60,587 nt of DNA, from assembly GCA_947169885.1 (NCBI GenBank), contig CAMVRM010000015.1:1-60587 (forward strand), read 5' to 3'. Source of the DNA: an uncultured Ruminococcus sp. (GTDB taxonomy: Bacteria > Bacillota > Clostridia > Oscillospirales > Ruminococcaceae). The translations under genes were made by a program, and so were the position numbers. The notes beneath the pieces are model-generated. The model did no database searches. It worked only from the letters and a program-made list of their open reading frames with translations, and had not been told where the DNA came from. This document shows positions 1 through 60,587 of the stretch, one piece after another (position 1 is the stretch's first letter; every line of letters begins with the position of its first letter).

Positions 1-220
1 TCCGTTTTTCTGTACCGTTTCTCTCAGTCAGCTTAATTATTATATCAAACATTTTTCCTCTTGTCAACCCTTTTTCGACAAAAAATTGCAGTTTGTATAC
101 TTGCACAGTCTTTTCCTTTTCTTTGATTTATTTATATTCAAAATTTCTTATATCCCGTATAATCTTTTTCTTATTGACCTATAATATCTCCTGAAAAACA
201 TTTTCAAAGGAGCATTTAAG
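1..220. other. AT-rich intergenic region upstream of the SleB-like gene
   Basis: No gene is visible. The stretch is AT-rich and contains two TATAAT hexamers, at 158-163 and 180-185. Neither has a convincing -35 hexamer at the right distance. A Shine-Dalgarno sequence (AAAGGAG, about 207-213) precedes the ATG at 221. Because SleB-type genes are usually made in the forespore, a sporulation sigma factor may be used here, but I see no clear consensus for one. Confidence 0.4.
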
Positions 221-901
221 ATGTCAAATATCCGCACTTTTCTTCGCACACTTGCAGCCCTTATCCTGCTGCTTTCTGCCGTTATCCTTATTTCCATTGC
301 AGTTATACCCAAAAATACCTACCCCACTCTTTCTTCCGTAGGTTCTCGTGGAGCAGAAGTCCGTGCTATCCAGCAGAAGCTTGCCGAACGCGGCTTGTTC
401 CATGAAGATATAACAGGCTATTACGGCGAAAAGACCCGTGCCGCCGTTATCCGCTTTCAGAAACAACAAGGAATAGCCCAGACAGGCACAGCAGGTCCTC
501 TCACCCTCAAAGCCCTTGGTATAACCGTGGGGAGCGTACCGCCTGCCACAGAGTCGAATATCTACCTTCTCGCACGCATAATCTCCGCAGAAGCCCGTGG
601 TGAACCCTACACAGGTCAGGTAGCTGTCGGCGCTGTTATCCTTAACCGCATCGAGCATCCCTCTTTCCCCGACACACTCTCGGGCGTTATCTATCAGAAC
701 GGCGCATTCACCGCTATCGTAGACGGTCAGTTCGACCAACCTATCTCCGACAGCGCCTACTCCGCCGCCCGTGACGCTTTCAACGGCTGGGATCCCACAG
801 GCGGCTGTATCTATTACTACAACCCAAACAAGACCTCCAACAAATTCATGTGGTCACGCCCAACTATCATCACTATCGGCTCTCACCGATTCTGCACCTG
901 A
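221..901 (+). CDS. SleB-type cell wall / spore cortex hydrolase
   Basis: This 226-residue protein has an N-terminal hydrophobic segment (about residues 10-30) that acts as a signal or membrane anchor. A peptidoglycan-binding type 1 domain follows (about 40-100, with the AVIRFQKQQG core). The C-terminal Hydrolase_2/SleB domain (about 112-226) contains the SAEARGE motif, whose Glu (residue 124) is the expected catalytic acid of this lytic transglycosylase family. The order of domains matches SleB/CwlJ-like proteins that open the spore cortex at germination. Vegetative relatives with the same architecture exist, so a sporulation role is inferred. A good AAAGGAG site precedes the ATG. A terminator follows immediately, and the next gene is convergent, so this gene is probably monocistronic. 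Confidence 0.85.
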   Translation: MSNIRTFLRTLAALILLLSAVILISIAVIPKNTYPTLSSVGSRGAEVRAIQQKLAERGLFHEDITGYYGEKTRAAVIRFQKQQGIAQTGTAGPLTLKALGITVGSVPPATESNIYLLARIISAEARGEPYTGQVAVGAVILNRIEHPSFPDTLSGVIYQNGAFTAIVDGQFDQPISDSAYSAARDAFNGWDPTGGCIYYYNPNKTSNKFMWSRPTIITIGSHRFCT

Positions 902-910
902 TAAATAATA

Positions 911-953
911 AACGGGAAAGCACCGCATAAGCACTTTCCCGTCAAATTTTTTT
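911..953. terminator. Rho-independent terminator
   Basis: ACGGGAAAG pairs with CTTTCCCGT across a 13-base loop and is followed by a run of seven T (946-952). It ends the SleB-like gene and abuts the stop codon of the convergent cellulase gene. Confidence 0.85.
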
Positions 954-2139
954 ACTTGCACGCAATATCCGTCATTGCTGTAACAAGCTCGGGGAACTTC
1001 CACTCGGGCATGGGTTCTCTGTCCATAAGACCGAAGTTCTCGCCGTTTCCGACAAATGCGTTGTTATCCCACCAAATAGCAGGCACACCTCTGTCCTTAG
1101 CCTGCTGAACATAGTATTTAGCGCAGGCAAGCCTGTCGTCAAGGTTGTTCTTGTTGACCGTGCCGAACTCGCCGATTATCACAGGTATATTGTTCGAGAG
1201 GAACAGATCATCAAGGGTATAGAAAAAGTTGTCTATCTCATTCTGACCCGAACTTTCGTCCCACTTGTCAGTACCCTTAGTATCAAGCGCAAGCGAATAA
1301 GGCAGATAAGCGTGGACCGAAACTATCACCTTATCATCATTCTCGGGAAGCCACAGATCCTGCAAAGCCACTCTCGAAGAAGAAGCCGCATAACCTGTCA
1401 TCATAAGATGTCTCTTTTCGTTGTTTCCGCCGCTCTCACGGACTGTCTTGTAAAACGCCTGTTCATACTCCGCAACGATAGCACGGCTGTTTGAGTCGCC
1501 GCCGTTCCATTCCATGTTAGTGCCTCTCATTCTCGGCTCGTTAAGACCCTCGAAAATAAGATGCTCGTCATAGCCCTTGAATTCCTCGGCGATCTGCTTC
1601 CACAGTGCGGTCAGCTGTTCAATATCCTGATCCTTGTTCTCGGCAGTCGGGAAATACCATTCCTCATGATGTGTATTAAGAATAACGAAAAGCCCGTTGT
1701 TTATGCCGTAATCCACTATCTCATGAACTCTCGCCATCCACTCGGGGTCAACGTTATAGCTTTCGTCCATATGCTCGCCCCACGAAACAGGCACTCTGAA
1801 CACATTGAAACCCGATTCTTTAAGAAGCAGACACATCTGCTCATTCGTCCTGTTTGGCTGCCATGAAACTTCCGCATCAACAGTCGAATTGTTGGTAGCG
1901 TCCATAGTGTTGCCCAAGTTCCAGCCGATCGTCATTTCCTTTACAAGCTCTGCCGAAGAAATATCCCTTATCTCCATTTGAACAGGCTCTTTCTTTTCTG
2001 CTTCTGCCTGAGAAGTGTTTTCAGCACCGCTGTTTCCAGTGCCCTCCGAACTGCTTTCATCTTTTTTTCCGCAGGAAGTCATGACACCCATTCCAAGCGT
2101 GAGCGCCATAACTGCGGCAATTATTTTCTTGATCTTCAT
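952..2139 (-). CDS. GH5 endoglucanase (cellulase), lipoprotein
   Basis: The 395-residue product starts with a lipoprotein signal peptide ending at MTSC (Cys 23). A Ser/Glu-rich linker (about 25-55) leads to a glycoside hydrolase family 5 catalytic domain. Diagnostic motifs are GWNLGNTMDA near the start of the barrel, the acid/base Glu in EGLNEPR, and the nucleophile Glu in IIGEFGT. GH5 enzymes of this type cleave internal beta-1,4 bonds of cellulose or related glucans. There is no dockerin or carbohydrate-binding module, so the enzyme is likely cell-surface bound through its lipid anchor and not cellulosomal. The ATG is preceded by GGAGG. It lies downstream of, and in the same direction as, the AI-2E permease gene, with 7-nt repeats between them. 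Substrate (cellulose, xyloglucan or mannan) cannot be fixed from motifs alone. Confidence 0.88.
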   Translation of the reverse strand: MKIKKIIAAVMALTLGMGVMTSCGKKDESSSEGTGNSGAENTSQAEAEKKEPVQMEIRDISSAELVKEMTIGWNLGNTMDATNNSTVDAEVSWQPNRTNEQMCLLLKESGFNVFRVPVSWGEHMDESYNVDPEWMARVHEIVDYGINNGLFVILNTHHEEWYFPTAENKDQDIEQLTALWKQIAEEFKGYDEHLIFEGLNEPRMRGTNMEWNGGDSNSRAIVAEYEQAFYKTVRESGGNNEKRHLMMTGYAASSSRVALQDLWLPENDDKVIVSVHAYLPYSLALDTKGTDKWDESSGQNEIDNFFYTLDDLFLSNNIPVIIGEFGTVNKNNLDDRLACAKYYVQQAKDRGVPAIWWDNNAFVGNGENFGLMDREPMPEWKFPELVTAMTDIACK

Positions 2140-2160
2140 AGATTAAACCTCCAAGCTTCT

Positions 2161-2198
2161 ATATCTTTTATCTGTTATCTCTCATCTATTATCTATTC
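2161..2198 (-). repeat. 7-nt tandem repeat at the AI-2E permease stop codon
   Basis: Read on the minus strand, the permease stop TAG runs straight into GATAATA, GATGAGA, GATAACA and GATAAAA heptamers. This is one of about ten such arrays in the window (see findings). Confidence 0.8.
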
Positions 2199-3479
2199 AT
2201 CAGTAACGCCCTTGTGTTCCTCGGGAGCGATGTAGTCGAATATCTCTATCCGTTCATCGTCTTCCTCGTCCCTGCCGATCACTCCAAGCCAGTCGGGAGC
2301 ATTTGAAAGATCGGTGCGCAGATGTTCCTTGTATGTGCGCTCTGCTTCTTTCCTCGCATTTCTCATGTTCACAGCATCTTTGATAAGACAGTATAACACC
2401 GAACATACGGGAACAGCAACGAACATACCGAATATCCCTCCGACATCTCCGCCGACAGTTATCGCAAACAGCACCCACATACTGGGCAGTCCCACCGAAC
2501 TTCCCACAACTCTCGGATAAATGAGATTATTCTCCACCTGCTGTAAGATAATGAGGAATATGAGGAAAATGACCGCCTGCTTTGCCGATGTTATAAGGAT
2601 AAGGAACGCTCCCAGACCCATGCCGATGAACGCACCGACGATAGGAATGAACGCCGTCAGCGCAACGAGCGCCCCGATAGTCCCGGCATATGGCAGTCTC
2701 AGTATAGTCATTCCGATAAAACATAACGAACCAAGAATGCACGCTTCAAGCCCCTGCCCCGAGATAAAATTCGAGAAAGTGTCTTTTGAAAGATTGCCGA
2801 TGTGCGCAAGTCTTGCCGAGATGCGCTCAGGCAGATAAGCCGTTGTTATGCGGTAAAGCTGATTTTTCAGTTTCTCTTTCTCCGCAAGCACATATATCGA
2901 GAACACCAGCCCGATAACAAAGTTCGTTATCCCTTTCATAGTACCCGAAGCGATGTCCTTCACATTTCCGAGCGTGTCACTTATTATCGAGGAATTTTTC
3001 AGCTTTTCCATAACAGTCTCAGTGACACTTGATTCCGTGATGCCTGCACTTTCCAGCCAGTCGCTTATCTCGGGATTGTTCTTGATGATGTTGAAAGCCT
3101 TGTCAGTGAACGCAGGAAATTCGTTGTAAAGCGTGATAACTGTTTCCTTTACCGAGGGTATAACAAGCGAAAGCACAGCCACTACAAGCCCTATGCAAAG
3201 CAGATACGATGCCACAAGCGCCGCAGGACGTGAGATCTTCCTGCTTATCTTCCACCTGGGCGAAAGATCTTTCTTGTAAAATACTTTCCCCTCGATGATG
3301 CTCATGGGAACGTTCAGTATCAGCGCAATGACCGTGCCGATAACGAACGCCGAAAGTATCTCAGCCCCCAGCGACAGCCAATGCTCGATAGTTTTATACT
3401 GCGTAAGCCCCCAGTAAAGCACCACCCCGATAATAACTATCGCCAGTGTCTCCCAGAAGCCCTGATGTTTCTTTTTCAT
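2193..3479 (-). CDS. AI-2E family (TqsA/YdiK-like, UPF0118) membrane permease
   Basis: The 428-residue protein shows the AI-2E transporter topology. There are hydrophobic helices at about 10-60 and 85-110, a polar central region (about 115-190), and then a cluster of helices at about 190-215 and 245-360. The family signature regions are visible (PIVGAFIG, and LLQQVENNLIYPRVVG-type sequence around residue 320). Members export or conduct small solutes, and roles range from autoinducer-2 release to Na+/H+ exchange, so the substrate is unknown. The C-terminal tail (about 370-428) is highly charged and cytoplasmic. The AAGAGGTG ribosome site lies about 14 bases before the ATG, which is long. No better start was found. 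It is followed by the cellulase gene with only 53 bases between them. Confidence 0.82.
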   Translation of the reverse strand: MKKKHQGFWETLAIVIIGVVLYWGLTQYKTIEHWLSLGAEILSAFVIGTVIALILNVPMSIIEGKVFYKKDLSPRWKISRKISRPAALVASYLLCIGLVVAVLSLVIPSVKETVITLYNEFPAFTDKAFNIIKNNPEISDWLESAGITESSVTETVMEKLKNSSIISDTLGNVKDIASGTMKGITNFVIGLVFSIYVLAEKEKLKNQLYRITTAYLPERISARLAHIGNLSKDTFSNFISGQGLEACILGSLCFIGMTILRLPYAGTIGALVALTAFIPIVGAFIGMGLGAFLILITSAKQAVIFLIFLIILQQVENNLIYPRVVGSSVGLPSMWVLFAITVGGDVGGIFGMFVAVPVCSVLYCLIKDAVNMRNARKEAERTYKEHLRTDLSNAPDWLGVIGRDEEDDERIEIFDYIAPEEHKGVTDE

Positions 3480-3520
3480 TTTATTTCAGCAAACACCTCT
3501 TTTTAATAGCTAACTCCTTA

Positions 3521-3546
3521 GCTGTTATCTATTATCTTTAATCTAT
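3521..3546 (-). repeat. 7-nt repeat at the ilvB stop codon
   Basis: On the minus strand the ilvB end reads GATTAAAGATAATAGATAAC. The stop codon TAA sits inside the first heptamer. It is the same repeat family as at 2161-2198. Confidence 0.75.
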
Positions 3547-5223
3547 CGCCATTGTCATGATAGGGTTGAGAACGTCGCCGCCTGCGGGCACCATGGGAAG
3601 AACGTTAACGTCCTTGTCGATAACGCACTCAACAAGGCAGGGTCTGCCGCATTCCAGAGCTTTCTTCAAGCCTGCCTCTATCTCGTCTTTCTTAGTTATG
3701 CGAATGCCCTCTATGCCGAACGCCTCCGCAAGCTTCATGAAGTCCGTTCCTCTGTCAAGCGTGGTCTGCGAGAAGCGCTTGTCATAGAACAGTCTCTGCC
3801 ACTGACGCACCATTCCGAGAACATTGTTCGTGAACACCAGTTCGATAACAGGGATATTGTGCTTTGCAAGTGTTGAAAGTTCATTGCAGTTCATGAAGAA
3901 GCTTCCGTCGCCTGCAATGTTGATAACTGTCTTGTCGGGATTGCCGATCTTAGCGCCGATAGCAGCGCCCAGACCGTAACCCATAGTACCCAGTCCGCCG
4001 CTCGAAGCAAAAGTTCTCGGCTCGGTAAAGTCATAGAACTGAGCCGCCCACATCTGATGCTGACCGACTTCCGTTGTGATGATAGCCTTAGCGTCTGTCA
4101 GGCGGTTAAGTGTCTCGATAACTTCATTCGGGAGTACTTCGTCAGCCTTGTGTATAGGCTGCATAGTCAGCGGATACTTGTTCTTCCATGTATGTATCTG
4201 TTCTATCCACTCAGGGTGTTTCATCTGCGGAAGAAGCTCATTGAACTTCGAGATAACATATTTCAGATCGCCGTTAACGTAGCAGTAGGGTGCAACATTC
4301 TTGCCTATCTCCGCAGGGTCGATCTCAACGTGTATTATTTTGGTGTGCTTGCCGAAAGTCTTGGTGTTGAGTGCAACTCTGTCCGAAAATCTCGAACCCA
4401 GCACCAGCATAAGATCACAGTCTCTCAGCGCTCTTGAAGCGGTCTTAGTACCGTGCATACCCAGCATACCGACATATCTGTCGTCCTTGTTATAGAATGC
4501 CGCCTGACCCATAAGTGACAGAGCGATAGGCGCATCAATGCGGTTGACAAGTTCACCCAGCGCACCCTCAGCACTGCACGAAACAACACCGCCGCCTGCA
4601 TAAATGAAAGGTCTTTCGCTCGCCTTGATAAGTTCAACAGCTCTTTCGATCTGTTCGTTTATGTCATCGGGGTTGTGGTTCACTATCTCCACGGGAGTTT
4701 TCTTCACATATTCGGTAACAGCCGCAGTAACGTCCTTAGGAATGTCGATAAGCACAGGACCTTTTCTTCCCTCATTAGCGATCCTGAAAGCCGCTCTCAC
4801 GGTGTCAGCAAGATCGTTCACGTCCTTAACGATAAAGTTATGTTTAGTGATAGGCATAGTTATACCGCATATGTCAACTTCCTGAAAAGAATCAAGACCC
4901 AGCGAAGCAGTACCAACATTTCCCGTGATAGCAACAACAGGTATCGAGTCCATATTTGCGGTAGCAAGTCCTGTAACAAGATTAGTCGCACCCGGACCGG
5001 AAGTAGCGATAACAACGCCTGTTTTGCCCGTTGTTCTTGCGTAACCGTCAGCGGCGTGGCTCGCAGCCTGCTCGTGAGCGGTTATAACGTGATGAATTCT
5101 GTCGGAATACTTGTAAAGAGCATCATAGATATTGAGTACCGCACCGCCGGGATAACCGAACACGGTATCAGCACCCTGCTCCAAAAGACACTCCAATAAT
5201 ATTTCAGAACCATTCAACTGCAT
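3538..5223 (-). CDS. ilvB: Acetolactate synthase, large (catalytic) subunit
   Basis: This 561-residue thiamine-diphosphate enzyme condenses two pyruvates to acetolactate, or pyruvate plus 2-oxobutyrate, in valine, leucine, isoleucine and pantothenate synthesis. The Pyr domain (about 1-165) has the catalytic Glu in VITAHEQAASHAADGYAR. The central domain (about 190-320) binds FAD. The PP domain contains the Mg/ThDP motif GDGSFFMNCNEL near residue 440. Length is normal for IlvB. No small regulatory subunit (ilvN) is adjacent. The ATG has a strong GGAGGAA site. The 307-base leader contains copy A of the multi-hairpin element, also found upstream of ilvD and coaBC. No T-box was recognised, so regulation is open. 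Confidence 0.95.
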   Translation of the reverse strand: MQLNGSEILLECLLEQGADTVFGYPGGAVLNIYDALYKYSDRIHHVITAHEQAASHAADGYARTTGKTGVVIATSGPGATNLVTGLATANMDSIPVVAITGNVGTASLGLDSFQEVDICGITMPITKHNFIVKDVNDLADTVRAAFRIANEGRKGPVLIDIPKDVTAAVTEYVKKTPVEIVNHNPDDINEQIERAVELIKASERPFIYAGGGVVSCSAEGALGELVNRIDAPIALSLMGQAAFYNKDDRYVGMLGMHGTKTASRALRDCDLMLVLGSRFSDRVALNTKTFGKHTKIIHVEIDPAEIGKNVAPYCYVNGDLKYVISKFNELLPQMKHPEWIEQIHTWKNKYPLTMQPIHKADEVLPNEVIETLNRLTDAKAIITTEVGQHQMWAAQFYDFTEPRTFASSGGLGTMGYGLGAAIGAKIGNPDKTVINIAGDGSFFMNCNELSTLAKHNIPVIELVFTNNVLGMVRQWQRLFYDKRFSQTTLDRGTDFMKLAEAFGIEGIRITKKDEIEAGLKKALECGRPCLVECVIDKDVNVLPMVPAGGDVLNPIMTMAID

Positions 5224-5530
5224 TTTTTATTCCTCCAAATAATTGATTTTTTTCATAATGCACACCTGATTGTGTGCTTACATTTCATAACTTCATACAC
5301 ATTGTAGAGATAACGGACTTGCCGTCCATTTTGAGATTAATGTCCAGTTCGGACATTATAGGGTCTTTTTTCGGTAATACGCTTTCTCTGTCCCGAAAAA
5401 TAAAAATCGGCATTTTGGTGCTTCTACGTTTGTACGCTTTATCGTTATTTTGTTTTGAACTTTTCTTTCTTATCTCTTATCTCTTATCTCTTATCTCTTA
5501 TTTCTTATTTCTTATTTCTTTTGACAGCAT
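5224..5530 (-). repeat. ilvB leader: multi-hairpin element copy A plus 7-nt array
   Basis: In the sense of ilvB this gap starts with (AAGAAAT/AAGAGAT)n heptamers (5466-5523). It then carries a shortened copy of the element described at 8838-9235. Visible parts are the ATGCCGATTTTTAT half-stem, TTCGGG...CCGAA, AATGTCC-GAACT-GGACATT and GGAC-GGCAA-GTCC hairpins (about 5296-5420). Compared with copies B and C it lacks the 5' hairpins and the internal block. A further hairpin, GCACAC-AATCAG-GTGTGC (about 5261-5278), lies just upstream of the ribosome site. No gene was seen. Confidence 0.75.
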
Positions 5531-6394
5531 CTAGCCGTCCGCCCGAGGACTTCCGAATCTTTTATTGAATTCTTCGTAGTTCTTCGTCTCTCGCTCTATG
5601 TGGAATACCGCATACTCAATGGCTTCAAAATGGAAAATGAAATCCTCCATTACTTCCGCAAATACCTCCGAAACGATCTCGGGCGGATTCCTGAACGCTC
5701 CGCACCCGAACGCCCCCAGTATCAGAACTTCATTCTCATTTGCCGCCGCAACTTCAAAAATTCTCCGTATGCGTGTTCTTAATAACGCCCTTAACTCATC
5801 GTCAGTTACCTTCGCAGGCTCTGTCCCCGAGTTCGGATTCATCGAATTGCTCGGTCTTTCCCTCAGATTCGGCGCAGCACAGGTGATGATGTTCACGTCC
5901 CACCTGTCTTCGTCCTTTAACAGCTCGGGAAAGTCAATGTCGCTCTTGAAAACTTTGACTTCGGGCGTATAGATGCAGTCGTCGTTGTAAACAGGTGTCC
6001 ATGCTCTTTTGTGCGGATAATAGAACTGCTCCAGCATATCATGCGATTCAAGACACGGATAAAGCGTGGTGCATCTGCAAATGCTCTCCTCCTGCGCCGA
6101 TGAACCCCTTACAACTCCGCCGCCCGGATTCGTCGCAGACGCAAAATTCAACACGCAGACTTTCTTTCCCTGCTTTGCATAAGGCTCGGACGCTTCGAGC
6201 GAACGCTTGCCGCTTACCGTGACCACAGCCCTCTCGGTGTACCTCGCCGCAGGAACTTCGACCTTACTGTCAGCCGCAATGAACTTCTGATGCGCTCTCG
6301 ACTTACCGACAACACCTATAAGGCTCGGATCATGGTCATAGTTATTTTTCGTATCCGCAAAAATAAAAGCGTTTACCATTCTTCTGTCAGGCAT
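5531..6394 (-). CDS. PARG-like ADP-ribosylglycohydrolase (TIGR02452 family)
   Basis: The 287-residue protein matches the bacterial microbial-type PARG / TIGR02452 family. The signature GGG-x7-QEE of poly(ADP-ribose) glycohydrolases is present at residues 91-103 (GGGVVRGSSAQEE). The LNFASATNPGG lead-in and the C-terminal GAFGCGAFRNPP macrodomain segment (about 232-243) are also intact. The two acidic residues after the Gln are expected to be catalytic. It likely removes ADP-ribose from proteins or nucleic acid in the cytosol. The biological substrate in bacteria is often unknown, and no ADP-ribosyltransferase gene is next to it. It has its own consensus promoter (6429-6458) and a GGAGGG site before the ATG. 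The first residues (MPDRRMVNAFIFADT) fit family members. Confidence 0.85.
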   Translation of the reverse strand: MPDRRMVNAFIFADTKNNYDHDPSLIGVVGKSRAHQKFIAADSKVEVPAARYTERAVVTVSGKRSLEASEPYAKQGKKVCVLNFASATNPGGGVVRGSSAQEESICRCTTLYPCLESHDMLEQFYYPHKRAWTPVYNDDCIYTPEVKVFKSDIDFPELLKDEDRWDVNIITCAAPNLRERPSNSMNPNSGTEPAKVTDDELRALLRTRIRRIFEVAAANENEVLILGAFGCGAFRNPPEIVSEVFAEVMEDFIFHFEAIEYAVFHIERETKNYEEFNKRFGSPRADG

Positions 6395-6428
6395 AATTTA
6401 TCCCTCCGTAAAAAATATATACATAGAT

Positions 6429-6458
6429 ATTATACCACATCAATATAACACTTGTCAA
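6429..6458 (-). promoter_or_regulatory. Sigma-A promoter of the PARG-like gene
   Basis: On the minus strand TTGACA (6458-6453), an 18-base spacer and TATAAT (6434-6429) lie about 35 bases upstream of the ATG at 6394. Both hexamers match consensus exactly. Confidence 0.85.
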
Positions 6459-6515
6459 CTATGTGTGATAAACGTTACAAAAATCCGTTCGGTCCAAAAT
6501 CTTAAATTAATTCTA

Positions 6516-6545
6516 TTGACATTTCCTGCTTTATTATGGTATAAT
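6516..6545 (+). promoter_or_regulatory. Sigma-A promoter of the manA operon
   Basis: TTGACA (6516-6521), an 18-base spacer and TATAAT (6540-6545) form a consensus promoter. The manA start is 64 bases downstream. It is divergent from the promoter at 6429-6458, with about 60 bases between the two -35 boxes. Confidence 0.85.
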
Positions 6546-6608
6546 AATTATGATTAGAGTCGGGTGCTTTTTTTCATCCGAACGGTCTATGAAAGGAAAT
6601 GGTATAAA

Positions 6609-7625
6609 ATGGCAATTTTCAGACTGTCTCCTGCCTTTAAGGACTACCTCTGGGGCGGAACGAGACTTCGTGATGAATACGGCAAAAAATGTGACTTCGA
6701 TAAGGTCGCAGAAAGCTGGGAACTCTCCTGCCATAAAGACGGCGCTTCCGTGGTCGCTGACGGCGAGGATAAGGGGCTTACTCTTGAACAGTATATCGAA
6801 AAGCACGGCAGGGGCATCTTAGGCACTGACTGCGAAAAGTTCAAAAACTTCCCTATTCTTATAAAGCTTATCGATGCTAAGGATAACCTCTCCGTTCAGG
6901 TACACCCCGATAATGATTACGCTCAGCGTGTTGAGGGCGAATACGGCAAGACCGAAATGTGGTATGTTGTCGACTGCGATGAGGGCGCAGAACTTCTCTA
7001 CGGCTTCAAGCACGAGATAACTAAGGAAGAATTCGCACAGCGCATTGCTGACAACACTCTCCTTGAAGTGACTAATAACGTACCCGTCCACAAGGGCGAT
7101 GTGTTCTTCATCAAGGCAGGCACACTTCACGCTATCGGCAAGGGTATCCTTATCGCCGAGATACAGCAGAACTCCAACACCACCTACCGCATCTATGATT
7201 ACGGCAGAGTAGGCAAGGACGGCAAGCCCCGTGAACTTCACGTTGAAAAGGCTAAGGACGTGACAAAACTCGCTCCCGCCGAACAGTACCCAGAAACTCC
7301 CGTTGAACAGCATGACGGCTACACCTCAAAGCTCATGGCAAGCTGTGACTACTTCACGACTTATGTCCTGAACGTTGACGGCAAAGCTCACCTCATCGCT
7401 GACGAAACAAGCTTCAACAGCCTGCTCATATTAGAAGGCGAGGGAACTGTCACAGCTGACACCGACCTTGCATCACAGGCGACCGAAAACGGCGGAAAAG
7501 TCTCCGCAAACGGCTTGCCCGAGGGAACTGTGAAGCTCTACAAGGGTGACAGCGTGTTCATAACCGCAGGAACAGGCGGCTATGTCATCGAGGGCAAAGC
7601 ACAGCTTGTTCTCACGAAAGTTTGA
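6609..7625 (+). CDS. manA: Mannose-6-phosphate isomerase, class I
   Basis: The start at 6609 (MAIFRLSPAFKDYLWGG) has a GAAAGGAA ribosome site, and the family's typical LKPxFKDxxWGG beginning follows it directly. Extension to 6564 adds a non-conserved peptide. The 338-residue cupin enzyme interconverts mannose-6-P and fructose-6-P. The zinc ligands are visible: Gln 97 and His 99 in LSVQVHPDN, Glu 116 in GKTEMWYV, and His 174 in AGTLHAIG. This is the shorter Firmicutes-type ManA. It heads an operon with a small membrane ORF (12 bases downstream) and a ROK glucokinase, so the unit serves entry of glucose and mannose, perhaps from cellulose or mannan breakdown. Confidence 0.93.
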   Translation: MAIFRLSPAFKDYLWGGTRLRDEYGKKCDFDKVAESWELSCHKDGASVVADGEDKGLTLEQYIEKHGRGILGTDCEKFKNFPILIKLIDAKDNLSVQVHPDNDYAQRVEGEYGKTEMWYVVDCDEGAELLYGFKHEITKEEFAQRIADNTLLEVTNNVPVHKGDVFFIKAGTLHAIGKGILIAEIQQNSNTTYRIYDYGRVGKDGKPRELHVEKAKDVTKLAPAEQYPETPVEQHDGYTSKLMASCDYFTTYVLNVDGKAHLIADETSFNSLLILEGEGTVTADTDLASQATENGGKVSANGLPEGTVKLYKGDSVFITAGTGGYVIEGKAQLVLTKV

Positions 7626-7637
7626 GGTAAAAACCTT

Positions 7638-7835
7638 ATGAAAAACAACAAAACTGAAACTATCCTTTCGGTGATCGTCCCTGCATTTGCCATGTGTGCA
7701 TATTTTCTCGCCGCATTCCTTGCGAAGAACAAGGGTCTGAAACGCACCTTTACCGCAATGGCGGCGCTCATGACGGGTCAGCTCGTCACCGAAATAGTAA
7801 ATCTTTCTATGAATAATAAAACGGAGGACATTTAA
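7638..7835 (+). CDS. Small hydrophobic protein between manA and glucokinase
   Basis: The 65-residue product is not recognised. It has a first hydrophobic stretch at about 8-28 (ILSVIVPAFAMCAYFLAAFLA) and a weaker second one at about 38-55 (AAALMT..LVTEIVNLS). It could be a one- or two-pass membrane protein with short polar ends. A GAGGT site precedes the ATG, and the spacing to both neighbours is tight: 12 bases after manA and 1 base before the glucokinase start. It is therefore almost certainly co-translated with them. A role in sugar transport or in anchoring the enzymes is only a guess. Confidence 0.6.
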   Translation: MKNNKTETILSVIVPAFAMCAYFLAAFLAKNKGLKRTFTAMAALMTGQLVTEIVNLSMNNKTEDI

Positions 7836-7836
7836 C

Positions 7837-8790
7837 ATGAAGTACTACATAGGTATCGACCTCGGAGGAACGAACATCAAGGCAGGCGTTGTCTCCGAAA
7901 ACTTTGAGATAGTCGCAAAGGCTACCTGCAAGACCAATCTGCCCCGTCCTGCTGAGGAAATTTGTGCAGACATGGCAAAAGTCGCACTCGAAGCAGTCGA
8001 GAACGCAGGTCTTACCCTTAACGAGATCGAAGCAGTCGGCATCGGCACACCGGGCATTGCAAATTCCGCAGAGGGTGTCATCGAATATTCCAACAACTTA
8101 GGATTCCGTGACTTCCACGTTGTCGAGCTGATGAAGACCTTTATCGACAAGCCCTGCTATGTTGAGAACGATGCAAATGCGGCGGCATACGGCGAATTTG
8201 TAGCAGGTGCGGCAAAGGGTGCGAACAATGCGGTCTGCATCACATTAGGCACAGGTGTCGGCGGCGGAATAATCATTGATGGCAAGATTTACAGCGGTTC
8301 AAACTTTGCAGGCGCAGAGATAGGACACACAGTCATCGACCCGAACGGTCCTCAGTGTACCTGCGGAAGAAAGGGCTGTTTTGAAGTATTCTCCTCTGCA
8401 ACAGGTCTTGTGAACATGACAAAGACTGCCATGGAGGAGGACAAGACCTCTATCATGTGGAACATGACAGAAGAAATGGGCAAAGTTTCTGCAAGAACAG
8501 CGTTCAACGCTATGCGTGAGGGCGATGCGGCAGGCAAAGCAGTTGTTGACAAGTACATTTGGTATCTTGCGTGCGGCATTGCGAACACGATAAACATATT
8601 CCAGCCCGACATCCTTTGCATAGGCGGCGGAGTATGCAACGAGGGCGATCCGCTGTTACTTCCGTTAAAAGCGCAGGTAGCAAAAGAGATATACACAAGA
8701 GATTCGGCGAAGAACACCGAGATAGTGATAGCGAAGCTAGGCAACGATGCAGGAATAATAGGCGCAGCTTTCTTAGGCTTAGCGCACTAA
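7837..8790 (+). CDS. ROK-family glucokinase
   Basis: The 317-residue protein begins with the ATP-binding motif GIDLGGTNIKAG (residues 6-17). It has the sugar-binding VENDANAAAYGE segment with the catalytic Asp (about residue 108). The ROK zinc motif CTCGRKGCFE (about 172-181) is preceded by the GAEIGHTVIDP loop that contacts the sugar. ROK kinases with this signature and length phosphorylate glucose with ATP. Mannose or N-acetyl sugars remain possible. It starts one base after the small membrane ORF and is third in the manA operon. Its stop codon is followed by a 7-nt repeat array and the multi-hairpin element that precedes ilvD. Confidence 0.92.
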   Translation: MKYYIGIDLGGTNIKAGVVSENFEIVAKATCKTNLPRPAEEICADMAKVALEAVENAGLTLNEIEAVGIGTPGIANSAEGVIEYSNNLGFRDFHVVELMKTFIDKPCYVENDANAAAYGEFVAGAAKGANNAVCITLGTGVGGGIIIDGKIYSGSNFAGAEIGHTVIDPNGPQCTCGRKGCFEVFSSATGLVNMTKTAMEEDKTSIMWNMTEEMGKVSARTAFNAMREGDAAGKAVVDKYIWYLACGIANTINIFQPDILCIGGGVCNEGDPLLLPLKAQVAKEIYTRDSAKNTEIVIAKLGNDAGIIGAAFLGLAH

Positions 8791-9268
8791 ACTCGAAATA
8801 AGAAATAAGAGTTAAGAAATAAGAAAGAACTGACGTTAAACCCCACAAAGTCAAAACAAACGAAGCGTGTTCGCCAGAGAATTAAAAGTTTTAGGAAAGA
8901 GAGTCCAGAGGGAATAACCCTTTTTCAAAAGGGTTTTCCCTTTGGTGGGAGTTTGAGGGCAAAGTCCTCATTCGCACCAAGGGTGCGATAGAAAGAAGGG
9001 CGCAAAACAAAATAAAGAATAAGCGTACAAACGTACCCTACAAGCCATAAAATCGGCATACCAAAACCACACCACCAAAAGCAAACAAAATGAAAGACCA
9101 CTTCACACTAACGTAGAAGCACCAAAATGCCGATTTTATTTTTTCGGGACAGCGTAAGCGTTTCCCGAAAAAGAACCCCAAACGGACGATAAGTCCGTTA
9201 CCAAAAATGTCCGCAAGGACATTCCACCCACCCAAGCAAAAATAATTTTAATAAAGAAGGTAATAAAA
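8791..9268 (+). repeat. Multi-hairpin element copy B between glucokinase and ilvD
   Basis: No gene is present. The region opens with AAGAAAT-type heptamers (8800-8828) right after the glucokinase stop. In order it then holds AACCC-loop-GGGTT (about 8916-8936), GAGG..CCTC, GCACC-AAG-GGTGC (8974-8986), and a long-range stem formed by AAAATCGGCAT (9049-9059) and ATGCCGATTTT (9127-9137). Further on are TTCGGGA...TCCCGAA (about 9143-9169), GGAC-GATAA-GTCC (about 9184-9197) and ATGTCC-GCAA-GGACAT (9207-9222), the last with a GNRA tetraloop. The ilvD ribosome site follows. It is near-full-length and very similar to copy C at 42705-43218. Confidence 0.8.
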
Positions 9269-10942
9269 ATGGCAAATTCAAACAAATCATATTTCTGCGA
9301 GGGCGCAGATAAGGCTCCCCAGAGATCACTGTTCAACGCACTCGGCATGACAAAGGAAGAAATGAACAGACCGCTTGTCGGCATCGTTTCTTCATATAAT
9401 GAGATCGTTCCGGGTCACATGAACATCGACAAGATCGTTGAAGCAGTAAAAATCGGCGTTGCAATGAACGGCGGTACTCCCGTAGTGTTCCCTGCGATCG
9501 CAGTCTGTGACGGTATCGCAATGGGTCATCAGGGCATGAAATACTCCCTCGTTACCCGTGATCTTATCGCTGACAGCACCGAATGTATGGCGCTCGCTCA
9601 CCACTTCGACGCTCTCGTTATGATCCCTAACTGTGATAAGAACGTCCCCGGTCTGCTCATGGCAGCCGCAAGAGTAAACGTTCCCACGATCTTCGTTTCG
9701 GGCGGTCCTATGCTCGCAGGTCACGTTCAGGGCAGAAAAACTTCTCTCTCCAGTATGTTTGAAGCTGTCGGCTCGTTCACCGCAGGCAAACTCGATCAGG
9801 AGGGTCTTGATGAGTTCGAGAATAAGGCTTGCCCGACTTGCGGAAGCTGCTCGGGTATGTATACCGCAAACTCCATGAACTGCCTCACCGAAGTCCTCGG
9901 TATGGGTCTCAGAGGAAACGGCACGATCCCCGCAGTTTACTCCGAACGTATAAAGCTTGCAAAAATGGCCGGTATGCAGGTCATGGAACTTTACAGAGCT
10001 AATATCCGTCCCCGTGACATCATGACCGAAAAGGCTTTCATGAATGCCCTCACCGTTGATATGGCTCTCGGCTGCTCCACAAACTCCATGCTCCATCTGC
10101 CTGCTATCGCTCACGAGTGCGGCATCGACCTGAACCTCGACATCGCAAACAATATCTCCTCCAAAACTCCTAACCTCTGCCACCTCGCACCTGCGGGCCA
10201 TACCTATATGGAAGACCTTAACGAAGCAGGCGGAGTTTATGCAGTAATGAAAGAGCTTACCAAAAAGGATCTTCTCAATACTGACATAATCACCTGCACA
10301 GGCAAGACTGTCGGCGAGAATATCGCAGGCGCTGTCAACAAGAACCCCGAGGTCATCAGACCTATCGACAACCCCTACTCCGTAACGGGCGGTATCGCAG
10401 TCCTCAGAGGAAATCTTGCACCAGACAGCTGCGTTGTCAAGAGAAGTGCAGTCGCTCCCGAAATGCTCAAACATGAAGGTCCTGCAAAATGTTTCGATTC
10501 CGAGGAAGAAGCTATCGAGGCTATCCGAGGCGGCAAGATCGTTGCAGGCGATGTTGTGGTCATCCGCTACGAAGGTCCCAAGGGCGGTCCCGGAATGAGA
10601 GAAATGCTCAACCCTACTTCCGCAATAATGGGTATGGGTCTCGGCTCGTCTGTTGCTCTTATCACTGACGGACGTTTCAGCGGCGCAACAAGAGGTGCTT
10701 CTATCGGTCACGTTTCGCCCGAAGCTGCGGTAGGCGGTCCTATCGCTCTCGTTCGTGACGGAGACATCATCTCTATCGACATCAATGCTAATACTATTAA
10801 TGTAAAGCTTTCCGATGAAGAACTCGCCGCAAGAAAAGCAGAGTGGCAGCCCAGACAGCCTAAGATCACAACAGGATACCTCGCACGCTATGCTTCGCTC
10901 GTAACATCGGGCAACACAGGCGCTATCCTCAAAAACAACTGA
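9269..10942 (+). CDS. ilvD: Dihydroxy-acid dehydratase
   Basis: The 557-residue enzyme dehydrates 2,3-dihydroxyisovalerate and its isoleucine homologue to the 2-oxo acids used for valine, leucine, isoleucine and pantothenate. Family motifs are intact: the [10 protein letters not shown] cluster region with a Cys near residue 122, [21 protein letters not shown] with a cluster Cys (about 190-210), and the C-terminal [12 protein letters not shown] and [21 protein letters not shown] segments that bind Mg and substrate. Length is normal. An AAGAAGGT site precedes the ATG. Its 5' region is copy B of the element also found before ilvB and coaBC. The plus strand here is C-rich although it is the coding strand, consistent with the left replication arm. 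Confidence 0.96.
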
Positions 10943-10980
10943 ACTGCGCCGACTTAATTTATTGAAAGGAAAATATTATT

Positions 10981-11547
10981 ATGAAAGCACTTAAGATCTT
11001 TTTAAGAATATTCTTCACGATATTCTTTATCGCACTTATCTTCCTTATTGCGATAATCTGCTCCTACGTTCTCAGCGCACCTGATACCGCTATCGGCACC
11101 GACAGCAGAAAGATCGTTTCAGGTCCTTGGGTACAGGTAATGAACAAAGACCATGACGAAAAGAAAGTGTATAAGCTCATGTTCGATCAGGGCGGCAACT
11201 TCGAGATCGCTAAGGGCGATGACATCATCGCTCATGGCTGGTTCAAGTATGACGATAAGGGCAGCAAGATGAAGCTTCTTATGAAACCCAAAGACTATAC
11301 CGAGGAATTTGCTCCTTACGTTAAGTATAAAGTACTGTCCGAGGTCGCTTTCTCCAAGCTCGAATACAACCTCCCGAAAGAGATCGAATCCAACACCAAG
11401 CTTACCAAGGAAGAACAGCCCAGCATCACTTTCCTTATTCAGGCTTCTGAGGAAAGCGGTGCAGATGCACTCGTTCTTGACTGCACAATGCCTGAATACA
11501 CGCTCGACCTCTACAACTCTGAGCACGACCTCACAAAGGACGCATAA
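10981..11547 (+). CDS. Membrane-anchored protein of unknown function
   Basis: This 188-residue protein is not recognised. Residues about 5-32 form one strongly hydrophobic helix, and the remainder is polar, probably outside the membrane. The polar part is rich in Lys, Glu and Asp and has a short beta-strand-like pattern such as YKLMFDQGGNFEIAKGDDIIAHGWFKYDDKG. That pattern resembles small lipocalin-like or DUF5640-type extracellular domains; this likeness is an impression, not a match. A GAAAGG site precedes the ATG. Its stop codon touches the pyrC start (TAAATG), so it is co-translated with dihydroorotase, but nothing links it to pyrimidines biochemically. Confidence 0.6.
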   Translation: MKALKIFLRIFFTIFFIALIFLIAIICSYVLSAPDTAIGTDSRKIVSGPWVQVMNKDHDEKKVYKLMFDQGGNFEIAKGDDIIAHGWFKYDDKGSKMKLLMKPKDYTEEFAPYVKYKVLSEVAFSKLEYNLPKEIESNTKLTKEEQPSITFLIQASEESGADALVLDCTMPEYTLDLYNSEHDLTKDA

Positions 11548-12819
11548 ATGGAACTTCTTCTTAAAAATATCCATGCAGTCGACCCACAGACAGGTCTTGA
11601 CTGCGTGACCGACATCGCCGTTTCAGACGGCAAAATATCAAAGCTCGGCACTGTTGCCGAGCCTGCTGACAAAACGATAGACTGTTCGGGACTGTTCGCA
11701 GTCCCGGGTCTGTTCGATATGCACGTCCATTGGCGTGACCCGGGGCAGACCGAAAAGGAAGATATACTGACAGGTGCTGCTGCTGCAAAAGCAGGCGGCG
11801 TTACGGGCGTTCTCCTTATGCCTAACACCAAACCGCCCGTTGACAGCCCCGAAACCGTAAAGTATATCTTAGAAAAAGGCAGACAGACAGGCATAAACGT
11901 CTATACCTCAGCTTGTATCACCAAGGGTATGCAGAGCGGCGAACTCTGCGACTACGAGCAACTGAAAAACGCAGGCGTTTTCTGCATAACCGATGACGGC
12001 AGACCTGTCGAGAACGCCGAACTTATGCGTCAGGCTCTTGAACTTTCGGTCCAAAACGGTATGTGCGTTTCTTCTCACTGCGAAGACCTGAAAATAATCA
12101 ACGGCGGCATAATCAACAAGGGCAAAGTCTCCGAAGCTCTGGGTGTCAAAGGCATGGACAGAGCGAGCGAGGATTACATAACTGCCCGTGAGATAGCACT
12201 TGCGGCAAGCTGCGGCGCTCATATCCATATCTGCCACGTTTCAACAAGAGGCAGCGTGAATATTATCCGTGCCGCAAAAGCTTACGGCGTGAACGTCACC
12301 TGCGAAACAGGTCCTCACTACTTTATGTATACCGAGGATAAACTTTACAGCCGTGACGCTGACTACCGTATGTCTCCTCCGCTTCGCACCGAGGACGACC
12401 GACAGGCAATAGAACAGGCTCTTATTGACGGCACGATAGATGCGATCATCACCGACCACGCACCTCACACCGCCGAACAAAAAGCCGACTTCCTCAAAGC
12501 TCCCAACGGCGTTGTCGGTCTTGAAACTTCCCTTGCGGCAGCTCTTACCCACTTCTACCACACAGGAAAAATGACAGTTGCCGACATAGTAAAACTTATG
12601 GCAGTAAACCCACGCCGCATATTAAAACTTCCCGAAGTAAAAATAGCAGAGGGCGAAACTGCCGAAATGTGCATCTTTGACCCGAACAAAAAATGGACAG
12701 TCGATCCGCAGAAACTGCACTCCAAGTCCAAAAACACCGTGTTCAAAGGCGAGACTTTCACAGGAAAAACCGTCATGACTATCTGTGGCGGAAAGATCGT
12801 TTATCAAGAGGATGATTGA
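11548..12819 (+). CDS. pyrC: Dihydroorotase
   Basis: The 423-residue amidohydrolase closes carbamoyl-aspartate to dihydroorotate in pyrimidine synthesis. It is the long, PyrC type I form of Firmicutes. The metal ligands are in DMHVHWRDPG (HxH near residue 59). The His in SSHCED (about 179) and the His in HIHICHVS (about 232) follow, with the catalytic Asp in TDHAPHT (about 305). The lysine of the type II enzyme is not needed here. It begins directly at the stop of the preceding gene, whose end supplies the AAAGGA site. A 90-residue ORF and pyrF follow at 2-3 base spacing, which makes a compact operon. No PyrR attenuator was recognised. Confidence 0.95.
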   Translation: MELLLKNIHAVDPQTGLDCVTDIAVSDGKISKLGTVAEPADKTIDCSGLFAVPGLFDMHVHWRDPGQTEKEDILTGAAAAKAGGVTGVLLMPNTKPPVDSPETVKYILEKGRQTGINVYTSACITKGMQSGELCDYEQLKNAGVFCITDDGRPVENAELMRQALELSVQNGMCVSSHCEDLKIINGGIINKGKVSEALGVKGMDRASEDYITAREIALAASCGAHIHICHVSTRGSVNIIRAAKAYGVNVTCETGPHYFMYTEDKLYSRDADYRMSPPLRTEDDRQAIEQALIDGTIDAIITDHAPHTAEQKADFLKAPNGVVGLETSLAAALTHFYHTGKMTVADIVKLMAVNPRRILKLPEVKIAEGETAEMCIFDPNKKWTVDPQKLHSKSKNTVFKGETFTGKTVMTICGGKIVYQEDD

Positions 12820-12821
12820 CC

Positions 12822-13094
12822 ATGAAAGGCAGAAAAGGCACACTCGGTAAGCCGCTGTATAAATGCGGCGATACTGTCAGCTTTGATTTTGGTTTTTCAG
12901 GCAGTGACAAGACTGTACGCCTGACAGGTAAAGTGTGTATAGTTGACGCTTACGGAACGTTTGAACAGAACGAAGAACCCTCCTATGACGTTGAAGCACC
13001 TTATCTTGACGAAAATATGGAGTTAAGCACTAAAACAGCACTGTACAAACATTTGCGTGAATCATTTATTATTCCCCCGAAAGGAGAAGATTGA
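12822..13094 (+). CDS. Small conserved-looking ORF between pyrC and pyrF
   Basis: This 90-residue acidic protein is not recognised. It is predicted to be soluble, with a beta-rich centre (KYGDTVSFDFG-like and RLTGKVCIVDAYGTFEQ). A helical C-terminus contains TALYKHLRESFI. I chose ATG 12822 because AAGAGGAT lies 7 bases upstream; a TTG at 12816 is also in frame. It sits 2 bases after pyrC and 3 bases before pyrF, so it is translated in the pyrimidine operon. That position suggests a housekeeping or regulatory role, but none can be assigned. Confidence 0.6.
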   Translation: MKGRKGTLGKPLYKCGDTVSFDFGFSGSDKTVRLTGKVCIVDAYGTFEQNEEPSYDVEAPYLDENMELSTKTALYKHLRESFIIPPKGED

Positions 13095-13097
13095 AAT

Positions 13098-14042
13098 ATG
13101 TCATTCGACAGACTTATTGAAAACATAGTAAAAACTCAGAACCCCTCAGTTGTAGGACTTGACCCTAAGCTTGAGTATGTTCCTCAGTTCATAATCGAAA
13201 AGAAGATCGCAAAGCACGGCGCAAGCCTTAAAGCCGCCGCAAAAGCGATCCTCGAATTCAACAAAGCAATAATCGATGAGATCCATGACATCTGCCCTGC
13301 AATAAAACCGCAGGCTGCTTACTACGAAATGTACGGCAGTGAGGGTGTCAAGACTCTCTACAAAACTATCCGCTACGCTCAGGATCATGGAATGTTTGTC
13401 ATGACCGACGGCAAGCGCAATGACATCGGTGCGACTATGGAAGCATACGCATCTGCTCACTTAGGCTTCACTGACGTTGCCGAAGATCAGATAGCCGCTT
13501 TCGGCGCTGACGCTCTGACAGTAAACGGCTACTTAGGCACAGACGGCATCGCTCCCCTGCTCGAAAAGTGCAGAAACTATGACAAGGGAATTTTCGTTCT
13601 TGTCAAAACTTCCAACAAGTCCAGCGGCGAACTTCAGGACTTAAAGCTTGAAGACGGCAGAACTGTTTATGCCGCAATGGGAGATATGTGCGAAAAATGG
13701 GGCAGTGAAGTAATGGGCAAGTACGGTTACAGCGGCGTAGGCGCAGTTGTAGGCGCAACTTATCCCGAACAGCTTGCCGAAATGCGTGCGGCACTCCCCC
13801 ACACTATGTTCCTTGTCCCGGGTTACGGCGCACAGGGCGGCGGCGCAGAGGGCGTTTCCAAAGGCTTTGACGCAAACGGTCTCGGAGCGATCGTCAACAG
13901 TTCCCGTGCAGTAATGTGTGCATACAAAAAGGAAGGCTGTGACGAGTACGACTTCGCAAAAGCCGCACGCCGTGAAGTTATCCGCATGAAAGAAGACATA
14001 ATCTCCTATCTCCCACGCCTTGCTCTCCCCTCCGAAATCTAA
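13098..14042 (+). CDS. pyrF: Orotidine 5'-phosphate decarboxylase (type 2)
   Basis: The 314-residue enzyme makes UMP from OMP. It belongs to the longer subfamily 2 (mycobacterial and clostridial type). Signs of this are GLDPKLEYVP near the start and the catalytic Lys in MTDGKRNDIG (about residues 96-105), the Asp-x-Lys-x-x-Asp array of the family. The phosphate-binding loop is in LVPGYGAQGGGAEG (about 235-248). It has a GAAAGGAG ribosome site. The gene closes the pyrC operon and is followed by heptamer repeats and a strong terminator shared with the convergent cobD. Confidence 0.94.
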   Translation: MSFDRLIENIVKTQNPSVVGLDPKLEYVPQFIIEKKIAKHGASLKAAAKAILEFNKAIIDEIHDICPAIKPQAAYYEMYGSEGVKTLYKTIRYAQDHGMFVMTDGKRNDIGATMEAYASAHLGFTDVAEDQIAAFGADALTVNGYLGTDGIAPLLEKCRNYDKGIFVLVKTSNKSSGELQDLKLEDGRTVYAAMGDMCEKWGSEVMGKYGYSGVGAVVGATYPEQLAEMRAALPHTMFLVPGYGAQGGGAEGVSKGFDANGLGAIVNSSRAVMCAYKKEGCDEYDFAKAARREVIRMKEDIISYLPRLALPSEI

Positions 14043-14064
14043 GAGATAAAAGTTAAGAGAAAAA
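14040..14064 (+). repeat. 7-nt repeat at the pyrF stop codon
   Basis: The pyrF stop reads TAAGAGATAAAAGTTAAGAG, so heptamers of the GATAAAA/AGTTAAG type begin in the stop codon and run in the sense direction. Confidence 0.65.
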
Positions 14065-14066
14065 TA

Positions 14067-14108
14067 TATCCGCATGAGAAATTTTTTCTTCCCATGCGGA
14101 TTTTTTTA
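14067..14108. terminator. Bidirectional terminator between pyrF and cobD
   Basis: ATCCGCATG and CATGCGGAT form a 9-bp stem around a T-rich loop. It has T runs on the plus side and A-rich sequence on the other, so it serves both convergent genes. Confidence 0.85.
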
Positions 14109-15140
14109 TTTTCTATCAGTTATTTTTGAAAGCGTGTCGATGAACTGTTTGTTCTCATCACTCGTCCTTACGGCTATACGATAATATTCGTTTGACAGCC
14201 CCTCAAAATTACCGCATTCCCGAACAAGGATCCCTTGGTCCAACATATCTTTCCCGAATCCCTCATATGCCTTAAATAAAAGAAAATTCGCATCAGTTCG
14301 GACCACCATAAAACCTTTCATTTCAAGCACTCCGCAAAGTTTCTCACGCTCACGCCCGATATACTTTACTGTCCGTTCCTCAAAGCCTTTGAGTTTCAGC
14401 GCCGCTTCTCCTGCCGCCTGTGCAGGTGCAGACACGCTCCAGAACTGACCGCTCCTGCGCACCTTTTCCGCAAATTCACTGCTCCCGAACACTGCATACC
14501 CCAGCCGAAGCCCTGCAACAGCATACAGCTTTGTCATGGAACAAAGCACCGCCGTACTCTCGCTCATATGCTCCGCAAGGCTTGGACCGCCGCCCGCAAG
14601 ACCCATGAAACTTTCATCGCTCACAAGCGTGATGCCCCTCTCACGGCATAGCCTTGCAAGCAGTTCCAACTGCTTTTCCCCGATAAGCTGACCCGTCGGA
14701 TTGTTCGGCGAACAGATAAAGACCATATCCGCACCGCCGTCCGCAAGCTGCTCGCATATTTCATCGCTCACCTCAAAGCCGTTCTTCTCCGAAAGAAAGA
14801 CTTTGCTTACTTCACAGCCTGTTTCCCTCAGCGCCGCTTCATACTCCGAAAATGTCGGCGCTAACAGGTTCGCTTTCTCAGGTCTTAACGCATGGACGAG
14901 CCGAAAAATAATATCTGCCGCACCGTTTCCGCAGACGATATTCTCCTGCGGAACTTCAAGCCTTTTTGCAAGAGCATCGGTCAACCCCCTGCAAAAAGGA
15001 TCGGGATAACCGCCGCTTGTCATCACCGCCGCCTGCGCCGCTTCAATGACCTCTTTCGGCGTACCGAGCGGATTTATGTTTGCAGAAAAATCCAGCACAT
15101 TCTCATACATCAGAATATTTCCGCCATGTTCAGCCTGCAT
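14106..15140 (-). CDS. cobD: Threonine-phosphate decarboxylase (CobD type)
   Basis: The 344-residue PLP enzyme resembles histidinol-phosphate aminotransferase. However, the N-terminal HGGN motif followed by DFSANINPLG is characteristic of CobD, which decarboxylates L-threonine-O-3-phosphate to the aminopropanol arm of cobalamin. The PLP pocket is visible in VCGNGAADII (about 68-77), SPNNPTGQ (about 150-157), SDESF and the Schiff-base Lys in SMTKLYAVAGLRLGY (about residue 207). It follows the ATP-grasp gene by 18 bases, so both likely use the same promoter at 15910-15938. Other cobalamin genes in this window (cbiG, cbiF, cobS, cobU) lie in separate units. A HisC function is the main alternative. 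Confidence 0.85.
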   Translation of the reverse strand: MQAEHGGNILMYENVLDFSANINPLGTPKEVIEAAQAAVMTSGGYPDPFCRGLTDALAKRLEVPQENIVCGNGAADIIFRLVHALRPEKANLLAPTFSEYEAALRETGCEVSKVFLSEKNGFEVSDEICEQLADGGADMVFICSPNNPTGQLIGEKQLELLARLCRERGITLVSDESFMGLAGGGPSLAEHMSESTAVLCSMTKLYAVAGLRLGYAVFGSSEFAEKVRRSGQFWSVSAPAQAAGEAALKLKGFEERTVKYIGREREKLCGVLEMKGFMVVRTDANFLLFKAYEGFGKDMLDQGILVRECGNFEGLSNEYYRIAVRTSDENKQFIDTLSKITDRK

Positions 15141-15158
15141 TGCTGTCCCTCCGTCATC

Positions 15159-15893
15159 TCACCTGTCAAAACTGCATTCATCTTTTGTCCCCGTAAGCTC
15201 GGCCCACCGTGCCGACAAAAGCTTTGCATAATCATAGTGCATAAGTCCGTAACAGCCCAGCGAATAACCGTCATTGACCTCGACCAGCAGTGTCCTTCCG
15301 TCAGCCGTCAGCCCAAAATCCATAGCATAACCGTTCGGCGCAGAAGCATAGTCCGCCACCGCATTCTCTATCACCCGATAGTCAAGCTCTTTTCGCCAGT
15401 CACCGTAATAATTCCTTACATCAAGAATTTTCCCGTACCTGACAAAACACCGCCGCTCTGCCACAAAATCCACGACCTCAGAACAGATAACTTCCTGATC
15501 GACCCCTGCGATGCCGCACCCTATCAAGTCCTTTGTCGAATAGACCGCAACACCCGTGAACTGCTTTTCCTCCACAGGCTTCACAAAAACGGGCCAGTTC
15601 TCAGGGTGGTCATTGACTTCACTCATCTTAGTGTACCACACTTTCCGCCCGAGATACTTGTTTAGTTCCTGCGGATAATCAATATCAGGCGCAGTTATCC
15701 CGAAGTCATAAAGCCGTGACTTCACCGCCCCGATACCGCCGACTATCACATCTTCCCTGTTGCTGTCCCGAAGCTGAGCTGTCGTCTGATAATGAACGAT
15801 CTCAAATCCCATTTCAAAAAACCCCTGATAAGCGTTCATAAGGTTTACGTTTTTCGGGATATTGTTTTTGTCCGACTGGATATAAACTTTCAT
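15159..15893 (-). CDS. ATP-grasp domain protein (DUF4343-like)
   Basis: The 244-residue protein has the C-terminal half of an ATP-grasp fold. FVKPVEEKQFTG is the ATP-binding Lys segment (about residues 108-119). The Mg-binding end is ALDFG/LVEVNDGYSLGCYG (about 200-220). These proteins form amide or thioester bonds using ATP; the substrate is unknown. I chose ATG 15893 (MKVYIQSDKNNIPKN), with GGGTGAT just upstream. A TTG at 15905 is in frame but would overlap the predicted transcription start. The leader is then only about ten bases. It is upstream of cobD in a two-gene unit, which hints at a role near cobalamin or amino-acid conjugation, but this is not established. Confidence 0.7.
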   Translation of the reverse strand: MKVYIQSDKNNIPKNVNLMNAYQGFFEMGFEIVHYQTTAQLRDSNREDVIVGGIGAVKSRLYDFGITAPDIDYPQELNKYLGRKVWYTKMSEVNDHPENWPVFVKPVEEKQFTGVAVYSTKDLIGCGIAGVDQEVICSEVVDFVAERRCFVRYGKILDVRNYYGDWRKELDYRVIENAVADYASAPNGYAMDFGLTADGRTLLVEVNDGYSLGCYGLMHYDYAKLLSARWAELTGTKDECSFDR

Positions 15894-15909
15894 ATTATCA
15901 CCCAAACTA

Positions 15910-15952
15910 ATTATACCACAGCATCAAACAATTTTCAACATACCTATTGAAA
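15910..15952. promoter_or_regulatory. Divergent back-to-back promoters
   Basis: On the minus strand TTGAAA (15938-15933), 17 bases and TATAAT (15915-15910) drive the ATP-grasp/cobD pair. On the plus strand TTGAAA (15947-15952), 17 bases and TAAAAT (15970-15975) drive the phosphatase gene. Only eight bases separate the two -35 boxes. A TTTTCAACA motif, identical to the candidate DnaA box of this genome, overlaps the minus -35 (15932-15940). Confidence 0.8.
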
Positions 15953-16011
15953 ATGTTTTTGTTATGTGATAAAATATAAATGTAAAAAACTCACCCGAAA
16001 GGAAGAAAAAA

Positions 16012-16461
16012 ATGCACAGAATAATGTTCGTCTGCCACGGCAACATCTGCCGCTCACCGATCGCCGAATTTGTGATGAAAGACCTTGTGAAAAAAGCAGG
16101 ACTTTCCGATGATTTCACGATAGCCTCCGCTGCGACCTCCACCGAGGAACTTGGCAACCCCGTCTATCCCCCTGCAAAACGTATCCTTGCGGAACACGGG
16201 ATCTCCTGCAAGGGCAAGACTGCCCGTCAGCTCAACGCCGCCGACTATGACGAGTGGGATATGTTTATCTGCATGGACGACTGGAATATTCGCAATATCG
16301 GCTATATCTTCCCAGACCCCGAAAACAAGGTCAGCAAACTTCTCAGCTTCACAGGTTCTGATGCTGATGTTGCCGACCCGTGGTACACTCGCCGCTTTGA
16401 CATCGCCTATAATGATATTCTCCGTGGCTGTACCGCACTTTTAAATTATCTTACGTCCTGA
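16012..16461 (+). CDS. Low-molecular-weight protein tyrosine phosphatase
   Basis: The 149-residue protein carries the P-loop CHGNICRS (Cys 8 nucleophile, Arg 14) right after the start, and the general-acid DPW motif near residue 124 (ADVADPWYT). This is a full-length single-domain LMW-PTP, expected to remove phosphate from tyrosine or arginine residues in the cytosol. In Firmicutes the relatives YwlE and Wzb-type enzymes act on protein arginine phosphate and on capsule kinases. Which applies here is unknown, since no kinase gene is adjacent. A good GAAAGGA site and a consensus-like promoter (15947-15975) precede it. Confidence 0.9.
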   Translation: MHRIMFVCHGNICRSPIAEFVMKDLVKKAGLSDDFTIASAATSTEELGNPVYPPAKRILAEHGISCKGKTARQLNAADYDEWDMFICMDDWNIRNIGYIFPDPENKVSKLLSFTGSDADVADPWYTRRFDIAYNDILRGCTALLNYLTS

Positions 16462-16549
16462 AAATTCAATAATATCCGTGTTTTTTACTAATTGCCGCCG
16501 CTCCGTAATGGCGGTTTATAATGCGTGATGACAAATAATTTTGTTTTAC

Positions 16550-16578
16550 TTGCAATTTCAAGAATAATATTGTAAAAT
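16550..16578 (+). promoter_or_regulatory. Promoter of the DUF308 gene
   Basis: TTGCAA (16550-16555), a 17-base spacer and TAAAAT (16573-16578) lie about 39 bases before the ATG. The same TTGCAA -35 is used by dnaA. Confidence 0.7.
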
Positions 16579-16616
16579 ATATATTGGGATATTATTTCAA
16601 AAAATGAGGTGTTGTC

Positions 16617-17204
16617 ATGAAAAAAATGCTCCAAAATTACAGCCTCGGAGCGGCAGCCTGCATAGTAATGGGCATCGCTCTGATAATCAAACCGGGCTTC
16701 ATCGGTCAGGTGCTTAACAGCATCGTCGGCACAGTACTTATCGTGTGGGCGGCTTTCGGCATTCTCAGGTTCATCATGTCCAAAGCCAGCGACTCGAAAA
16801 CAAGCGTTAGCTTTCTGTCGCTTATCTCAAATGCGGCTCTGCTTATCGGCGGTATCTATATCTTAGCGAACGACCGACTGCTCGAACGTGTGCTAATGTG
16901 TACTCTCGGCGTTTACCTGCTCTTTACAGGTCTTCCTAAACTGCTCGAAGCCCTCAGAATGCGCAGCTACACCCTCGAGTGGAAAAAACCTCTGGTGTCC
17001 TCACTCATGACCGTCATATTCGGCGCACTCGTTCTCATTATCCCCATGTTCGTTATTGACGGCGTTATGCGCATCATCGGCATCGCCCTTGTTATCGCAG
17101 GCGTTTCAAGCTTCATGAGCGGCAGAGCAACTTCCGTCATAAAAAAGAAGCATGAGAACAAGACTGCTGACGGCAAAAAAGTCATTGACGTTAAATATGA
17201 GTAA
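16617..17204 (+). CDS. HdeD-like (DUF308) integral membrane protein
   Basis: The 195-residue protein has six hydrophobic helices in two sets of three (about 13-30, 36-56, 68-85, 90-110, 125-145 and 150-170). Both sets show the G-x-x-L/IxxP pattern of DUF308/HdeD proteins (ALIIKPGF and LVLIIPMFVIDG). HdeD in enterobacteria protects against acid, but most Firmicute members have no known role. The C-terminus is a short charged cytoplasmic tail. It has GAGGTG before the ATG and is followed after 23 bases by the C39-like gene, likely in one transcript. Confidence 0.8.
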   Translation: MKKMLQNYSLGAAACIVMGIALIIKPGFIGQVLNSIVGTVLIVWAAFGILRFIMSKASDSKTSVSFLSLISNAALLIGGIYILANDRLLERVLMCTLGVYLLFTGLPKLLEALRMRSYTLEWKKPLVSSLMTVIFGALVLIIPMFVIDGVMRIIGIALVIAGVSSFMSGRATSVIKKKHENKTADGKKVIDVKYE

Positions 17205-17227
17205 AGTTTATCCGAGGAAGAAAGAAT

Positions 17228-18319
17228 ATGAAAAACAATAAGCTCACTATGACAGTACTCGGTATCTTTATCGGCTGTATCGCAGCACTTGTCATAATGC
17301 TCGCAATTTACGGCGTGCTGACTGTCGTTAAGAAGAATAAAACAACCTCAGCCGTCCCACAGACCAAAACGACTGTCACCGAGACCACTGCTTCAACAGC
17401 TTCGACCGCTCCCACAGAGACTGCCCCCGATGTTCAAGAAACCGTAACGGAAGAACCTTCCGAACTTTCAGGCGACAGCAGCATGGTTTTCAAAGTCGGC
17501 GGCTCTGCTCAGACAGAACAAGGCAGCGAATACACAGGTCTTTATCAGCTCGACCAGAAGTCACCTCTTTATATTGTCCCCGATGACGAGGAAGAAACAG
17601 TTGATCTTTCATCATCTCCTGACCTCTACACCCGTGGCTACTACACAGGCAGACCCTACAAGGAGGACAGCACATATATCGAGATCGACTACCGTGACGG
17701 CAAAGCACTTGTTCCTGCCGAGAACGCAAAAGCCGATTCGTCAGCTGTCATAATGCCCGTTGGTATGGTGTGTCAGGTCACTGAGGGCTATGTGGGCTAT
17801 TCGGGAAGCGCTCCTGCCTGCCTGCACATGATGCAGCGTCAGACAGGCATAACTCCATTCATGCCCGAACTCAGCGATTACAGCCAGCTGCTCTCCTACG
17901 CTCAGGATCACGGATACTCCGACCAAGGCTCGCTCTACCTCTACGGCGGCGGAATGACTGCCGATGCCGTTGTAAATTTCGCTCAGGATATTTACAGCGT
18001 AAAACTGGAAAACGTTTATGACGAAAAGAAAAAGCCCTCAGAGACAGTCAAACCTCTCCTCGAAAAAGGCATACAGGTAATGGCGCTGACACGCTTTGAA
18101 AACGGTGACATTGCCGAGAAAGGCAGCACTGAACATTATATCCTGCTCACAGGCTACACCGAAAAGAACGGCTATCCCGAATTCATCTACGCAAACGCCT
18201 ACCGTGACAGCAACGTTGAACTTGGCTATCCGCTCAAAGCCGCCGATGCCGATACACTGGATGCCTGCGCAACAGGCACTTTCCGTGACAAGCCTGCACT
18301 TCTCTGCATCGCAAAATAA
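17228..18319 (+). CDS. Membrane-anchored C39-like cysteine peptidase-fold protein
   Basis: The 363-residue protein has one N-terminal helix (about 8-32) and a Thr-rich linker (about 38-75) facing outside. A middle domain (about 95-160) follows, and then a C-terminal papain-like domain of the Peptidase_C39-like type (about 175-363). The candidate catalytic Cys is in SAPACLHMM (about 199), and the His is in STEHYILLTGY (about 300). Such proteins are found widely in Ruminococcaceae as extracellular enzymes or surface proteins. Proteolysis of a specific target or a non-catalytic role are both possible. It follows the DUF308 gene and ends at a strong terminator. Confidence 0.68.
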   Translation: MKNNKLTMTVLGIFIGCIAALVIMLAIYGVLTVVKKNKTTSAVPQTKTTVTETTASTASTAPTETAPDVQETVTEEPSELSGDSSMVFKVGGSAQTEQGSEYTGLYQLDQKSPLYIVPDDEEETVDLSSSPDLYTRGYYTGRPYKEDSTYIEIDYRDGKALVPAENAKADSSAVIMPVGMVCQVTEGYVGYSGSAPACLHMMQRQTGITPFMPELSDYSQLLSYAQDHGYSDQGSLYLYGGGMTADAVVNFAQDIYSVKLENVYDEKKKPSETVKPLLEKGIQVMALTRFENGDIAEKGSTEHYILLTGYTEKNGYPEFIYANAYRDSNVELGYPLKAADADTLDACATGTFRDKPALLCIAK

Positions 18320-18342
18320 AATCTTATCACAGTAAAAAAAAA

Positions 18343-18384
18343 ACACCCGAACTGTTTTTCTTCCGCAGTTCGGGTGTTTTTTTG
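18343..18384 (+). terminator. Rho-independent terminator
   Basis: ACACCCGAACTG pairs with CAGTTCGGGTGT (12 bp) and is followed by TTTTTTT. It ends the C39-like gene and lies at the 3' end of the convergent small membrane gene. Confidence 0.9.
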
Positions 18385-18386
18385 TA

Positions 18387-18590
18387 TCAGTATTTTATCG
18401 CAAAATAGATAACATATATCCAGTTAAGAAAACCGTGAAGTATCGCCCACGGGATAGAATGCCAGTTCGTATAGCTTATAACTGCCGCAAGCGCTATCCC
18501 AAGATCAATAACCGTCCTGTCAAAATTTGTGATAACAGTTTTATTTTTCTCATTATGATCTTTTTTCTGTTCCTTATCCAAATTGTCCAT
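18387..18590 (-). CDS. Small membrane protein
   Basis: This 67-residue protein is not recognised. It has a charged N-terminus (about 1-20, rich in Lys, Asp and Glu). One or two short hydrophobic segments follow at about 27-40 and 45-65 (WAILHGFLNWIYVIYFAIKY). The pattern, with two Trp-flanked short helices, resembles small Firmicute membrane proteins that are often unannotated. It lies 42 bases after the cbiG stop in the same direction. Its ribosome site is an AGAAAGAGAG tract, so translation is plausible but not certain. Confidence 0.5.
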   Translation of the reverse strand: MDNLDKEQKKDHNEKNKTVITNFDRTVIDLGIALAAVISYTNWHSIPWAILHGFLNWIYVIYFAIKY

Positions 18591-18632
18591 AAAAAAACTC
18601 TCTTTCTGTTCTGTATATACACCATATGAATA

Positions 18633-19652
18633 TTACACAAGAAGATCAACAACAACACGCCGCAGGACAGCCGCAACAGTAACGCCGTCATGAACTGTCT
18701 TTTTTATCACAAGCTTTCCGTCCGCACCGCCGCTTAATACCGCACTTCGCTCGCAAACATTGTCCACGCCCGTGACCTGCGCCACAAACTCCGATGAAGA
18801 AAAATCACCCTCAGCCGCCCGAAGTTCCTCCGCCGTATAGGTCAGAAAAGGAACGCCAAGTTCCCGACTGAACCCGATAAGACCACTCTCATTCGCTTTA
18901 AGGTCTATGCTCGCAACGCTGAAAATGCGCCTTTTGTCAATGCCTGCCGAATCGACCGCCGAACTTATCTTCTCCGCACAAGTCCCACGTTTGCACCCGA
19001 TGCCCACCGCAAGATCTCTCGGGATAAGCCGCAGCGTCACTTCAAACGGCTGAACATCTTCCGTCCCGATGTAAATGCCGCACCTCGCATCGCCGTCAGT
19101 AAAACATTCGGGACTATTCACACAAGAACACTCGCTCACAAGCCCGATCTTTTCACCGTCAAGAACCGCCGCCGCAATAAGTTTTGCCGCAGTCATGTCC
19201 GTAATGAAAAGCCCGTTTGCCTTTGCGAATAAGTCGGGCGAAAAAACTCCCCCGGAATCAGTTGCAGTCGTCACAGCCGCCACGCCTCCGACAACGGGCG
19301 CAAGACTTTTCGCAAGCTCATTCGCACCGCCGATATGCCCCGAAAGCACAGGAATTACATACTGTCCGCAATCGTCTATCACAATAACCGCAGGGTCAAC
19401 CGTTTTCGAGCAAATGTGCGGAGCAATAGTCCTGACAGCAATTCCGCACGCACATACAAATATCACTGCATCGAACTTCCCGAAGATCTTGCTCACAAGC
19501 GCCGATAAACTTCCAAAACTCCGAGCATTTCCGTCCGTGTGCTTCTCAAAACAAAACCGCTCGCACCCGATGACTCCCGAACTGCTTATCTTCTCTGAGA
19601 GCCGCCGTCCACGTTCGGTCAGCGAGATGACCGCCGCACGCCGCAAACTCAC
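18633..19652 (-). CDS. cbiG: Cobalt-precorrin-5A hydrolase
   Basis: The 339-residue CbiG opens the ring by releasing C20-C2 as acetaldehyde in anaerobic cobalamin synthesis. The N-terminal part holds VCACGIAVRTIAPHICSKTVDPAVIVID and HIGGANELA (about 60-115). The C-terminal CobE-like part holds AVGIGCKRGT and the TYTAEELRAAEGDFSSSEFV segment (about 280-300). Length and domain order are those of a complete CbiG. The ATG overlaps the stop of cbiF by four bases, so it is translationally coupled. No other ring-modifying genes are next to it, so the rest of the pathway must be elsewhere. Confidence 0.92.
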   Translation of the reverse strand: MSLRRAAVISLTERGRRLSEKISSSGVIGCERFCFEKHTDGNARSFGSLSALVSKIFGKFDAVIFVCACGIAVRTIAPHICSKTVDPAVIVIDDCGQYVIPVLSGHIGGANELAKSLAPVVGGVAAVTTATDSGGVFSPDLFAKANGLFITDMTAAKLIAAAVLDGEKIGLVSECSCVNSPECFTDGDARCGIYIGTEDVQPFEVTLRLIPRDLAVGIGCKRGTCAEKISSAVDSAGIDKRRIFSVASIDLKANESGLIGFSRELGVPFLTYTAEELRAAEGDFSSSEFVAQVTGVDNVCERSAVLSGGADGKLVIKKTVHDGVTVAAVLRRVVVDLLV

Positions 19653-20404
19653 TTTTTCGCCTTTCTGAATTCGGTCGAAAACTCCGCATCATACAGCTTT
19701 GAAAGCTCATAATCATTGCCGAGAAATCCCCCGACAGTTATGAGTGCCGTTTTCGTGATACCGTTTTTCTTTGCACATTCGTCAAGCGTCCCGACAGTAC
19801 AGCGGCAGACTTTTTCGTCAGCCCACGTTGCCTTGTACACGATCGCCGCAGGAGTATCAGCCGTGTAACCGCCCTCGACAAGCCGCCGTGAAAGTTCCGC
19901 CGTCATCGAAGCACTCAGAAAGATGACCATAGTTGCCCCGTGGCCCGCCAGTGAAGCGATGCTCTCACGCTCAGGCACAGCTGTCCTGCCTTCCATTCGT
20001 GTGAGGATAACCGTCTGCGAAACGGCAGGCAAAGTGTACTCCGCTTTAAGAGCCGCCGCCGCACCGCACAAAGAACTCACCCCGGGACAAACATCATACC
20101 CGATACCCAGCCGTTCAAGTGCGTCCATTTGCTCACGTATCGCCCCGAAAATGCTTGGGTCGCCCGTGTGCAGACGAACAGAATTCCAGCCCTGTTCTTC
20201 TGCCGCCGAAAGCTCCGCAATAACTTCGTCAAGAGTCATTTTTGCGCTGTCGAGAATTTTACAGCCCACCCGTGTGTACTTCAAAAGTTCGGGATTCACA
20301 AGCGAACCTGCGTAGATAACAAGATCGGCAGTTTCGAGCAGAGCCTTTCCCCTCAGCGTGATAAGATCGGCAGCGCCGCAGCCTGCCCCGACAAAATGAA
20401 CCAT
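19649..20404 (-). CDS. cbiF: Cobalt-precorrin-4 C11-methyltransferase
   Basis: The 251-residue SAM-dependent tetrapyrrole methylase adds the C11 methyl group in cobalamin synthesis. Motifs are GAGCGAADLITLRG at the N-terminus, YAGSLVNPELL (about 32-42), RLHTGDPSIFGAIREQ (about 78-93) and PGVSSLCGAAAALKAEYTLP (about 105-125). These match CobM/CbiF. I chose ATG 20404 because GGAGG lies just upstream. The ATG at 20419 begins inside that site. It overlaps cbiG by four bases and follows rsmG by 34 bases, possibly as an extension of the mnmG-rsmG transcript. Confidence 0.92.
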   Translation of the reverse strand: MVHFVGAGCGAADLITLRGKALLETADLVIYAGSLVNPELLKYTRVGCKILDSAKMTLDEVIAELSAAEEQGWNSVRLHTGDPSIFGAIREQMDALERLGIGYDVCPGVSSLCGAAAALKAEYTLPAVSQTVILTRMEGRTAVPERESIASLAGHGATMVIFLSASMTAELSRRLVEGGYTADTPAAIVYKATWADEKVCRCTVGTLDECAKKNGITKTALITVGGFLGNDYELSKLYDAEFSTEFRKAKK

Positions 20405-20438
20405 AAGTCCTCCATTCACAAACTAACCGTGTAAAAAC

Positions 20439-21155
20439 TCAGTGCGATGACTTCTTTATCTGCCCTGCATTCCTCGGATAACGCTTGTCCGTAGCCTTAG
20501 CTTTACGAATAACGATCAGCACACGCCCGTCACCCGACGGAAGCGCATACTTCTTCACATCTGCGACCTCGCCGCCAAGCGCCTTTATCGCCGACTTTGC
20601 ATCGTTCAGTTCTGCTTCGCCGTCCTTGCCTTTCAGCGCAAAAAACGCACCGCCGACTTTCACAAACGGCAGACAATACTCCGTCAGCACGGTCAGATTC
20701 GCAACAGCCCTCGCCGAAGCCGCATCAAACTGCTCCCTAAAATCGGGCTTTCTGCCGAACTCCTCCGCACGCCCGTGGACTGTCTCAGCATCAAGCCCCA
20801 GCGCCGCCGTAACTTCATTGAGAAAATTCACACGCTTATTCAGACTGTCAAGCATCGTCAGCTCAAAACCGCCCCGACAGATAAGAAGCGGCAGTGACGG
20901 AAAACCTGCACCCGTCCCCACGTCTATCAGACTGCTGAACTTCTCGCCGCAAAGCGTGAACGGATACACCGAATCGTAGAAATGCTTCTCCGCTATCGCC
21001 TGCGGATCGGTTATCGCCGTCAGATTTATCTTCTCGTTCCATTCCACAAGCAGTTCAGCGTATTTTTTCAGCCGCAGATACTGTTCCTCTGAAACGTCCA
21101 TGCCGCCCTTTGCAAACAGTTCCGCAAATTCCTCGAATGAGATAAGCTTGCTCAT
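20439..21155 (-). CDS. rsmG: 16S rRNA m7G527 methyltransferase
   Basis: The 238-residue RsmG (GidB) methylates N7 of G527 in 16S rRNA using SAM. The SAM loop is DVGTGAGFPSLPLLI (about 78-92). The preceding EKHFYDSVYPF segment and the PFVKVGGAFFALKGKDGEAEL end of the domain are typical. Loss of the enzyme gives low-level streptomycin resistance in other species. It overlaps the mnmG stop by four bases. The mnmG-rsmG pair beside parA/parB is the ancestral Firmicute arrangement near the origin. Confidence 0.95.
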   Translation of the reverse strand: MSKLISFEEFAELFAKGGMDVSEEQYLRLKKYAELLVEWNEKINLTAITDPQAIAEKHFYDSVYPFTLCGEKFSSLIDVGTGAGFPSLPLLICRGGFELTMLDSLNKRVNFLNEVTAALGLDAETVHGRAEEFGRKPDFREQFDAASARAVANLTVLTEYCLPFVKVGGAFFALKGKDGEAELNDAKSAIKALGGEVADVKKYALPSGDGRVLIVIRKAKATDKRYPRNAGQIKKSSH

Positions 21156-23047
21156 TGACCGCCCTCCTTGTTTCCGTAAGCGCTCAGCCAGATGAGCAGC
21201 ACGTTCACGTCCGCAGGGTTCACGCCCGAAATGCGGCTCGCCTGCCCAACGCTCAGCGGCTTTATCTTGTTGAGCTTTTCCGCAGCCTCTAAACGAAGCC
21301 CCTTGATCTGCGAATAATCCGTATCAGGCGGCAGCGCACGCCGTTCAAGTTTGCGCATTGCTTTGACCTGCTGTTCCTGAATTGCTATGTAACCCTCGTA
21401 CTTGATGTTCAGTTCAGCCTGCTCACGAACCTCTCTCGAAAGCTGGGGTCTGCCGCTGTCGAACCGTGCCAGACCGTCATAACTCAGCTGCGGACGGCGG
21501 ATCAGCTGCGCAAGTTTTGTGCCTGTCGTCAGCGGTTCAGTACCACATTCCGCAAGATAAGCGTTCAGCTCCTCAGACGGCGCAATGTTGACCTGCTTTA
21601 CCCTTTTTATCTCACGCTCGATCTGCTCAACTTTCTGCTGTAAACGCTCAAAACGCTCGTCGGAAATAAGCCCGATCTCGTGGCCCACAGGTGTGAGCCG
21701 AATGTCCGCATTGTCCTGTCTCAGCAAAAGGCGATACTCGCTGCGTGAAGTCATCATTCTGTACGGGTCGGAACAGCCCTTCGTCACAAGATCGTCAATA
21801 AGCGTCCCGATGTAGCTTGAAGCTCGGTCCAACAGCATTGGCTTTCTGCCTTTGAGCTTCAAAGCGGCATTGATGCCTGCCACAAGTCCCTGCGCTGCTG
21901 CTTCTTCGTAACCCGAAGTACCGTTGAACTGCCCTGCGCCGTAAAGATTCTTGACCGTCTTAAATTCCAGCGTGGGCAAAAGTTCTGTCGGGTCACAGCA
22001 ATCATACTCGATAGCATAAGCGTTGCGCATTATCTCAACACGCTCCAGACCCTTGATAGTGCGCATAAACGCAAGCTGAACTTCCTCGGGCAGCGAACTT
22101 GACATTCCCTGAACATAACACTCCTCCGTGTCAAGCCCCATAGGTTCAATAAAAAGCTGATGCCTCGGCTTATCGGCAAAGCGCCTTATCTTATCCTCAA
22201 TAGAGGGACAGTATCTCGGTCCAACACCCTCTATTTGGCCCGAATACATTGCCGAGCGGTGGATATTCTCCTGGATTACTTTGTGCGTTTCGGCATTGGT
22301 GTAACCCACGTAACAGCTGATCTTGTTTTCCAGCTTGCCCTTTGTCTCGAACGAAAAGGGAACAATATCTTCATCGCCGTCCTGCTTTTCCAGCTTGTCA
22401 AAATCAATAGAACGCCTGTGGACACGGCAGGGCGTACCGGTCTTGAAACGCCTGAGCGTGATACCGAGCGAACGTATGGAATCACTGAGAAAATTTGCAG
22501 GCAAAGTCGAGTCCGGACCGCTCTCGTAGTTCACATCACCCACGAAAACCTTGCCCTTCAGATATGTACCGCCTGCGATTATTACTGCTTTTGCGCCGTA
22601 CTGCGAACCAAGTTTGGACCTAACTCCGCAGATATTGCCGCCGTCAGTAAGAATGTCGGTGATCTCGTCCTGTTTCAGGAAAAGTCCCTCGGTATGCTCG
22701 ACCACCGACTTCATATAGGCGTGATATTTCACCCTGTCAGACTGAACCCTCAGACTATGTACCGCAGGACCTTTGCCACGGTTCAAAATCCTCGACTGCA
22801 AGAAAGTCGCATCGGCAGCCTTGCCCATTTCGCCGCCCAAAGCATCAATTTCACGAACAAGATGCCCCTTAGCAGTGCCGCCAATCGACGGATTGCATGG
22901 CATATTTGCCACGGCATCGAGCGAAATCGTGAACAGCGCCGTTTTCATGCCGAGCCTTGCCGCCGCAAGCGCTGCTTCACAACCTGCGTGACCTGCGCCA
23001 ACAACTGCAACATCAAACTCGGCGATATAATTATGATCTGTTTGCAT
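21152..23047 (-). CDS. mnmG: tRNA uridine-34 carboxymethylaminomethyl enzyme
   Basis: MnmG (GidA, 631 residues) acts with MnmE, FAD and glycine to install cmnm5U at tRNA wobble positions. The N-terminal FAD motif DVAVVGAGHAGCEAALAAARLG (about 10-31) is intact. The MnmG signatures GGTAKGHLVREIDALGGEMG and PSIEDKIRRF, and the C-terminal RISGVNPADVNVLLIWL, are intact too. I chose ATG 23047 with GGGGTG upstream. The longer frame to 23101 reads through a parS site and gives a non-family peptide (FHVEQ), so it is rejected. MnmE is not in this window. Two parS sites lie in its leader. Confidence 0.95.
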   Translation of the reverse strand: MQTDHNYIAEFDVAVVGAGHAGCEAALAAARLGMKTALFTISLDAVANMPCNPSIGGTAKGHLVREIDALGGEMGKAADATFLQSRILNRGKGPAVHSLRVQSDRVKYHAYMKSVVEHTEGLFLKQDEITDILTDGGNICGVRSKLGSQYGAKAVIIAGGTYLKGKVFVGDVNYESGPDSTLPANFLSDSIRSLGITLRRFKTGTPCRVHRRSIDFDKLEKQDGDEDIVPFSFETKGKLENKISCYVGYTNAETHKVIQENIHRSAMYSGQIEGVGPRYCPSIEDKIRRFADKPRHQLFIEPMGLDTEECYVQGMSSSLPEEVQLAFMRTIKGLERVEIMRNAYAIEYDCCDPTELLPTLEFKTVKNLYGAGQFNGTSGYEEAAAQGLVAGINAALKLKGRKPMLLDRASSYIGTLIDDLVTKGCSDPYRMMTSRSEYRLLLRQDNADIRLTPVGHEIGLISDERFERLQQKVEQIEREIKRVKQVNIAPSEELNAYLAECGTEPLTTGTKLAQLIRRPQLSYDGLARFDSGRPQLSREVREQAELNIKYEGYIAIQEQQVKAMRKLERRALPPDTDYSQIKGLRLEAAEKLNKIKPLSVGQASRISGVNPADVNVLLIWLSAYGNKEGGQ

Positions 23048-23069
23048 ATAAACACCCCGTTGATCGTTT

Positions 23070-23085
23070 TGTTCCACGTGGAACA
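23070..23085. promoter_or_regulatory. parS site 1
   Basis: Exact 16-bp palindrome TGTTCCACGTGGAACA, 23 bases upstream of the mnmG start. Confidence 0.92.
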
Positions 23086-23110
23086 AATTTTCATTACTCA
23101 TATTACAAAA

Positions 23111-23126
23111 TGTTCCACGTGGAACA
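23111..23126. promoter_or_regulatory. parS site 2
   Basis: Same 16-bp palindrome, 41 bases after site 1 (start to start). Confidence 0.92.
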
Positions 23127-23188
23127 TTCCTGATTTGAAATTGTTATAGAGATAATTCTCGGTAACTAAAAAACTTCAAACCACAAAT

Positions 23189-23204
23189 TGTTCCACGTGG
23201 AACA
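23189..23204. promoter_or_regulatory. parS site 3
   Basis: Same palindrome in the mnmG-serS gap. Confidence 0.92.
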
Positions 23205-23231
23205 TAAACCACAAAATTTTTCTCACACATT

Positions 23232-23247
23232 TGTTCCACGTGGAACA
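23232..23247. promoter_or_regulatory. parS site 4
   Basis: Same palindrome, ending 7 bases before the serS stop codon on the other side. Confidence 0.92.
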
Positions 23248-23254
23248 CTATAAA

Positions 23255-24550
23255 TCAAACTTTGCACTTTTCCAGCTTGTCCTTGCCGCCCATATACATT
23301 CTGAGAGGCTCAGGAATAACAACAGTGCCGTCAGCTTTGAGGTTATTCTCGAGGAAAGCAATGAGCATTCTCGGAGGAGCAACAACAGTGTTGTTGAGGG
23401 TGTGTGCGAAATACTTCTTTTTGTCAGCGCCCTGAACTCTTATCTTTAAGCGTCTTGCCTGAGCATCGCCAAGGTTCGAGCAGCTGCCGACCTCGAAGTA
23501 CTTCTTCTGTCTCGGCGACCAAGCTTCAACGTCAAGGCTGCGAACTTTAAGGTCAGCAAGGTCTCCCGAACAGCATTCAAGAGTGCGGACAGGAATATCC
23601 AGCGTGCGGAAGAAATCAACAGTGTTTCTCCACAGCTTTTCGTACCACTCATCGCTTTCCTCGGGCTTGCAGACAACCACCATTTCCTGCTTTTCAAACT
23701 GGTGGATACGGTAAACGCCACGTTCTTCAATACCGTGTGCGCCGACTTCCTTACGGAAACATGGGCTGTAACTTGTCATAGCCTTCGGCAGTTCTTCCTC
23801 GGGAATGATAGTGTCGATAAATTTACCGATCATCGAATGTTCCGAAGTACCGATCAGATAAAGATCCTCGCCCTCGATCTTATACATCATGTTTTCCATT
23901 TCCGCAAAGCTCATAACGCCCGTAACAACGTTGGAACGGATCATGAACGGAGGAATGTAGTAGGTGAAGCCTCTGTCGATCATAAAATCTCTCGCATAGC
24001 TGAGTATAGCCGAGTGCAGACGAGCGATGTCGCCACGCAGATAATAGAAACCGTTGCCGCTGGTCTTGTCTCTTGCAGTGTCAAGGTCGATACCGTTGAA
24101 CGACTCCATAATGTCAACGTGATAAGGCACTTCAAAATCAGGAACAACAGGCTCGCCGAAACGCTCACGCTCAACATTCTTGCTGTCGTCCTCGCCTATC
24201 GGAACATCGTCGCCGATTATCTGCGGAATGACCATCATTCTCTTCTTTATCTCAGCTTCAAGTTCTTTCTCCTTGTCAGGAAGACCTTTCAGCTCAGCAT
24301 TTATCTCAGCAACTTCTGCCTTGATAGCCTCAGCTTCGTCCTTTTTGCCCTGACCCATAAGACCGCCGATCTGCTTTGCCATTTTGTTTGCCTTGCTTCT
24401 CAGTTCGTCAGCCTTAGTCTTGCAGGCTCTGAATTCCTTGTCCAGTTCGATCACCTCGTCAACAAGCGGAAGTTTCTCGTCCTGAAACTTTTTTCTGATA
24501 TTTTCCTTGACCAGTTCAGGCTCGGTCCTAACCAATTTGATGTCTAACAT
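23255..24550 (-). CDS. serS: Seryl-tRNA synthetase
   Basis: The 431-residue class II synthetase charges tRNA-Ser. The N-terminal long coiled-coil tRNA-binding arm spans about 30-105. Class II motif 2 (CFRKEVGAHGIEERGVYRIHQFEKQE) is at about 265-290. The motif 3 region with its Arg is PPRMLIAFLENN near the end. Length is normal. It sits between parB and mnmG, which is unusual compared with Bacillus, and is bracketed by parS sites on both sides (23232 and 24592). The ATG (MLDIKLVRTEPELV) has a GGAG site 8 bases upstream. Confidence 0.96.
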   Translation of the reverse strand: MLDIKLVRTEPELVKENIRKKFQDEKLPLVDEVIELDKEFRACKTKADELRSKANKMAKQIGGLMGQGKKDEAEAIKAEVAEINAELKGLPDKEKELEAEIKKRMMVIPQIIGDDVPIGEDDSKNVERERFGEPVVPDFEVPYHVDIMESFNGIDLDTARDKTSGNGFYYLRGDIARLHSAILSYARDFMIDRGFTYYIPPFMIRSNVVTGVMSFAEMENMMYKIEGEDLYLIGTSEHSMIGKFIDTIIPEEELPKAMTSYSPCFRKEVGAHGIEERGVYRIHQFEKQEMVVVCKPEESDEWYEKLWRNTVDFFRTLDIPVRTLECCSGDLADLKVRSLDVEAWSPRQKKYFEVGSCSNLGDAQARRLKIRVQGADKKKYFAHTLNNTVVAPPRMLIAFLENNLKADGTVVIPEPLRMYMGGKDKLEKCKV

Positions 24551-24591
24551 TGTGATTACTCCTTTTATAATAATGTTTGTATACGTTTTAA

Positions 24592-24607
24592 TGTTCCACG
24601 TGGAACA
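24592..24607. promoter_or_regulatory. parS site 5
   Basis: Same 16-bp palindrome between parB and serS, 4 bases past the parB stop codon. Confidence 0.92.
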
Positions 24608-24611
24608 ATTT

Positions 24612-25511
24612 TTAAGTGAGTGAATTAGTAAGCTGCTCGATGAGTTCTTTCAGGTCATCTTCCGTCTTAAAATTAAGCTTCAGCGAATAGCCCTGCTTTT
24701 CTTTTCTTACCTTCGCACGAATGCCGAAACTCTCTTTGAAAGATTCCTCAGTCTCTATGCTGTATTTCTTGAACGGATCGGCAAATTTTGCTTTTGGTAT
24801 CTTACTTACCAAGTCTGTTATCAGTTCCTGAGCATCAACAGTTTTGTCACGAAGCTTTTCAGCCTCCCTTTCAAGTTCTCTTACCGAACAACCTTCTTTT
24901 GCGAGTTCAACAAGCTGCATCTGATCTTCAAGATCTTCAAAACCGAGAATAAGCTTTGCGTGACCGACTGATATGTTCCCAGCCTTTAACTCCGCTGCAA
25001 TATCAACAGGAAGTTTAAGCAGTCTGAGCGAATTTGCAACAGCCGAACGTGACTTGCCGATAGTCTTTGAAACTGATTCCTGCGTCATGCCGAATTCATC
25101 AATAAGTCGTTTCAGCGCTGCCGCTTCGTCGATAGGGTCAAGATCACAGCGCTGGATATTTTCAATAAGTGAGATCTGAGCCGCCTGTTCATCGTTCAGC
25201 TCTTTCACGACCGCAGGAATTTCAGTCAGTCCTGCGATACGTGCAGCTCTCCAACGGCGCTCGCCTGCAACAATTCGGTAAGTGTCGTCACCTATCGGAC
25301 GAACGAGTATCGGCTGTAAAACTCCGTGCAGCTTGATATTTTCTGCAAGTTCGCTCAGAGCTTCCTCATCAAAGGTTCGTCTCGGCTGAGATCGGTCAGG
25401 CTCGATAAGCGAGATACGAAGCGTTCCGACAGGCTTTTGCTGAGTCTCACTGCCGAAATTGTCCTCGAACAGCAGATCAAGTCCACTACCCATTCTGTCA
25501 TTTTTCGCCAT
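24612..25511 (-). CDS. parB: Chromosome partitioning protein ParB (Spo0J)
   Basis: The 299-residue CTP-dependent clamp loads at parS and spreads to organise the origin. The CTP-binding N-domain (about 28-115) has QPRRTFDEEALSELAENI, GERRWRAARIAGL and SLIENIQRCDLDPIDEA. The helix-turn-helix is at about 140-190. The residues that set specificity in Caulobacter ParB (R173, T179, A184, G201) correspond here to Arg in GKSRSAVAN, Ser in ANSLRLL, Lys in LLKLP and Gly in SVGHAK. The Arg and Gly mark this as the true ParB rather than Noc. The start overlaps the parA stop by one base (TAATG), so ParA and ParB are coupled. A parS site lies directly downstream. Confidence 0.93.
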   Translation of the reverse strand: MAKNDRMGSGLDLLFEDNFGSETQQKPVGTLRISLIEPDRSQPRRTFDEEALSELAENIKLHGVLQPILVRPIGDDTYRIVAGERRWRAARIAGLTEIPAVVKELNDEQAAQISLIENIQRCDLDPIDEAAALKRLIDEFGMTQESVSKTIGKSRSAVANSLRLLKLPVDIAAELKAGNISVGHAKLILGFEDLEDQMQLVELAKEGCSVRELEREAEKLRDKTVDAQELITDLVSKIPKAKFADPFKKYSIETEESFKESFGIRAKVRKEKQGYSLKLNFKTEDDLKELIEQLTNSLT

Positions 25512-26296
25512 TAGTTCAACTCCTTTTCACGCTTTTTTTCATTCCTTAGAATTTCTTTTGCAAGCGATTCATAAGCTTTGCTGCCCTTGGACTTTTTATC
25601 GTAATAAAGTGCAGGTTTACCAAAGCTGGGTGCTTCACTGAGTGCGATATTTCTCGGAATGACCGTTTCAAAAACCGAACCACCGAAATACTTTTTGACT
25701 TCTTTAACTATCTGACCCGTGACTTTGTAGCGCTCAACATACATCGTAAAAAGTATACCTTCAAGATACAGATCGCTGTTGAAGCCGTTCTGGACACGTT
25801 TTATGGTGTTGTTAAGTTCCGCAAGACCTTCGAGTGAAAGAAACTCACACTGGATCGGAACTATCACCGAATCCGCCGCCGAAAGCGCATTTATCGTCAG
25901 CATATCCAGCGTAGGCGGACAGTCGATGAGTATGTAGTCATAAAACTCCTTTGCAGGTGAAATGACCTGCCGCAGCTGGAGTGCTTTGTCTTTCACCGAA
26001 AGCAGCGAGACAGATGCACCCGAAAGACGTTGAGTTGTCGGGATCATACTTACACCCGTAAACTCTGTCGCAACAACTGCTTCATAGGCTGTGCATTCGT
26101 GCATGATCACTTCATATATCGTGTTTCGGACACTTTTTTTCCTGACGCCCAAAGATGTCGTAGAGTTTCCCTGTGGGTCAAAATCGACTATCAGGACTTT
26201 TTTTCCTCGGCTGCCAAGCACGGCTGAAAGATTGACAACAGTGGTGGATTTTCCAACACCGCCCTTTTGATTTGAAACCGCAATAATCTTTCCCAT
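25511..26296 (-). CDS. parA: Chromosome partitioning ATPase ParA (Soj)
   Basis: The 261-residue Walker-type ATPase drives origin segregation and, in Bacillus, controls DnaA. The deviant Walker A KGGVGKST lies in VSNQKGGVGKSTTVVNLSA (about 6-24), Walker B is in YDYILIDCPPTLDMLTINAL (about 115-134), and VPIQCEFLSLEGL follows. I chose ATG 26296 because the GTG at 26308 touches the GGGGAG ribosome site. A TATAAT hexamer (26338-26333) lies upstream with a weak -35. It is divergent from the Noc-type gene, and the 458-base gap between them contains the parS array. Confidence 0.94.
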   Translation of the reverse strand: MGKIIAVSNQKGGVGKSTTVVNLSAVLGSRGKKVLIVDFDPQGNSTTSLGVRKKSVRNTIYEVIMHECTAYEAVVATEFTGVSMIPTTQRLSGASVSLLSVKDKALQLRQVISPAKEFYDYILIDCPPTLDMLTINALSAADSVIVPIQCEFLSLEGLAELNNTIKRVQNGFNSDLYLEGILFTMYVERYKVTGQIVKEVKKYFGGSVFETVIPRNIALSEAPSFGKPALYYDKKSKGSKAYESLAKEILRNEKKREKELN

Positions 26297-26308
26297 TTTT
26301 GCTGTCAC

Positions 26309-26567
26309 TCCCCTTTGATTTTACTACTTACTATTATACTACATTTTAATCGATTTGAAAAGACCTTTTCGACAATTTTCAAAAAAAATTTTCGAGTATC
26401 TGCGAGTTTTTTTTGCAAGAAAGTCTGTCGGTCCATGAATTTATTTACATAATGGTATATTATTGTGTAAACTGATGTTATTTTGTAGAGAAATTTGCGG
26501 CGAATAGGGACTTTTCAATTTCCAAGAAATATTTTATAATATTATCAAAGAGTAATTATTTCAGTAT
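26309..26567. other. parA-noc divergent intergenic region
   Basis: The segment is AT-rich and holds two probable promoters. On the minus strand a TATAAT (26338-26333) serves parA. On the plus strand TTTTCA (26512-26517), 17 bases and TATAAT (26535-26540) could serve noc, placing the first parS (26568) at about +20 of that transcript. No gene was seen. Confidence 0.5.
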
Positions 26568-26749
26568 TGTTCCACGTGGAACACTTTGATTTTTTGCTTT
26601 GCAGACCATTTGGACCAAACTTTGTTCCACGTGGAACATTTTGATTCCTTGCTTTACAGACCATTTGAACCAAACTTTGTTCCACGTGGAACACTTTGAT
26701 TTTTTTGCTTTGCAGACCATTTGGACCAAACTTTGTTCCACGTGGAACA
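26568..26749. repeat. Tandem parS array (sites 6-9) upstream of noc
   Basis: Four identical TGTTCCACGTGGAACA palindromes start at 26568, 26623, 26678 and 26734, a period of 55-56 bp. The spacers are also repeated: each contains the 11-bp palindrome TTTGGACCAAA, which is TTTGAACCAAA in the middle unit. It lies at 26609-26619, 26664-26674 and 26720-26730, exactly 3 bases before the next parS. The array ends 6 bases before the noc ribosome site area (AGGAGGT), so it lies in the noc 5' untranslated region. Confidence 0.92.
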
Positions 26750-26766
26750 TTTCAGGAGGTATAAAA

Positions 26767-27570
26767 ATGCTAAAAAAAATATTTGAACCAATTCAACAAA
26801 AAAATGCTGTCAGAGATATTCCTATCGGACGTATCAAGACTTCGCCCTACCAGCCGAGGACAGATTTTGTATCGAATGACATTTCTTCACTTGCAAAAAG
26901 CATCTCTCAGCTTGGACTTTTGCAGCCCATAACTGTCAGAGAACACAATGGGTTTGAGCTTGTCTGCGGTGAGCGGCGGTTAAGGGCTGCAAAGCTTGCA
27001 GGTCTTGAAGTTGTCCCCTGCCTTGTGGCGAAGCTGTCCGACAGCGAGGCGGCAGTCGCCTGCCTTACCGAGAATTTGCAGCGTAAAGACCTTAACTGCT
27101 TTGAACAGGCAGAGGGCATACGGCGGCTCATCTGCGAGTTTGAACTTACTCAACAGCAGGCGGCGGTCATGCTCGGACTTTCTCAGCCGTCAGTTGCGAA
27201 CAAGCTTCGTTTACTCAAACTTTCCGAAGAACACAGGCGGCAAATTATTGAAAACGGACTTACTGAACGTCATGCAAGGACGATTCTGTCTGCTGATGAG
27301 TCTGTTCGTGACGAGATACTTGCGGCAGCGATCGAACATAAGCTGACAGCTGAGGAAATCGAAAAACTTATCGCCGAAAAAGCCAACGAACAAAAGCGCA
27401 TACGCAGTTACAAAAAGCGTGCAACAGCGCTTGGAGATGTGCGGCTGTTCTTCAACACGGTCGAAAAGGCGGTCAGGGTCATGAAGCTTGCAGGTGTGAA
27501 CGCCCAGACTGAGCGGCGGCAGCAGGACGGCTGTATTGAGTATGTCATCAAAATACCGCATAAGACTTGA
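26767..27570 (+). CDS. noc: Noc-type ParB-family nucleoid occlusion protein
   Basis: The start at 26767 has a perfect AGGAGGT. The longer frame only translates the parS array. The 267-residue protein has a ParB fold: IKTSPYQPRTDF, CGERRLRAAKLAGL, CLTENLQRKDLNCFEQ, and the HTH. At the four positions that switch ParB to Noc specificity (Q, K, K, R in Noc) it has Gln in GLSQPSVAN, Lys in ANKLRLL, Lys in LLKLS and Arg in TERHAR. The N-terminus MLKKIFEPI could form the short amphipathic membrane-targeting helix of Noc. Noc binds DNA, clamps with CTP, and blocks septum formation over the nucleoid. No Bacillus-type NBS (TATTTCCCGGGAAATA) was seen here; instead four parS sites precede it. Specificity is therefore open. 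Confidence 0.82.
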   Translation: MLKKIFEPIQQKNAVRDIPIGRIKTSPYQPRTDFVSNDISSLAKSISQLGLLQPITVREHNGFELVCGERRLRAAKLAGLEVVPCLVAKLSDSEAAVACLTENLQRKDLNCFEQAEGIRRLICEFELTQQQAAVMLGLSQPSVANKLRLLKLSEEHRRQIIENGLTERHARTILSADESVRDEILAAAIEHKLTAEEIEKLIAEKANEQKRIRSYKKRATALGDVRLFFNTVEKAVRVMKLAGVNAQTERRQQDGCIEYVIKIPHKT

Positions 27571-27633
27571 AATTTTGGTCCGAATTTTCAAATATTTCAT
27601 ATGTTACCGCAGCTTTTGTGTTATAATTAACTC

Positions 27634-28125
27634 ATGAGAAATTTTGATTTTATTGTCAGGGAACTGACAGAGAATGAATTCGGCGTGCTGGACAATTTTC
27701 TTTACGAAGCGATATTTATCCCCGAGGGTGTCGAACCGCCGCCGAAAGACATCATCTTCCGACCCGAATTGCAGGTCTACACGGAGAATTTCGGCAGACG
27801 TGAGGGTGATCTGGCGCTTTGTGCGGAAGTTGGCGGAAGAATCGTCGGGGCTGTCTGGGTCAGGATAATGAATGATTACGGACACATCGATGACAATACA
27901 CCCTCTTTTGCGATCTCGCTTTATCCCGAGTACAGAGGTCACGGCATTGGTACTGCGCTTATGAAAGCTATGCTCGAACGCCTTAGCAAAAACGGTTTTT
28001 CGCAGGCTTCGCTCGCTGTGCAGAAAGAAAATTACGCCGTGAAGATGTATAGAAAAGTCGGCTTTGAAACAGTAAGCGAGAATGAGCAGGAATACATCAT
28101 GGTTTGCAGGCTTAAAAAGGAGTGA
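27634..28125 (+). CDS. GNAT-family N-acetyltransferase
   Basis: The 163-residue protein has the GNAT acetyl-CoA site in YPEYRGHGIGTALMKAML (R/Q-x-x-G-x-G/A at about 110-127), followed by the VQKENYAVKMYRKVGFETV C-terminal element. The substrate is unknown. TATAAT (27622-27627) sits only 6 bases before the ATG and no Shine-Dalgarno is visible, so the transcript may start at the ATG itself (leaderless). It lies 63 bases after noc and 4 bases before hydF. It is unclear whether it belongs to either unit. Confidence 0.85.
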   Translation: MRNFDFIVRELTENEFGVLDNFLYEAIFIPEGVEPPPKDIIFRPELQVYTENFGRREGDLALCAEVGGRIVGAVWVRIMNDYGHIDDNTPSFAISLYPEYRGHGIGTALMKAMLERLSKNGFSQASLAVQKENYAVKMYRKVGFETVSENEQEYIMVCRLKKE

Positions 28126-28129
28126 GCTT

Positions 28130-29326
28130 ATGAGTTTAAATGACACGCCTTCGGGCGACAGAGTACACATCGGATTTTTCGGTTGCCGAAATGTGGGAAA
28201 ATCAAGCGTTGTGAATGCGGTAACGGGTCAGGACATCGCACTCGTTTCTGACGTTGCAGGCACTACTACCGATCCTGTCAGCAAAGCTATGGAACTTCTG
28301 CCCGTTGGACCTGTACTGATAATTGATACGCCGGGCATTGACGATGTTGGCGGACTTGGTGAAATGAGAGTTCAGCGTACAAAGCGTGTGCTTAACAAGA
28401 CAGACTGCGCCGTGCTGGTGGCTGACATCACAAAAGGGCTGAGTGTCAGCGACCACGAACTTATCGCACTGTTCAAGGAAAAAAATATCCCCTACGTCAT
28501 TGCGATGAACAAGAAAGATCTTTCGTCCGAGAATGTTCTTCCCGAAAATGCTCTTGCGGTCAGCGCTGTGACCGGTGAAAATATCTACGAACTGAAAGAG
28601 CGCATCGCATCGGCGGCTAAGGGCAGGGAAAACCAAAGACGGCTCGCAGGCGATCTTGTCGGCACGGGGGACGTTGTGGTGCTGGTCGTGCCGATAGATT
28701 CTGCCGCACCGAAAGGCAGGCTGATACTTCCTCAGCAAATGACTATCCGTGACTTGCTGGAAAGCGGCGCTGTGCCCGTTGTCTGTCGAGAGACTGAACT
28801 GGAACTTACGCTCGGTTCGCTCGGAAAAGCGCCTAAACTCGTCATTACCGACAGTCAGGCATTTGCAAAAGTTGCGGCAATCGTTCCGCAGGGCATCATG
28901 CTCACTTCGTTTTCGATACTCATGGCGAGGTACAAGGGTTTTCTCGAAAGTGCGGTAAAGGGTGCGGCGGCGATAGGTCAGCTCAAAGACGGCGACAAAG
29001 TGCTTATTTCGGAGGGCTGTACGCATCACAGGCAGTGCGGTGACATCGGAACGGTCAAGCTTCCTGCGTGGCTGAAAAAAAGCACAGGTGCGGAACTTGA
29101 ACTTCAATTCAGCTCGGGTACAGGTTTTCCCGAGGACTTGTCGGCGTTCAGACTTGTGATACACTGCGGCGGCTGTATGCTTGGCGAACGTGAAGTCGCT
29201 TATCGCAACAAATGTGCGGCTGATGCAGGCGTTCCCATGACAAATTACGGAACGGCTATTGCTTACATGAATGGAATTTTGAAGCGCACGCTCGAACCTT
29301 TTCCTGAGCTTGCGGCGCTTGTTTAA
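28130..29326 (+). CDS. hydF: [FeFe]-hydrogenase maturation GTPase HydF
   Basis: HydF (398 residues) is the scaffold that carries the diiron subcluster made by HydE/HydG to the hydrogenase. The GTPase domain has GCRNVGKSSVVNAVTG (P-loop, about 17-32), DVAGTTTDPV, DTPGIDD and NKKD. The C-terminal domain has the cluster ligands Cys/His in EGCTHHRQCGDIG (about 300) and HCGGCM (about 345), in agreement with CxH...HCxxC. I used ATG 28130 with an AAAGGAG site. No hydE or hydG is nearby, which is common. It implies that the organism makes H2, fitting a fermentative gut or rumen bacterium. GtrA follows after 13 bases. Confidence 0.93.
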   Translation: MSLNDTPSGDRVHIGFFGCRNVGKSSVVNAVTGQDIALVSDVAGTTTDPVSKAMELLPVGPVLIIDTPGIDDVGGLGEMRVQRTKRVLNKTDCAVLVADITKGLSVSDHELIALFKEKNIPYVIAMNKKDLSSENVLPENALAVSAVTGENIYELKERIASAAKGRENQRRLAGDLVGTGDVVVLVVPIDSAAPKGRLILPQQMTIRDLLESGAVPVVCRETELELTLGSLGKAPKLVITDSQAFAKVAAIVPQGIMLTSFSILMARYKGFLESAVKGAAAIGQLKDGDKVLISEGCTHHRQCGDIGTVKLPAWLKKSTGAELELQFSSGTGFPEDLSAFRLVIHCGGCMLGEREVAYRNKCAADAGVPMTNYGTAIAYMNGILKRTLEPFPELAALV

Positions 29327-29339
29327 AGGAGAGTGAAAA

Positions 29340-29852
29340 ATGGAGGAAACAAAAAAGCCCGACATTTTCGATAAGATAATGTCATGGGGCTTTCTGAAAA
29401 TCTTTGAGCCGTTTTACAAGGCACACAAGGAAGTTCTGCTCTATCTGTTCTTCGGCGGCTGTACAACTGTTGTGAGCATCAGCACTTATGCTGTCGGACG
29501 AAAAATGTTCGGGACACACAATGCTGAGATCGCAGGGCTTTCATTTGATTCGGGACTAATTGCGGCAAACGTTTTTTCGTGGGTGTGTGCAGTTATCTTT
29601 GCCTACATCACAAACAGGATATGGGTCTTTTCCGAGAAAGCGCACGGAGCGGCAGGCGTTGCAAAAGAGTGTTCGGCATTTTTCGCAGGGCGGCTTTTCA
29701 CGCTGATACTTGAAACGATCCTGCTTGAAATTTCAGTTTCAAGGCTCGGAATGAACGACATAATTGCAAAGATAATCGTTCAGGTCATCGTTATCGTGCT
29801 GAATTATGTTATCAGTAAATTGTTCGTTTTCAGGAAAAAAGAAACAGCATAA
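29340..29852 (+). CDS. GtrA-like membrane protein
   Basis: The 170-residue protein has four hydrophobic helices (about 30-50, 74-98, 110-130 and 140-160) and the GtrA-family features LLYLFFGGCTTVVS and the FAYITNRIWVF motif. GtrA proteins are thought to flip or bind lipid-linked sugars for cell-surface polysaccharides. A specific donor cannot be named. It is 13 bases downstream of hydF and ends at a shared terminator with gyrA. Confidence 0.82.
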   Translation: MEETKKPDIFDKIMSWGFLKIFEPFYKAHKEVLLYLFFGGCTTVVSISTYAVGRKMFGTHNAEIAGLSFDSGLIAANVFSWVCAVIFAYITNRIWVFSEKAHGAAGVAKECSAFFAGRLFTLILETILLEISVSRLGMNDIIAKIIVQVIVIVLNYVISKLFVFRKKETA

Positions 29853-29857
29853 AAAAG

Positions 29858-29895
29858 CGGAGAGCATCGGGTTTTCGATACTCTCCGTTATTTTT
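29858..29895. terminator. Terminator between GtrA and gyrA
   Basis: CGGAGAG-ATCG and CGAT-CTCTCCG form a stem (29858-29887) followed by TTATTTTT. It lies between convergent genes and could act on both. Confidence 0.85.
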
Positions 29896-32476
29896 ATTCG
29901 TCAATATTTTCTGATGCAGAATCCTGTTCTGCCTTTGCGTCTTCGGCGGCAAGCTTTGCGGCTTCCTCCTCGGAAACGTCCTCAGCAGTACTGTCATCTA
30001 CCTTGGAAATTTCGGCAGAATCGTCATGCTCGGCACGTGTGAACGCCACGACCTTTGCATCTTCGGTCAGTTTCATCAGGCGAACTCCCCTTGCGTAACG
30101 TCCCATTGTGCGCACGTCAGAGGCACGCAGGCGGATTATTACGCCGTTCGAGGAGATCATGATAATATCGTCTTCCTCGTCTATGACCTTTATTCCGCAC
30201 ACAAAATCGCCCTTGCAGTTATAGTTCTTCATGCCGTAGCCGCCTCTGCGCTGTATGCGGTAGCTGTCCAGCGGACACTTGCGTCCTAAGCCGCTGTCGG
30301 TAACGGTCAGGACAGATGCGCCCTCACGAACTCTTGCCATTGAAACAACATGGTCGCCCTCACGAAGCTTTATAGCCTTTACGCCGTGAGCGCTTCGGGA
30401 CATTTTGCGCATATCCGTTTCTTCGATGCGGATCGCATAACCGTTTCGTGTTGCAACGATAAGCTGGTTGCTTCCAGCCGTCATGCGAACGCCCATTATC
30501 TCGTCACCATCGTCAAGACCTATCGCAATAAGTCCCTGTTTGCGGACGTTCTTGTACTGGTCAAGGGCTGTACGCTTTATCTTGCCGTTCTTCGTGACGA
30601 TAACGATATTCTTCTCCGGGTCGAAGTCGGCGGTCTTTATCATCGCCGAGATCTTTTCGCCCTCACGAAGCTGAAGCACATTGTTTATGTGGATACCCTT
30701 TGAAGCTTTTGAACCTTCTGGTATCTCGTAGCATTTGAGCTTATACATAACGCCGAGATTCGAGATAAACAGCAGGTTATCGTGAGAGGAGCAGATGTTC
30801 ATTTCCTCAACGAAATCGTCCTCACGCTGTTTCATGCCCGAAACGCCTCTGCCGCCACGGTTCTGAGCCTTGTAGGTGGACACGGGCATACGCTTTATGT
30901 AGCCGCTGTTGGTGTAAGTCACCACATTTTCCTCAACGGGGATAAGATCCTCAACATCAACTTCGCCGCTTACATTCTCGATGCGTGTTCTGCGCTTATC
31001 GCCGAATTTTTCCTGTATCAGTTCGACTTCCTCGATCATGATCTTCAGAATGCGGCTGTGGTTTGCAAGAATATCTTCAAGGTCAGCGATCTTTAAGCGA
31101 AGTTCATTGAGTTCGTCAAATATCTTCTGCTGTTCAAGACCTGTAAGCCTTGCAAGGGTCATGTTTGCGATGTGGTCAGCCTGAATATCCGACAGACCGA
31201 AGCGTGTACACAGGCGCTGTTTAGCTTCGGGGACGTTCTTCGAGGTCTTCATTATCTCGATAACTTCATCAATGTTGTCGAGTGCGATCTTCAAGCCATC
31301 TAAGATGTGTTCACGCTCTTTTGCTTTTTTCAGGTCAAACTTGGTGCGGCGGGTTATTACCTCGACCTGGAAGTCGATGTAATGCTCGAGCATCTGTTTG
31401 AGGGTGAGAGTTTTCGGCACGCCGTCAACAAGTGCTAGCATGATAACGCCCACGGTGTCCTGAAGCTGAGTGAAGTTATACAGCTTGTTCAGGATAAGCT
31501 GAGGGATAGCGTCCTTTTTCAGCTCGATAACTATTCTGATACCCTCTTTGAGGTTCGACTCGTCACGCAGGTCATGTATACCCTCGATACGCTTGTCCTT
31601 GTGGAGCTGGGCTATCGACTCGATAAGCTTGCGCTTGTTGACCATATAGGGTATCTCGTGGATTATTATGCACTGTCTGCCCTTTATCTCGGTGATCTCG
31701 GCATCTCCACGGAGGGTGAGTTTTCCTCTGCCTGTGCCGTAAGCCGCACGAATGCCGCTCCTGCCCATGATTATGCCGCCTGTCGGGAAATCAGGTCCAT
31801 GTATGCACTGCATAAGTTCGTCAAGGGTGCAGTCGGGGTTCTCGACTATAAGCTTCATGGCATCTATCACCTCGCCTAAGTTGTGGGGAGGGATATTTGT
31901 TGCCATGCCGACTGCGATACCGTTTGAGCCGTTCACCAGCAGGTGAGGGAAACGTGATGGCAGAACAACAGGCTCTTGCAGACGATCGTCATAGTTCGGC
32001 TGGAAGTCAACTGTGTCCTTGTTTATGTCCGAGAGCATATGGAGCGACATTTTCGCCATTTTAGCCTCGGTATAACGGTAAGCCGCCGCAGGGTCGCCGT
32101 CAACTGTACCGAAGTTTCCCTGACCGTCTACCATGGGGTAGCGCAGAGAGAAAGACTGAGCCATACGGACGAGCGCATCATAAACGGAAGCATCGCCGTG
32201 AGGGTGATATTTACCGAGTACCGAACCTACGGTATCGGCGCATTTACGGTAGGGCTTATCGGGATAAAGACCGTTCTCATACATCGTATAGAGTATACGG
32301 CGGTGAACAGGCTTCAAGCCGTCTCTTACATCGGGGAGCGCACGGGAGCAGATGACCGACATGGAGTATTGAAGAAAAGACTCTTTCATCATGCGTTCAA
32401 TGTCAACGTCAATGATGTTCGTGTTATCGGTATAGCCTGCCAGTGCAGCTTCGTTTTCGTTTATTTCGTTACTCAA
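29894..32476 (-). CDS. gyrA: DNA gyrase subunit A
   Basis: GyrA (860 residues) cuts and passes DNA to introduce negative supercoils with GyrB. The catalytic Tyr is in [11 protein letters not shown] (about residue 128). The quinolone region is around [14 protein letters not shown]. In the C-terminal wheel the GyrA-box reads QNRGGRG (usual QRRGGRG/KG), so position 2 is Asn. A second partial copy reads QRRGGYG. The start is TTG, preceded by AAGGTGTGAGATC; no ATG fits better. The acidic C-terminal tail (about 820-860) is usual in this family. The quinolone target Ser position reads Ser in DASVYD. Confidence 0.96.
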
Positions 32477-32526
32477 GATCTCACACCTTCTGTTAATTCA
32501 AATTATTTATATTAAAGGGAACGGCT

Positions 32527-33618
32527 TTATTCCTGTTCCTCTGTTTCATTGTTCTGAACCTTGTGCCGCCTTATCTTCGGCAGTTCGTGACGTTTTCGGG
32601 TGAAAAATTCTATATAATCATCGCCCAGAATATCCATAAGATGAGCTGTGAACACATCGTTCATGCGGTCTGAAAAGCTGGATTTAGGGATAGTATAGAC
32701 CATGCTCCCCCTGAATATCAGCACATACAGATCGTCATAGTCGATAACTTTAAGGTCGATGTCCTCAAAGCGTATCATGACAGGCGGATAAGTATAGAGC
32801 GTATCACCCGACAGCTCAGAGCATTTTATTATCATGCGTGAGCTGAAAAACGATAGTTTGTAGCTGTCATTTCTGACACGTTCTGCGGCTCTGACCGCTT
32901 CTTTTTTTGCGCCTGCGGAAGCCAGCCATTTGATAACTATGATAAGTATGCAAAGGAAAAACATCACATACAGCATCGGCGTTCTCGGGCTGAAAAGTAT
33001 CGAGATAAGAAACAGCACCGAAAGGGTCGCAAACAGAAGTGAAAGCTTCATATTGCCGCGTCTGACAAATTCGTTGTGATAGAGCATATAGCCCTCTGCC
33101 GCCTGCTCGGGTGTCAGTGCGTATTCAGCCTCGAAAATAAGCTTATCTTTTTTGACATCGGCAGTATAACGGGGGCGCTTGTCGAAAAGTGCAGGTTCTT
33201 CCTCGTCATAATCGTCATCATCATCGTCATAAACAGCGGTATCATCGGTCTGCACCTGAGTATGACTTCCGAAAAACATATCTTTCAGAACATCGGGCTT
33301 GAACATCTCGGCGTTCTTTATCTTTTTCGCAAATGCAGATGCACGGAAGGATCTCTTACGCTTTGTGACGGTCATCCCCACATCGCCATTTTCGGGCTGA
33401 ACGCTCTCCTGCTCGGGCGGCGGAGACGTATCTTCGGGCTGTCCGCTTTTTTTTGAGCTTTCATAGTTAGCTTCCGCTTCTGCGATTATGCTTGAAAAAA
33501 GGTCATCGACAGGCTGTTTTGGTCTGTTTCTCGAACTGTTTATTATCGGTTCGGAGTTGAGCCATTCGGAATTTTCAAGCTCGTTATCAAAATCTGTACT
33601 CAAATAACTGTTCCTCAC
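32527..33618 (-). CDS. YcxB-like membrane protein
   Basis: The 363-residue protein has a long disordered acidic N-terminus (about 1-150, including runs of Asp). A YcxB-like domain follows: [20 protein letters not shown], two adjacent helices (about 190-235) and a PH-like C-terminal part ending [20 protein letters not shown]. YcxB proteins have no known activity. The ATG overlaps the gyrB stop by four bases, so it is co-translated between gyrB and gyrA. That position is not typical of Bacillus but conserved function is possible. Confidence 0.75.
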
Positions 33619-35615
33619 ACATCAAGCTCGGTGACATACTGAGCGTTCTTTTCGATAAATACACGTCTCGGCTCAACTTTGTCGCCCATGAGGATCGTGA
33701 AAGCTTCATCGGCTTTTTGAGCGTCCTCGATATTGATCTTTATCATGGTCCGCTTTGTTGGGTCAAGAGTTGTTTCACGAAGCTGTTCGGGGTTCATCTC
33801 ACCAAGACCTTTGTAGCGCTGTATGTCGACTTTCAAGCCGCCATCGCCTGCAAGTTCTGCGGCGTATTTATCACGTTCTTCCTCGGTGAAAGCGTAACGC
33901 ACCTGCTTTCCTCTCCAAACCTTGAAAAGAGGCGGCTGGGCGCAGTAAACGTGACCTTCCTCGATAAGAGGGCGCATATAGCGGAAGAAGAAAGTCAGCA
34001 GCAGTGTGCGGATATGAGAACCGTCCACATCGGCATCTGCCATGATTATGACTTTGCCGTAGCGAAGTTTGTTGATGTCGAAGTCCTCGCCGATAGACGT
34101 TCCCAGCGCCGTCACGACAGGCATAAGCTTGTCATTGCCGTAAACCTTGTCGATGCGGACTTTTTCAACGTTGAGCATCTTGCCCCAGAGGGGGAGGATC
34201 GCCTGAAATTTTCTGTCTCTTCCCTCTTTTGCAGAGCCGCCTGCCGAATCTCCCTCGACTATGAACAGCTCGGTAAAGCGGTTGTCACGTTCGGAGCAGT
34301 CGGCAAGTTTGCCCGGGAGTGACGAAGATTCAAGTGCAGACTTGCGCTTTCTTGCAAGGTCACGGGCATTCTTTGCGGCTTCACGAGCTTTTTGCGCCTG
34401 CTGAGACTTCTCGAAGATAAGGTTTGCAGTCTCGGGGTGTTCGTCAAGGAAGTCCACGAGCTTTGCGGTAACAAGTTTCTCGACAAACGGACGCACTTCG
34501 GGATTGCCCAAACGTCCTTTTGTCTGGCCCTCGAACTCACAGTTGGTCAGTTTTACCGACACGATAGCCGTAAGACCCTCACGAACATCATCGCCTGTGA
34601 GCTTTTCGTTATCTTTCAGCTTACCGAACTTGTGACCATACTCATTTATCGCCTTTGTAAGAGCTGATTTGAAGCCGTTTTCGTGAGTACCGCCATCAGG
34701 AGTGTGGATATTATTTGCAAAGGAAAGCACAAAATCGGTATAGTCCTTGTTATATTGGAGAGCTATCTCTGCGAACATATCGTTTTCCTTGCCCTGGATA
34801 TGGATTATCTCGGGGAAAAGCGGCTCGGAAGCCTTTGATTTGTGGATATGCTCGACAAACTCCCTTATGCCGCCCTCATAACAGAGAGTTTCGCCCTGAA
34901 TATTCTCGGGATCACGCTTATCCGAGAAAACGATTTTCAGACCGGCGTTCAGGAAAGCCTGTTCTCTGAGACGGCGCAGAAGTGTTTCGTAATCATATTC
35001 GGTGGTCTCGGTGAAGATCTGACTGTCAGCCTTGAACTTGACGGTCGTGCCCGTCTTGTCGGTAGTGCCGATCACTTTCAGTTCCTCGCTGTAATGACCA
35101 CGGTCAAAGTGCTGGAAGTGGACTTTTTCTCCGTCATAAACGGTTATTTCAAGCCATTCAGACAGGGCGTTAACAACTGACGCACCAACGCCGTGCAGAC
35201 CTCCTGCCATTTTATAACCGCCGCCGCCGAACTTTCCGCCAGCGTGAAGGACTGTATAAACAACAGTCGCTGCGGAGATCTTTTCCTTGGGGTGGATACC
35301 TGTGGGTATTCCACGTCCGTTATCCGTTACCATGATTATGTTATCGGGGAGAATGTCGACAGTTATGACGGTGCAGTAGCCTGCAAGAGCTTCGTCAATG
35401 GCGTTATCCACGATCTCATAGACAAGATGATGCAGACCTCTCGGACCTGTCGAGCCGATATACATACCCGGGCGGATACGGACAGCTTCAAGACCTTCAA
35501 GGACCTGTATCTGATCTGCGCCGTAGTCGGTATTTTCATCGACTTTGGAGATGTCACGGGACTCCAGCTCCTCTTGTTCCTCGGTCATTACTTCCTGTAC
35601 TAATTCTTCACTCAT
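33615..35615 (-). CDS. gyrB: DNA gyrase subunit B
   Basis: GyrB (666 residues from ATG 35615) is the ATPase subunit. The GHKL motifs are [23 protein letters not shown] and [15 protein letters not shown] (about 50-130). The transducer is in the middle. The TOPRIM domain has [22 protein letters not shown] (about 445-466) and [16 protein letters not shown]. The start has GGAGGT nine bases upstream. An ATG at 35657 lacks that site and adds an unrelated peptide. It lies downstream of a 206-base AT-rich gap after remB, probably with its own promoter. Confidence 0.96.
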
Positions 35616-35821
35616 GTAAATTTTACCTCCGTTCTGATCCCGAAAAATGGGGGTCATATTGAGTTTTCTTATGTATAAAAAACTAAAAATAGAAAATTAA
35701 AAAGATATTAAAGTTTTCGCCGAATCCAAAAGATCATTTGCATAAATTGTAAATCAATTACAGAGTTATTTTATGCAATATACATATTTTTTTGTGATTT
35801 AAGAGCTGTGGCTCATAAAAA

Positions 35822-36091
35822 TCATTGATCCGGCGAATATTTCAGACAGCGTTTTTCAAGCGATGCAGGAGAGATGCGGCTGATATGGACTTTTTCTTCG
35901 AGGGTCTTTGTATCGAAAGTCACTATAAAGCTGCGTGGTATGTCATCGGTGCAGCTTACCTCATGACCCATAGCGGCGGCGTGGCGCAGGAAATTCTTGG
36001 TATCCTCCGAAACGGAGGTTCGCTCAATATTGAAAATACCTATGATGTCCCTTGAAAGAACAACATGGTCGCCGCCTATGTGAAGATACAT
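35822..36091 (-). CDS. remB: DUF370 extracellular-matrix regulator (RemB type)
   Basis: This 89-residue protein matches the DUF370/RemB (YaaB) family: MYLHIGGDHVVL at the start, DIIGIFNIERTS and a beta-rich end. In Bacillus YaaB lies between recF and gyrB, exactly the position seen here, 2 bases after recF. RemB is needed with RemA for matrix gene expression in Bacillus. In Clostridia its targets are unknown. The length and position make the family call safe, while the function is inferred. Confidence 0.85.
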   Translation of the reverse strand: MYLHIGGDHVVLSRDIIGIFNIERTSVSEDTKNFLRHAAAMGHEVSCTDDIPRSFIVTFDTKTLEEKVHISRISPASLEKRCLKYSPDQ

Positions 36092-36093
36092 AA

Positions 36094-37212
36094 TTATTCC
36101 TCCGTTACGCTCCCCTGCTCCACACGAAACAGTTTGCCGTTATAATGTCTGACAAGTTCCTCGTCACAGCAGGTTATCATAACCTGCATTCCGCTGATCT
36201 TGTTCATTATGAAACTGCGGCGTGAAACGTCAAGCTCGCTCATAACATCATCAAGGAGTATGCAGGGAGGATCGTCAGTCTCTTCTGTAAGGATATACGC
36301 CTGAGAAAGCTTCATTATCAGGGCCGCCGAGCGGTGCTGACCCTGTGATGCGTAATCTTTCATATACATACCGTTTATACTGCACCGAAGATCGTCACGG
36401 TGAACGCCCCTCAAAGTGAAGCCTGCCCTTATGTCATCGGCACGGTTTTTCTGAAGTCTGTCAAGATATTCTGCGGCAAGATCGTTTTTGTAGTCAACTC
36501 TGCCTTCAAGTTCAGAAAATATCGTTGAATGGTAATCTATGGTAAGCTGTTCATTGCCCGAAGATATTTCAGAGTAAAGAGCAGCGGCAGTTTTTTGCAG
36601 TTTTTTGCAGTAATTGAAGCGGAGGACCGAGATATAAGCGCCCATTTGTGCAAGCTGAGCGTCCCAGATGTCGAGCATAGAGTCATCAGACCTGCCCGAT
36701 GCGATATTTTTCAGCTGGTTATTGCGTTGGTCCAAAATGCGGCGGTACTTATCGGTGACAGCTCTGTAAGAAGTTTTGAGCTGTGAGACCGACAGATCGC
36801 AGAAACTGCGGCGTATCTCGGGAGAGCCTTTTGAGAGTTCCAAGTCTTCGGGCGTGAAGATAACGCATTCGAGCGCTCCGAAAAGCCCCGACTGAGAACG
36901 CAGGCTCACACCATTAAGTGTAACTTTTTTGGTACGCAGTTCCTGACGTTTTACGGCGCAGGTTATCTGCTGGGTGCGTCTTTTGTCTTCAAAAGAGAGC
37001 GAAAGAGAGTAACCATCGGCATCTTTGCCGATCAGTTCCTTATCCTTAGCGCCTCTGAAAGAGCGTTCGCCCGAACAGAGCCACAATGCTTCTAAAATAT
37101 TAGTTTTACCCTGAGCGTTTTTTCCGCAGAGGATATTAAGTTCGGGATGAAAGGCTATATCGACATCGTGAAGATTGCGAAAGCCCTCAGCCAAGAAGTG
37201 TTTAAGCTTCAT
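36094..37212 (-). CDS. recF: DNA replication and repair protein RecF
   Basis: RecF (372 residues) loads RecA at gaps with RecO and RecR. The ABC-type ATPase has [16 protein letters not shown] (Walker A, about 31-46), the signature STDKEL-like region replaced here by [19 protein letters not shown] (about 305-323), and Walker [12 protein letters not shown] (about 330-340). It overlaps yaaA by four bases. Length is normal. Confidence 0.95.
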
Positions 37213-37439
37213 TTGCGGGCCACGGACACGGTGAGTTCGGTATCTATCTCGGGGACATATACTTTATCGCCGTCAAAAAGTTTTTTTCCACGCTGTAAGC
37301 ATACTTCGCCGTTTACCTGTATCCTGCCGTCAAGGACCGCTTCCTTTGCTTCTCCGCCTGTTTCGGTAAGACCTGCGAATTTCAGGAAAGAGTCAAGCTT
37401 TATGAAATCGGTAGTTATTTCTATCTTATCTGTTATCAT
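37209..37439 (-). CDS. yaaA: S4-domain protein YaaA
   Basis: The 76-residue S4-like RNA-binding protein starts with [31 protein letters not shown] and continues with [20 protein letters not shown]. This is the S4 alpha-L core found in YaaA/RlbA. In Firmicutes it lies between dnaN and recF, as here. It may act in ribosome assembly. The gene starts 6 bases after dnaN and overlaps recF by four bases. Confidence 0.92.
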
Positions 37440-37445
37440 GTGTCA

Positions 37446-38555
37446 TCATTCCTTGGGAAGTCTTACGGGGAGGACCAAATAAAGATAATTATCGCCCTCC
37501 ATAGGAACTATTTTAAGCGGCTGAAGAGGTCCGTTCAGCTGGAGTTTGATCTTTTCATCGGGTATAACTTTTAAGGGATCTAAGAAAAAGCGGCATTTGA
37601 AGCCTATCTCAATAGCGCTTCCTGTCATTGCAACGCCAAGTTCGTCCTGAACTTTTCCGATCGAGCCTGTCTGACATTTGAGTTTTACGGTGCTGTCTTC
37701 AAAACGGCAGCGGACAGGGCTTGGATTTTTTTCGTTTATAAGGAGCATACAGCGGTCAAGGGAGTTTATCAGCTGAGTGCGCTCAGCTATGACCTCTGTG
37801 GCGCAGGTAGTGGGGATAGATGACTGATAGGGGTGGAACTCGCCCTCTAAAAGTCTGGAATTCACGACATAATTGCCTATCTCGAAGATTATATGTTTTT
37901 TGGTAAGGAACATACTGCAAACATCTTCAGCGTTATCTGAGAGGAGCTTTGCAACTTCGTCAAGATTCTTTGCAGGCACTATGAATTTGATATTATCACT
38001 GTAAGCGATAGGTTCAGTGCGGACAGCAAGTCTGAAACCGTCTATTGCGGCAACAGTCAGGGTGTTATCCTGAATAGTGAAAAGTTCGCCTTTGAGTATA
38101 GGCTTTATATCAAGCTGAGATGCTGCGAACTTTGTCTGCATTATCATGCTTTTCAGGACGGGCTGAGAGATGTTTATCGGCGTGAAGTCTTCTTTTGAGG
38201 GAAGTTCGGGATAATCATCGGCGGGAACTGAGTTCATATTATATGTGGCATTTCCGCCCTCGATAGTGATCATATTGTTACTGTCGATCTCAACAGAGAT
38301 ATTTCCGTCAGGCATTTTTCTTACCATATCGGAAAAAATGCGTGCATTGACGATAAAGCTGCCTGAATCGGTCGACTGGACTTCAAAGACAGTTCTTATG
38401 CCTATTTCAAGGTCATAGCCTGTTAATTCCAAAAGGCTGTCGGAAAGAGAAAACTTCACGCCTTCCAAAGCAGAGATAGCTGAACGATCGGCAACTGCCT
38501 TTGATACGTTTATCAATGCTTCGGATAGGGTATTTCTGTCACAGTTGAATCTCAT
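37446..38555 (-). CDS. dnaN: DNA polymerase III beta clamp
   Basis: The 369-residue sliding clamp confers processivity on Pol III. Three similar domains are visible, with NALINVSKAVADRSAISALEGVKFSL at the start and LPVRLPKE at the end (usual end LPVR-like). I chose ATG 38555 (MRFNCDRNTLSEAL) because GGAG precedes it and the family starts this way. The longer frame to 38585 adds MSNTDRRSII-like sequence without a site. The dnaA-dnaN gap of 493 bases upstream contains the likely origin. Confidence 0.95.
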   Translation of the reverse strand: MRFNCDRNTLSEALINVSKAVADRSAISALEGVKFSLSDSLLELTGYDLEIGIRTVFEVQSTDSGSFIVNARIFSDMVRKMPDGNISVEIDSNNMITIEGGNATYNMNSVPADDYPELPSKEDFTPINISQPVLKSMIMQTKFAASQLDIKPILKGELFTIQDNTLTVAAIDGFRLAVRTEPIAYSDNIKFIVPAKNLDEVAKLLSDNAEDVCSMFLTKKHIIFEIGNYVVNSRLLEGEFHPYQSSIPTTCATEVIAERTQLINSLDRCMLLINEKNPSPVRCRFEDSTVKLKCQTGSIGKVQDELGVAMTGSAIEIGFKCRFFLDPLKVIPDEKIKLQLNGPLQPLKIVPMEGDNYLYLVLPVRLPKE

Positions 38556-39048
38556 GATAATACTCCTTCGATCTGTGTTTGACAATAATTAAATGTTATT
38601 TTTTCTTCTTAAAAAGCAAAGTTTAAAACTAACAATGCGTAGGATAAAAAAATGAGGGATTTGCGCTGTTTAAGAAAGATAAGATAACTATATTTTTTAT
38701 TAATATTAATATAGGTGTTGAAAACTCTATAAAGTGGAGGAAAGCCCGATAAACACAGGATTTTTTATCAACAAACTTTTAGGGGTGTTTCAACAGGTTT
38801 CAAATGGCAAAAATTGGACCTGAGGTGATTGTTGGTAATGTTGAGAAATTGTTTGTTGATTGTTTGGAAAATAGTTTAAAATTCGGGGGTAGTTTGAAAA
38901 CTATGTGTTTAAAGGGTTGAAAGAATGCTGACGCAGAATTGGTCGAAAACTGCGTTCAGCGCACATCTGCAAGGAAAAACTCATGCAGTAAAAAGTTGAC
39001 AACTTGTTTAAAACTGTTGAAAACTATGTTGAAAGTGTTGAAAACTAC
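38556..39048. other. oriC: Candidate oriC between dnaA and dnaN
   Basis: No gene is present. TGTTGAAAA occurs exactly at 38716-38724, 39015-39023 and 39036-39044. TGTTGAAAG is at 39027-39035 and TGTTGAGAA at 38839-38847. On the other strand TTATCAACA is at 38765-38773 and GTTTCAACA at 38787-38795. I saw no perfect TTATCCACA in this gap. An AT-rich stretch (about 38690-38713, with TATTTTTTATTAATATTAATATA) next to the boxes could be the unwinding element. By hand sampling the plus strand is C-rich in left genes and G-rich from dnaN onward, which places the switch here. Confidence 0.72.
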
Positions 39049-40413
39049 TCAGACTTCCTTTAAATTCTTCATTATATCGTTGACAGTTTCTTTGAGATCG
39101 GGGTTTGAATTGATCTTATCAACGATATCCTGATAGTGGATAGTCATAGTCGAGTGGTTCTTATTTAATATGTTGCCTATCTGGATATAGGTAAGTCCTT
39201 TGAGTTCTTTAAGGATATAGATAGTCACTTTTCTTGCCAGCGAGATATTTGCACGGCGGTTTGAGGAAAGAATATCATCGGGGGTTATGCTGAATGTATT
39301 AGCGACCTCAGTGATGATACGTTCGCTGGTTATCTCAGCAGGGTGAGTTTCGATCATTATTTCCTTAACGACCCTTTGTGCCATTGCGATAGAGGGCGGT
39401 TCATTAGTATAATAAGTAAGACCCTTGATCTTATTGACAGTTCCCTCAAGCTGACGGATATTTGTCTTGATCTTTTCGGCGATTATCCTTGCGACCTTAT
39501 CGGAGAGCTGGAGATCGAGCAGTTCAGCCTTTGATTTAACGATAGCCATTCTTGTTTCAAAGTCAGGCGGCTGTATGTCGACCTGCATTCCGAGCATGAA
39601 GCGTGATCTCATACGGTTTTCAAGGCGTGAGATCTGGCTTGGGGCGGTATCTGATGTCAGAACTATCTGTTTTCCCGAGTTATAGAGGTCATTGAAGGTA
39701 TGGAAAAACTCCTCCTGAACGGCATCTTTATTAATAATGAACTGGATGTCGTCTATAAGAAGGTAATCTGCGCTGCGGTATTTATTATGGAACTCGTTAG
39801 TTGTGCGGTCGGAGAGAGCCTGAACGAATTCGTTAGTGAAATTTTCGGTAGTAGTGTAGATAAGGTTCATTTCGGGGTGATTATTCTTTATGTAAGACTC
39901 GATAGCCTTCATAAGGTGAGTTTTTCCTAGGCCCGAATCTCCATAGATAAACAGTGGGTTGAACACCTGCTGGTCGTCCTCAGCCTGACCGTCGGAGTCT
40001 GCTTTTTTTGCGACTGCCATACAGCAGGCGAGAGCAAACTCATTAGACTTACCTTTAATGAAGTTATCGAAGGTAAGCTTATCCTGTTTTATAGACGGGG
40101 TATGAGCTTCAGCGGGTGGTTCATCGGTAGCCACGGGAGTCGCAGGGGCTGATGTCTCCATTGTTTTAACGAGAAGTTTTACTTCAACGGGGAAGCCGAA
40201 AACCTCCTCGAACGCATTCTGGATGTCATTTCCGTAGATGTCGAGGGTCGTTTTCTTATAGAACTCGTCTTTTGTCAGCAGATATGCGGTATTATTTTCA
40301 AATTTGAATGGTTCGAGAACCATCAGCCAGTTCTTGAAGCCAACATCGCTGATATTCGGCAGATTATGCAGATATTTCAAGACATTTTCAAACAATATGC
40401 TGAATGAATCCAT
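39049..40413 (-). CDS. dnaA: Chromosomal replication initiator DnaA
   Basis: DnaA (454 residues) binds boxes at oriC and opens DNA. Domain I is at 1-90, with a short variable domain II. The AAA+ domain has GDSGLGKTHLM (Walker A, about 153-163) and LLIDDIQF (Walker B), and domain IV runs from about 360 to 454. In domain IV the family signature GGRDHTTV is changed to NKNHSTM, as part of IGNILNKNHSTMTIHYQDI. The usual Asp (E. coli D433) is Asn. The preceding R/K-rich helix reads SSNRRANISLARKV, where most relatives have KKRTKSVAFPRQ. This is discussed in findings. The promoter is at 40477-40505. Confidence 0.96.
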   Translation of the reverse strand: MDSFSILFENVLKYLHNLPNISDVGFKNWLMVLEPFKFENNTAYLLTKDEFYKKTTLDIYGNDIQNAFEEVFGFPVEVKLLVKTMETSAPATPVATDEPPAEAHTPSIKQDKLTFDNFIKGKSNEFALACCMAVAKKADSDGQAEDDQQVFNPLFIYGDSGLGKTHLMKAIESYIKNNHPEMNLIYTTTENFTNEFVQALSDRTTNEFHNKYRSADYLLIDDIQFIINKDAVQEEFFHTFNDLYNSGKQIVLTSDTAPSQISRLENRMRSRFMLGMQVDIQPPDFETRMAIVKSKAELLDLQLSDKVARIIAEKIKTNIRQLEGTVNKIKGLTYYTNEPPSIAMAQRVVKEIMIETHPAEITSERIITEVANTFSITPDDILSSNRRANISLARKVTIYILKELKGLTYIQIGNILNKNHSTMTIHYQDIVDKINSNPDLKETVNDIMKNLKEV

Positions 40414-40683
40414 TAGTCTTTTTTACCATTCCTTTCTTATTAATTTACAGTTTCCGTTTTTTTTCACTCATAATCCATTATAGCACAAAAAAAAAGAAAT
40501 TGCAAGTGATTTACGGCATAATTTGTGTAGAAAAAACGGCGAAAATTTTTGGCAATGTGCTCTTTTTTTAATTTGAGATAGAAGATAAGAATGAAGAAAG
40601 AACTGATGTTACAAAAACAAATGAAGATGTGTTCTGTTTTGCTGACGGGCAAGCACAAAAAAAGCGGCAGAATGAAGCCGCTT
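40414..40683. other. dnaA upstream region
   Basis: This holds the dnaA promoter and a stretch (40574-40600) with GATAGAAGATAAGAATGAAG heptamer-like sequence followed by AAGAACTGATG, the same boundary as other repeat copies. The terminator of the rluA-type gene follows. No rpmH or rnpA was found, unlike in Bacillus. Confidence 0.6.
40477..40505 (-). promoter_or_regulatory. dnaA promoter
   Basis: On the minus strand TTGCAA (40505-40500), 17 bases and TATAAT (40482-40477) lie 64 bases before the dnaA start. This is consensus spacing. Confidence 0.75.
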
Positions 40684-40685
40684 TT
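40656..40685 (-). terminator. Terminator of the pseudouridine synthase operon
   Basis: On the minus strand AAAGCGGC and GCCGCTTT form an 8-bp stem followed by TTTTTT. Confidence 0.88.
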
Positions 40686-41505
40686 ACAAAACAGGTATTA
40701 AGTTGGAATTGCATATTACTTGTTTGTCGCCCGAACGGAAGCTTATCTCACGGCAGCACAGCGCAAGAGGTCTGTTCTGTTCTTTTTTGCCGTAAAGACT
40801 GTCTCCAGCCAATACGTGACCTATATATGACATATGCACACGTATCTGATGCGTTCTGCCTGTCAACAGTTCAAAATCACACAGTGCATTCTCATTGTTG
40901 TTTTGGACCACCTTGTACAGAGTGGTTGAGGGCTTACCGTCGAGCCTGACACATCGGGTAATGACCGATCCGTTCTCACGGGCGATCGGGGCTTCTATCC
41001 TGCCTTCTTTTTGGTCCGGTATGCCCTCACATATGCCGCAGTAGATTTTTTTGACGGTGTTTGCGGCTGAAAGTGCCGCATGAGCGTCCTTGGCGACAAG
41101 CACACAGCCGGAAGTTTCTCGGTCCAGACGGTTTATACTGCGGAAAGTCAGTCCTTTGCAGTGTGCGGCGAAAACGTTCGACAAAGCATCACCACGGTGG
41201 CGGTGTGATTCGTGAGTCGGCATTCCCGACGGTTTGTCGAATACTATATAATGTTCGTCCTCATAGAGTATCTCGGCGAAAAGTTCGGGATTCGGGTCGG
41301 GGAACTTTTCATCGGTGCGTTCGAGAGTTATGATTTGGTCCAAATAGCATATGTCGACAGTACGGGCGTGTTCGCCGTCTAAAAGTATGCCGTTTTCGGT
41401 GCGTTTGAGTGCGGTTATCTGTCGGCGTGACCAGCCGTTCTGACGGAGTATGTCGGAAACAGTTCTGCCCGACATTTCGGGTGTGACGGTAAGTTGGTAT
41501 CTCAT
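40684..41505 (-). CDS. RluA-family pseudouridine synthase
   Basis: The 273-residue enzyme converts uridines in rRNA or tRNA to pseudouridine. The RluA motif HRLDxxTSG appears as INRLDRETSGCVLVAKD (about residues 133-149), with the catalytic Asp intact and Asn in place of the usual first His. The KPSGMPTHES (about 95-104) and C-terminal TGRTHQIRVHMSYIGH motifs fit RluA-C-D type enzymes. An S4-like N-terminal region (about 1-60) is present. The target position is unknown. Its start overlaps coaBC by four bases, so the two genes are coupled. Confidence 0.9.
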   Translation of the reverse strand: MRYQLTVTPEMSGRTVSDILRQNGWSRRQITALKRTENGILLDGEHARTVDICYLDQIITLERTDEKFPDPNPELFAEILYEDEHYIVFDKPSGMPTHESHRHRGDALSNVFAAHCKGLTFRSINRLDRETSGCVLVAKDAHAALSAANTVKKIYCGICEGIPDQKEGRIEAPIARENGSVITRCVRLDGKPSTTLYKVVQNNNENALCDFELLTGRTHQIRVHMSYIGHVLAGDSLYGKKEQNRPLALCCREISFRSGDKQVICNSNLIPVL

Positions 41506-42704
41506 TTGTTATACAGTTCGAGAAGCTTGTCGAATATGCGGTCAGCGGCGGCGAGTTTGGACATTTTTTCAAGCTCGGTGATGCCGTCAGCGGTTATGAG
41601 GGTTATAACGTTGGTGTCAGTGCCGAAACCTGCGCCCTCGGTGCGAAGGCTGTTAGCGCAGATCATATCGAGGTTCTTTTTGGTGAGTTTGGCAGTGGAA
41701 TTTTTGATAAGGTCCTCTGTTTCCATAGAAAAGCCGCAGAGGAGCTGTTTTTTGTTTTCGGGGCGGTGAGAACCTAAGTATGCTATTATATCTTTGGTCC
41801 GTTTCAGAGGGATAGACATATCCGAATCGGATTTTTTCAGCTTGTTGTCGGCGGTAGTTGTGGGAGTGTAGTCGGCGACTGCGGCGGCTTTGACTATCAT
41901 ATCCTGTTCGGGGGCGAGTTCGGTAACGGCGCTGAACATTTCCTCGGCAGTACCGACTTTTACAACGTTGACAAACGGGGGCATTTCAGCAGAGCATGAA
42001 CCTGCAACGAGAGTGACTTGTGCGCCTCGGAGCGAAGCGGCTCTTGCGAGAGCGATACCCATTTTTCCTGTCGAGTGGTTAGTGATAAAGCGCACGGGGT
42101 CGATAGGTTCAGCGGTTGCGCCTGCGGTACAGAGTATTTTAAGTCCCTGCATATCCTTTGGTTTGGCGATCTCCTGAAGAACATAGTCGATAAGAGTTGC
42201 GACATCGGGGAGTTTGCCGTCACCTATATCACGGTTAGCGAGCATACCACGGACGGGAGCTATTATCTCATAACCGAAGCGGCGGAGTTTTTCGATATTA
42301 TCCTGAACTATGGGGTTATGGAGCATATTGTGGTTCATAGCAGGAGCAACAAGTTTTTTGCAGGGGCAAGCCATAACGGTTGTAGTCAGCATATCGTCTG
42401 CGATACCGTTTGCTATCTTTCCGATGACGTTTGCGGAAGCAGGAGCGACAAGCACAACATCGGCGGCTTTTGCGAGGGCAACGTGTTCAACGCTGTACTG
42501 GAAATTGCGGTCGAAAGTATCTATCAGGCACTTATGCTGAGTTAGTGTCTCAAAAGTGATAGGGTTTATGAATTGGGTCGCATTCTCGGTCATAAGTACG
42601 TGGACATCTGCGTGCATTTTGGTCAGTTCACGGGCGCAGTCTGCCATTTTGTATGCGGCGATACTGCCTGTTACGGCTATTAGGACGGTTTTTCCTGTCA
42701 GCAT
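41502..42704 (-). CDS. coaBC: Bifunctional CoaBC (Dfp): PPC synthetase / decarboxylase
   Basis: CoaBC (400 residues) joins cysteine to 4'-phosphopantothenate (CoaB) and decarboxylates the product (CoaC) on the way to CoA. The N-terminal flavoprotein has TGSIAAYKMADCAREL, SANVIGKIANGIADD and PAMNHNMLHNPIV (Asn and His active-site region). The C-terminal CoaB part has CTAGATAEPIDPVRFITNHSTGKMG and VKAAAVADY, with the catalytic Lys in NKLKK. I used ATG 42704 with AAGAGGAA. The frame can extend to 42923, but that part lies in repeat copy C. That copy (42705-43218) is the same element found before ilvB and ilvD. Confidence 0.93.
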   Translation of the reverse strand: MLTGKTVLIAVTGSIAAYKMADCARELTKMHADVHVLMTENATQFINPITFETLTQHKCLIDTFDRNFQYSVEHVALAKAADVVLVAPASANVIGKIANGIADDMLTTTVMACPCKKLVAPAMNHNMLHNPIVQDNIEKLRRFGYEIIAPVRGMLANRDIGDGKLPDVATLIDYVLQEIAKPKDMQGLKILCTAGATAEPIDPVRFITNHSTGKMGIALARAASLRGAQVTLVAGSCSAEMPPFVNVVKVGTAEEMFSAVTELAPEQDMIVKAAAVADYTPTTTADNKLKKSDSDMSIPLKRTKDIIAYLGSHRPENKKQLLCGFSMETEDLIKNSTAKLTKKNLDMICANSLRTEGAGFGTDTNVITLITADGITELEKMSKLAAADRIFDKLLELYNK

Positions 42705-43218
42705 TTTTATTCCTCTTTTCTGATACTGTTTGTGTAAAATTTGTATTGTTGTAGGGGCGGGCATTGCCCGTCCGAGTGTCTCTTTTGCGTGTGCGGTAAA
42801 CTGAATGTCCTTGCGGACATTTGGGGTAACGGACTTATCGTCCGTTTTTGGTAATGTCCTTTGGACATTTTGGGTTCTTTTTCGGAATACGCTTACGCTG
42901 TTCCGAAAAAATAAAATCGGCATATTGGTGCTTTTACCCTATTTAGTAGTATGCTTTTATTTTGAGTACTTTTGATAGTGTGTTTTGGTATGCCGATTTT
43001 ATGGCTTGTGGGGGACGTTTGTGCGCTTTATCGTTATTTTGTTTTGGCTTTAGTCGCACCCTTGGTGCGAATGAGGACTTTGCCCTCAAACTCCCACCAA
43101 AGAGGAAACCCTTTTGAAAAAGGGTTATCCTCTCTGGACTCTCTTTCCTAAAACTTTTAGATCTCTGGCGCTCACGGTTCGGTTGCGTTGGTCTTTCTTA
43201 TTTCTTCATTCTTATTTC
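42705..43218 (-). repeat. Multi-hairpin element copy C upstream of coaBC
   Basis: No gene is present. In the sense of coaBC, heptamers (AAATAAG-AAATAAG type) start in the stop codon of the upstream gene (43219-43221). Next come AACCC-loop-GGGTT, GCACC-AAG-GGTGC, and the long-range AAAATCGGCAT / ATGCCGATTTT pair. After these are TTCGGAA...TTCCGAA, AATGTCC-AAA-GGACATT, GGAC-GATAA-GTCC and ATGTCC-GCAA-GGACAT. Next to coaBC there is GGGCG-GGCAATGCCCGCCC-type sequence (42755-42772), a separate small palindrome also seen at 53657-53683. The stem of the long hairpin differs from copy B by matching changes on both sides. Confidence 0.8.
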
Positions 43219-43224
43219 TTATTT
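43193..43224 (-). repeat. 7-nt array at the stop of the CobU-like gene
   Basis: On the minus strand the gene ends AAATAAGAAATAAGAATGAAG, so heptamers start in the stop codon. Confidence 0.75.
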
Positions 43225-43587
43225 GATTTTTGTTGCTTTTCCGCAGAACAGGCGGTATACTTCTTTCGCTCTTTCTGCTATTATACAGCCGCTTCTTCCT
43301 GCCGCTTCTCTATACTCTCTTTCTCTCTTTTCTATCGGGATTATCCCACAGCCTATCTCATTCAGCGTTATTACCGCTTCGGGATTATTTTTGCATAATT
43401 CTTCCGTTATTTCTTCCGCTTTATCCGTGTATCGCTTTATCAGCTCATGATAGCTTATTATAAGGTCAGCTGTCATGATGTCTTTCGGCTCACATACCGA
43501 ACAATCGGCAATAATTGGCTCTTTGTCAAACAAACTACTCGCAAATGTGCGCTTTCCCTGCGCTTCTCCGCCAATTATCAGTATCAT
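43219..43587 (-). CDS. Short CobU-like P-loop protein
   Basis: This 122-residue protein resembles a shortened CobU kinase/guanylyltransferase. It starts with a P-loop-like GGEAQGKRTFA (usual GGxxSGKSxxAE) and keeps VITLNEIGCGIIPIEKREREYREAAGR (about 72-98), which is the typical CobU C-terminal core. The Walker Ser/Thr right after Lys is Arg, followed by Thr. The HR-type motif that carries the guanylylated His in CobU is missing. It lies after cobS with a four-base overlap, so it is in the operon. It could be a kinase-only enzyme, a regulator or a decayed copy. I chose ATG 43587, because upstream residues are not conserved. Confidence 0.7.
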   Translation of the reverse strand: MILIIGGEAQGKRTFASSLFDKEPIIADCSVCEPKDIMTADLIISYHELIKRYTDKAEEITEELCKNNPEAVITLNEIGCGIIPIEKREREYREAAGRSGCIIAERAKEVYRLFCGKATKIK

Positions 43588-44354
43588 GAAAAAACCTCCG
43601 CTGTGCGATATGCAATGATAGCTCCTGCAAGCGCCCATATCTCACATAACTGTAAAAACCAGCCGCATACATCACCGGTAAATCCGCCCAGCTGCTTTAA
43701 AGCGGTATAACGACAATACGTTACAGTAATAAAGGCGGCTATGACTGCCGCTGTTCCCGGGATCGGCGCAGATATTATCATTCCTGCGGCTGATGCTGTG
43801 ATGAAAAATATCTCCATGCCGATGACTGTCCGCTTGTGGCTCGGCTTTACAAAGGATTGCAGACTGCCGCCTGAACGTGCAGACGGCTGAGTTACTGCAA
43901 GTATGCCGCTCAAAGCTCTCGATAAAACGAAAATGCAGGCGGCACAGATGACCAGCCTTAATGAACTTATCTGTGAAAAAAGTGCTGTCTGTAAAATGAG
44001 GTACAGACAGGCTCTTGTTGCGGCAAATGAGCCGATGTGCGGATCGGACATTATTTCAAGACGCTTTTCTTTTGCGGCATAGGACGATGAGGCATCTGTG
44101 AAGTCGCAGTAGCCGTCTAAATGTATGCCGCCTGTGACGAATATCGGTAAGTATGTGCTTACTGCCGCAAACAGCAGGCTGTTTATACCGAGATAGTCCG
44201 AAAGAAGATACCACAGGGTCAGAAGAACTCCTGTTACAAGCCCTACAAGCGGAAAAAATCCCAGCGAATAACGGCGGTTCTCCTCACGCCATTCTACTTT
44301 TGGCATGGGTATACGTGAGTACATGAGAAATGCGGAAAACAGGGATTTTAACAT
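43584..44354 (-). CDS. cobS: Adenosylcobinamide-GDP ribazoletransferase
   Basis: CobS (256 residues) joins adenosyl-GDP-cobinamide with alpha-ribazole, the last step of the nucleotide loop. The hallmark GGIHLDGYCDFTDASSSY (about 78-95) and the GDVCGW end are present. Several hydrophobic helices fit a membrane protein. The start ATG 44354 follows GAAAGGA. Overlap with cobU and the short gene shows an operon. The start FSAFLMYSRIPMPKV is typical. Confidence 0.93.
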   Translation of the reverse strand: MLKSLFSAFLMYSRIPMPKVEWREENRRYSLGFFPLVGLVTGVLLTLWYLLSDYLGINSLLFAAVSTYLPIFVTGGIHLDGYCDFTDASSSYAAKEKRLEIMSDPHIGSFAATRACLYLILQTALFSQISSLRLVICAACIFVLSRALSGILAVTQPSARSGGSLQSFVKPSHKRTVIGMEIFFITASAAGMIISAPIPGTAAVIAAFITVTYCRYTALKQLGGFTGDVCGWFLQLCEIWALAGAIIAYRTAEVFS

Positions 44355-44869
44355 GGTATTATTCCTTTCAGAACGAGCGGTATCCCGAACACACATTCGA
44401 TGACATTATCGGAAAGTGCGGCGAGTGCGGCATTTATCCTGCCTATCGAGCGGATATAGTCGGCAGTCTCTTTCGGGTAAGGTATGCCGTCACAGCCCAC
44501 ACTGTTTGAGACTATAATAAGTTCGTTCGTTCGTTCGGCGGCGGTCTTTATATCACGCATAACGTGTTCAAACGGTTCACGGACTGTTTCGCCCGTGAAC
44601 ATCTCGTTTGCAGTGAGATTGGCAATATCTTCCAGCATTGCGGCGCAGTCGGTCGGGAATGCTTCGGGAGTAAAGCTTTTGCAGAGTTCCAGCGTTTCAA
44701 AGCCTTTGCCGCTCCGCATCAGGCGGTGGCGTGCGATTATCTCGTCAGCGCCCTCTCCGAACGGCTGCATTGCGGCGATATAGAGTTTTCTGCCCGAATA
44801 CTGCGAAAGAATTTTTTCTGCGAGTGCGGATTTTCCGCATTTTGAGCCGCCTGCGATAAGTGTTATCAC
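44348..44869 (-). CDS. cobU: Adenosylcobinamide kinase / guanylyltransferase
   Basis: CobU (173 residues) phosphorylates adenosylcobinamide and transfers GMP to it. The P-loop is GGSKCGKSALAE (residues 7-18). The segment IAAMQPFGEGADEIIARHRLMR (about 32-53) contains the His that is guanylylated. SNSVGCDGIP is the C-terminal core. It overlaps cobS and the upstream membrane-protein gene. The remaining cobalamin genes in the window are apart, so the pathway is scattered. Confidence 0.93.
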   Translation of the reverse strand: MITLIAGGSKCGKSALAEKILSQYSGRKLYIAAMQPFGEGADEIIARHRLMRSGKGFETLELCKSFTPEAFPTDCAAMLEDIANLTANEMFTGETVREPFEHVMRDIKTAAERTNELIIVSNSVGCDGIPYPKETADYIRSIGRINAALAALSDNVIECVFGIPLVLKGIIPC

Positions 44870-45459
44870 AGTTCTCTGTTCCTCACGTAGTCGGTCCAGC
44901 GCTGGATATTATACTGCCAAGTTTTATTTTCGTTTTTAATGGCGATTATCTCTTGTGTTTCGTAGCCATCGGACTTACTGCCTGTGAAGTGTTCTTTTAC
45001 AGTAAGTCGGTAGGCTTTTAAATATCCGACAGTTGAAACCGAGGAGTTATGATATTCTTCAAGTTCTTCCTCCGAGAGCTTTTCGGTTTTTGTGATGATG
45101 TACTGAACTGAAAAACCCTCGCCGTATTTTTCGGAAAGTTGTTTTATCTCATAGTCCTGAATAGCGGTATACCATGCCTGAACGCTGGAGTAACCTTTTC
45201 CGTCCAGAAAAGCCTGACCGCCCTGAGTTAATTCCTGATCGTCAAATCGTGCTTTTAAAGAAGTGCCGTCATTCAGCACCTTGTAATAGTTGTCGATACC
45301 CTTGATGTAAGCACGTTTGTCGGCATCGAGAGCGTAAACTATAACAAGCACGATGACAAGGAGCAAAGCGGCGGCAAGCGGTGCATTTTTCTTTATCGCT
45401 GCGAGTTTTTTTTGACGGTCAACTATGAGCTGACTGTCGGGTATATATTCCTGTTCCAT
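44866..45459 (-). CDS. Single-pass membrane protein upstream of cobU
   Basis: This 197-residue protein is not recognised. One hydrophobic helix lies near residues 26-43 (LAAALLLVIVLVIVYAL), after a short positively charged cytoplasmic N-terminus. The larger C-terminal part (about 44-197) is polar and looks extracellular, with an NTF2-like or DUF4878-like impression. I chose ATG 45459 with GAAAGGA. The stop overlaps cobU by four bases (ATGA), so it is co-translated with the cobalamin genes, though no cobalamin role is known. Confidence 0.65.
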   Translation of the reverse strand: MEQEYIPDSQLIVDRQKKLAAIKKNAPLAAALLLVIVLVIVYALDADKRAYIKGIDNYYKVLNDGTSLKARFDDQELTQGGQAFLDGKGYSSVQAWYTAIQDYEIKQLSEKYGEGFSVQYIITKTEKLSEEELEEYHNSSVSTVGYLKAYRLTVKEHFTGSKSDGYETQEIIAIKNENKTWQYNIQRWTDYVRNREL

Positions 45460-45520
45460 AGCATTTCCTTTCAACATAAACAAATACCGCCGAAAGCGTA
45501 CCATATCTCTTATCTGAAAA

Positions 45521-45563
45521 ATGATCGCCCCGTAGCCGTAAAAACTGCGAGGCGATCATTTTT
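45521..45563. terminator. Terminator downstream of ssrA
   Basis: ATGATCGCC and GGCGATCAT form a stem with a complex loop. T or A runs on both sides make it bidirectional, ending the ssrA transcript. Confidence 0.7.
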
Positions 45564-45567
45564 AGTG

Positions 45568-45632
45568 AATAGTGAATAGTACAGAAACGCCCCGCTAAAA
45601 ACTATAACCTATTCACTCTTTACTATTAACTA
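45568..45632. repeat. Inverted pair of 7-nt repeats downstream of ssrA
   Basis: GTGAATA-GTGAATA (about 45567-45580) and CTATTCACTCTTTACTATTAAC (in segments of 7) form an inverted pair. It is a related heptamer family. Confidence 0.55.
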
Positions 45633-45633
45633 A

Positions 45634-45659
45634 GCCCTCGCCGCTGATACGGCGAGGGC
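45634..45659 (-). terminator. GC-rich hairpin after the tmRNA 3' end
   Basis: GCCCTCGCCG pairs with CGGCGAGGGC (10 bp, six-base loop), six bases after the CCA end of ssrA. A weak T tract (TTAGTTAAT) follows. It is likely a terminator or processing hairpin. Confidence 0.6.
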
Positions 45660-45664
45660 GTTTC

Positions 45665-46037
45665 TGGTGGAGGCGAGGGGAGTCGAACCCCTGTCCGAAA
45701 ACCCATTCACACGAATTTCTACGAGTGTAGCTTATTATTTTGGCACAGTCTCCGAACTAAGCCGATTCCCTCCCAGAGCCGCAAACAAGCACGCAGCAAA
45801 GGTCGGTAGACTGTCATACATCGTCAGGTCACAGTCATCTCCTGCCGACGTTCACCACTAGTCGACGCCTTTACCCGAGCCGTGGTACTCTCAGGCAAGA
45901 CGAGCGCTGACTTAAGCAGCAGCTAAAGCAAAATTATCGTTGTCGTCTAATTTTAAAACGTGCGCCTTTTTACGGGATTTTCGCTTCCCGACTCGCTTAT
46001 CATGCTTCAAGATCCCCGTCGAAACCTTTACGCCCCC
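45665..46037 (-). ncRNA. ssrA: Transfer-messenger RNA (tmRNA)
   Basis: The 373-nt minus-strand RNA rescues stalled ribosomes with SmpB. The 5' end is GGGGGCGTAAAGGTTTCGAC, and the 3' end has the tRNA-like T-arm GGTTCGACTCCCC and encoded CCA. The 7-bp acceptor stem (GGGGGCG with CGCCTCC, one G-U) forms. The tag reading frame is GAC AAC GAT AAT TTT GCT TTA GCT GCT GCT TAA, giving (A)DNDNFALAAA, by alignment to E. coli. SmpB is encoded upstream in the same direction, which is a usual neighbour. The 5' end is preceded by heptamer repeats instead of a clear -35. Confidence 0.96.
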
Positions 46038-46044
46038 AATTTTT

Positions 46045-46088
46045 ATCAGATAATAGATAATAGATGATAGATAAAAGATAAGAGATAT
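46045..46088 (+). repeat. 7-nt repeat upstream of ssrA
   Basis: GATAATA-GATAATA-GATGATA-GATAAAA-GATAAGA-GATA reads on the plus strand, 8 bases upstream of the ssrA 5' end, and so occupies its promoter region. This copy is antisense relative to ssrA. Confidence 0.85.
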
Positions 46089-46128
46089 GCTCCTTACCCT
46101 TTACGGCTATTTGCAAACAATATCAATC

Positions 46129-46668
46129 TTACAAAACATACACTTTATCGATCTCAATTGCGTATCCCCCGTCATTCAGCTTAAAGGCATGGAAAACAAC
46201 AAACGCTGTTCCCTTATCGCATTTAACATCAAAGCCTATGTCATAAATTTTATCAGGATATTCCGCTGATTCAACAGAATCACTCTGACTAGCCTTTATA
46301 ATATCCGAAGTCTCTGTGCTTACTTTGCAGTTTGTGACCCAATCCTCTGAGCGTATCATTTCCCAGTATTCACTACGGCTTGTTTCGATGTTAAATTCTT
46401 TATTTACTTCATTAAAACGCATTTCATCTAATGCTGCGCTTTCATCGTTCTCCTGAATGCAGGCTGTGATCTTCAAAGCTCTTGCTATAAGTTGTCTTAT
46501 CTCTGTTTCGGAGAGTTTTTTGGTAACATTATCGGCATAGTTAACAGGATAATCCTCTGCGGCGGCACTCATCTGCAATTCCGTATCAGGCTTGCTTTCG
46601 ACTGAGCCGCAGCCCGAAAGCGTAATTATGCAGGCAAAAATCACTGTAAAAATAACCAATCTTTTCAT
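46129..46668 (-). CDS. Lipoprotein of unknown function
   Basis: The 179-residue protein begins with a lipoprotein signal ([20 protein letters not shown], Cys 20), and the mature chain is acidic. No domain is recognised. The second half has a pattern ([29 protein letters not shown]) that suggests a small alpha/beta extracellular domain. The start overlaps smpB by four bases. Its position between smpB and ssrA is probably incidental. Confidence 0.75.
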
Positions 46669-47138
46669 CTGTTGAAATCCTTCATCGCCCTGTCGATGTC
46701 ACGCTGAGCAGATTTTTTCGCCATGTCGTCACGCTTGTCATAGAGTTTTTTGCCCTTGCAGAGCCCCATGCACAGCTTGACCCTGCTGCCTTTGAAATAG
46801 AGCGACAGCGGAATGAGCGTCAGACCCTCCTGCTGGATCTTGCCAAACAGTCGGTTTATCTCCTGCTTGTGGAGCAGAAGACGGCGTTCACGGCGTGGGT
46901 CACGGTTGAAGATGTTGCCCTTTTCGTAAGGGCTGATGTGCATACCTTTTACCCAGCACTCGCCGTTTTCTATCGCACACCATGCGTCTTTAAGGTTGAC
47001 ACTGCCTGTGCGTATGCCTTTGACCTCCGTGCCGCAGAGTTCGATGCCGCATTCAAACTTTTCAAGCACGAAGTAATCGTGATAAGCCTTGCGGTTATCG
47101 GCTATTGTCTTGAAATTTTCAGACTTTTTTTCTGCCAC
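46665..47138 (-). CDS. smpB: SsrA-binding protein SmpB
   Basis: SmpB (157 residues) binds tmRNA and brings it to stalled ribosomes. Family motifs are [32 protein letters not shown] (about 10-41), [36 protein letters not shown] and [26 protein letters not shown] near the end. I chose GTG 47138, because AAGAGGTGATC lies 4-13 bases upstream and is complementary to the 16S rRNA end. The GTG at 47147 is within that site. The consensus promoter is at 47174-47202. Confidence 0.95.
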
Positions 47139-47173
47139 GAAGATCACCTCTTTTATTCTTTGGGTAGTATATT

Positions 47174-47202
47174 ATTATAACCGTTTTGAGCTGATTTGTC
47201 AA
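47174..47202 (-). promoter_or_regulatory. Consensus promoter of smpB
   Basis: On the minus strand TTGACA (47202-47197), 17 bases and TATAAT (47179-47174) lie 36 bases before the start. It is a perfect consensus. Confidence 0.88.
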
Positions 47203-47556
47203 TAGGTCCGCCGACTTATTTACGTAAAATTTACAAAATTATATTTGACTATCATTAGTTATTTTTATAAGAAGCGTTCATATTTTATTAAATTATACAT
47301 CTGCATATTTTCGGCAGAAATGGCAATAATTAGAATATTCAAGGCAAAAAAAATGGAACGGTGTTGAAAAGTCTGAGCGTTGAAAACTAAACAATACAAG
47401 CAAGTTTTAAACAGTTTCAACATAGTTTTCAACATTTTAAACGTTGAAAACCTGAGTTTTCAAGTGTTTTCAACAATTTGTTGAGAAAAAGGGGCGTTTT
47501 TGCCTGTATTTGGAAAGAATTTTGATAATACAAAAAGGTAAGGAGAATGTCGAAAA
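47203..47556. other. Second DnaA-box-like cluster region
   Basis: No gene is present. TGTTGAAAA-type sites lie between 47362 and 47487. Exact ones are TGTTGAAAA 47362-47370 (plus) and TTTTCAACA at 47426-47434 and 47467-47475 (minus). Near ones are CGTTGAAAA 47378-47386 and 47442-47450, GTTTCAACA 47414-47422, and TGTTGAGAA 47479-47487. The flank at 47225-47305 is very AT-rich. It is the point where transcription switches from all-minus to mixed, but GC skew does not clearly change here. It could be a DnaA-titrating or regulating locus. Confidence 0.65.
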
Positions 47557-47805
47557 ATGTTGAAGGGTATAAATAAACAAATAATCGAGATAAAATGTAC
47601 TAATAATGAATATTTTGAAAAAGCTCTGTTATTTGTGCGGAGTTCGAGCTGTGACGTTTCTTATGACAGATTGATGCGGTGTGCGGAAGATTTCACCTGT
47701 TCACTCAACGGCGAACGTCCTCCGAAAAGCAGGCTTTGGCTCGCTCTTCCGGTTGTAGTCGTAACGGCGGCTGTGCTTTCGGTCGTGATACTGGTGAAAT
47801 GCTGA
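47557..47805 (+). CDS. Small C-tail-anchored membrane protein
   Basis: The 82-residue protein has a polar N-terminal region (about 1-58, with YFEKALLFVR) and one hydrophobic helix at the C-terminus (about 60-81, LALPVVVVTAAVLSVVILV). It resembles small conserved hypothetical proteins with MLKGxNKQIIEI starts that I recall from Clostridia. No function is known. GGTAAGGAGAA precedes the ATG, and the gene is the first plus-strand gene after the box cluster. Confidence 0.6.
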   Translation: MLKGINKQIIEIKCTNNEYFEKALLFVRSSSCDVSYDRLMRCAEDFTCSLNGERPPKSRLWLALPVVVVTAAVLSVVILVKC

Positions 47806-47811
47806 TGCAGG

Positions 47812-47857
47812 AATAAAAAAATCGTCTCCGCACGAAAAATACATCGGCGAAGACGAT
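47812..47857 (-). terminator. Terminator of thrH
   Basis: ATCGTCT-CGC and GCG-AGACGAT form a stem, and on the minus strand it is followed by TTTTTTT. It is convergent with the small plus-strand gene. Confidence 0.8.
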
Positions 47858-47871
47858 ACCTTATTTATGAT

Positions 47872-48477
47872 TTATTTAGCGATCTCCGCTTTGATAGCGG
47901 CAAGAAGTTCGCTGTACTCCTCGAATGCGGGGTACTGGGGGTAGTCCTTCTTGATCTGCTCGGTGGATCTGAACAGATAACCTGCACGGCTTGCCTGGAT
48001 CATGCCGAGGTCATTGAAGCTGTCGCCCGATGCGATAGTCTCGAAACCGCAGCTTTGGAGAGCCTTGACGGTGGTGAGCTTGGACTTTTCGCAGCGCATT
48101 TTGTAGCCTGTGATCTCGCCGTTGTCGGCAACTATCAGCTCATTGCAGAAGATAGTGGGCATACCGAGCTTTTCCATAAGGGGTTTTGCGAACTGGGTGA
48201 ATGTGTCGCTGATGATTATGGTCTGGCAGATGCTTCTAAGTTCGTCTAAGAACTCCTTAGCGCCCGGCATGGGATCGATCTTTGCTATTGTTTCCTGAAT
48301 TTCTTTAAGACCAAGACCGTGTTCTTTGAGGATAGCGATCCTGTATTCCATGAGTTTGCCGTAGTCGGGTTCGTCACGGGTGGTCTTTTTGAGTTCGGGG
48401 ATACCGCTGGCTTCTGCGAATGCGATCCATATCTCGGGGACGAGTACGCCTTCCAGATCAAGACAAGTAACTATCAT
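47872..48477 (-). CDS. thrH: Phosphoserine phosphatase / homoserine phosphotransferase (ThrH type)
   Basis: This 201-residue HAD enzyme begins with DLEGVLVPE (the DxxxT/V nucleophile region, Asp 7) and has PGAKEFLDELRS, IISDTF, KLTTV and SGDSFNDLGMI (about 153-163), which completes the HAD active site. It matches ThrH. It dephosphorylates phosphoserine and can transfer phosphate to homoserine. The gene is single, with its own promoter (48527-48555) and a possible operator (48505-48521). Confidence 0.88.
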   Translation of the reverse strand: MIVTCLDLEGVLVPEIWIAFAEASGIPELKKTTRDEPDYGKLMEYRIAILKEHGLGLKEIQETIAKIDPMPGAKEFLDELRSICQTIIISDTFTQFAKPLMEKLGMPTIFCNELIVADNGEITGYKMRCEKSKLTTVKALQSCGFETIASGDSFNDLGMIQASRAGYLFRSTEQIKKDYPQYPAFEEYSELLAAIKAEIAK

Positions 48478-48504
48478 TTTCTTTTTTCCTCCGTTTTTTA
48501 TTAC

Positions 48505-48555
48505 TGTGATGCTTTATCACAATACTATTATACACCATAAATCTCCGCTTGTAAA
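48505..48555 (-). promoter_or_regulatory. thrH promoter with palindromic operator
   Basis: On the minus strand TTTACA (48555-48550), 17 bases and TATAAT (48532-48527) are followed near the start of transcription by the palindrome TGTGAT-gcttt-ATCACA (48505-48521). The palindrome could be a repressor site. Confidence 0.65.
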
Positions 48556-48640
48556 TAGATTTGACATTAATTTAACAAAAAAACCTATTTAGTTTGTGTG
48601 TTATACAGATAAAAAAGTCAGGTTTCGGTTTCAAAACTTT

Positions 48641-48657
48641 TTTTATCTCTTATCTAA
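48641..48657 (-). repeat. Short 7-nt repeat after the LysR gene
   Basis: TAGATAAGAGATAAAA reads on the minus strand 60 bases after the LysR stop. Confidence 0.5.
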
Positions 48658-48716
48658 AATTGGACAGACCCAGTGTTTTCTTATTCTCATGAAAAAGTTT
48701 ACCCCTTATAAAAAAA

Positions 48717-49640
48717 TTATTGTATCTCTTTGATTATGTCTTTGAGGACATCTAAAAACATTTGATCGGTCTTGCTGAGGCGATAGCTGCTCTGATAGAT
48801 AAGCGTGTCACGGTTGGTACGTTTTGGACCTAAACAGGGTTTTTGGACCAATCTGTATCTGCGGAGTATCTCGGCAGGCAGCGGAGACACATACATGAAT
48901 GTGTTGGGTACTGAACTTAAAATATCGAACTGACTTCCACGTTCAAAAACGTAGATATGGCGTTTGTGAGACTTCATGCGGCTGCTTTTCTTTTGCAGGG
49001 CGGCGGAAACGTTGGGAACTGCCGTGTCTCCGTGAAGTATCTCGATATAGTCTTCGAGTTCGGCTTCGGTGACTGTTCTTGAAGAAGCAAGCGGACTTTT
49101 TTCACTCATGAGGACTACATAATCGTAGGTCCAAATTTCCTGACTTCGGAGGTTCTTTTCGTTGAGAAGTGATGTGAAGAAGTCCTCCATGCCCAGTTCG
49201 TAGCGGATTATCGCCATTGTGCATTCGCATTCGATAACTGAGTTTATGGCTTCGAGTGAGTTAGTCTCTTTGAATTTAACGTCAACGAGTTCGGTCTTGG
49301 GGAGTTTGTTCATGAACTCAGTGAAAGCGTAAGTTATGTAGCTTGCACGGGGGAGCATCAGCTGGAAGTCAAGGCGTGATTCGCTGTTTTCCTTGTAAAG
49401 CTCTTCCATTTTATCCATCTGGACGATTATTGCCTTGGCGTATTGCAGGAACTCCTGACCTTTTTCGGTGGGGACAACGCCTTTGGCGGAGCGTTTGAAG
49501 ATAGGTATCCCTATTTCAAGTTCCATTTCCTTGATAGCTTTTGACAGATTCGGCTGACCCATATAGAGAGCAGCGGCTGCCTTTGTTATAGAGCCGTGAC
49601 GTTCGACCTCTACCATATATCTAAGATGCGTCAGATTCAT
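48717..49640 (-). CDS. LysR-family transcriptional regulator
   Basis: The 307-residue protein has the N-terminal winged HTH (LTHLRYMVEVERHGSITKAAAALYMGQPNLSKAIKEMELEIG, about 3-45) and a substrate-binding effector domain (about 90-300). The LysR family usually regulates a divergent gene, but the neighbour upstream (49863-50786) is also on the minus strand, so the target is uncertain. It has a perfect promoter (49694-49722), with a palindrome between the -35 and -10 that suggests autoregulation. The effector is unknown. Confidence 0.88.
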   Translation of the reverse strand: MNLTHLRYMVEVERHGSITKAAAALYMGQPNLSKAIKEMELEIGIPIFKRSAKGVVPTEKGQEFLQYAKAIIVQMDKMEELYKENSESRLDFQLMLPRASYITYAFTEFMNKLPKTELVDVKFKETNSLEAINSVIECECTMAIIRYELGMEDFFTSLLNEKNLRSQEIWTYDYVVLMSEKSPLASSRTVTEAELEDYIEILHGDTAVPNVSAALQKKSSRMKSHKRHIYVFERGSQFDILSSVPNTFMYVSPLPAEILRRYRLVQKPCLGPKRTNRDTLIYQSSYRLSKTDQMFLDVLKDIIKEIQ

Positions 49641-49693
49641 TTTGTTTCCTCCTCGGGATGTGAAATTTTTATTTAAATATATTTACTATATAT

Positions 49694-49722
49694 ATTATAC
49701 AACATGACAAGCATTTTGTCAA
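49694..49722 (-). promoter_or_regulatory. LysR gene promoter with palindrome
   Basis: On the minus strand TTGACA (49722-49717), 17 bases and TATAAT (49699-49694) are consensus. Inside it TGACAA-gcatt-TTGTCA (49705-49721) is a perfect 6-5-6 inverted repeat that fits a T-N11-A LysR box. Confidence 0.8.
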
Positions 49723-49862
49723 TACAATTAACGAAGATAATAAACGAAAGATACTATATAATAAGAGAAAATGAAATAAAACGAATAAAAAAGCAAGTAT
49801 ACGCAAAAAAATGGCGGTCATTTTTCAGACCGCCGTATTTATTCATGTGTTTTTTTTCAGCA

Positions 49863-50786
49863 TCAGAAGCCGCCGACTGCGGAGAGGTCACAAATATACC
49901 AGTTGCCGTCTATCTTGTAAACTTCAATGGTCATGTTATCCTCATCATCGTCCTCTTTGCCCTTGATCTTGACTTTGAGCTTGAGCTGATAACCTTTCTT
50001 GATAGAAACGCTCTCATCATATCTTGCATCTATAAGGTCTTCCATATCGCTGAGGTCGCTCTTTTTGAGTTCCTTCTTTTTCTTTACCTTGTAGCTTATC
50101 TTGATATTCTCGCCGTATTCGTCTTCAAGTTCATCGTGAAGATCTTCGAGGAGCGATTTTTCGAGGTATTCAGCAACGGTGTCAGCATCGGCAGCGTCAA
50201 GAAGCTTCTTGTACTCTTTATACTCTTCAGCGTAGTAGTCATCGTCTTTCATGTACTCGGCATATTCTTCAACATACTCCTTGTACTTCTTTTTATTCTT
50301 TGCAGCATCATCCATCTGGTCTTCAAAGTAGTCGTTCATACATTCGGGGAAAGCTTTGAGCATTGTTGAGCCGTCAGCCTTTGCGATGCCTTTGAACAGA
50401 TTATCGACAGGCTTTGTGTAGCCGCCGCCCAGAAGGGACACCAGCAGGATAATAACAAGGATGATAGCAAGAGCAGCGGCACAAAGACCGATGATAACGT
50501 TCTTATCCTTTGTTTTGCCGACGTTCTTGATATTTTCAACGTTCATAGCGTTCTTTACGGAATTTACAGACACGCCGTCGAAAGTGTTCTTGACAGCATC
50601 AGCAGCGCTGTGAGCAGCTGCGCCTGCGGCTTCGGTAAAGTTGTTCATGTTCATTCCAGTGTTGTTGTTTGCAGGTATTTGCTGTGCAGGTGCTGATGCA
50701 GACGGATTCTGTGCAGCTCCGCAAGCGGTGCAGAACTCGGAGTTCTCGTTCAGAGGCGCTCCGCAGCTTGTGCAAAATTTTGCCAT
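49863..50786 (-). CDS. Zinc-ribbon membrane protein with extracytoplasmic domain
   Basis: The 307-residue protein starts with the zinc ribbon FCTSCGAPLNENSEFCTACGA (Cys pairs at about 5/8 and 19/22). A flexible Ala/Gln/Asn-rich linker follows, then one transmembrane helix (about 95-116, VIIGLCAAALAIILVIILLVSLL). The rest is an acidic extracellular part, rich in Tyr/Asp/Glu/Lys with possible coiled-coil (about 140-250), and a short beta-rich end. Such zinc-ribbon plus TM proteins are frequent in Firmicutes without a known role. ATG 50786 has GGAGGAAAA upstream. Confidence 0.75.
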   Translation of the reverse strand: MAKFCTSCGAPLNENSEFCTACGAAQNPSASAPAQQIPANNNTGMNMNNFTEAAGAAAHSAADAVKNTFDGVSVNSVKNAMNVENIKNVGKTKDKNVIIGLCAAALAIILVIILLVSLLGGGYTKPVDNLFKGIAKADGSTMLKAFPECMNDYFEDQMDDAAKNKKKYKEYVEEYAEYMKDDDYYAEEYKEYKKLLDAADADTVAEYLEKSLLEDLHDELEDEYGENIKISYKVKKKKELKKSDLSDMEDLIDARYDESVSIKKGYQLKLKVKIKGKEDDDEDNMTIEVYKIDGNWYICDLSAVGGF

Positions 50787-51147
50787 ATCCTTTTTCCTCC
50801 ATTGTTTGTACGCACAGTTTTGTGCGGTATTCATAGTTTCCCTATGGGCTATTTTATTTTTCATATGCCCAACATAAATATAATAATACAAAAAAAGCGG
50901 TTTGTCAATAGGTTTAAGTAATTTTTTAAATAAAAGCGAACAGAACAGAAAAAATTCGGTAATTGCTTGATTTTCACCTTTATTTTCGGCACTTTATTTG
51001 TATAATATTATGATAATTCGGAGTGATTTTTTTTTACAATTCTTTGTTTTCACAATTTATATTTTTGTCAAAAAACTGCTTGCACTTGCAATGATTTTGT
51101 GGTACAATAAAAATAGTGCAGCTTTTTGATGAGGAGGCGGTGAACGT
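50787..51147. other. Intergenic region with two divergent promoters
   Basis: On the minus strand TTGACA (50908-50903), 17 bases and TATTAT (50885-50880) drive the zinc-ribbon gene, leaving a leader of about 85 bases. On the plus strand TTGCAC (51080-51085), 17 bases and TACAAT (51103-51108) drive cdaA. I see no gene or element between them. Confidence 0.7.
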
Positions 51148-52038
51148 ATGTTCGATTCGATAGGAAACCTTACCGACCTTATGGATTCGATACTTGGCGT
51201 TTTTCTTTCTATTAGATTTAACAATATCGTTGACATTGCGATACTTTCTTTCATTCTCTATCACGCATTCAAGCTTATACGTGAAACGAGAGCCTTACAG
51301 CTGGTGCAGGGAATACTGCTGCTGGTAGCTTTTTATCTGCTGGCGATGCTGTTTCACTTAGATGCTTTGAAATATCTGCTGAAAAATTTCTTCCAGTGGG
51401 GCATACTGGCGCTTGTGGTGCTGTTCCAGCCCGAACTCAGGCGAATGATAGAAAAGCTTGGACGTGCGAAGATAACCGACCTGAGTTTTATACCAAATCC
51501 GGACAGTCCCGGTTCGGGCGATGTCTGGACCGAGGCTATCGGTGCTGTCTGTGAGGCAGCGCAGAATCTTTCTTCCACCTGCACGGGTGCGCTCATCATA
51601 TTTGAGCGAAAGACACGTCTTGGAGAGCAGATAGATACAGGAACGATACTCAACTGCACTCCCAGTGCGGCAGTTTTCGGGAACATATTCTATCCGAACA
51701 CACCTCTTCATGACGGTGCGGTCATCATGCGTGACGGGAAGATACTTGCGGCAGGCTGTTTTCTTCCTAAGCCGCAGAAAGAGGAACTTATCGCAAAGCA
51801 GTTAGGTTCACGTCACAGGGCGGCTATCGGCATGAGCGAGAACAGCGATGCTGTTGTTATCGTTGTGAGTGAGGAAACAGGAACTATCTCGGTAGCGGAA
51901 AACGGCGAGCTGACAAGGGGTTTTTCAAAAGACAGCCTTGCAAAGCTTTTGCGTTCACGTCTTATCCCCGAAGAACAGAATAACGGAAACAGCTCAACGT
52001 TCGTAGGAAGGGTGATCTCGGGTTGGAGAAAGAAATAA
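51148..52038 (+). CDS. cdaA: Diadenylate cyclase CdaA
   Basis: CdaA (296 residues) makes c-di-AMP, a nucleotide signal for potassium and cell wall homeostasis. Three N-terminal helices (about 12-75) are followed by the DAC domain with the active site FYPNTPLHDGAVIMRDGKI (DGA, about 185-205) and LGSRHRAAIGMSE (RHR, about 220-232). The normal ybbR (cdaR) partner overlaps. The usual glmM is not directly downstream, which is unlike Bacillus. GAGGAGGCGGTGAAC precedes the ATG. Confidence 0.94.
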   Translation: MFDSIGNLTDLMDSILGVFLSIRFNNIVDIAILSFILYHAFKLIRETRALQLVQGILLLVAFYLLAMLFHLDALKYLLKNFFQWGILALVVLFQPELRRMIEKLGRAKITDLSFIPNPDSPGSGDVWTEAIGAVCEAAQNLSSTCTGALIIFERKTRLGEQIDTGTILNCTPSAAVFGNIFYPNTPLHDGAVIMRDGKILAAGCFLPKPQKEELIAKQLGSRHRAAIGMSENSDAVVIVVSEETGTISVAENGELTRGFSKDSLAKLLRSRLIPEEQNNGNSSTFVGRVISGWRKK

Positions 52039-53378
52039 ATAACAAGAGAACTGCAAAAGAAAAAGGCGGAGTTCTGTCGGATTTTGCGCTGAGGATACTT
52101 GCCGTTGTCATAGCTATAATAATCTGGTTCGCACTGTCGATAACACAGTTCCCTACTACCACAAAAACTATCACGAAGATACCTGTTGATTTTTCGCTTG
52201 CGGGAACGACTGCGGAGGCAAAAGGGCTGAGTGCGCTGGGCTACAAGGACAAAACTGTTGATGTTGAGATAGAGGGCATGAACTATGAGATCGGAACTTA
52301 CTCGGCGAATGATCTTGTTGCGACTGTGAATCTTGACGAAGTGACGAAATCAGGAACTTATCAGCTTGACATTGACGTTAAGAGTCTGCACCCGACTGAC
52401 AGGTACAAGATAATCTCGGTCACGCCTTCAACGGTGGAAGTGAAGTTCGATCAGATAGACACGGTGAGTATGGACGTTAATGTTTCTGCGCCGAATGTGA
52501 GTGCGGAGGAGGGTTATACCCTCTGGGAGACATCTGTTCAGCCCGGAAAGATAAACATTTCGGGTCCTGAGAACGAACTTAAAAAGATCGCAAAAGTCGA
52601 AGCGGTATATTCTGATGTGCAGACGCTTTCGGACGACATGACGATAACTACCGACACGCTTTTGCTTTATGACGAGAACAACAATCTGCTGGGGAGCAGT
52701 GACTACACTATTGAAAGCACGCTTGTGAACATCAAGTTCGTGGTATACAAGAAAGTCACGTCAACGCTTGTTCCGCAGTTTACCGACCAGCCCGAGGGAT
52801 TTGATCTTTCATCGCTGCCGTTCACGCTTTCGGCTGACACGATACAGATAATCACGCCGAATCTTGATGCAGAGCCGACAGAGGAGCTTATGCTGTCGCC
52901 TATATCAATGTATGACATTTCGAGGGGCAAGACTTTTAAAACGGACATTTCCAGCCTGCTTTCGGCAGGAGAGATAAACCAGTCGGGCATTGAGCAGGTG
53001 GAACTGAGCATTGATCTTTCGGACTACACAACGGCAACATTCTCGATACCTGCGGAACAGGTGGAATTTGTGAATGTGCCGTCGGGCAGGATCGCAACTC
53101 TTGACAATGAGCAGATAATGAACGTGACGTTTATAGGACCGTCTGAGATCATAGAAAAGCTGAAGCTGAAGCATATCAAAGCGCAGGTCGATCTGAGCGA
53201 CATTTCGGCGAACGGTTCGGTATCGCATGAAGTGAAGATATATTCCGAGAAGTTCAACAGCATCTGGAACATCGGCACGCACGAAGCGGTTGTGACAGTT
53301 TCGGACATGAGTGCGGCTGTAACTTCCGAGACAGACAGTTCCTCGGCAGACAGCTCCTCTGTTATAGATAATAGATAA
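52023..53378 (+). CDS. cdaR: YbbR-domain protein (CdaR)
   Basis: The 451-residue protein begins at TTG 52023, overlapping cdaA by 16 bases, with AGGGTGATC as ribosome site. A single helix (about 20-40) anchors it, and the extracytoplasmic part has about four YbbR repeats (each about 80 residues with a VxVxxxxP pattern). In Bacillus CdaR controls CdaA activity through contact in the membrane. The end SSVIDNR is encoded by the 7-nt repeat (GTTATAGATAATAGATAAG), so its last residues may be a product of insertion. Confidence 0.85.
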   Translation: MEKEINNKRTAKEKGGVLSDFALRILAVVIAIIIWFALSITQFPTTTKTITKIPVDFSLAGTTAEAKGLSALGYKDKTVDVEIEGMNYEIGTYSANDLVATVNLDEVTKSGTYQLDIDVKSLHPTDRYKIISVTPSTVEVKFDQIDTVSMDVNVSAPNVSAEEGYTLWETSVQPGKINISGPENELKKIAKVEAVYSDVQTLSDDMTITTDTLLLYDENNNLLGSSDYTIESTLVNIKFVVYKKVTSTLVPQFTDQPEGFDLSSLPFTLSADTIQIITPNLDAEPTEELMLSPISMYDISRGKTFKTDISSLLSAGEINQSGIEQVELSIDLSDYTTATFSIPAEQVEFVNVPSGRIATLDNEQIMNVTFIGPSEIIEKLKLKHIKAQVDLSDISANGSVSHEVKIYSEKFNSIWNIGTHEAVVTVSDMSAAVTSETDSSSADSSSVIDNR

Positions 53379-53379
53379 G
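53361..53379 (+). repeat. 7-nt repeat at the ybbR stop codon
   Basis: Last codons and stop (GTT ATA GAT AAT AGA TAA) are made by GATAATA-GATAAGT heptamers. Confidence 0.8.
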
Positions 53380-53390
53380 TCCTCGGGTTC

Positions 53391-53444
53391 TCGGGCGGAC
53401 GGCTCATATCCCTCGGTCCTCGGGCGGACGGCTCATATCCCTCG
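53391..53444. repeat. 29-bp tandem direct repeat
   Basis: The 25-base unit TCGGGCGGACGGCTCATATC-CCTCG occurs twice, at 53391-53415 and 53420-53444, a period of 29. Confidence 0.85.
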
Positions 53445-53510
53445 CACATTAATTTGATAAAGACGAAAAGTTTGTGCGGCTCGGGGCTTTCATGAGGGAT
53501 GCGCTTATAC

Positions 53511-53616
53511 TTATGGACACCTCTAAAAACCTCTGATTTTCAAAATCTGGTAACGTATTTACGTGCTTTTTGAAGTGTGAAACTGCCAAATAGTAGGTTT
53601 TTAGAGATGCCCTTAT
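53511..53616. mobile_element. Miniature inverted-repeat element (MITE), 98 bp
   Basis: Terminal repeats GGACACCTCTAAAAACCT (53515-53532) and, inverted, GGGCATCTCTAAAAACCT (53595-53612) match at 16 of 18 positions. TTAT is directly repeated on both sides (53511-53514 and 53613-53616) as a likely 4-bp target duplication. The inside has no ORF. Confidence 0.75.
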
Positions 53617-53654
53617 CTTATATAGTAAATGGCATAAATAATTTGATTCTTATT

Positions 53655-53685
53655 TGTAGGGGCGCACATATGTGTGCGCTTGCAT
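53655..53685. repeat. Short palindrome with TGTAGGGGCG head
   Basis: TTGTAGGGGCGCACA-TATGTGTGCGC is a palindrome starting TGTAGGGGCG. A similar head with a different palindrome (GGGCGGGCATTGCCCGTCCG) is at 42752-42773. Elements with this head are common in clostridial genomes. Confidence 0.6.
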
Positions 53686-53736
53686 GAGATAATTGTTTAT
53701 TAGAGATAAAAAGACAGGAGACTTGGAGGTGCTGCA

Positions 53737-54522
53737 ATGCTGACGTTAGCTGCTGCTATTGCGCTTGGTGTGCTTATAATAATGGAGAGGAAAGAAAAAC
53801 TCAGCCTTGACAGGTTCGGGAGTTCGGCGGTGCTTATGCTGCTTTCGGCGGCGGCGATAGGGCTTTCGGTGTTTGAAGTGACAGGGGCTGTTATGACGAT
53901 CATCGACAGCATAACCGATTTTTCAAAGCACAATCATGGCGTGAGTGCTGTTATCTACGGATCAAAGGTGTCGGCTGTGATAAGGCTCGTTATCGCAGGG
54001 ATCCTTTTTCTGCCGATGCTGATAGCCGCCATATATATCCTCACCGAGATGATAAGAAAACCTCTTGAACGGCGTGAATTTGAGAGAGATGAAGCTTTTG
54101 GGGCAAGGCGCTCGCTTCGTCATGCGAACCTCAGCATCATGGCGGCAGGGATAATGGGAGCAGTTACGCTCATTGCTTTTCTGCTGACCATACCCCATTG
54201 GGAAGAGCTTGTAAAAACGGTCATGGTGATGAATCCGTTCGTGATATTGTTTTTGACGATCATCACGGTCGGATTTGCAATAGGTCCGATAGCGGTTTTT
54301 ATGGTGCTTGACAATGCGGCGATCATTACCATTTTTCTGGTGGGTTCTGCGGCGGCGGCGGTGCTGTATGTTTATTCGGCGGCATTCGGTACAGCGGCGG
54401 CAGTCAGGGCTTATAAGTCGGGCAGGATAAACAAGACGGAAGCGGTCATTTGCGGAGTGCTTTCGTTTCTGCCGATATGGAGCATAATGCCGTCGGTATG
54501 GTTAAAAGCAAGAGTTAAATAG
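53737..54522 (+). CDS. Polytopic membrane protein of unknown function
   Basis: The 261-residue protein has about six hydrophobic helices (about 2-14, 25-52, 80-102, 130-150, 165-190 and 195-222). It has a charged loop (about 103-128, RKPLERREFERDEAFGARRSLR). No family is recognised. GGAGGTGC precedes the ATG. It heads a probable four-gene unit with the flavoprotein (14 bases later) and the two-component system. Its function could be sensory or transport-related, but this is a guess. Confidence 0.65.
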   Translation: MLTLAAAIALGVLIIMERKEKLSLDRFGSSAVLMLLSAAAIGLSVFEVTGAVMTIIDSITDFSKHNHGVSAVIYGSKVSAVIRLVIAGILFLPMLIAAIYILTEMIRKPLERREFERDEAFGARRSLRHANLSIMAAGIMGAVTLIAFLLTIPHWEELVKTVMVMNPFVILFLTIITVGFAIGPIAVFMVLDNAAIITIFLVGSAAAAVLYVYSAAFGTAAAVRAYKSGRINKTEAVICGVLSFLPIWSIMPSVWLKARVK

Positions 54523-54536
54523 TTAAGGAAACATAA

Positions 54537-56126
54537 ATGGCAGTTATTATTTCAAACATAAAAGCGCCTGTCGGGAGCAGTTCGGAGGAAGTTGTCTCGG
54601 CGGCGGTAAAGCAGTTCCACATTCCGAAGTCGGCTGTTAAGTCGGCGGATATTTACAAGACATCGCTTGACGCAAGAAAGCGTGAGCAGATGCACTTTGT
54701 TCATTCGGTGTACTTGGAACTGAGCGATATTTCGACAGAGCAGAAGCTGTGCAAAAAGTTCAGTTCGTGCAGACCTGCGGTGAGTGCGGACATAACGCCC
54801 GTTATATCTAAGAACAAACGTTCGGGACGGACGGTCATTGCAGGTTTCGGACCTGCGGGGATGTTCTGTGCGCTCATGCTTGCGAAGTACGGATATAAGC
54901 CGCTTGTGCTTGAAAAAGGTGCGGACGTTGATTCACGCACCGAAAAGACAAAGCATTTCTGGAAAACGGGGGAACTTGACGAACAGTCGAACGTGCAGTT
55001 CGGCGAGGGCGGTGCAGGGACTTTCTCGGACGGAAAGCTGACTACACGCATAAACGATCCTAAGTGCAGATATGTGCTTGAAACGTTCGCAAGGCACGGT
55101 GCTGATCCTTCGGTGCTGACGAAAGCAAAACCGCACATCGGAACGGACGTTCTGAGAAATGTTGTTAAAAGCATACGTGAAGAAATAACAGCGCTCGGGG
55201 GCGAGATAAGTTTTTTAACGCCGCTGACGGGGATAGATATACATAACGGTTCTGTCCGCTCGGTGAAAAGTGAAAGGGGCGAGGAGGAGTGTGCGGCGCT
55301 GGTAGTTGCCTGCGGTCATTCGGCAGGAGACACATTCAGGCTTCTGTATTCGGGAGGAATTTTGTTAGAGCCTAAGCCGTTTTCGGTGGGTGCAAGGATA
55401 GAGCATACCCGTGAAGCTGTTGACCGTTCGCTTTACGGCAGGCACGCAGGTGATCCGCTCCTGCCTGTGGGAGAGTATCAGCTTTCGCATCACACGGCTG
55501 AGGGCAGAGGCGTTTATACGTTCTGTATGTGTCCCGGGGGCGTGGTCGTGCCTGCGGCGAGCGAAAAAGGCGGCATCGTCACTAACGGAATGAGCGAATT
55601 TGCAAGAGACGGCAGAAACTCGAATGCCGCTGTTGTGGTATCGGTATCGCCCGAGGACTTCGGGAAAAAGCCTTTTAACGGATTTGATTTTGCAAAGAGC
55701 ATCGAGACTGCGGCTTTCAGAGCCATGAACGGCTACACTGCGCCCGCAACGACTGTCGGGGGATTTTTGAGTGGTCAGCCCACGCTGAAAAATGCGTCAG
55801 TTCAGCCGACTTATGCCTGCGGAGTGAGGGAATGCGAACTGAGGGATATTTTTCCGAAGTTCGTGACCGACACTTTGGCGGAGGGGCTGGGTGCTTTTGC
55901 GAAAAAAATGGACTGTTACGGCGACATGGGGGCAGTTCTCACCGCTCCCGAGACAAGGACTTCCTCGCCGATACGTATGCCGAGATCTGCCGAGGGCGTG
56001 ACGGCGGCGGCTGATAATCTTTATCCCTGCGGCGAGGGTGCAGGATATGCAGGAGGGATAATGTCGGCGGCAGTTGACGGGATACGTGCGGCGCTTGCGG
56101 TAATGGCGCAGTATTCGCCCGAATAA
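54537..56126 (+). CDS. FAD-dependent dehydrogenase (COG2509 type)
   Basis: The 529-residue protein has a small N-terminal domain (about 1-95) and then the FAD motif VIAGFGPAGMFCALMLAKYGYKPLVLEKG (about 100-128). The COG2509-type markers VQFGEGGAGTFSDGKLTTR (about 155-173) and YPCGEGAGYAGGIMSAAVDG near the end follow. The family is uncharacterised. A reaction with tRNA, quinones or small thiols cannot be told. It is 14 bases after the membrane gene and 19 before the kinase, so they form an operon. AAGGAA precedes the ATG. Confidence 0.85.
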   Translation: MAVIISNIKAPVGSSSEEVVSAAVKQFHIPKSAVKSADIYKTSLDARKREQMHFVHSVYLELSDISTEQKLCKKFSSCRPAVSADITPVISKNKRSGRTVIAGFGPAGMFCALMLAKYGYKPLVLEKGADVDSRTEKTKHFWKTGELDEQSNVQFGEGGAGTFSDGKLTTRINDPKCRYVLETFARHGADPSVLTKAKPHIGTDVLRNVVKSIREEITALGGEISFLTPLTGIDIHNGSVRSVKSERGEEECAALVVACGHSAGDTFRLLYSGGILLEPKPFSVGARIEHTREAVDRSLYGRHAGDPLLPVGEYQLSHHTAEGRGVYTFCMCPGGVVVPAASEKGGIVTNGMSEFARDGRNSNAAVVVSVSPEDFGKKPFNGFDFAKSIETAAFRAMNGYTAPATTVGGFLSGQPTLKNASVQPTYACGVRECELRDIFPKFVTDTLAEGLGAFAKKMDCYGDMGAVLTAPETRTSSPIRMPRSAEGVTAAADNLYPCGEGAGYAGGIMSAAVDGIRAALAVMAQYSPE

Positions 56127-56145
56127 ACGACAGAGGTGATATTGA

Positions 56146-57771
56146 TTGACGGTAACTATCCTTAGCATCGCCTATTGGCTGGGGCTTGCGGCGGTAGGCT
56201 GGTGTATCTGCTGGCTCATGCTCCGAAGCGATCACAGCCTTACCACATATTTTTTCATCGGGAACCACACGGCGCTGGCGCTCTGGCTCATTTCTCAGCT
56301 GCTCATATTGCAGTCGATAACCGACAGGCAGTTATGGATGAGTTATTCGATAGGCAATCTGGGAGTTTCGTTTACGGGGACGTTCTGGCTTTTGTTCGTT
56401 TTCAACTATGTTGACCGGCAGACACCCACAAGCTTTGTGAACATACTCACGGCAATTTCGCTGATGTTCTATATCATAATCCTCACCAATCCCTATCACC
56501 ACCTTTATTACAAGGTCTTTACCATGGACGGGATAGTTTACGGTCCTGCGTTCTTTATCGGGCAGGCTTATATATATTCGGCATTCGTGACGGGGATATA
56601 CATGGTCATACGAAGCTGTTTTTCATACGGACAGAGACCGAAAAGTCAGGGAGTTATCATACTTATAGCGACCTGCATACCGCTGGGGATAAATCTTATC
56701 TCGATAAGCAAGCTGATAAAGACGAAAGTTGCGGTCACGCCGCTGACTTTTGCGCTTTCGGGAATACTTGTTCTGCTGGCGACTTACAAATATGATTTTC
56801 TGAACGTAAACGGCGTTGCATTTGAAGATGCTTTCAACTCGATAGCCGAGGGAGTCATAATCTTCAACCGCAGGGGTAAAGCAACTTACATAAGTTCGGC
56901 GGCAAGAAAACTGCTGGGAGTGGACGAAAACACGATGCTTTCGGACGTTCAGCACCTGACCAGCGACGATGCGGACAAGCCTGCGGAGATAACGATAGAC
57001 GGCATAACTGCAAGTCTCAGGCATTACAGATGTCTTGACTCAAAGGGTGCAACGCTTGCACACATAATCATTGCTACGGATATTACGCATTATTACGAGC
57101 TTCTTGACAGGACTGCACAGCTTGCTTCGGCTGAGAGAAGCCTTGCGCTTGAACATGAGCGCAACAGGATAGCGCAGGAAGTACATGACACGGCAGGTCA
57201 CACGCTCACCATGATAACTTCGCTTGCAAGGCTGTCGCAGGCGGCGGCTGAAAAGGTGGACGGTGAGGGGCTTGAAAGTCTGAAATGCTATCTCAAAGAG
57301 ACTGAGAGCATTTCACGAAGCGGAATAACACAGCTGAGATGTTCTATCAACAATCTGCGTGATGACAGTTTTCTGAAGTCGGTGACGGGTGCGGTCAGAA
57401 TGATCTGCGACTCGGTGAGAGACATGGAAACAGAACTTTGCGTTCAGGGAACGGAGGACGAGCGGTTCTCGTTCTGCATCCGTGAGGTGTATGACAGCAC
57501 AAGGGAACTTATCACCAATTGTATGAGATATTCCTCGGCTGACAGGATAGATATTATACTCAGGTTTAGCGAGAGGAATCTTGAACTGTTCTACTTTGAC
57601 AACGGAAAGGGCTGTACGAAAATAAAAGAGGGCAACGGACTGCGTGGCATAAGAGAACGGACTGAGAGATTAAAAGGAAGTGTCAGCTTTGTTTCGGGCG
57701 AGGACGAGGGTTTTCGTGCCACGATAAAGATACCTGTTAACGATGGGGAAAACAAGGAGGGTAACATATGA
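56146..57771 (+). CDS. Sensor histidine kinase (7TM/PAS/HisKA_3)
   Basis: The 541-residue kinase starts at TTG 56146, five bases after GAGGTGAT. Seven hydrophobic helices occupy about 1-225 (histidine-kinase N-terminal 7TM region). A PAS-like domain (about 225-330) and a HisKA_3 box with the phospho-acceptor His 347 in RIAQEVHDTAGHTL follow. The HATPase end has ELITNCMRYS and the G-box GNGLRGIRERTERLKG. It belongs to the NarX/DegS class and partners the response regulator, whose start overlaps by four bases. The signal is unknown. Confidence 0.9.
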   Translation: MTVTILSIAYWLGLAAVGWCICWLMLRSDHSLTTYFFIGNHTALALWLISQLLILQSITDRQLWMSYSIGNLGVSFTGTFWLLFVFNYVDRQTPTSFVNILTAISLMFYIIILTNPYHHLYYKVFTMDGIVYGPAFFIGQAYIYSAFVTGIYMVIRSCFSYGQRPKSQGVIILIATCIPLGINLISISKLIKTKVAVTPLTFALSGILVLLATYKYDFLNVNGVAFEDAFNSIAEGVIIFNRRGKATYISSAARKLLGVDENTMLSDVQHLTSDDADKPAEITIDGITASLRHYRCLDSKGATLAHIIIATDITHYYELLDRTAQLASAERSLALEHERNRIAQEVHDTAGHTLTMITSLARLSQAAAEKVDGEGLESLKCYLKETESISRSGITQLRCSINNLRDDSFLKSVTGAVRMICDSVRDMETELCVQGTEDERFSFCIREVYDSTRELITNCMRYSSADRIDIILRFSERNLELFYFDNGKGCTKIKEGNGLRGIRERTERLKGSVSFVSGEDEGFRATIKIPVNDGENKEGNI

Positions 57772-58397
57772 TAAAAGTTATAATAGCAGATGATATACCT
57801 GTTCTGAGAATGGGGTTGGAGACAGTTCTTGCACAAGACCCCGATATTGAGGTCGCAGGGACGGCTTCTGACGGAAAAGAGGCTTATGAACTTTGCAGGA
57901 AATTAAAGCCTGATGTTGCGATAATGGACATGAGAATGCCCGGATTTGATGGGGCTTACGGCACAAAGCAGATAAAGCAGAACTGCCCCGAAGTCAAGGT
58001 GCTTGTTCTGACGACTTTTGACGATGCGGAAACTGTAAGGGCGGCTATGGAGAGCGGTGCTGACGGCTACATACTCAAAGAAATGGACAATGAGAAGATA
58101 ATCAGTTCGATAAAAGTTGTGAGCGGAGGAATGAACGTTTTCTGCTCGAACATATTTTCTTCCATGAAAACAAAAATGGGCACTCCTGCGGCGATGCAGA
58201 CATCGGACGATCTCAATGACAGAGAGATCGATATGCTGAGGCTCATCGCTGAGGGCTGTGACAACAAGGAGATCGCACAAAAGCTGTATCTGTCGGAGGG
58301 AACGGTGAGGAACAACATCTCAAAGCTTCTCTCAAAACTGAAACTCAAAGACCGCACACAGCTTGCGGTCTATGCTGTGAAAAACAACATCATGTGA
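57768..58397 (+). CDS. NarL/FixJ-family response regulator
   Basis: The 209-residue regulator has a receiver with Asp 8/9 (IIADD), phospho-acceptor Asp 54 (AIMDMRMPG), Thr 82/83 and Lys 104. The LuxR-type HTH is at about 145-209 (LNDREIDMLRLIAEGCDNKEIAQKLYLSEGTVRNNISKLLSKL). It is the partner of the kinase. The target may be its own operon or the P60 gene beyond, but no binding site was found. GGAGGGTAA precedes the ATG. Confidence 0.93.
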   Translation: MIKVIIADDIPVLRMGLETVLAQDPDIEVAGTASDGKEAYELCRKLKPDVAIMDMRMPGFDGAYGTKQIKQNCPEVKVLVLTTFDDAETVRAAMESGADGYILKEMDNEKIISSIKVVSGGMNVFCSNIFSSMKTKMGTPAAMQTSDDLNDREIDMLRLIAEGCDNKEIAQKLYLSEGTVRNNISKLLSKLKLKDRTQLAVYAVKNNIM

Positions 58398-58403
58398 AAA
58401 TAT

Positions 58404-58439
58404 AAACGTCCTTCGGGGTTCTGACCTCGGAGGACGTTT
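58404..58439. terminator. Hairpin between the regulator and the P60 gene
   Basis: AAACGTCCT...AGGACGTTT (9 bp plus inner GC pairs) between convergent genes. T tracts are weak, so termination is likely but not sure. Confidence 0.6.
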
Positions 58440-58454
58440 GATATTTATATACTG

Positions 58455-60011
58455 TTATATAATGCGTTTCATGCAGGTTATGCTGTTCCACTGAGCCACG
58501 GAACTGAGATAGCTGATAACTATTCCCGTGTCGGTGGATTCGGCGTGGACTATCTTGCCGTCACCTATGTACATTGCAACGTGATATATTGAAGAATAGC
58601 TTGAACCGCCGAAGAAAACAAGATCTCCCGGCATAAGTTCGTCATAGGAAACATCTGTGCCGTATTCTGCCTGAGAAGCGGCGTAGTGAGGGAGATATAT
58701 GCCTATCTGACGGTAGGAGAGCATCACAAGTCCGGAACAGTCGGTAGCGCCGTACTGCTCGCCTGCCCAGACGTAACTGCCGCCTACCATGCCTTTTGCG
58801 TAGTTGACCACGATATTTATTTTTGTCTCACGGTCGGAGTCATAGGGTTCGGGGTCAGGCTCGATATAAGGCTCGGGTTCGGGTTCTTCGGAGGTTGTGA
58901 TAATTTCGGCAGTAGTTGCCTCGGTCGTTGAAGCGGAAGTTTCGGGCGGCTGAGTTGCGGCGGTAGTTTCGGGGTCTTTGGGTTTTGCCGTAGTAGATTC
59001 GGTCGTGGTTTTTTCGGTAGTTGTTTTTGTTTCGGGTTCGGTCTTGGTTTCAGTGGTAGTTTTTTTGGTAGTAGTAGTTTTGGAAGTTGTGGTCTTTGTT
59101 GTTTTATCGGTCTTGTCAGTCTTTTTGGAAGTAGTTGTTGACTTACCGCCTGTTGTTTCAGACTTAGCTGTTGTTGAAGCGGAAGAAGCTGTGGTTTTAT
59201 TTTTTTCAGCAAGCTTGTTATATTCACCCGAGAGGTAAGAAGCTTCGTTTGTATAGTCACTTATATCGCCCTCTAATGACTTTATCTTGTCACCGAACTC
59301 CTGTTTCATGGCAAGAAGTTCGGTCTGCTGGTCGATAAGTTTCTTATTCTGAGCGGCGTATTCTGCGCTTTTGGCTTTAAGACCTGCGCTTTGTTTATCG
59401 AGTTCAGCCTGATATTTTTCTATGACGGCTTTCTTTTCGAGGAGAGCGTCAAGAATTTCGTTATCGTGTTCAGCGACACGCTTGACAAGTTCTATCCTCA
59501 TAAGAATGTCATAGAAGCTTTGGGAAGCGAGAAGAACTTCGGGATAAGTGCTGTTTCCTGCAACGTATATCGCACGAAGTCTGTCCTTGAACTTGTCAAG
59601 TTCCTGAGTTATCTCAGCTTCACTTTGTTCAAGTTCATATTTAGTGCTGCGCATTTCTGCGTCTAAGTCGCACATCTCGTCTTCGATCTTAGTGGATTTT
59701 TCGGAAAGCTTATCTATCTTCTTTTTGATAGTCTTTACCTTTTCATCGATAGCGTCAAGTTTTTCCTGCTGACCTTTAATATCCGAGCCTGCCTCAGCTA
59801 TTTTCTTATCAAGCTGAGATTTTTTCTCATCAAGGTCTTTAAGCTGTTTGTCATAAGATGAAGTATCGTTATTTTCAGCCGCTGCGGTATTGATCGCAGA
59901 GTTTACGGGTGTATAGCTGCTGTTCATACCGAATGCGGAAAGAGACAGAGCAACTGCGAGAGAAGCAGCTGCGGCTTTTTTTATAGTATGTTTTCTTTTG
60001 AGTGCGTTCAT
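58455..60011 (-). CDS. Secreted NlpC/P60 peptidoglycan hydrolase with coiled coil
   Basis: The 518-residue protein has a signal peptide (about 1-40) and a long coiled coil (about 50-270, rich in Lys, Glu, Asp and Leu heptads). A Thr/Lys/Pro-rich linker (about 275-385) and a C-terminal NlpC/P60 domain follow. The catalytic Cys is in ATDCSGLVMLSY (about 427) and the His in HVAMYIGDGKIVHAEST (about 478). The order resembles CwlO or PcsB, which cut peptide crosslinks during growth and division and are controlled by FtsEX. No ftsEX is nearby. Its promoter is at 60075-60103. Confidence 0.9.
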   Translation of the reverse strand: MNALKRKHTIKKAAAASLAVALSLSAFGMNSSYTPVNSAINTAAAENNDTSSYDKQLKDLDEKKSQLDKKIAEAGSDIKGQQEKLDAIDEKVKTIKKKIDKLSEKSTKIEDEMCDLDAEMRSTKYELEQSEAEITQELDKFKDRLRAIYVAGNSTYPEVLLASQSFYDILMRIELVKRVAEHDNEILDALLEKKAVIEKYQAELDKQSAGLKAKSAEYAAQNKKLIDQQTELLAMKQEFGDKIKSLEGDISDYTNEASYLSGEYNKLAEKNKTTASSASTTAKSETTGGKSTTTSKKTDKTDKTTKTTTSKTTTTKKTTTETKTEPETKTTTEKTTTESTTAKPKDPETTAATQPPETSASTTEATTAEIITTSEEPEPEPYIEPDPEPYDSDRETKINIVVNYAKGMVGGSYVWAGEQYGATDCSGLVMLSYRQIGIYLPHYAASQAEYGTDVSYDELMPGDLVFFGGSSYSSIYHVAMYIGDGKIVHAESTDTGIVISYLSSVAQWNSITCMKRII

Positions 60012-60074
60012 ACAGATCCCTTCTTTCGGTCATAAACTCAAATTAGAGTGATCGGTGTTACCATATTGTAATCA

Positions 60075-60103
60075 ATTATACCGCATTTTTTTGAAAAGGT
60101 CAA
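60075..60103 (-). promoter_or_regulatory. Promoter of the P60 gene
   Basis: On the minus strand TTGACC (60103-60098), 17 bases and TATAAT (60080-60075) lie 64 bases before the start. Confidence 0.75.
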
Positions 60104-60144
60104 GTGCAGGGGCAGTTTTTTCGTAAAAATATCACAATAGACAC

Positions 60145-60238
60145 TAAGAACCTGTCTTCACAAGACTCTGTACGTGTCTTTTCAACGATATTCAGTCGCT
60201 AAAAATTCACGCACATTTTTTGTGAAGACAGTTTCTTA
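60145..60238. mobile_element. Second MITE-like inverted repeat, 94 bp
   Basis: TAAGAACCTGTCTTCACA (60145-60162) and, inverted, TAAGAAACTGTCTTCACA (60221-60238) match at 17 of 18. No ORF is inside, and no clear target duplication was seen. Confidence 0.65.
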
Positions 60239-60467
60239 CATTTTGGGCGTTTAGGTAAAAACAGGCGCACAAACCAAAGATAGCCGCACGAACGTGCAAG
60301 CCCCGCCCCTCCAAAAAGTAGGGTTCACATCCAAACAAAATTAAATAAGAGATTAGAAATCGAAATAAGAAATAAGAGATAAGAAATAAGAAAGAACTGA
60401 CGTGAACCGCACTCCCCTACAAGAAGGAGGGGAGATAGGGAAAAGGTAGGGAGAGGGGGAAAGGTGG
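60239..60467. repeat. 7-nt array and G-rich stretch near the window end
   Basis: GAAATAAGAAATAAGAGATAAGAAATAAGAAAG heptamers (60343-60395, shown only in part by family) are followed by AACTGACG, the same boundary as at 8829-8836. A G/A-rich stretch (60421-60467) then leads into the large inverted repeat. No gene was seen; the 86-residue minus frame is a shadow. Confidence 0.65.
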
Positions 60468-60587
60468 TTTGGAGGGAAACCCCACTAGGGGAGGAAAGGG
60501 GAAAGGGGGGCATACCATGCAGTCCGAGGAGTGCAATATGAAGTCCCCCCTTTCCTCTTTCTTCCCCGAGGGGGTGTCCCTCCAAAA
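60468..60587. repeat. Large imperfect inverted repeat at the window end
   Basis: The arms are 60468-60510 and 60544-60587. They pair along about 43 bases with few mismatches, beginning TTTGGAGGG...ACCCC and ending GGGGGG. The loop is about 33 bases. It may continue past the window. Confidence 0.75.

Follow-up and report, generated by a model that had tools for sequence, protein, structure and literature searches.

Putative DnaA boxes and a conserved three-box module near dnaA, a small gene and trkH in Ruminococcus and related genomes

The dnaA-dnaN gap and its boxes

The window, i.e. the whole stretch of 60,587 nucleotides analyzed, comes from an uncultured Ruminococcus sp., and the named contigs nearest to it are of Ruminococcus species. 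Five genes lie on its minus strand in the order dnaA-dnaN-recF-gyrB-gyrA (39049-40413, 37446-38555, 36094-37212, 33615-35657 and 29894-32476, respectively); the last three were named recF, gyrB and gyrA from their sequences. The 493 bp gap between dnaA and the adjoining dnaN ORF (38556-39048) is the probable oriC, or a part of it; GC skew is negative up to about 27 kb and positive beyond 38 kb.

Eight sites at no more than one mismatch from TTTTCAACA are present in the gap. Three are exact, all on the minus strand (38716-38724, 39015 and 39036). The others feature a single mismatch: TTATCAACA (38765-38773, plus strand), GTTTCAACA (38787-38795, plus), TTCTCAACA (38839-38847, minus), TTTTAAACA (39005-39013, minus), which flanks the module described below, and CTTTCAACA, at 39027. 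In 2000 dinucleotide shuffles of the gap, exact copies average 0.08, with a maximum of 2, and none reaches 3; sites with up to one mismatch average 1.10, with a maximum of 5, and none reaches 8. In the rest of the window, outside both this cluster and the second one reported below, 574 overlapping stretches of 493 bp contain three sites each at most. The classical DnaA box consensus, TTWTNCACA, does not occur in 38556-39048. A DnaA-box cluster is defined, by the criterion quoted in PMC7561715, as at least three boxes at an average distance below 100 bp: the gap contains one such cluster, of eight sites in 329 bp, when one mismatch to TTTTCAACA is allowed, and none when the classical consensus is used.

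These counts agree with a preliminary description of the locus, which listed the three exact boxes, at least seven copies or near copies in the gap, and no classical box. The same description held that an equal frequency of the nonamer throughout the genome would speak against its reading: the sites are, instead, clustered. In the whole genome, TTTTCAACA is found 120 times, and its reversed word 39 times. A basal unwinding system (BUS) would consist of a box adjoining at least three NAN trios; a candidate DnaA-trio or unwinding stretch, TTAATATTAATATAGG (38700-38715, plus strand), abuts the box at 38716, and trio-like 9-mers are enriched in related dnaA-dnaN gaps. Judging from sequence, this organism very probably uses the nonamers of the TTTTCAACA type as its DnaA boxes.

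DnaA and its DNA-binding domain

No full-length DnaA other than the dnaA product (454 aa) was found in the genome; in a profile search this product scores 205.5 bits against PF00308 (cut-off 23) and 57.0 bits against PF08299 (cut-off 31.5). A second DnaA was considered as binder of the boxes, and rejected: the genome has only one other PF08299 match, an ORF of 110 aa surrounded by phage-like genes. Its product (L070 2960-3376, G000:C17) features a helix-turn-helix similar to that of DnaA domain IV, with the signature HRHHSTV.

Domain IV, the DNA-binding helix-turn-helix domain, is encoded by 39052-39336, on the minus strand, and includes the stretches SSNRRANISLARK and IGNILNKNHSTMTIHYQD. Its predicted model has a mean pLDDT of 96.9; the best PDB match is 3pvp, DnaA of M. 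tuberculosis, with a TM score of 0.92. The canonical GRDH[ST]T signature is absent: where E. coli has GRDHTTV, KNHSTM is found, with one residue missing. The codons for KNHSTMT lie at 39142-39162 (minus strand, counted from the ORF), and their Asn, residue 419, is equivalent to D433 of E. coli; alignment with solved DnaAs supports the signature NKNHSTM, with Asn at this position, as the preliminary description had reported. In the numbering of E. coli, used hereafter, positions 398-400 align with N, R and R (R399 being kept), position 430 is missing, and the stretch 433-440 is N H S T M T I H. Between IG and [DN]H, the turn that precedes the recognition helix is thus made of five residues, not six, a feature overlooked in that description. 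Ruminococcus bicirculans 80/3 (locus L093) has the same KNHSTM; L128 is one of the short-turn relatives with D433.

A three-box module

Right after the stop codon of dnaA, the sequence TGTTGAAAACTATGTTGAAAGTGTTGAAA (39015-39043, plus strand) forms a module of three boxes, TGTKGAAAnnnnTGTKGAAAnTGTKnAAA, with box offsets of 12 and 9 bp. The pattern was defined on this genome before being searched elsewhere. Five exact copies of TGTTGAAANNNNTGTTGAAANTGTTNAAA are present in the genome: 39015-39043, 47406-47434 and, on contig C1, at 84475, 84765 and 85057.

The module is conserved. With up to two mismatches, it was found in all of the 13 genus genomes searched, the reversed control in none; when T or G is accepted at position 6, it was found, again with up to two mismatches, in 187 of the 197 family genomes (reversed control: 0). 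Elsewhere in the phylum, 15 out of 148 genomes contain it, 13 of them at two mismatches, the reversed control being present in 4. When up to three mismatches are tolerated, 91 out of 233 dnaA-dnaN gaps from the family contain it, and 1 out of 72 others (reversed: 0 out of 305). Three further copies in the genus lie on G596:C33, G598:C148 and G599:C152. Module-like triplets with classical boxes, TGTGGATAA...TGTGGAAA...TGTG, were seen in two other families of the phylum (G214, G256, G293 and G322; G230, G303 and G332). They are alike within each of the two families, and the spacing may predate the box change.

In the open-licence literature, no paper was found combining DnaA with TGTTGAAAA or "DnaA box" with TTTTCAACA, nor one bringing together "DnaA box" and at least two of Ruminococcus, Oscillospir and oriC, nor one combining the module neighbours.

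A second cluster, upstream of a small gene

A second box cluster, overlooked in the preliminary description, lies at 47362-47556: it is as dense as that of the gap, with 3 exact and 6 near boxes, a count reached by none of 2000 shuffles. It includes the second module copy (47406-47434, minus strand), about 122-151 bp upstream of a gene, 7 kb from dnaA, coding for a protein of 82 aa which is unannotated and has a hydrophobic stretch at its C-terminus (47557-47805, plus strand, stop codon included). The protein belongs to a family, about 85 aa long, with a conserved N-terminus, MIKGINKQIIEIKCTN.EYFEKALLFVR, followed by the C-terminal hydrophobic stretch, and present in 117 of the 197 family genomes. 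Three members searched against Pfam and NCBIfam gave no match above cut-off (best E 0.13), and the single-sequence fold of the 82-aa protein, with a mean pLDDT of 57, is too low for use.

The divergent neighbour of the cluster is a gene on the minus strand (46665-47147), presumably smpB. As a target of the cluster it was discarded: the other module loci retrieved from the genus show no smpB match, whereas they do contain the small gene. A tmRNA (45665-46037, minus strand) lies about 0.6 kb from smpB.

Eight genus loci were fetched which feature a single module, with neither dnaA nor trkH: in seven, the module is upstream of the small ORF also present in the window at 47557-47805; in the eighth (L361), near a contig end, none was seen. 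Seventy of the 117 small genes were examined, namely the 30 with the highest scores and 40 of the 43 ranking after them, the three left out (G195, G086 and G196) being near contig ends. The module, at up to three mismatches, is present within 350 bp upstream in 58 of the 70, and in none within the 350 bp after the start. All 58 have a copy in the same orientation, four of them also one in the opposite orientation; the far edge of the module lies at a median of 163 bp from the start codon.

Multiple modules beside trkH

Two or three module copies, 228-293 bp apart, are found in 11 of the 13 genus genomes. In ten of these 11, a TrkH gene (PF02386) starts beside them; in G143, the remaining one, the stretch retrieved contains an amidohydrolase, which often neighbours multiple modules elsewhere. 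In the genome under study, a box cluster outside oriC spans L069 1928-2695, with three modules. Along L069 1976-2760 (G000:C1:84475-85259) these are located upstream of trkH, with spacings of 290 and 292 bp. At their starts, the units resemble diverged repeats: 152 of 283 aligned bases are equal between units 1 and 2, shuffled controls ranging from 101/232 to 115/279.

Position 6 of the boxes among relatives

PF08299 was found in 189 of the 197 family genomes (eight without match); nine, with weak matches, were left out. Gaps were sought in 180 family-genome loci, 80 named contigs and the window: 246 were recognized in these 261 records, 15 being dropped for lack of a recognizable dnaN downstream. 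Identical pairs of DnaA end and gap were merged (from 245 to 232); named contigs and genomes overlap otherwise. Boxes are indicated as A6 (TWTCAACA) or C6 (TWTCCACA), and gaps are classified according to turn length, residue 433 and residue 438 of the neighbouring DnaA.

In a de novo k-mer count on a first set, TTTTCAACA was the top 9-mer both in 59 short-turn N433 gaps (105 copies vs 2.75 expected, in 53 of the 59) and in 21 short-turn D433 gaps (44 vs 1.2 expected, in 18 of the 21); in 27 ordinary D433 gaps, TTTTCCACA (24 copies) and TTTTCAACA (23) were both enriched, together with the trio-like CTACTACTA. In the full set, gaps beside short-turn DnaAs with T438 feature A6:C6 counts of 184:4 with N433 (58 gaps) and of 62:0 with D433 (20 gaps). 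T438 goes with A6-only gaps also in six cases with a long turn (18:0 together; 11:0 in 3 gaps with D433, 7:0 in 3 gaps with N433). Short-turn DnaAs with other residues at 438 show 8:0 with N433 (3 gaps) and 21:9 with D433 (5 gaps). Long-turn D433 DnaAs with neither T438 nor S438 show 263:204 (128 gaps), those with S438 16:6 (5 gaps); three N433 DnaAs with a long turn and a residue other than T or S at 438 contribute a single A6 box (1:0). In other lineages of the phylum the ratio is 20:83 (48 gaps of 50 loci). A6 boxes are thus common throughout the family, and the short-turn T438 clade is marked by the near loss of C6.

In gap modules, all 63 boxes of the short-turn N433 T438 rows without L079 are A-type at position 6, and so are all 36 of the short-turn D433 T438 rows; L079 (N433, T438) has T once and G twice, so that the short-turn T438 total is 100 out of 102. 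In long-turn D433 rows without T438, position 6 is T in 89 boxes, G in 66 and C in 1. Upstream of the small genes, A6:C6 is 50:0 in 14 genomes of the short-turn clade (35:0 with N433, 15:0 with D433) and 93:61 in 56 other genomes; box counts are not independent, and the Fisher value for this comparison is only descriptive.

Genome-wide, the median ratio of TTWTCCACA to its reversed word is 1.04 in 19 clade genomes and 2.15 in 30 long-turn genomes, while that of TTTTCAACA is 3.50 and 2.56, respectively. The 19 are Ruminococcus-type, independently shortened turns being excluded (e.g. the genomes of L176, L205, L219, L260 and L262); the 30 are G001-G033 less three without a PF08299 match. Single genomes deviate from the TTWTCCACA median, with 99 vs 63 in the genome under study, 111 vs 23 in G049 and 138 vs 62 in G103.

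Some gaps do not conform to the general trend. Four of the 78 short-turn T438 gaps contain one C6 box each (L056, L061, L087 and L145), and L242 (N433, T438, long turn) has one TTWTNCACA. L327, with ordinary contact residues (RDHSTVLHS), shows nonetheless 5:0. Outside the family, a pair of N433 DnaAs (L323 and L324) shows 2:0 each, and their D433 sister from the same genus (L325) 3:0. L327 and L325 show that boxes can be A6-only without these DnaA changes.

Twelve, 14 and 12 exact TTTTCAACA boxes are present in the gaps of L184, L263 and L059, beside Asp433 DnaAs. DnaAs with His433 (RHHSTV; L032, L253, L303 and L308) have 1:5 in all, too few to be read.

Which DnaA change accompanies the box change

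The preliminary description proposed that protein and box had changed together, with Asp433 to Asn as the change involved. The former proposal holds broadly, short-turn T438 DnaAs being found almost only with A6 boxes; the latter is not supported, and the residue named is most likely wrong. In its strict form, this proposal would have Asn read an adenine at position 6 where Asp read a cytosine. The contact is chemically a natural one, and N433 rows are indeed nearly A6-only (200:4 over 68 rows). Yet the same boxes are used by D433 relatives with T438, in 20 gaps, in all 36 module boxes and upstream of the small gene in five genomes; the D433 sister of the N433 pair outside the family is A-only as well, and A6 boxes are common beside long-turn D433 DnaAs. 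Asn433 was consequently set aside as the cause, and a re-targeting of DnaA by this residue appears quite improbable.

A re-targeting by deletion of one residue in the turn, which marks the clade without C6 boxes, is less credible still, and was also set aside. L260 and L262, with a five-residue turn and D433, show 0:3 each, while L176 (4:2) and L205 (2:1), with the same turn length, have mixed boxes; moreover, in alignment the turn is equally short in DnaA of M. tuberculosis, the closest solved structure, whose box is given as YWRTCCACA in PMC5043019.

We also sought a single reader residue by ranking domain IV columns: 439, 422, 418, 465 and 438 come on top, 433 lower. Since the top-ranked columns covary by descent, the ranking does not single out any one residue. 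Contacts with DNA are reported for 438 and 439, among other positions, in PMC5043019, and for 439 also in PMC7561715. On a tree of DnaA domains I-III, with 251 rows for which both traits are known, each trait has four to five supported independent contrasts. On average, the box state goes with N433-or-T438 in 2.8 out of 5 and against it in 0.0 (median p 0.25), a few random pairings including one contrast against. For N433, T438 or either, on average no contrast points the wrong way and none of the tests is significant, the comparison being underpowered after correction for relatedness. The loss of C6 accompanies broader changes throughout the recognition helix (433-440); it is not accounted for by the short turn alone, and D433N is not needed for it.

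Two further explanations concern the boxes themselves. Specificity may have remained unchanged, C6 being still preferred and A6 boxes representing tolerated weaker sites, made common by drift. B. subtilis DnaA does bind some sites with three mismatches to the consensus (PMC4447404), and L327 is A6-only with ordinary contact residues. But C6 is nearly gone from module and small-gene upstream regions only in the remodelled clade, which is also the only one where the genome-wide C6 excess is lost, base composition being controlled by the reversed word: we regard this explanation as unlikely, if the least so of those considered. Alternatively, the nonamers could belong to another DNA-binding protein, acting near dnaA by chance; the module is indeed found beyond the origin, at trkH and at the small gene. 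This is hardly compatible with the gradation of the module boxes of relatives from TTTTCAACA to TTTTCCACA to TTATCCACA, the classical DnaA box (e.g. in G062), and with the location of the gap clusters, at the expected place of oriC and near trio-like words; we consider it very improbable.

Proposed role of the boxes

DnaA and the DnaA box are textbook examples of conservation. The explanation we favor, and hold to be probable on comparative grounds, is that TTTTCAACA-type nonamers act as DnaA boxes, that C6 has nearly disappeared in a short-turn T438 clade with a remodelled 433-440 helix, D433N being optional, and that a strict module of these boxes serves oriC, the small gene and trkH. Boxes of the family have either C or A at position 6 (TTTTCMACA), those of other phylum lineages mostly C; in the short-turn T438 clade, with its remodelled helix, the C6 form is nearly lost and A6 is left. 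What the sequences themselves establish are the clustering, the module and its conservation, the A6/C6 difference and the fact that this difference does not depend on residue 433. DnaA would bind the boxes through domain IV, and those in the gap may nucleate the filament which opens the origin, as described for the B. subtilis BUS (PMC8287927). Bound about 150 bp upstream, DnaA could modulate transcription of the small gene, as reported for B. subtilis sda (PMC4447404). The modules at trkH may be involved in regulation or in DnaA titration, as described for DnaA-box clusters (PMC5295017).

The module upstream of the small gene and, in the genus, of trkH is most likely a DnaA-responsive element. 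A further step is speculative, and we consider it less likely than not: with its three-box element kept fixed, the family may be passing from C6 boxes, by way of a mixed C/A stage, to A6 boxes, and the element could act as a DnaA-responsive switch for an undescribed family of small, membrane-anchored proteins reporting or restraining replication initiation.

As mostly-C, mixed and A-only lineages coexist, with comparable sites, the change of an essential protein-site pair becomes testable. Such origins may escape origin finders that use TTATCCACA by default. Through the module, a gene family without a name in Pfam or NCBIfam comes into view as possibly controlled by DnaA, and module and small gene are a more novel lead than the box shift.

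Comparison with known systems

Domain IV shares with that of E. coli DnaA (1J1V) the fold (TM score 0.91), R399 and H434, but has N for D433, S for T435, T for L438 and I for H439, and lacks 430. The box, like TTATCCACA of E. coli, is a nonamer with a T-rich start and an ACA end, but has T at position 3 and A at position 6. In Epsilonproteobacteria, where boxes contain TTCAC, changes in helix 5 similarly go with a changed box core; according to PMC5043019, T is there invariant at position 5 and the dyad 433-434 is retained, while here it is position 6 that changes, to A.

The B. subtilis BUS, as described in PMC8287927 and PMC10721633, is made of two tandem boxes and DnaA-trios. Head-to-tail boxes, no more than 3 bp apart and beside dnaA, are common to both systems; here, in contrast, the boxes are three, at offsets of 12 and 9 bp, and are repeated at non-origin loci, the contact with trios being only a candidate one. 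Dense boxes outside oriC also recall the DnaA-box clusters of B. subtilis and datA of E. coli, as described in PMC5295017; the arrangement differs in the strict 12/9 module, of which two to three copies, in most cases separated by 280-293 bp, precede trkH, where titration is putative. Finally, boxes upstream of a small gene are found at sda, a DnaA-activated gene of B. subtilis (PMC4447404 and PMC5295017): the small protein described here, in contrast, matches no family above cut-off and features a C-terminal hydrophobic stretch, and its control by DnaA is putative.
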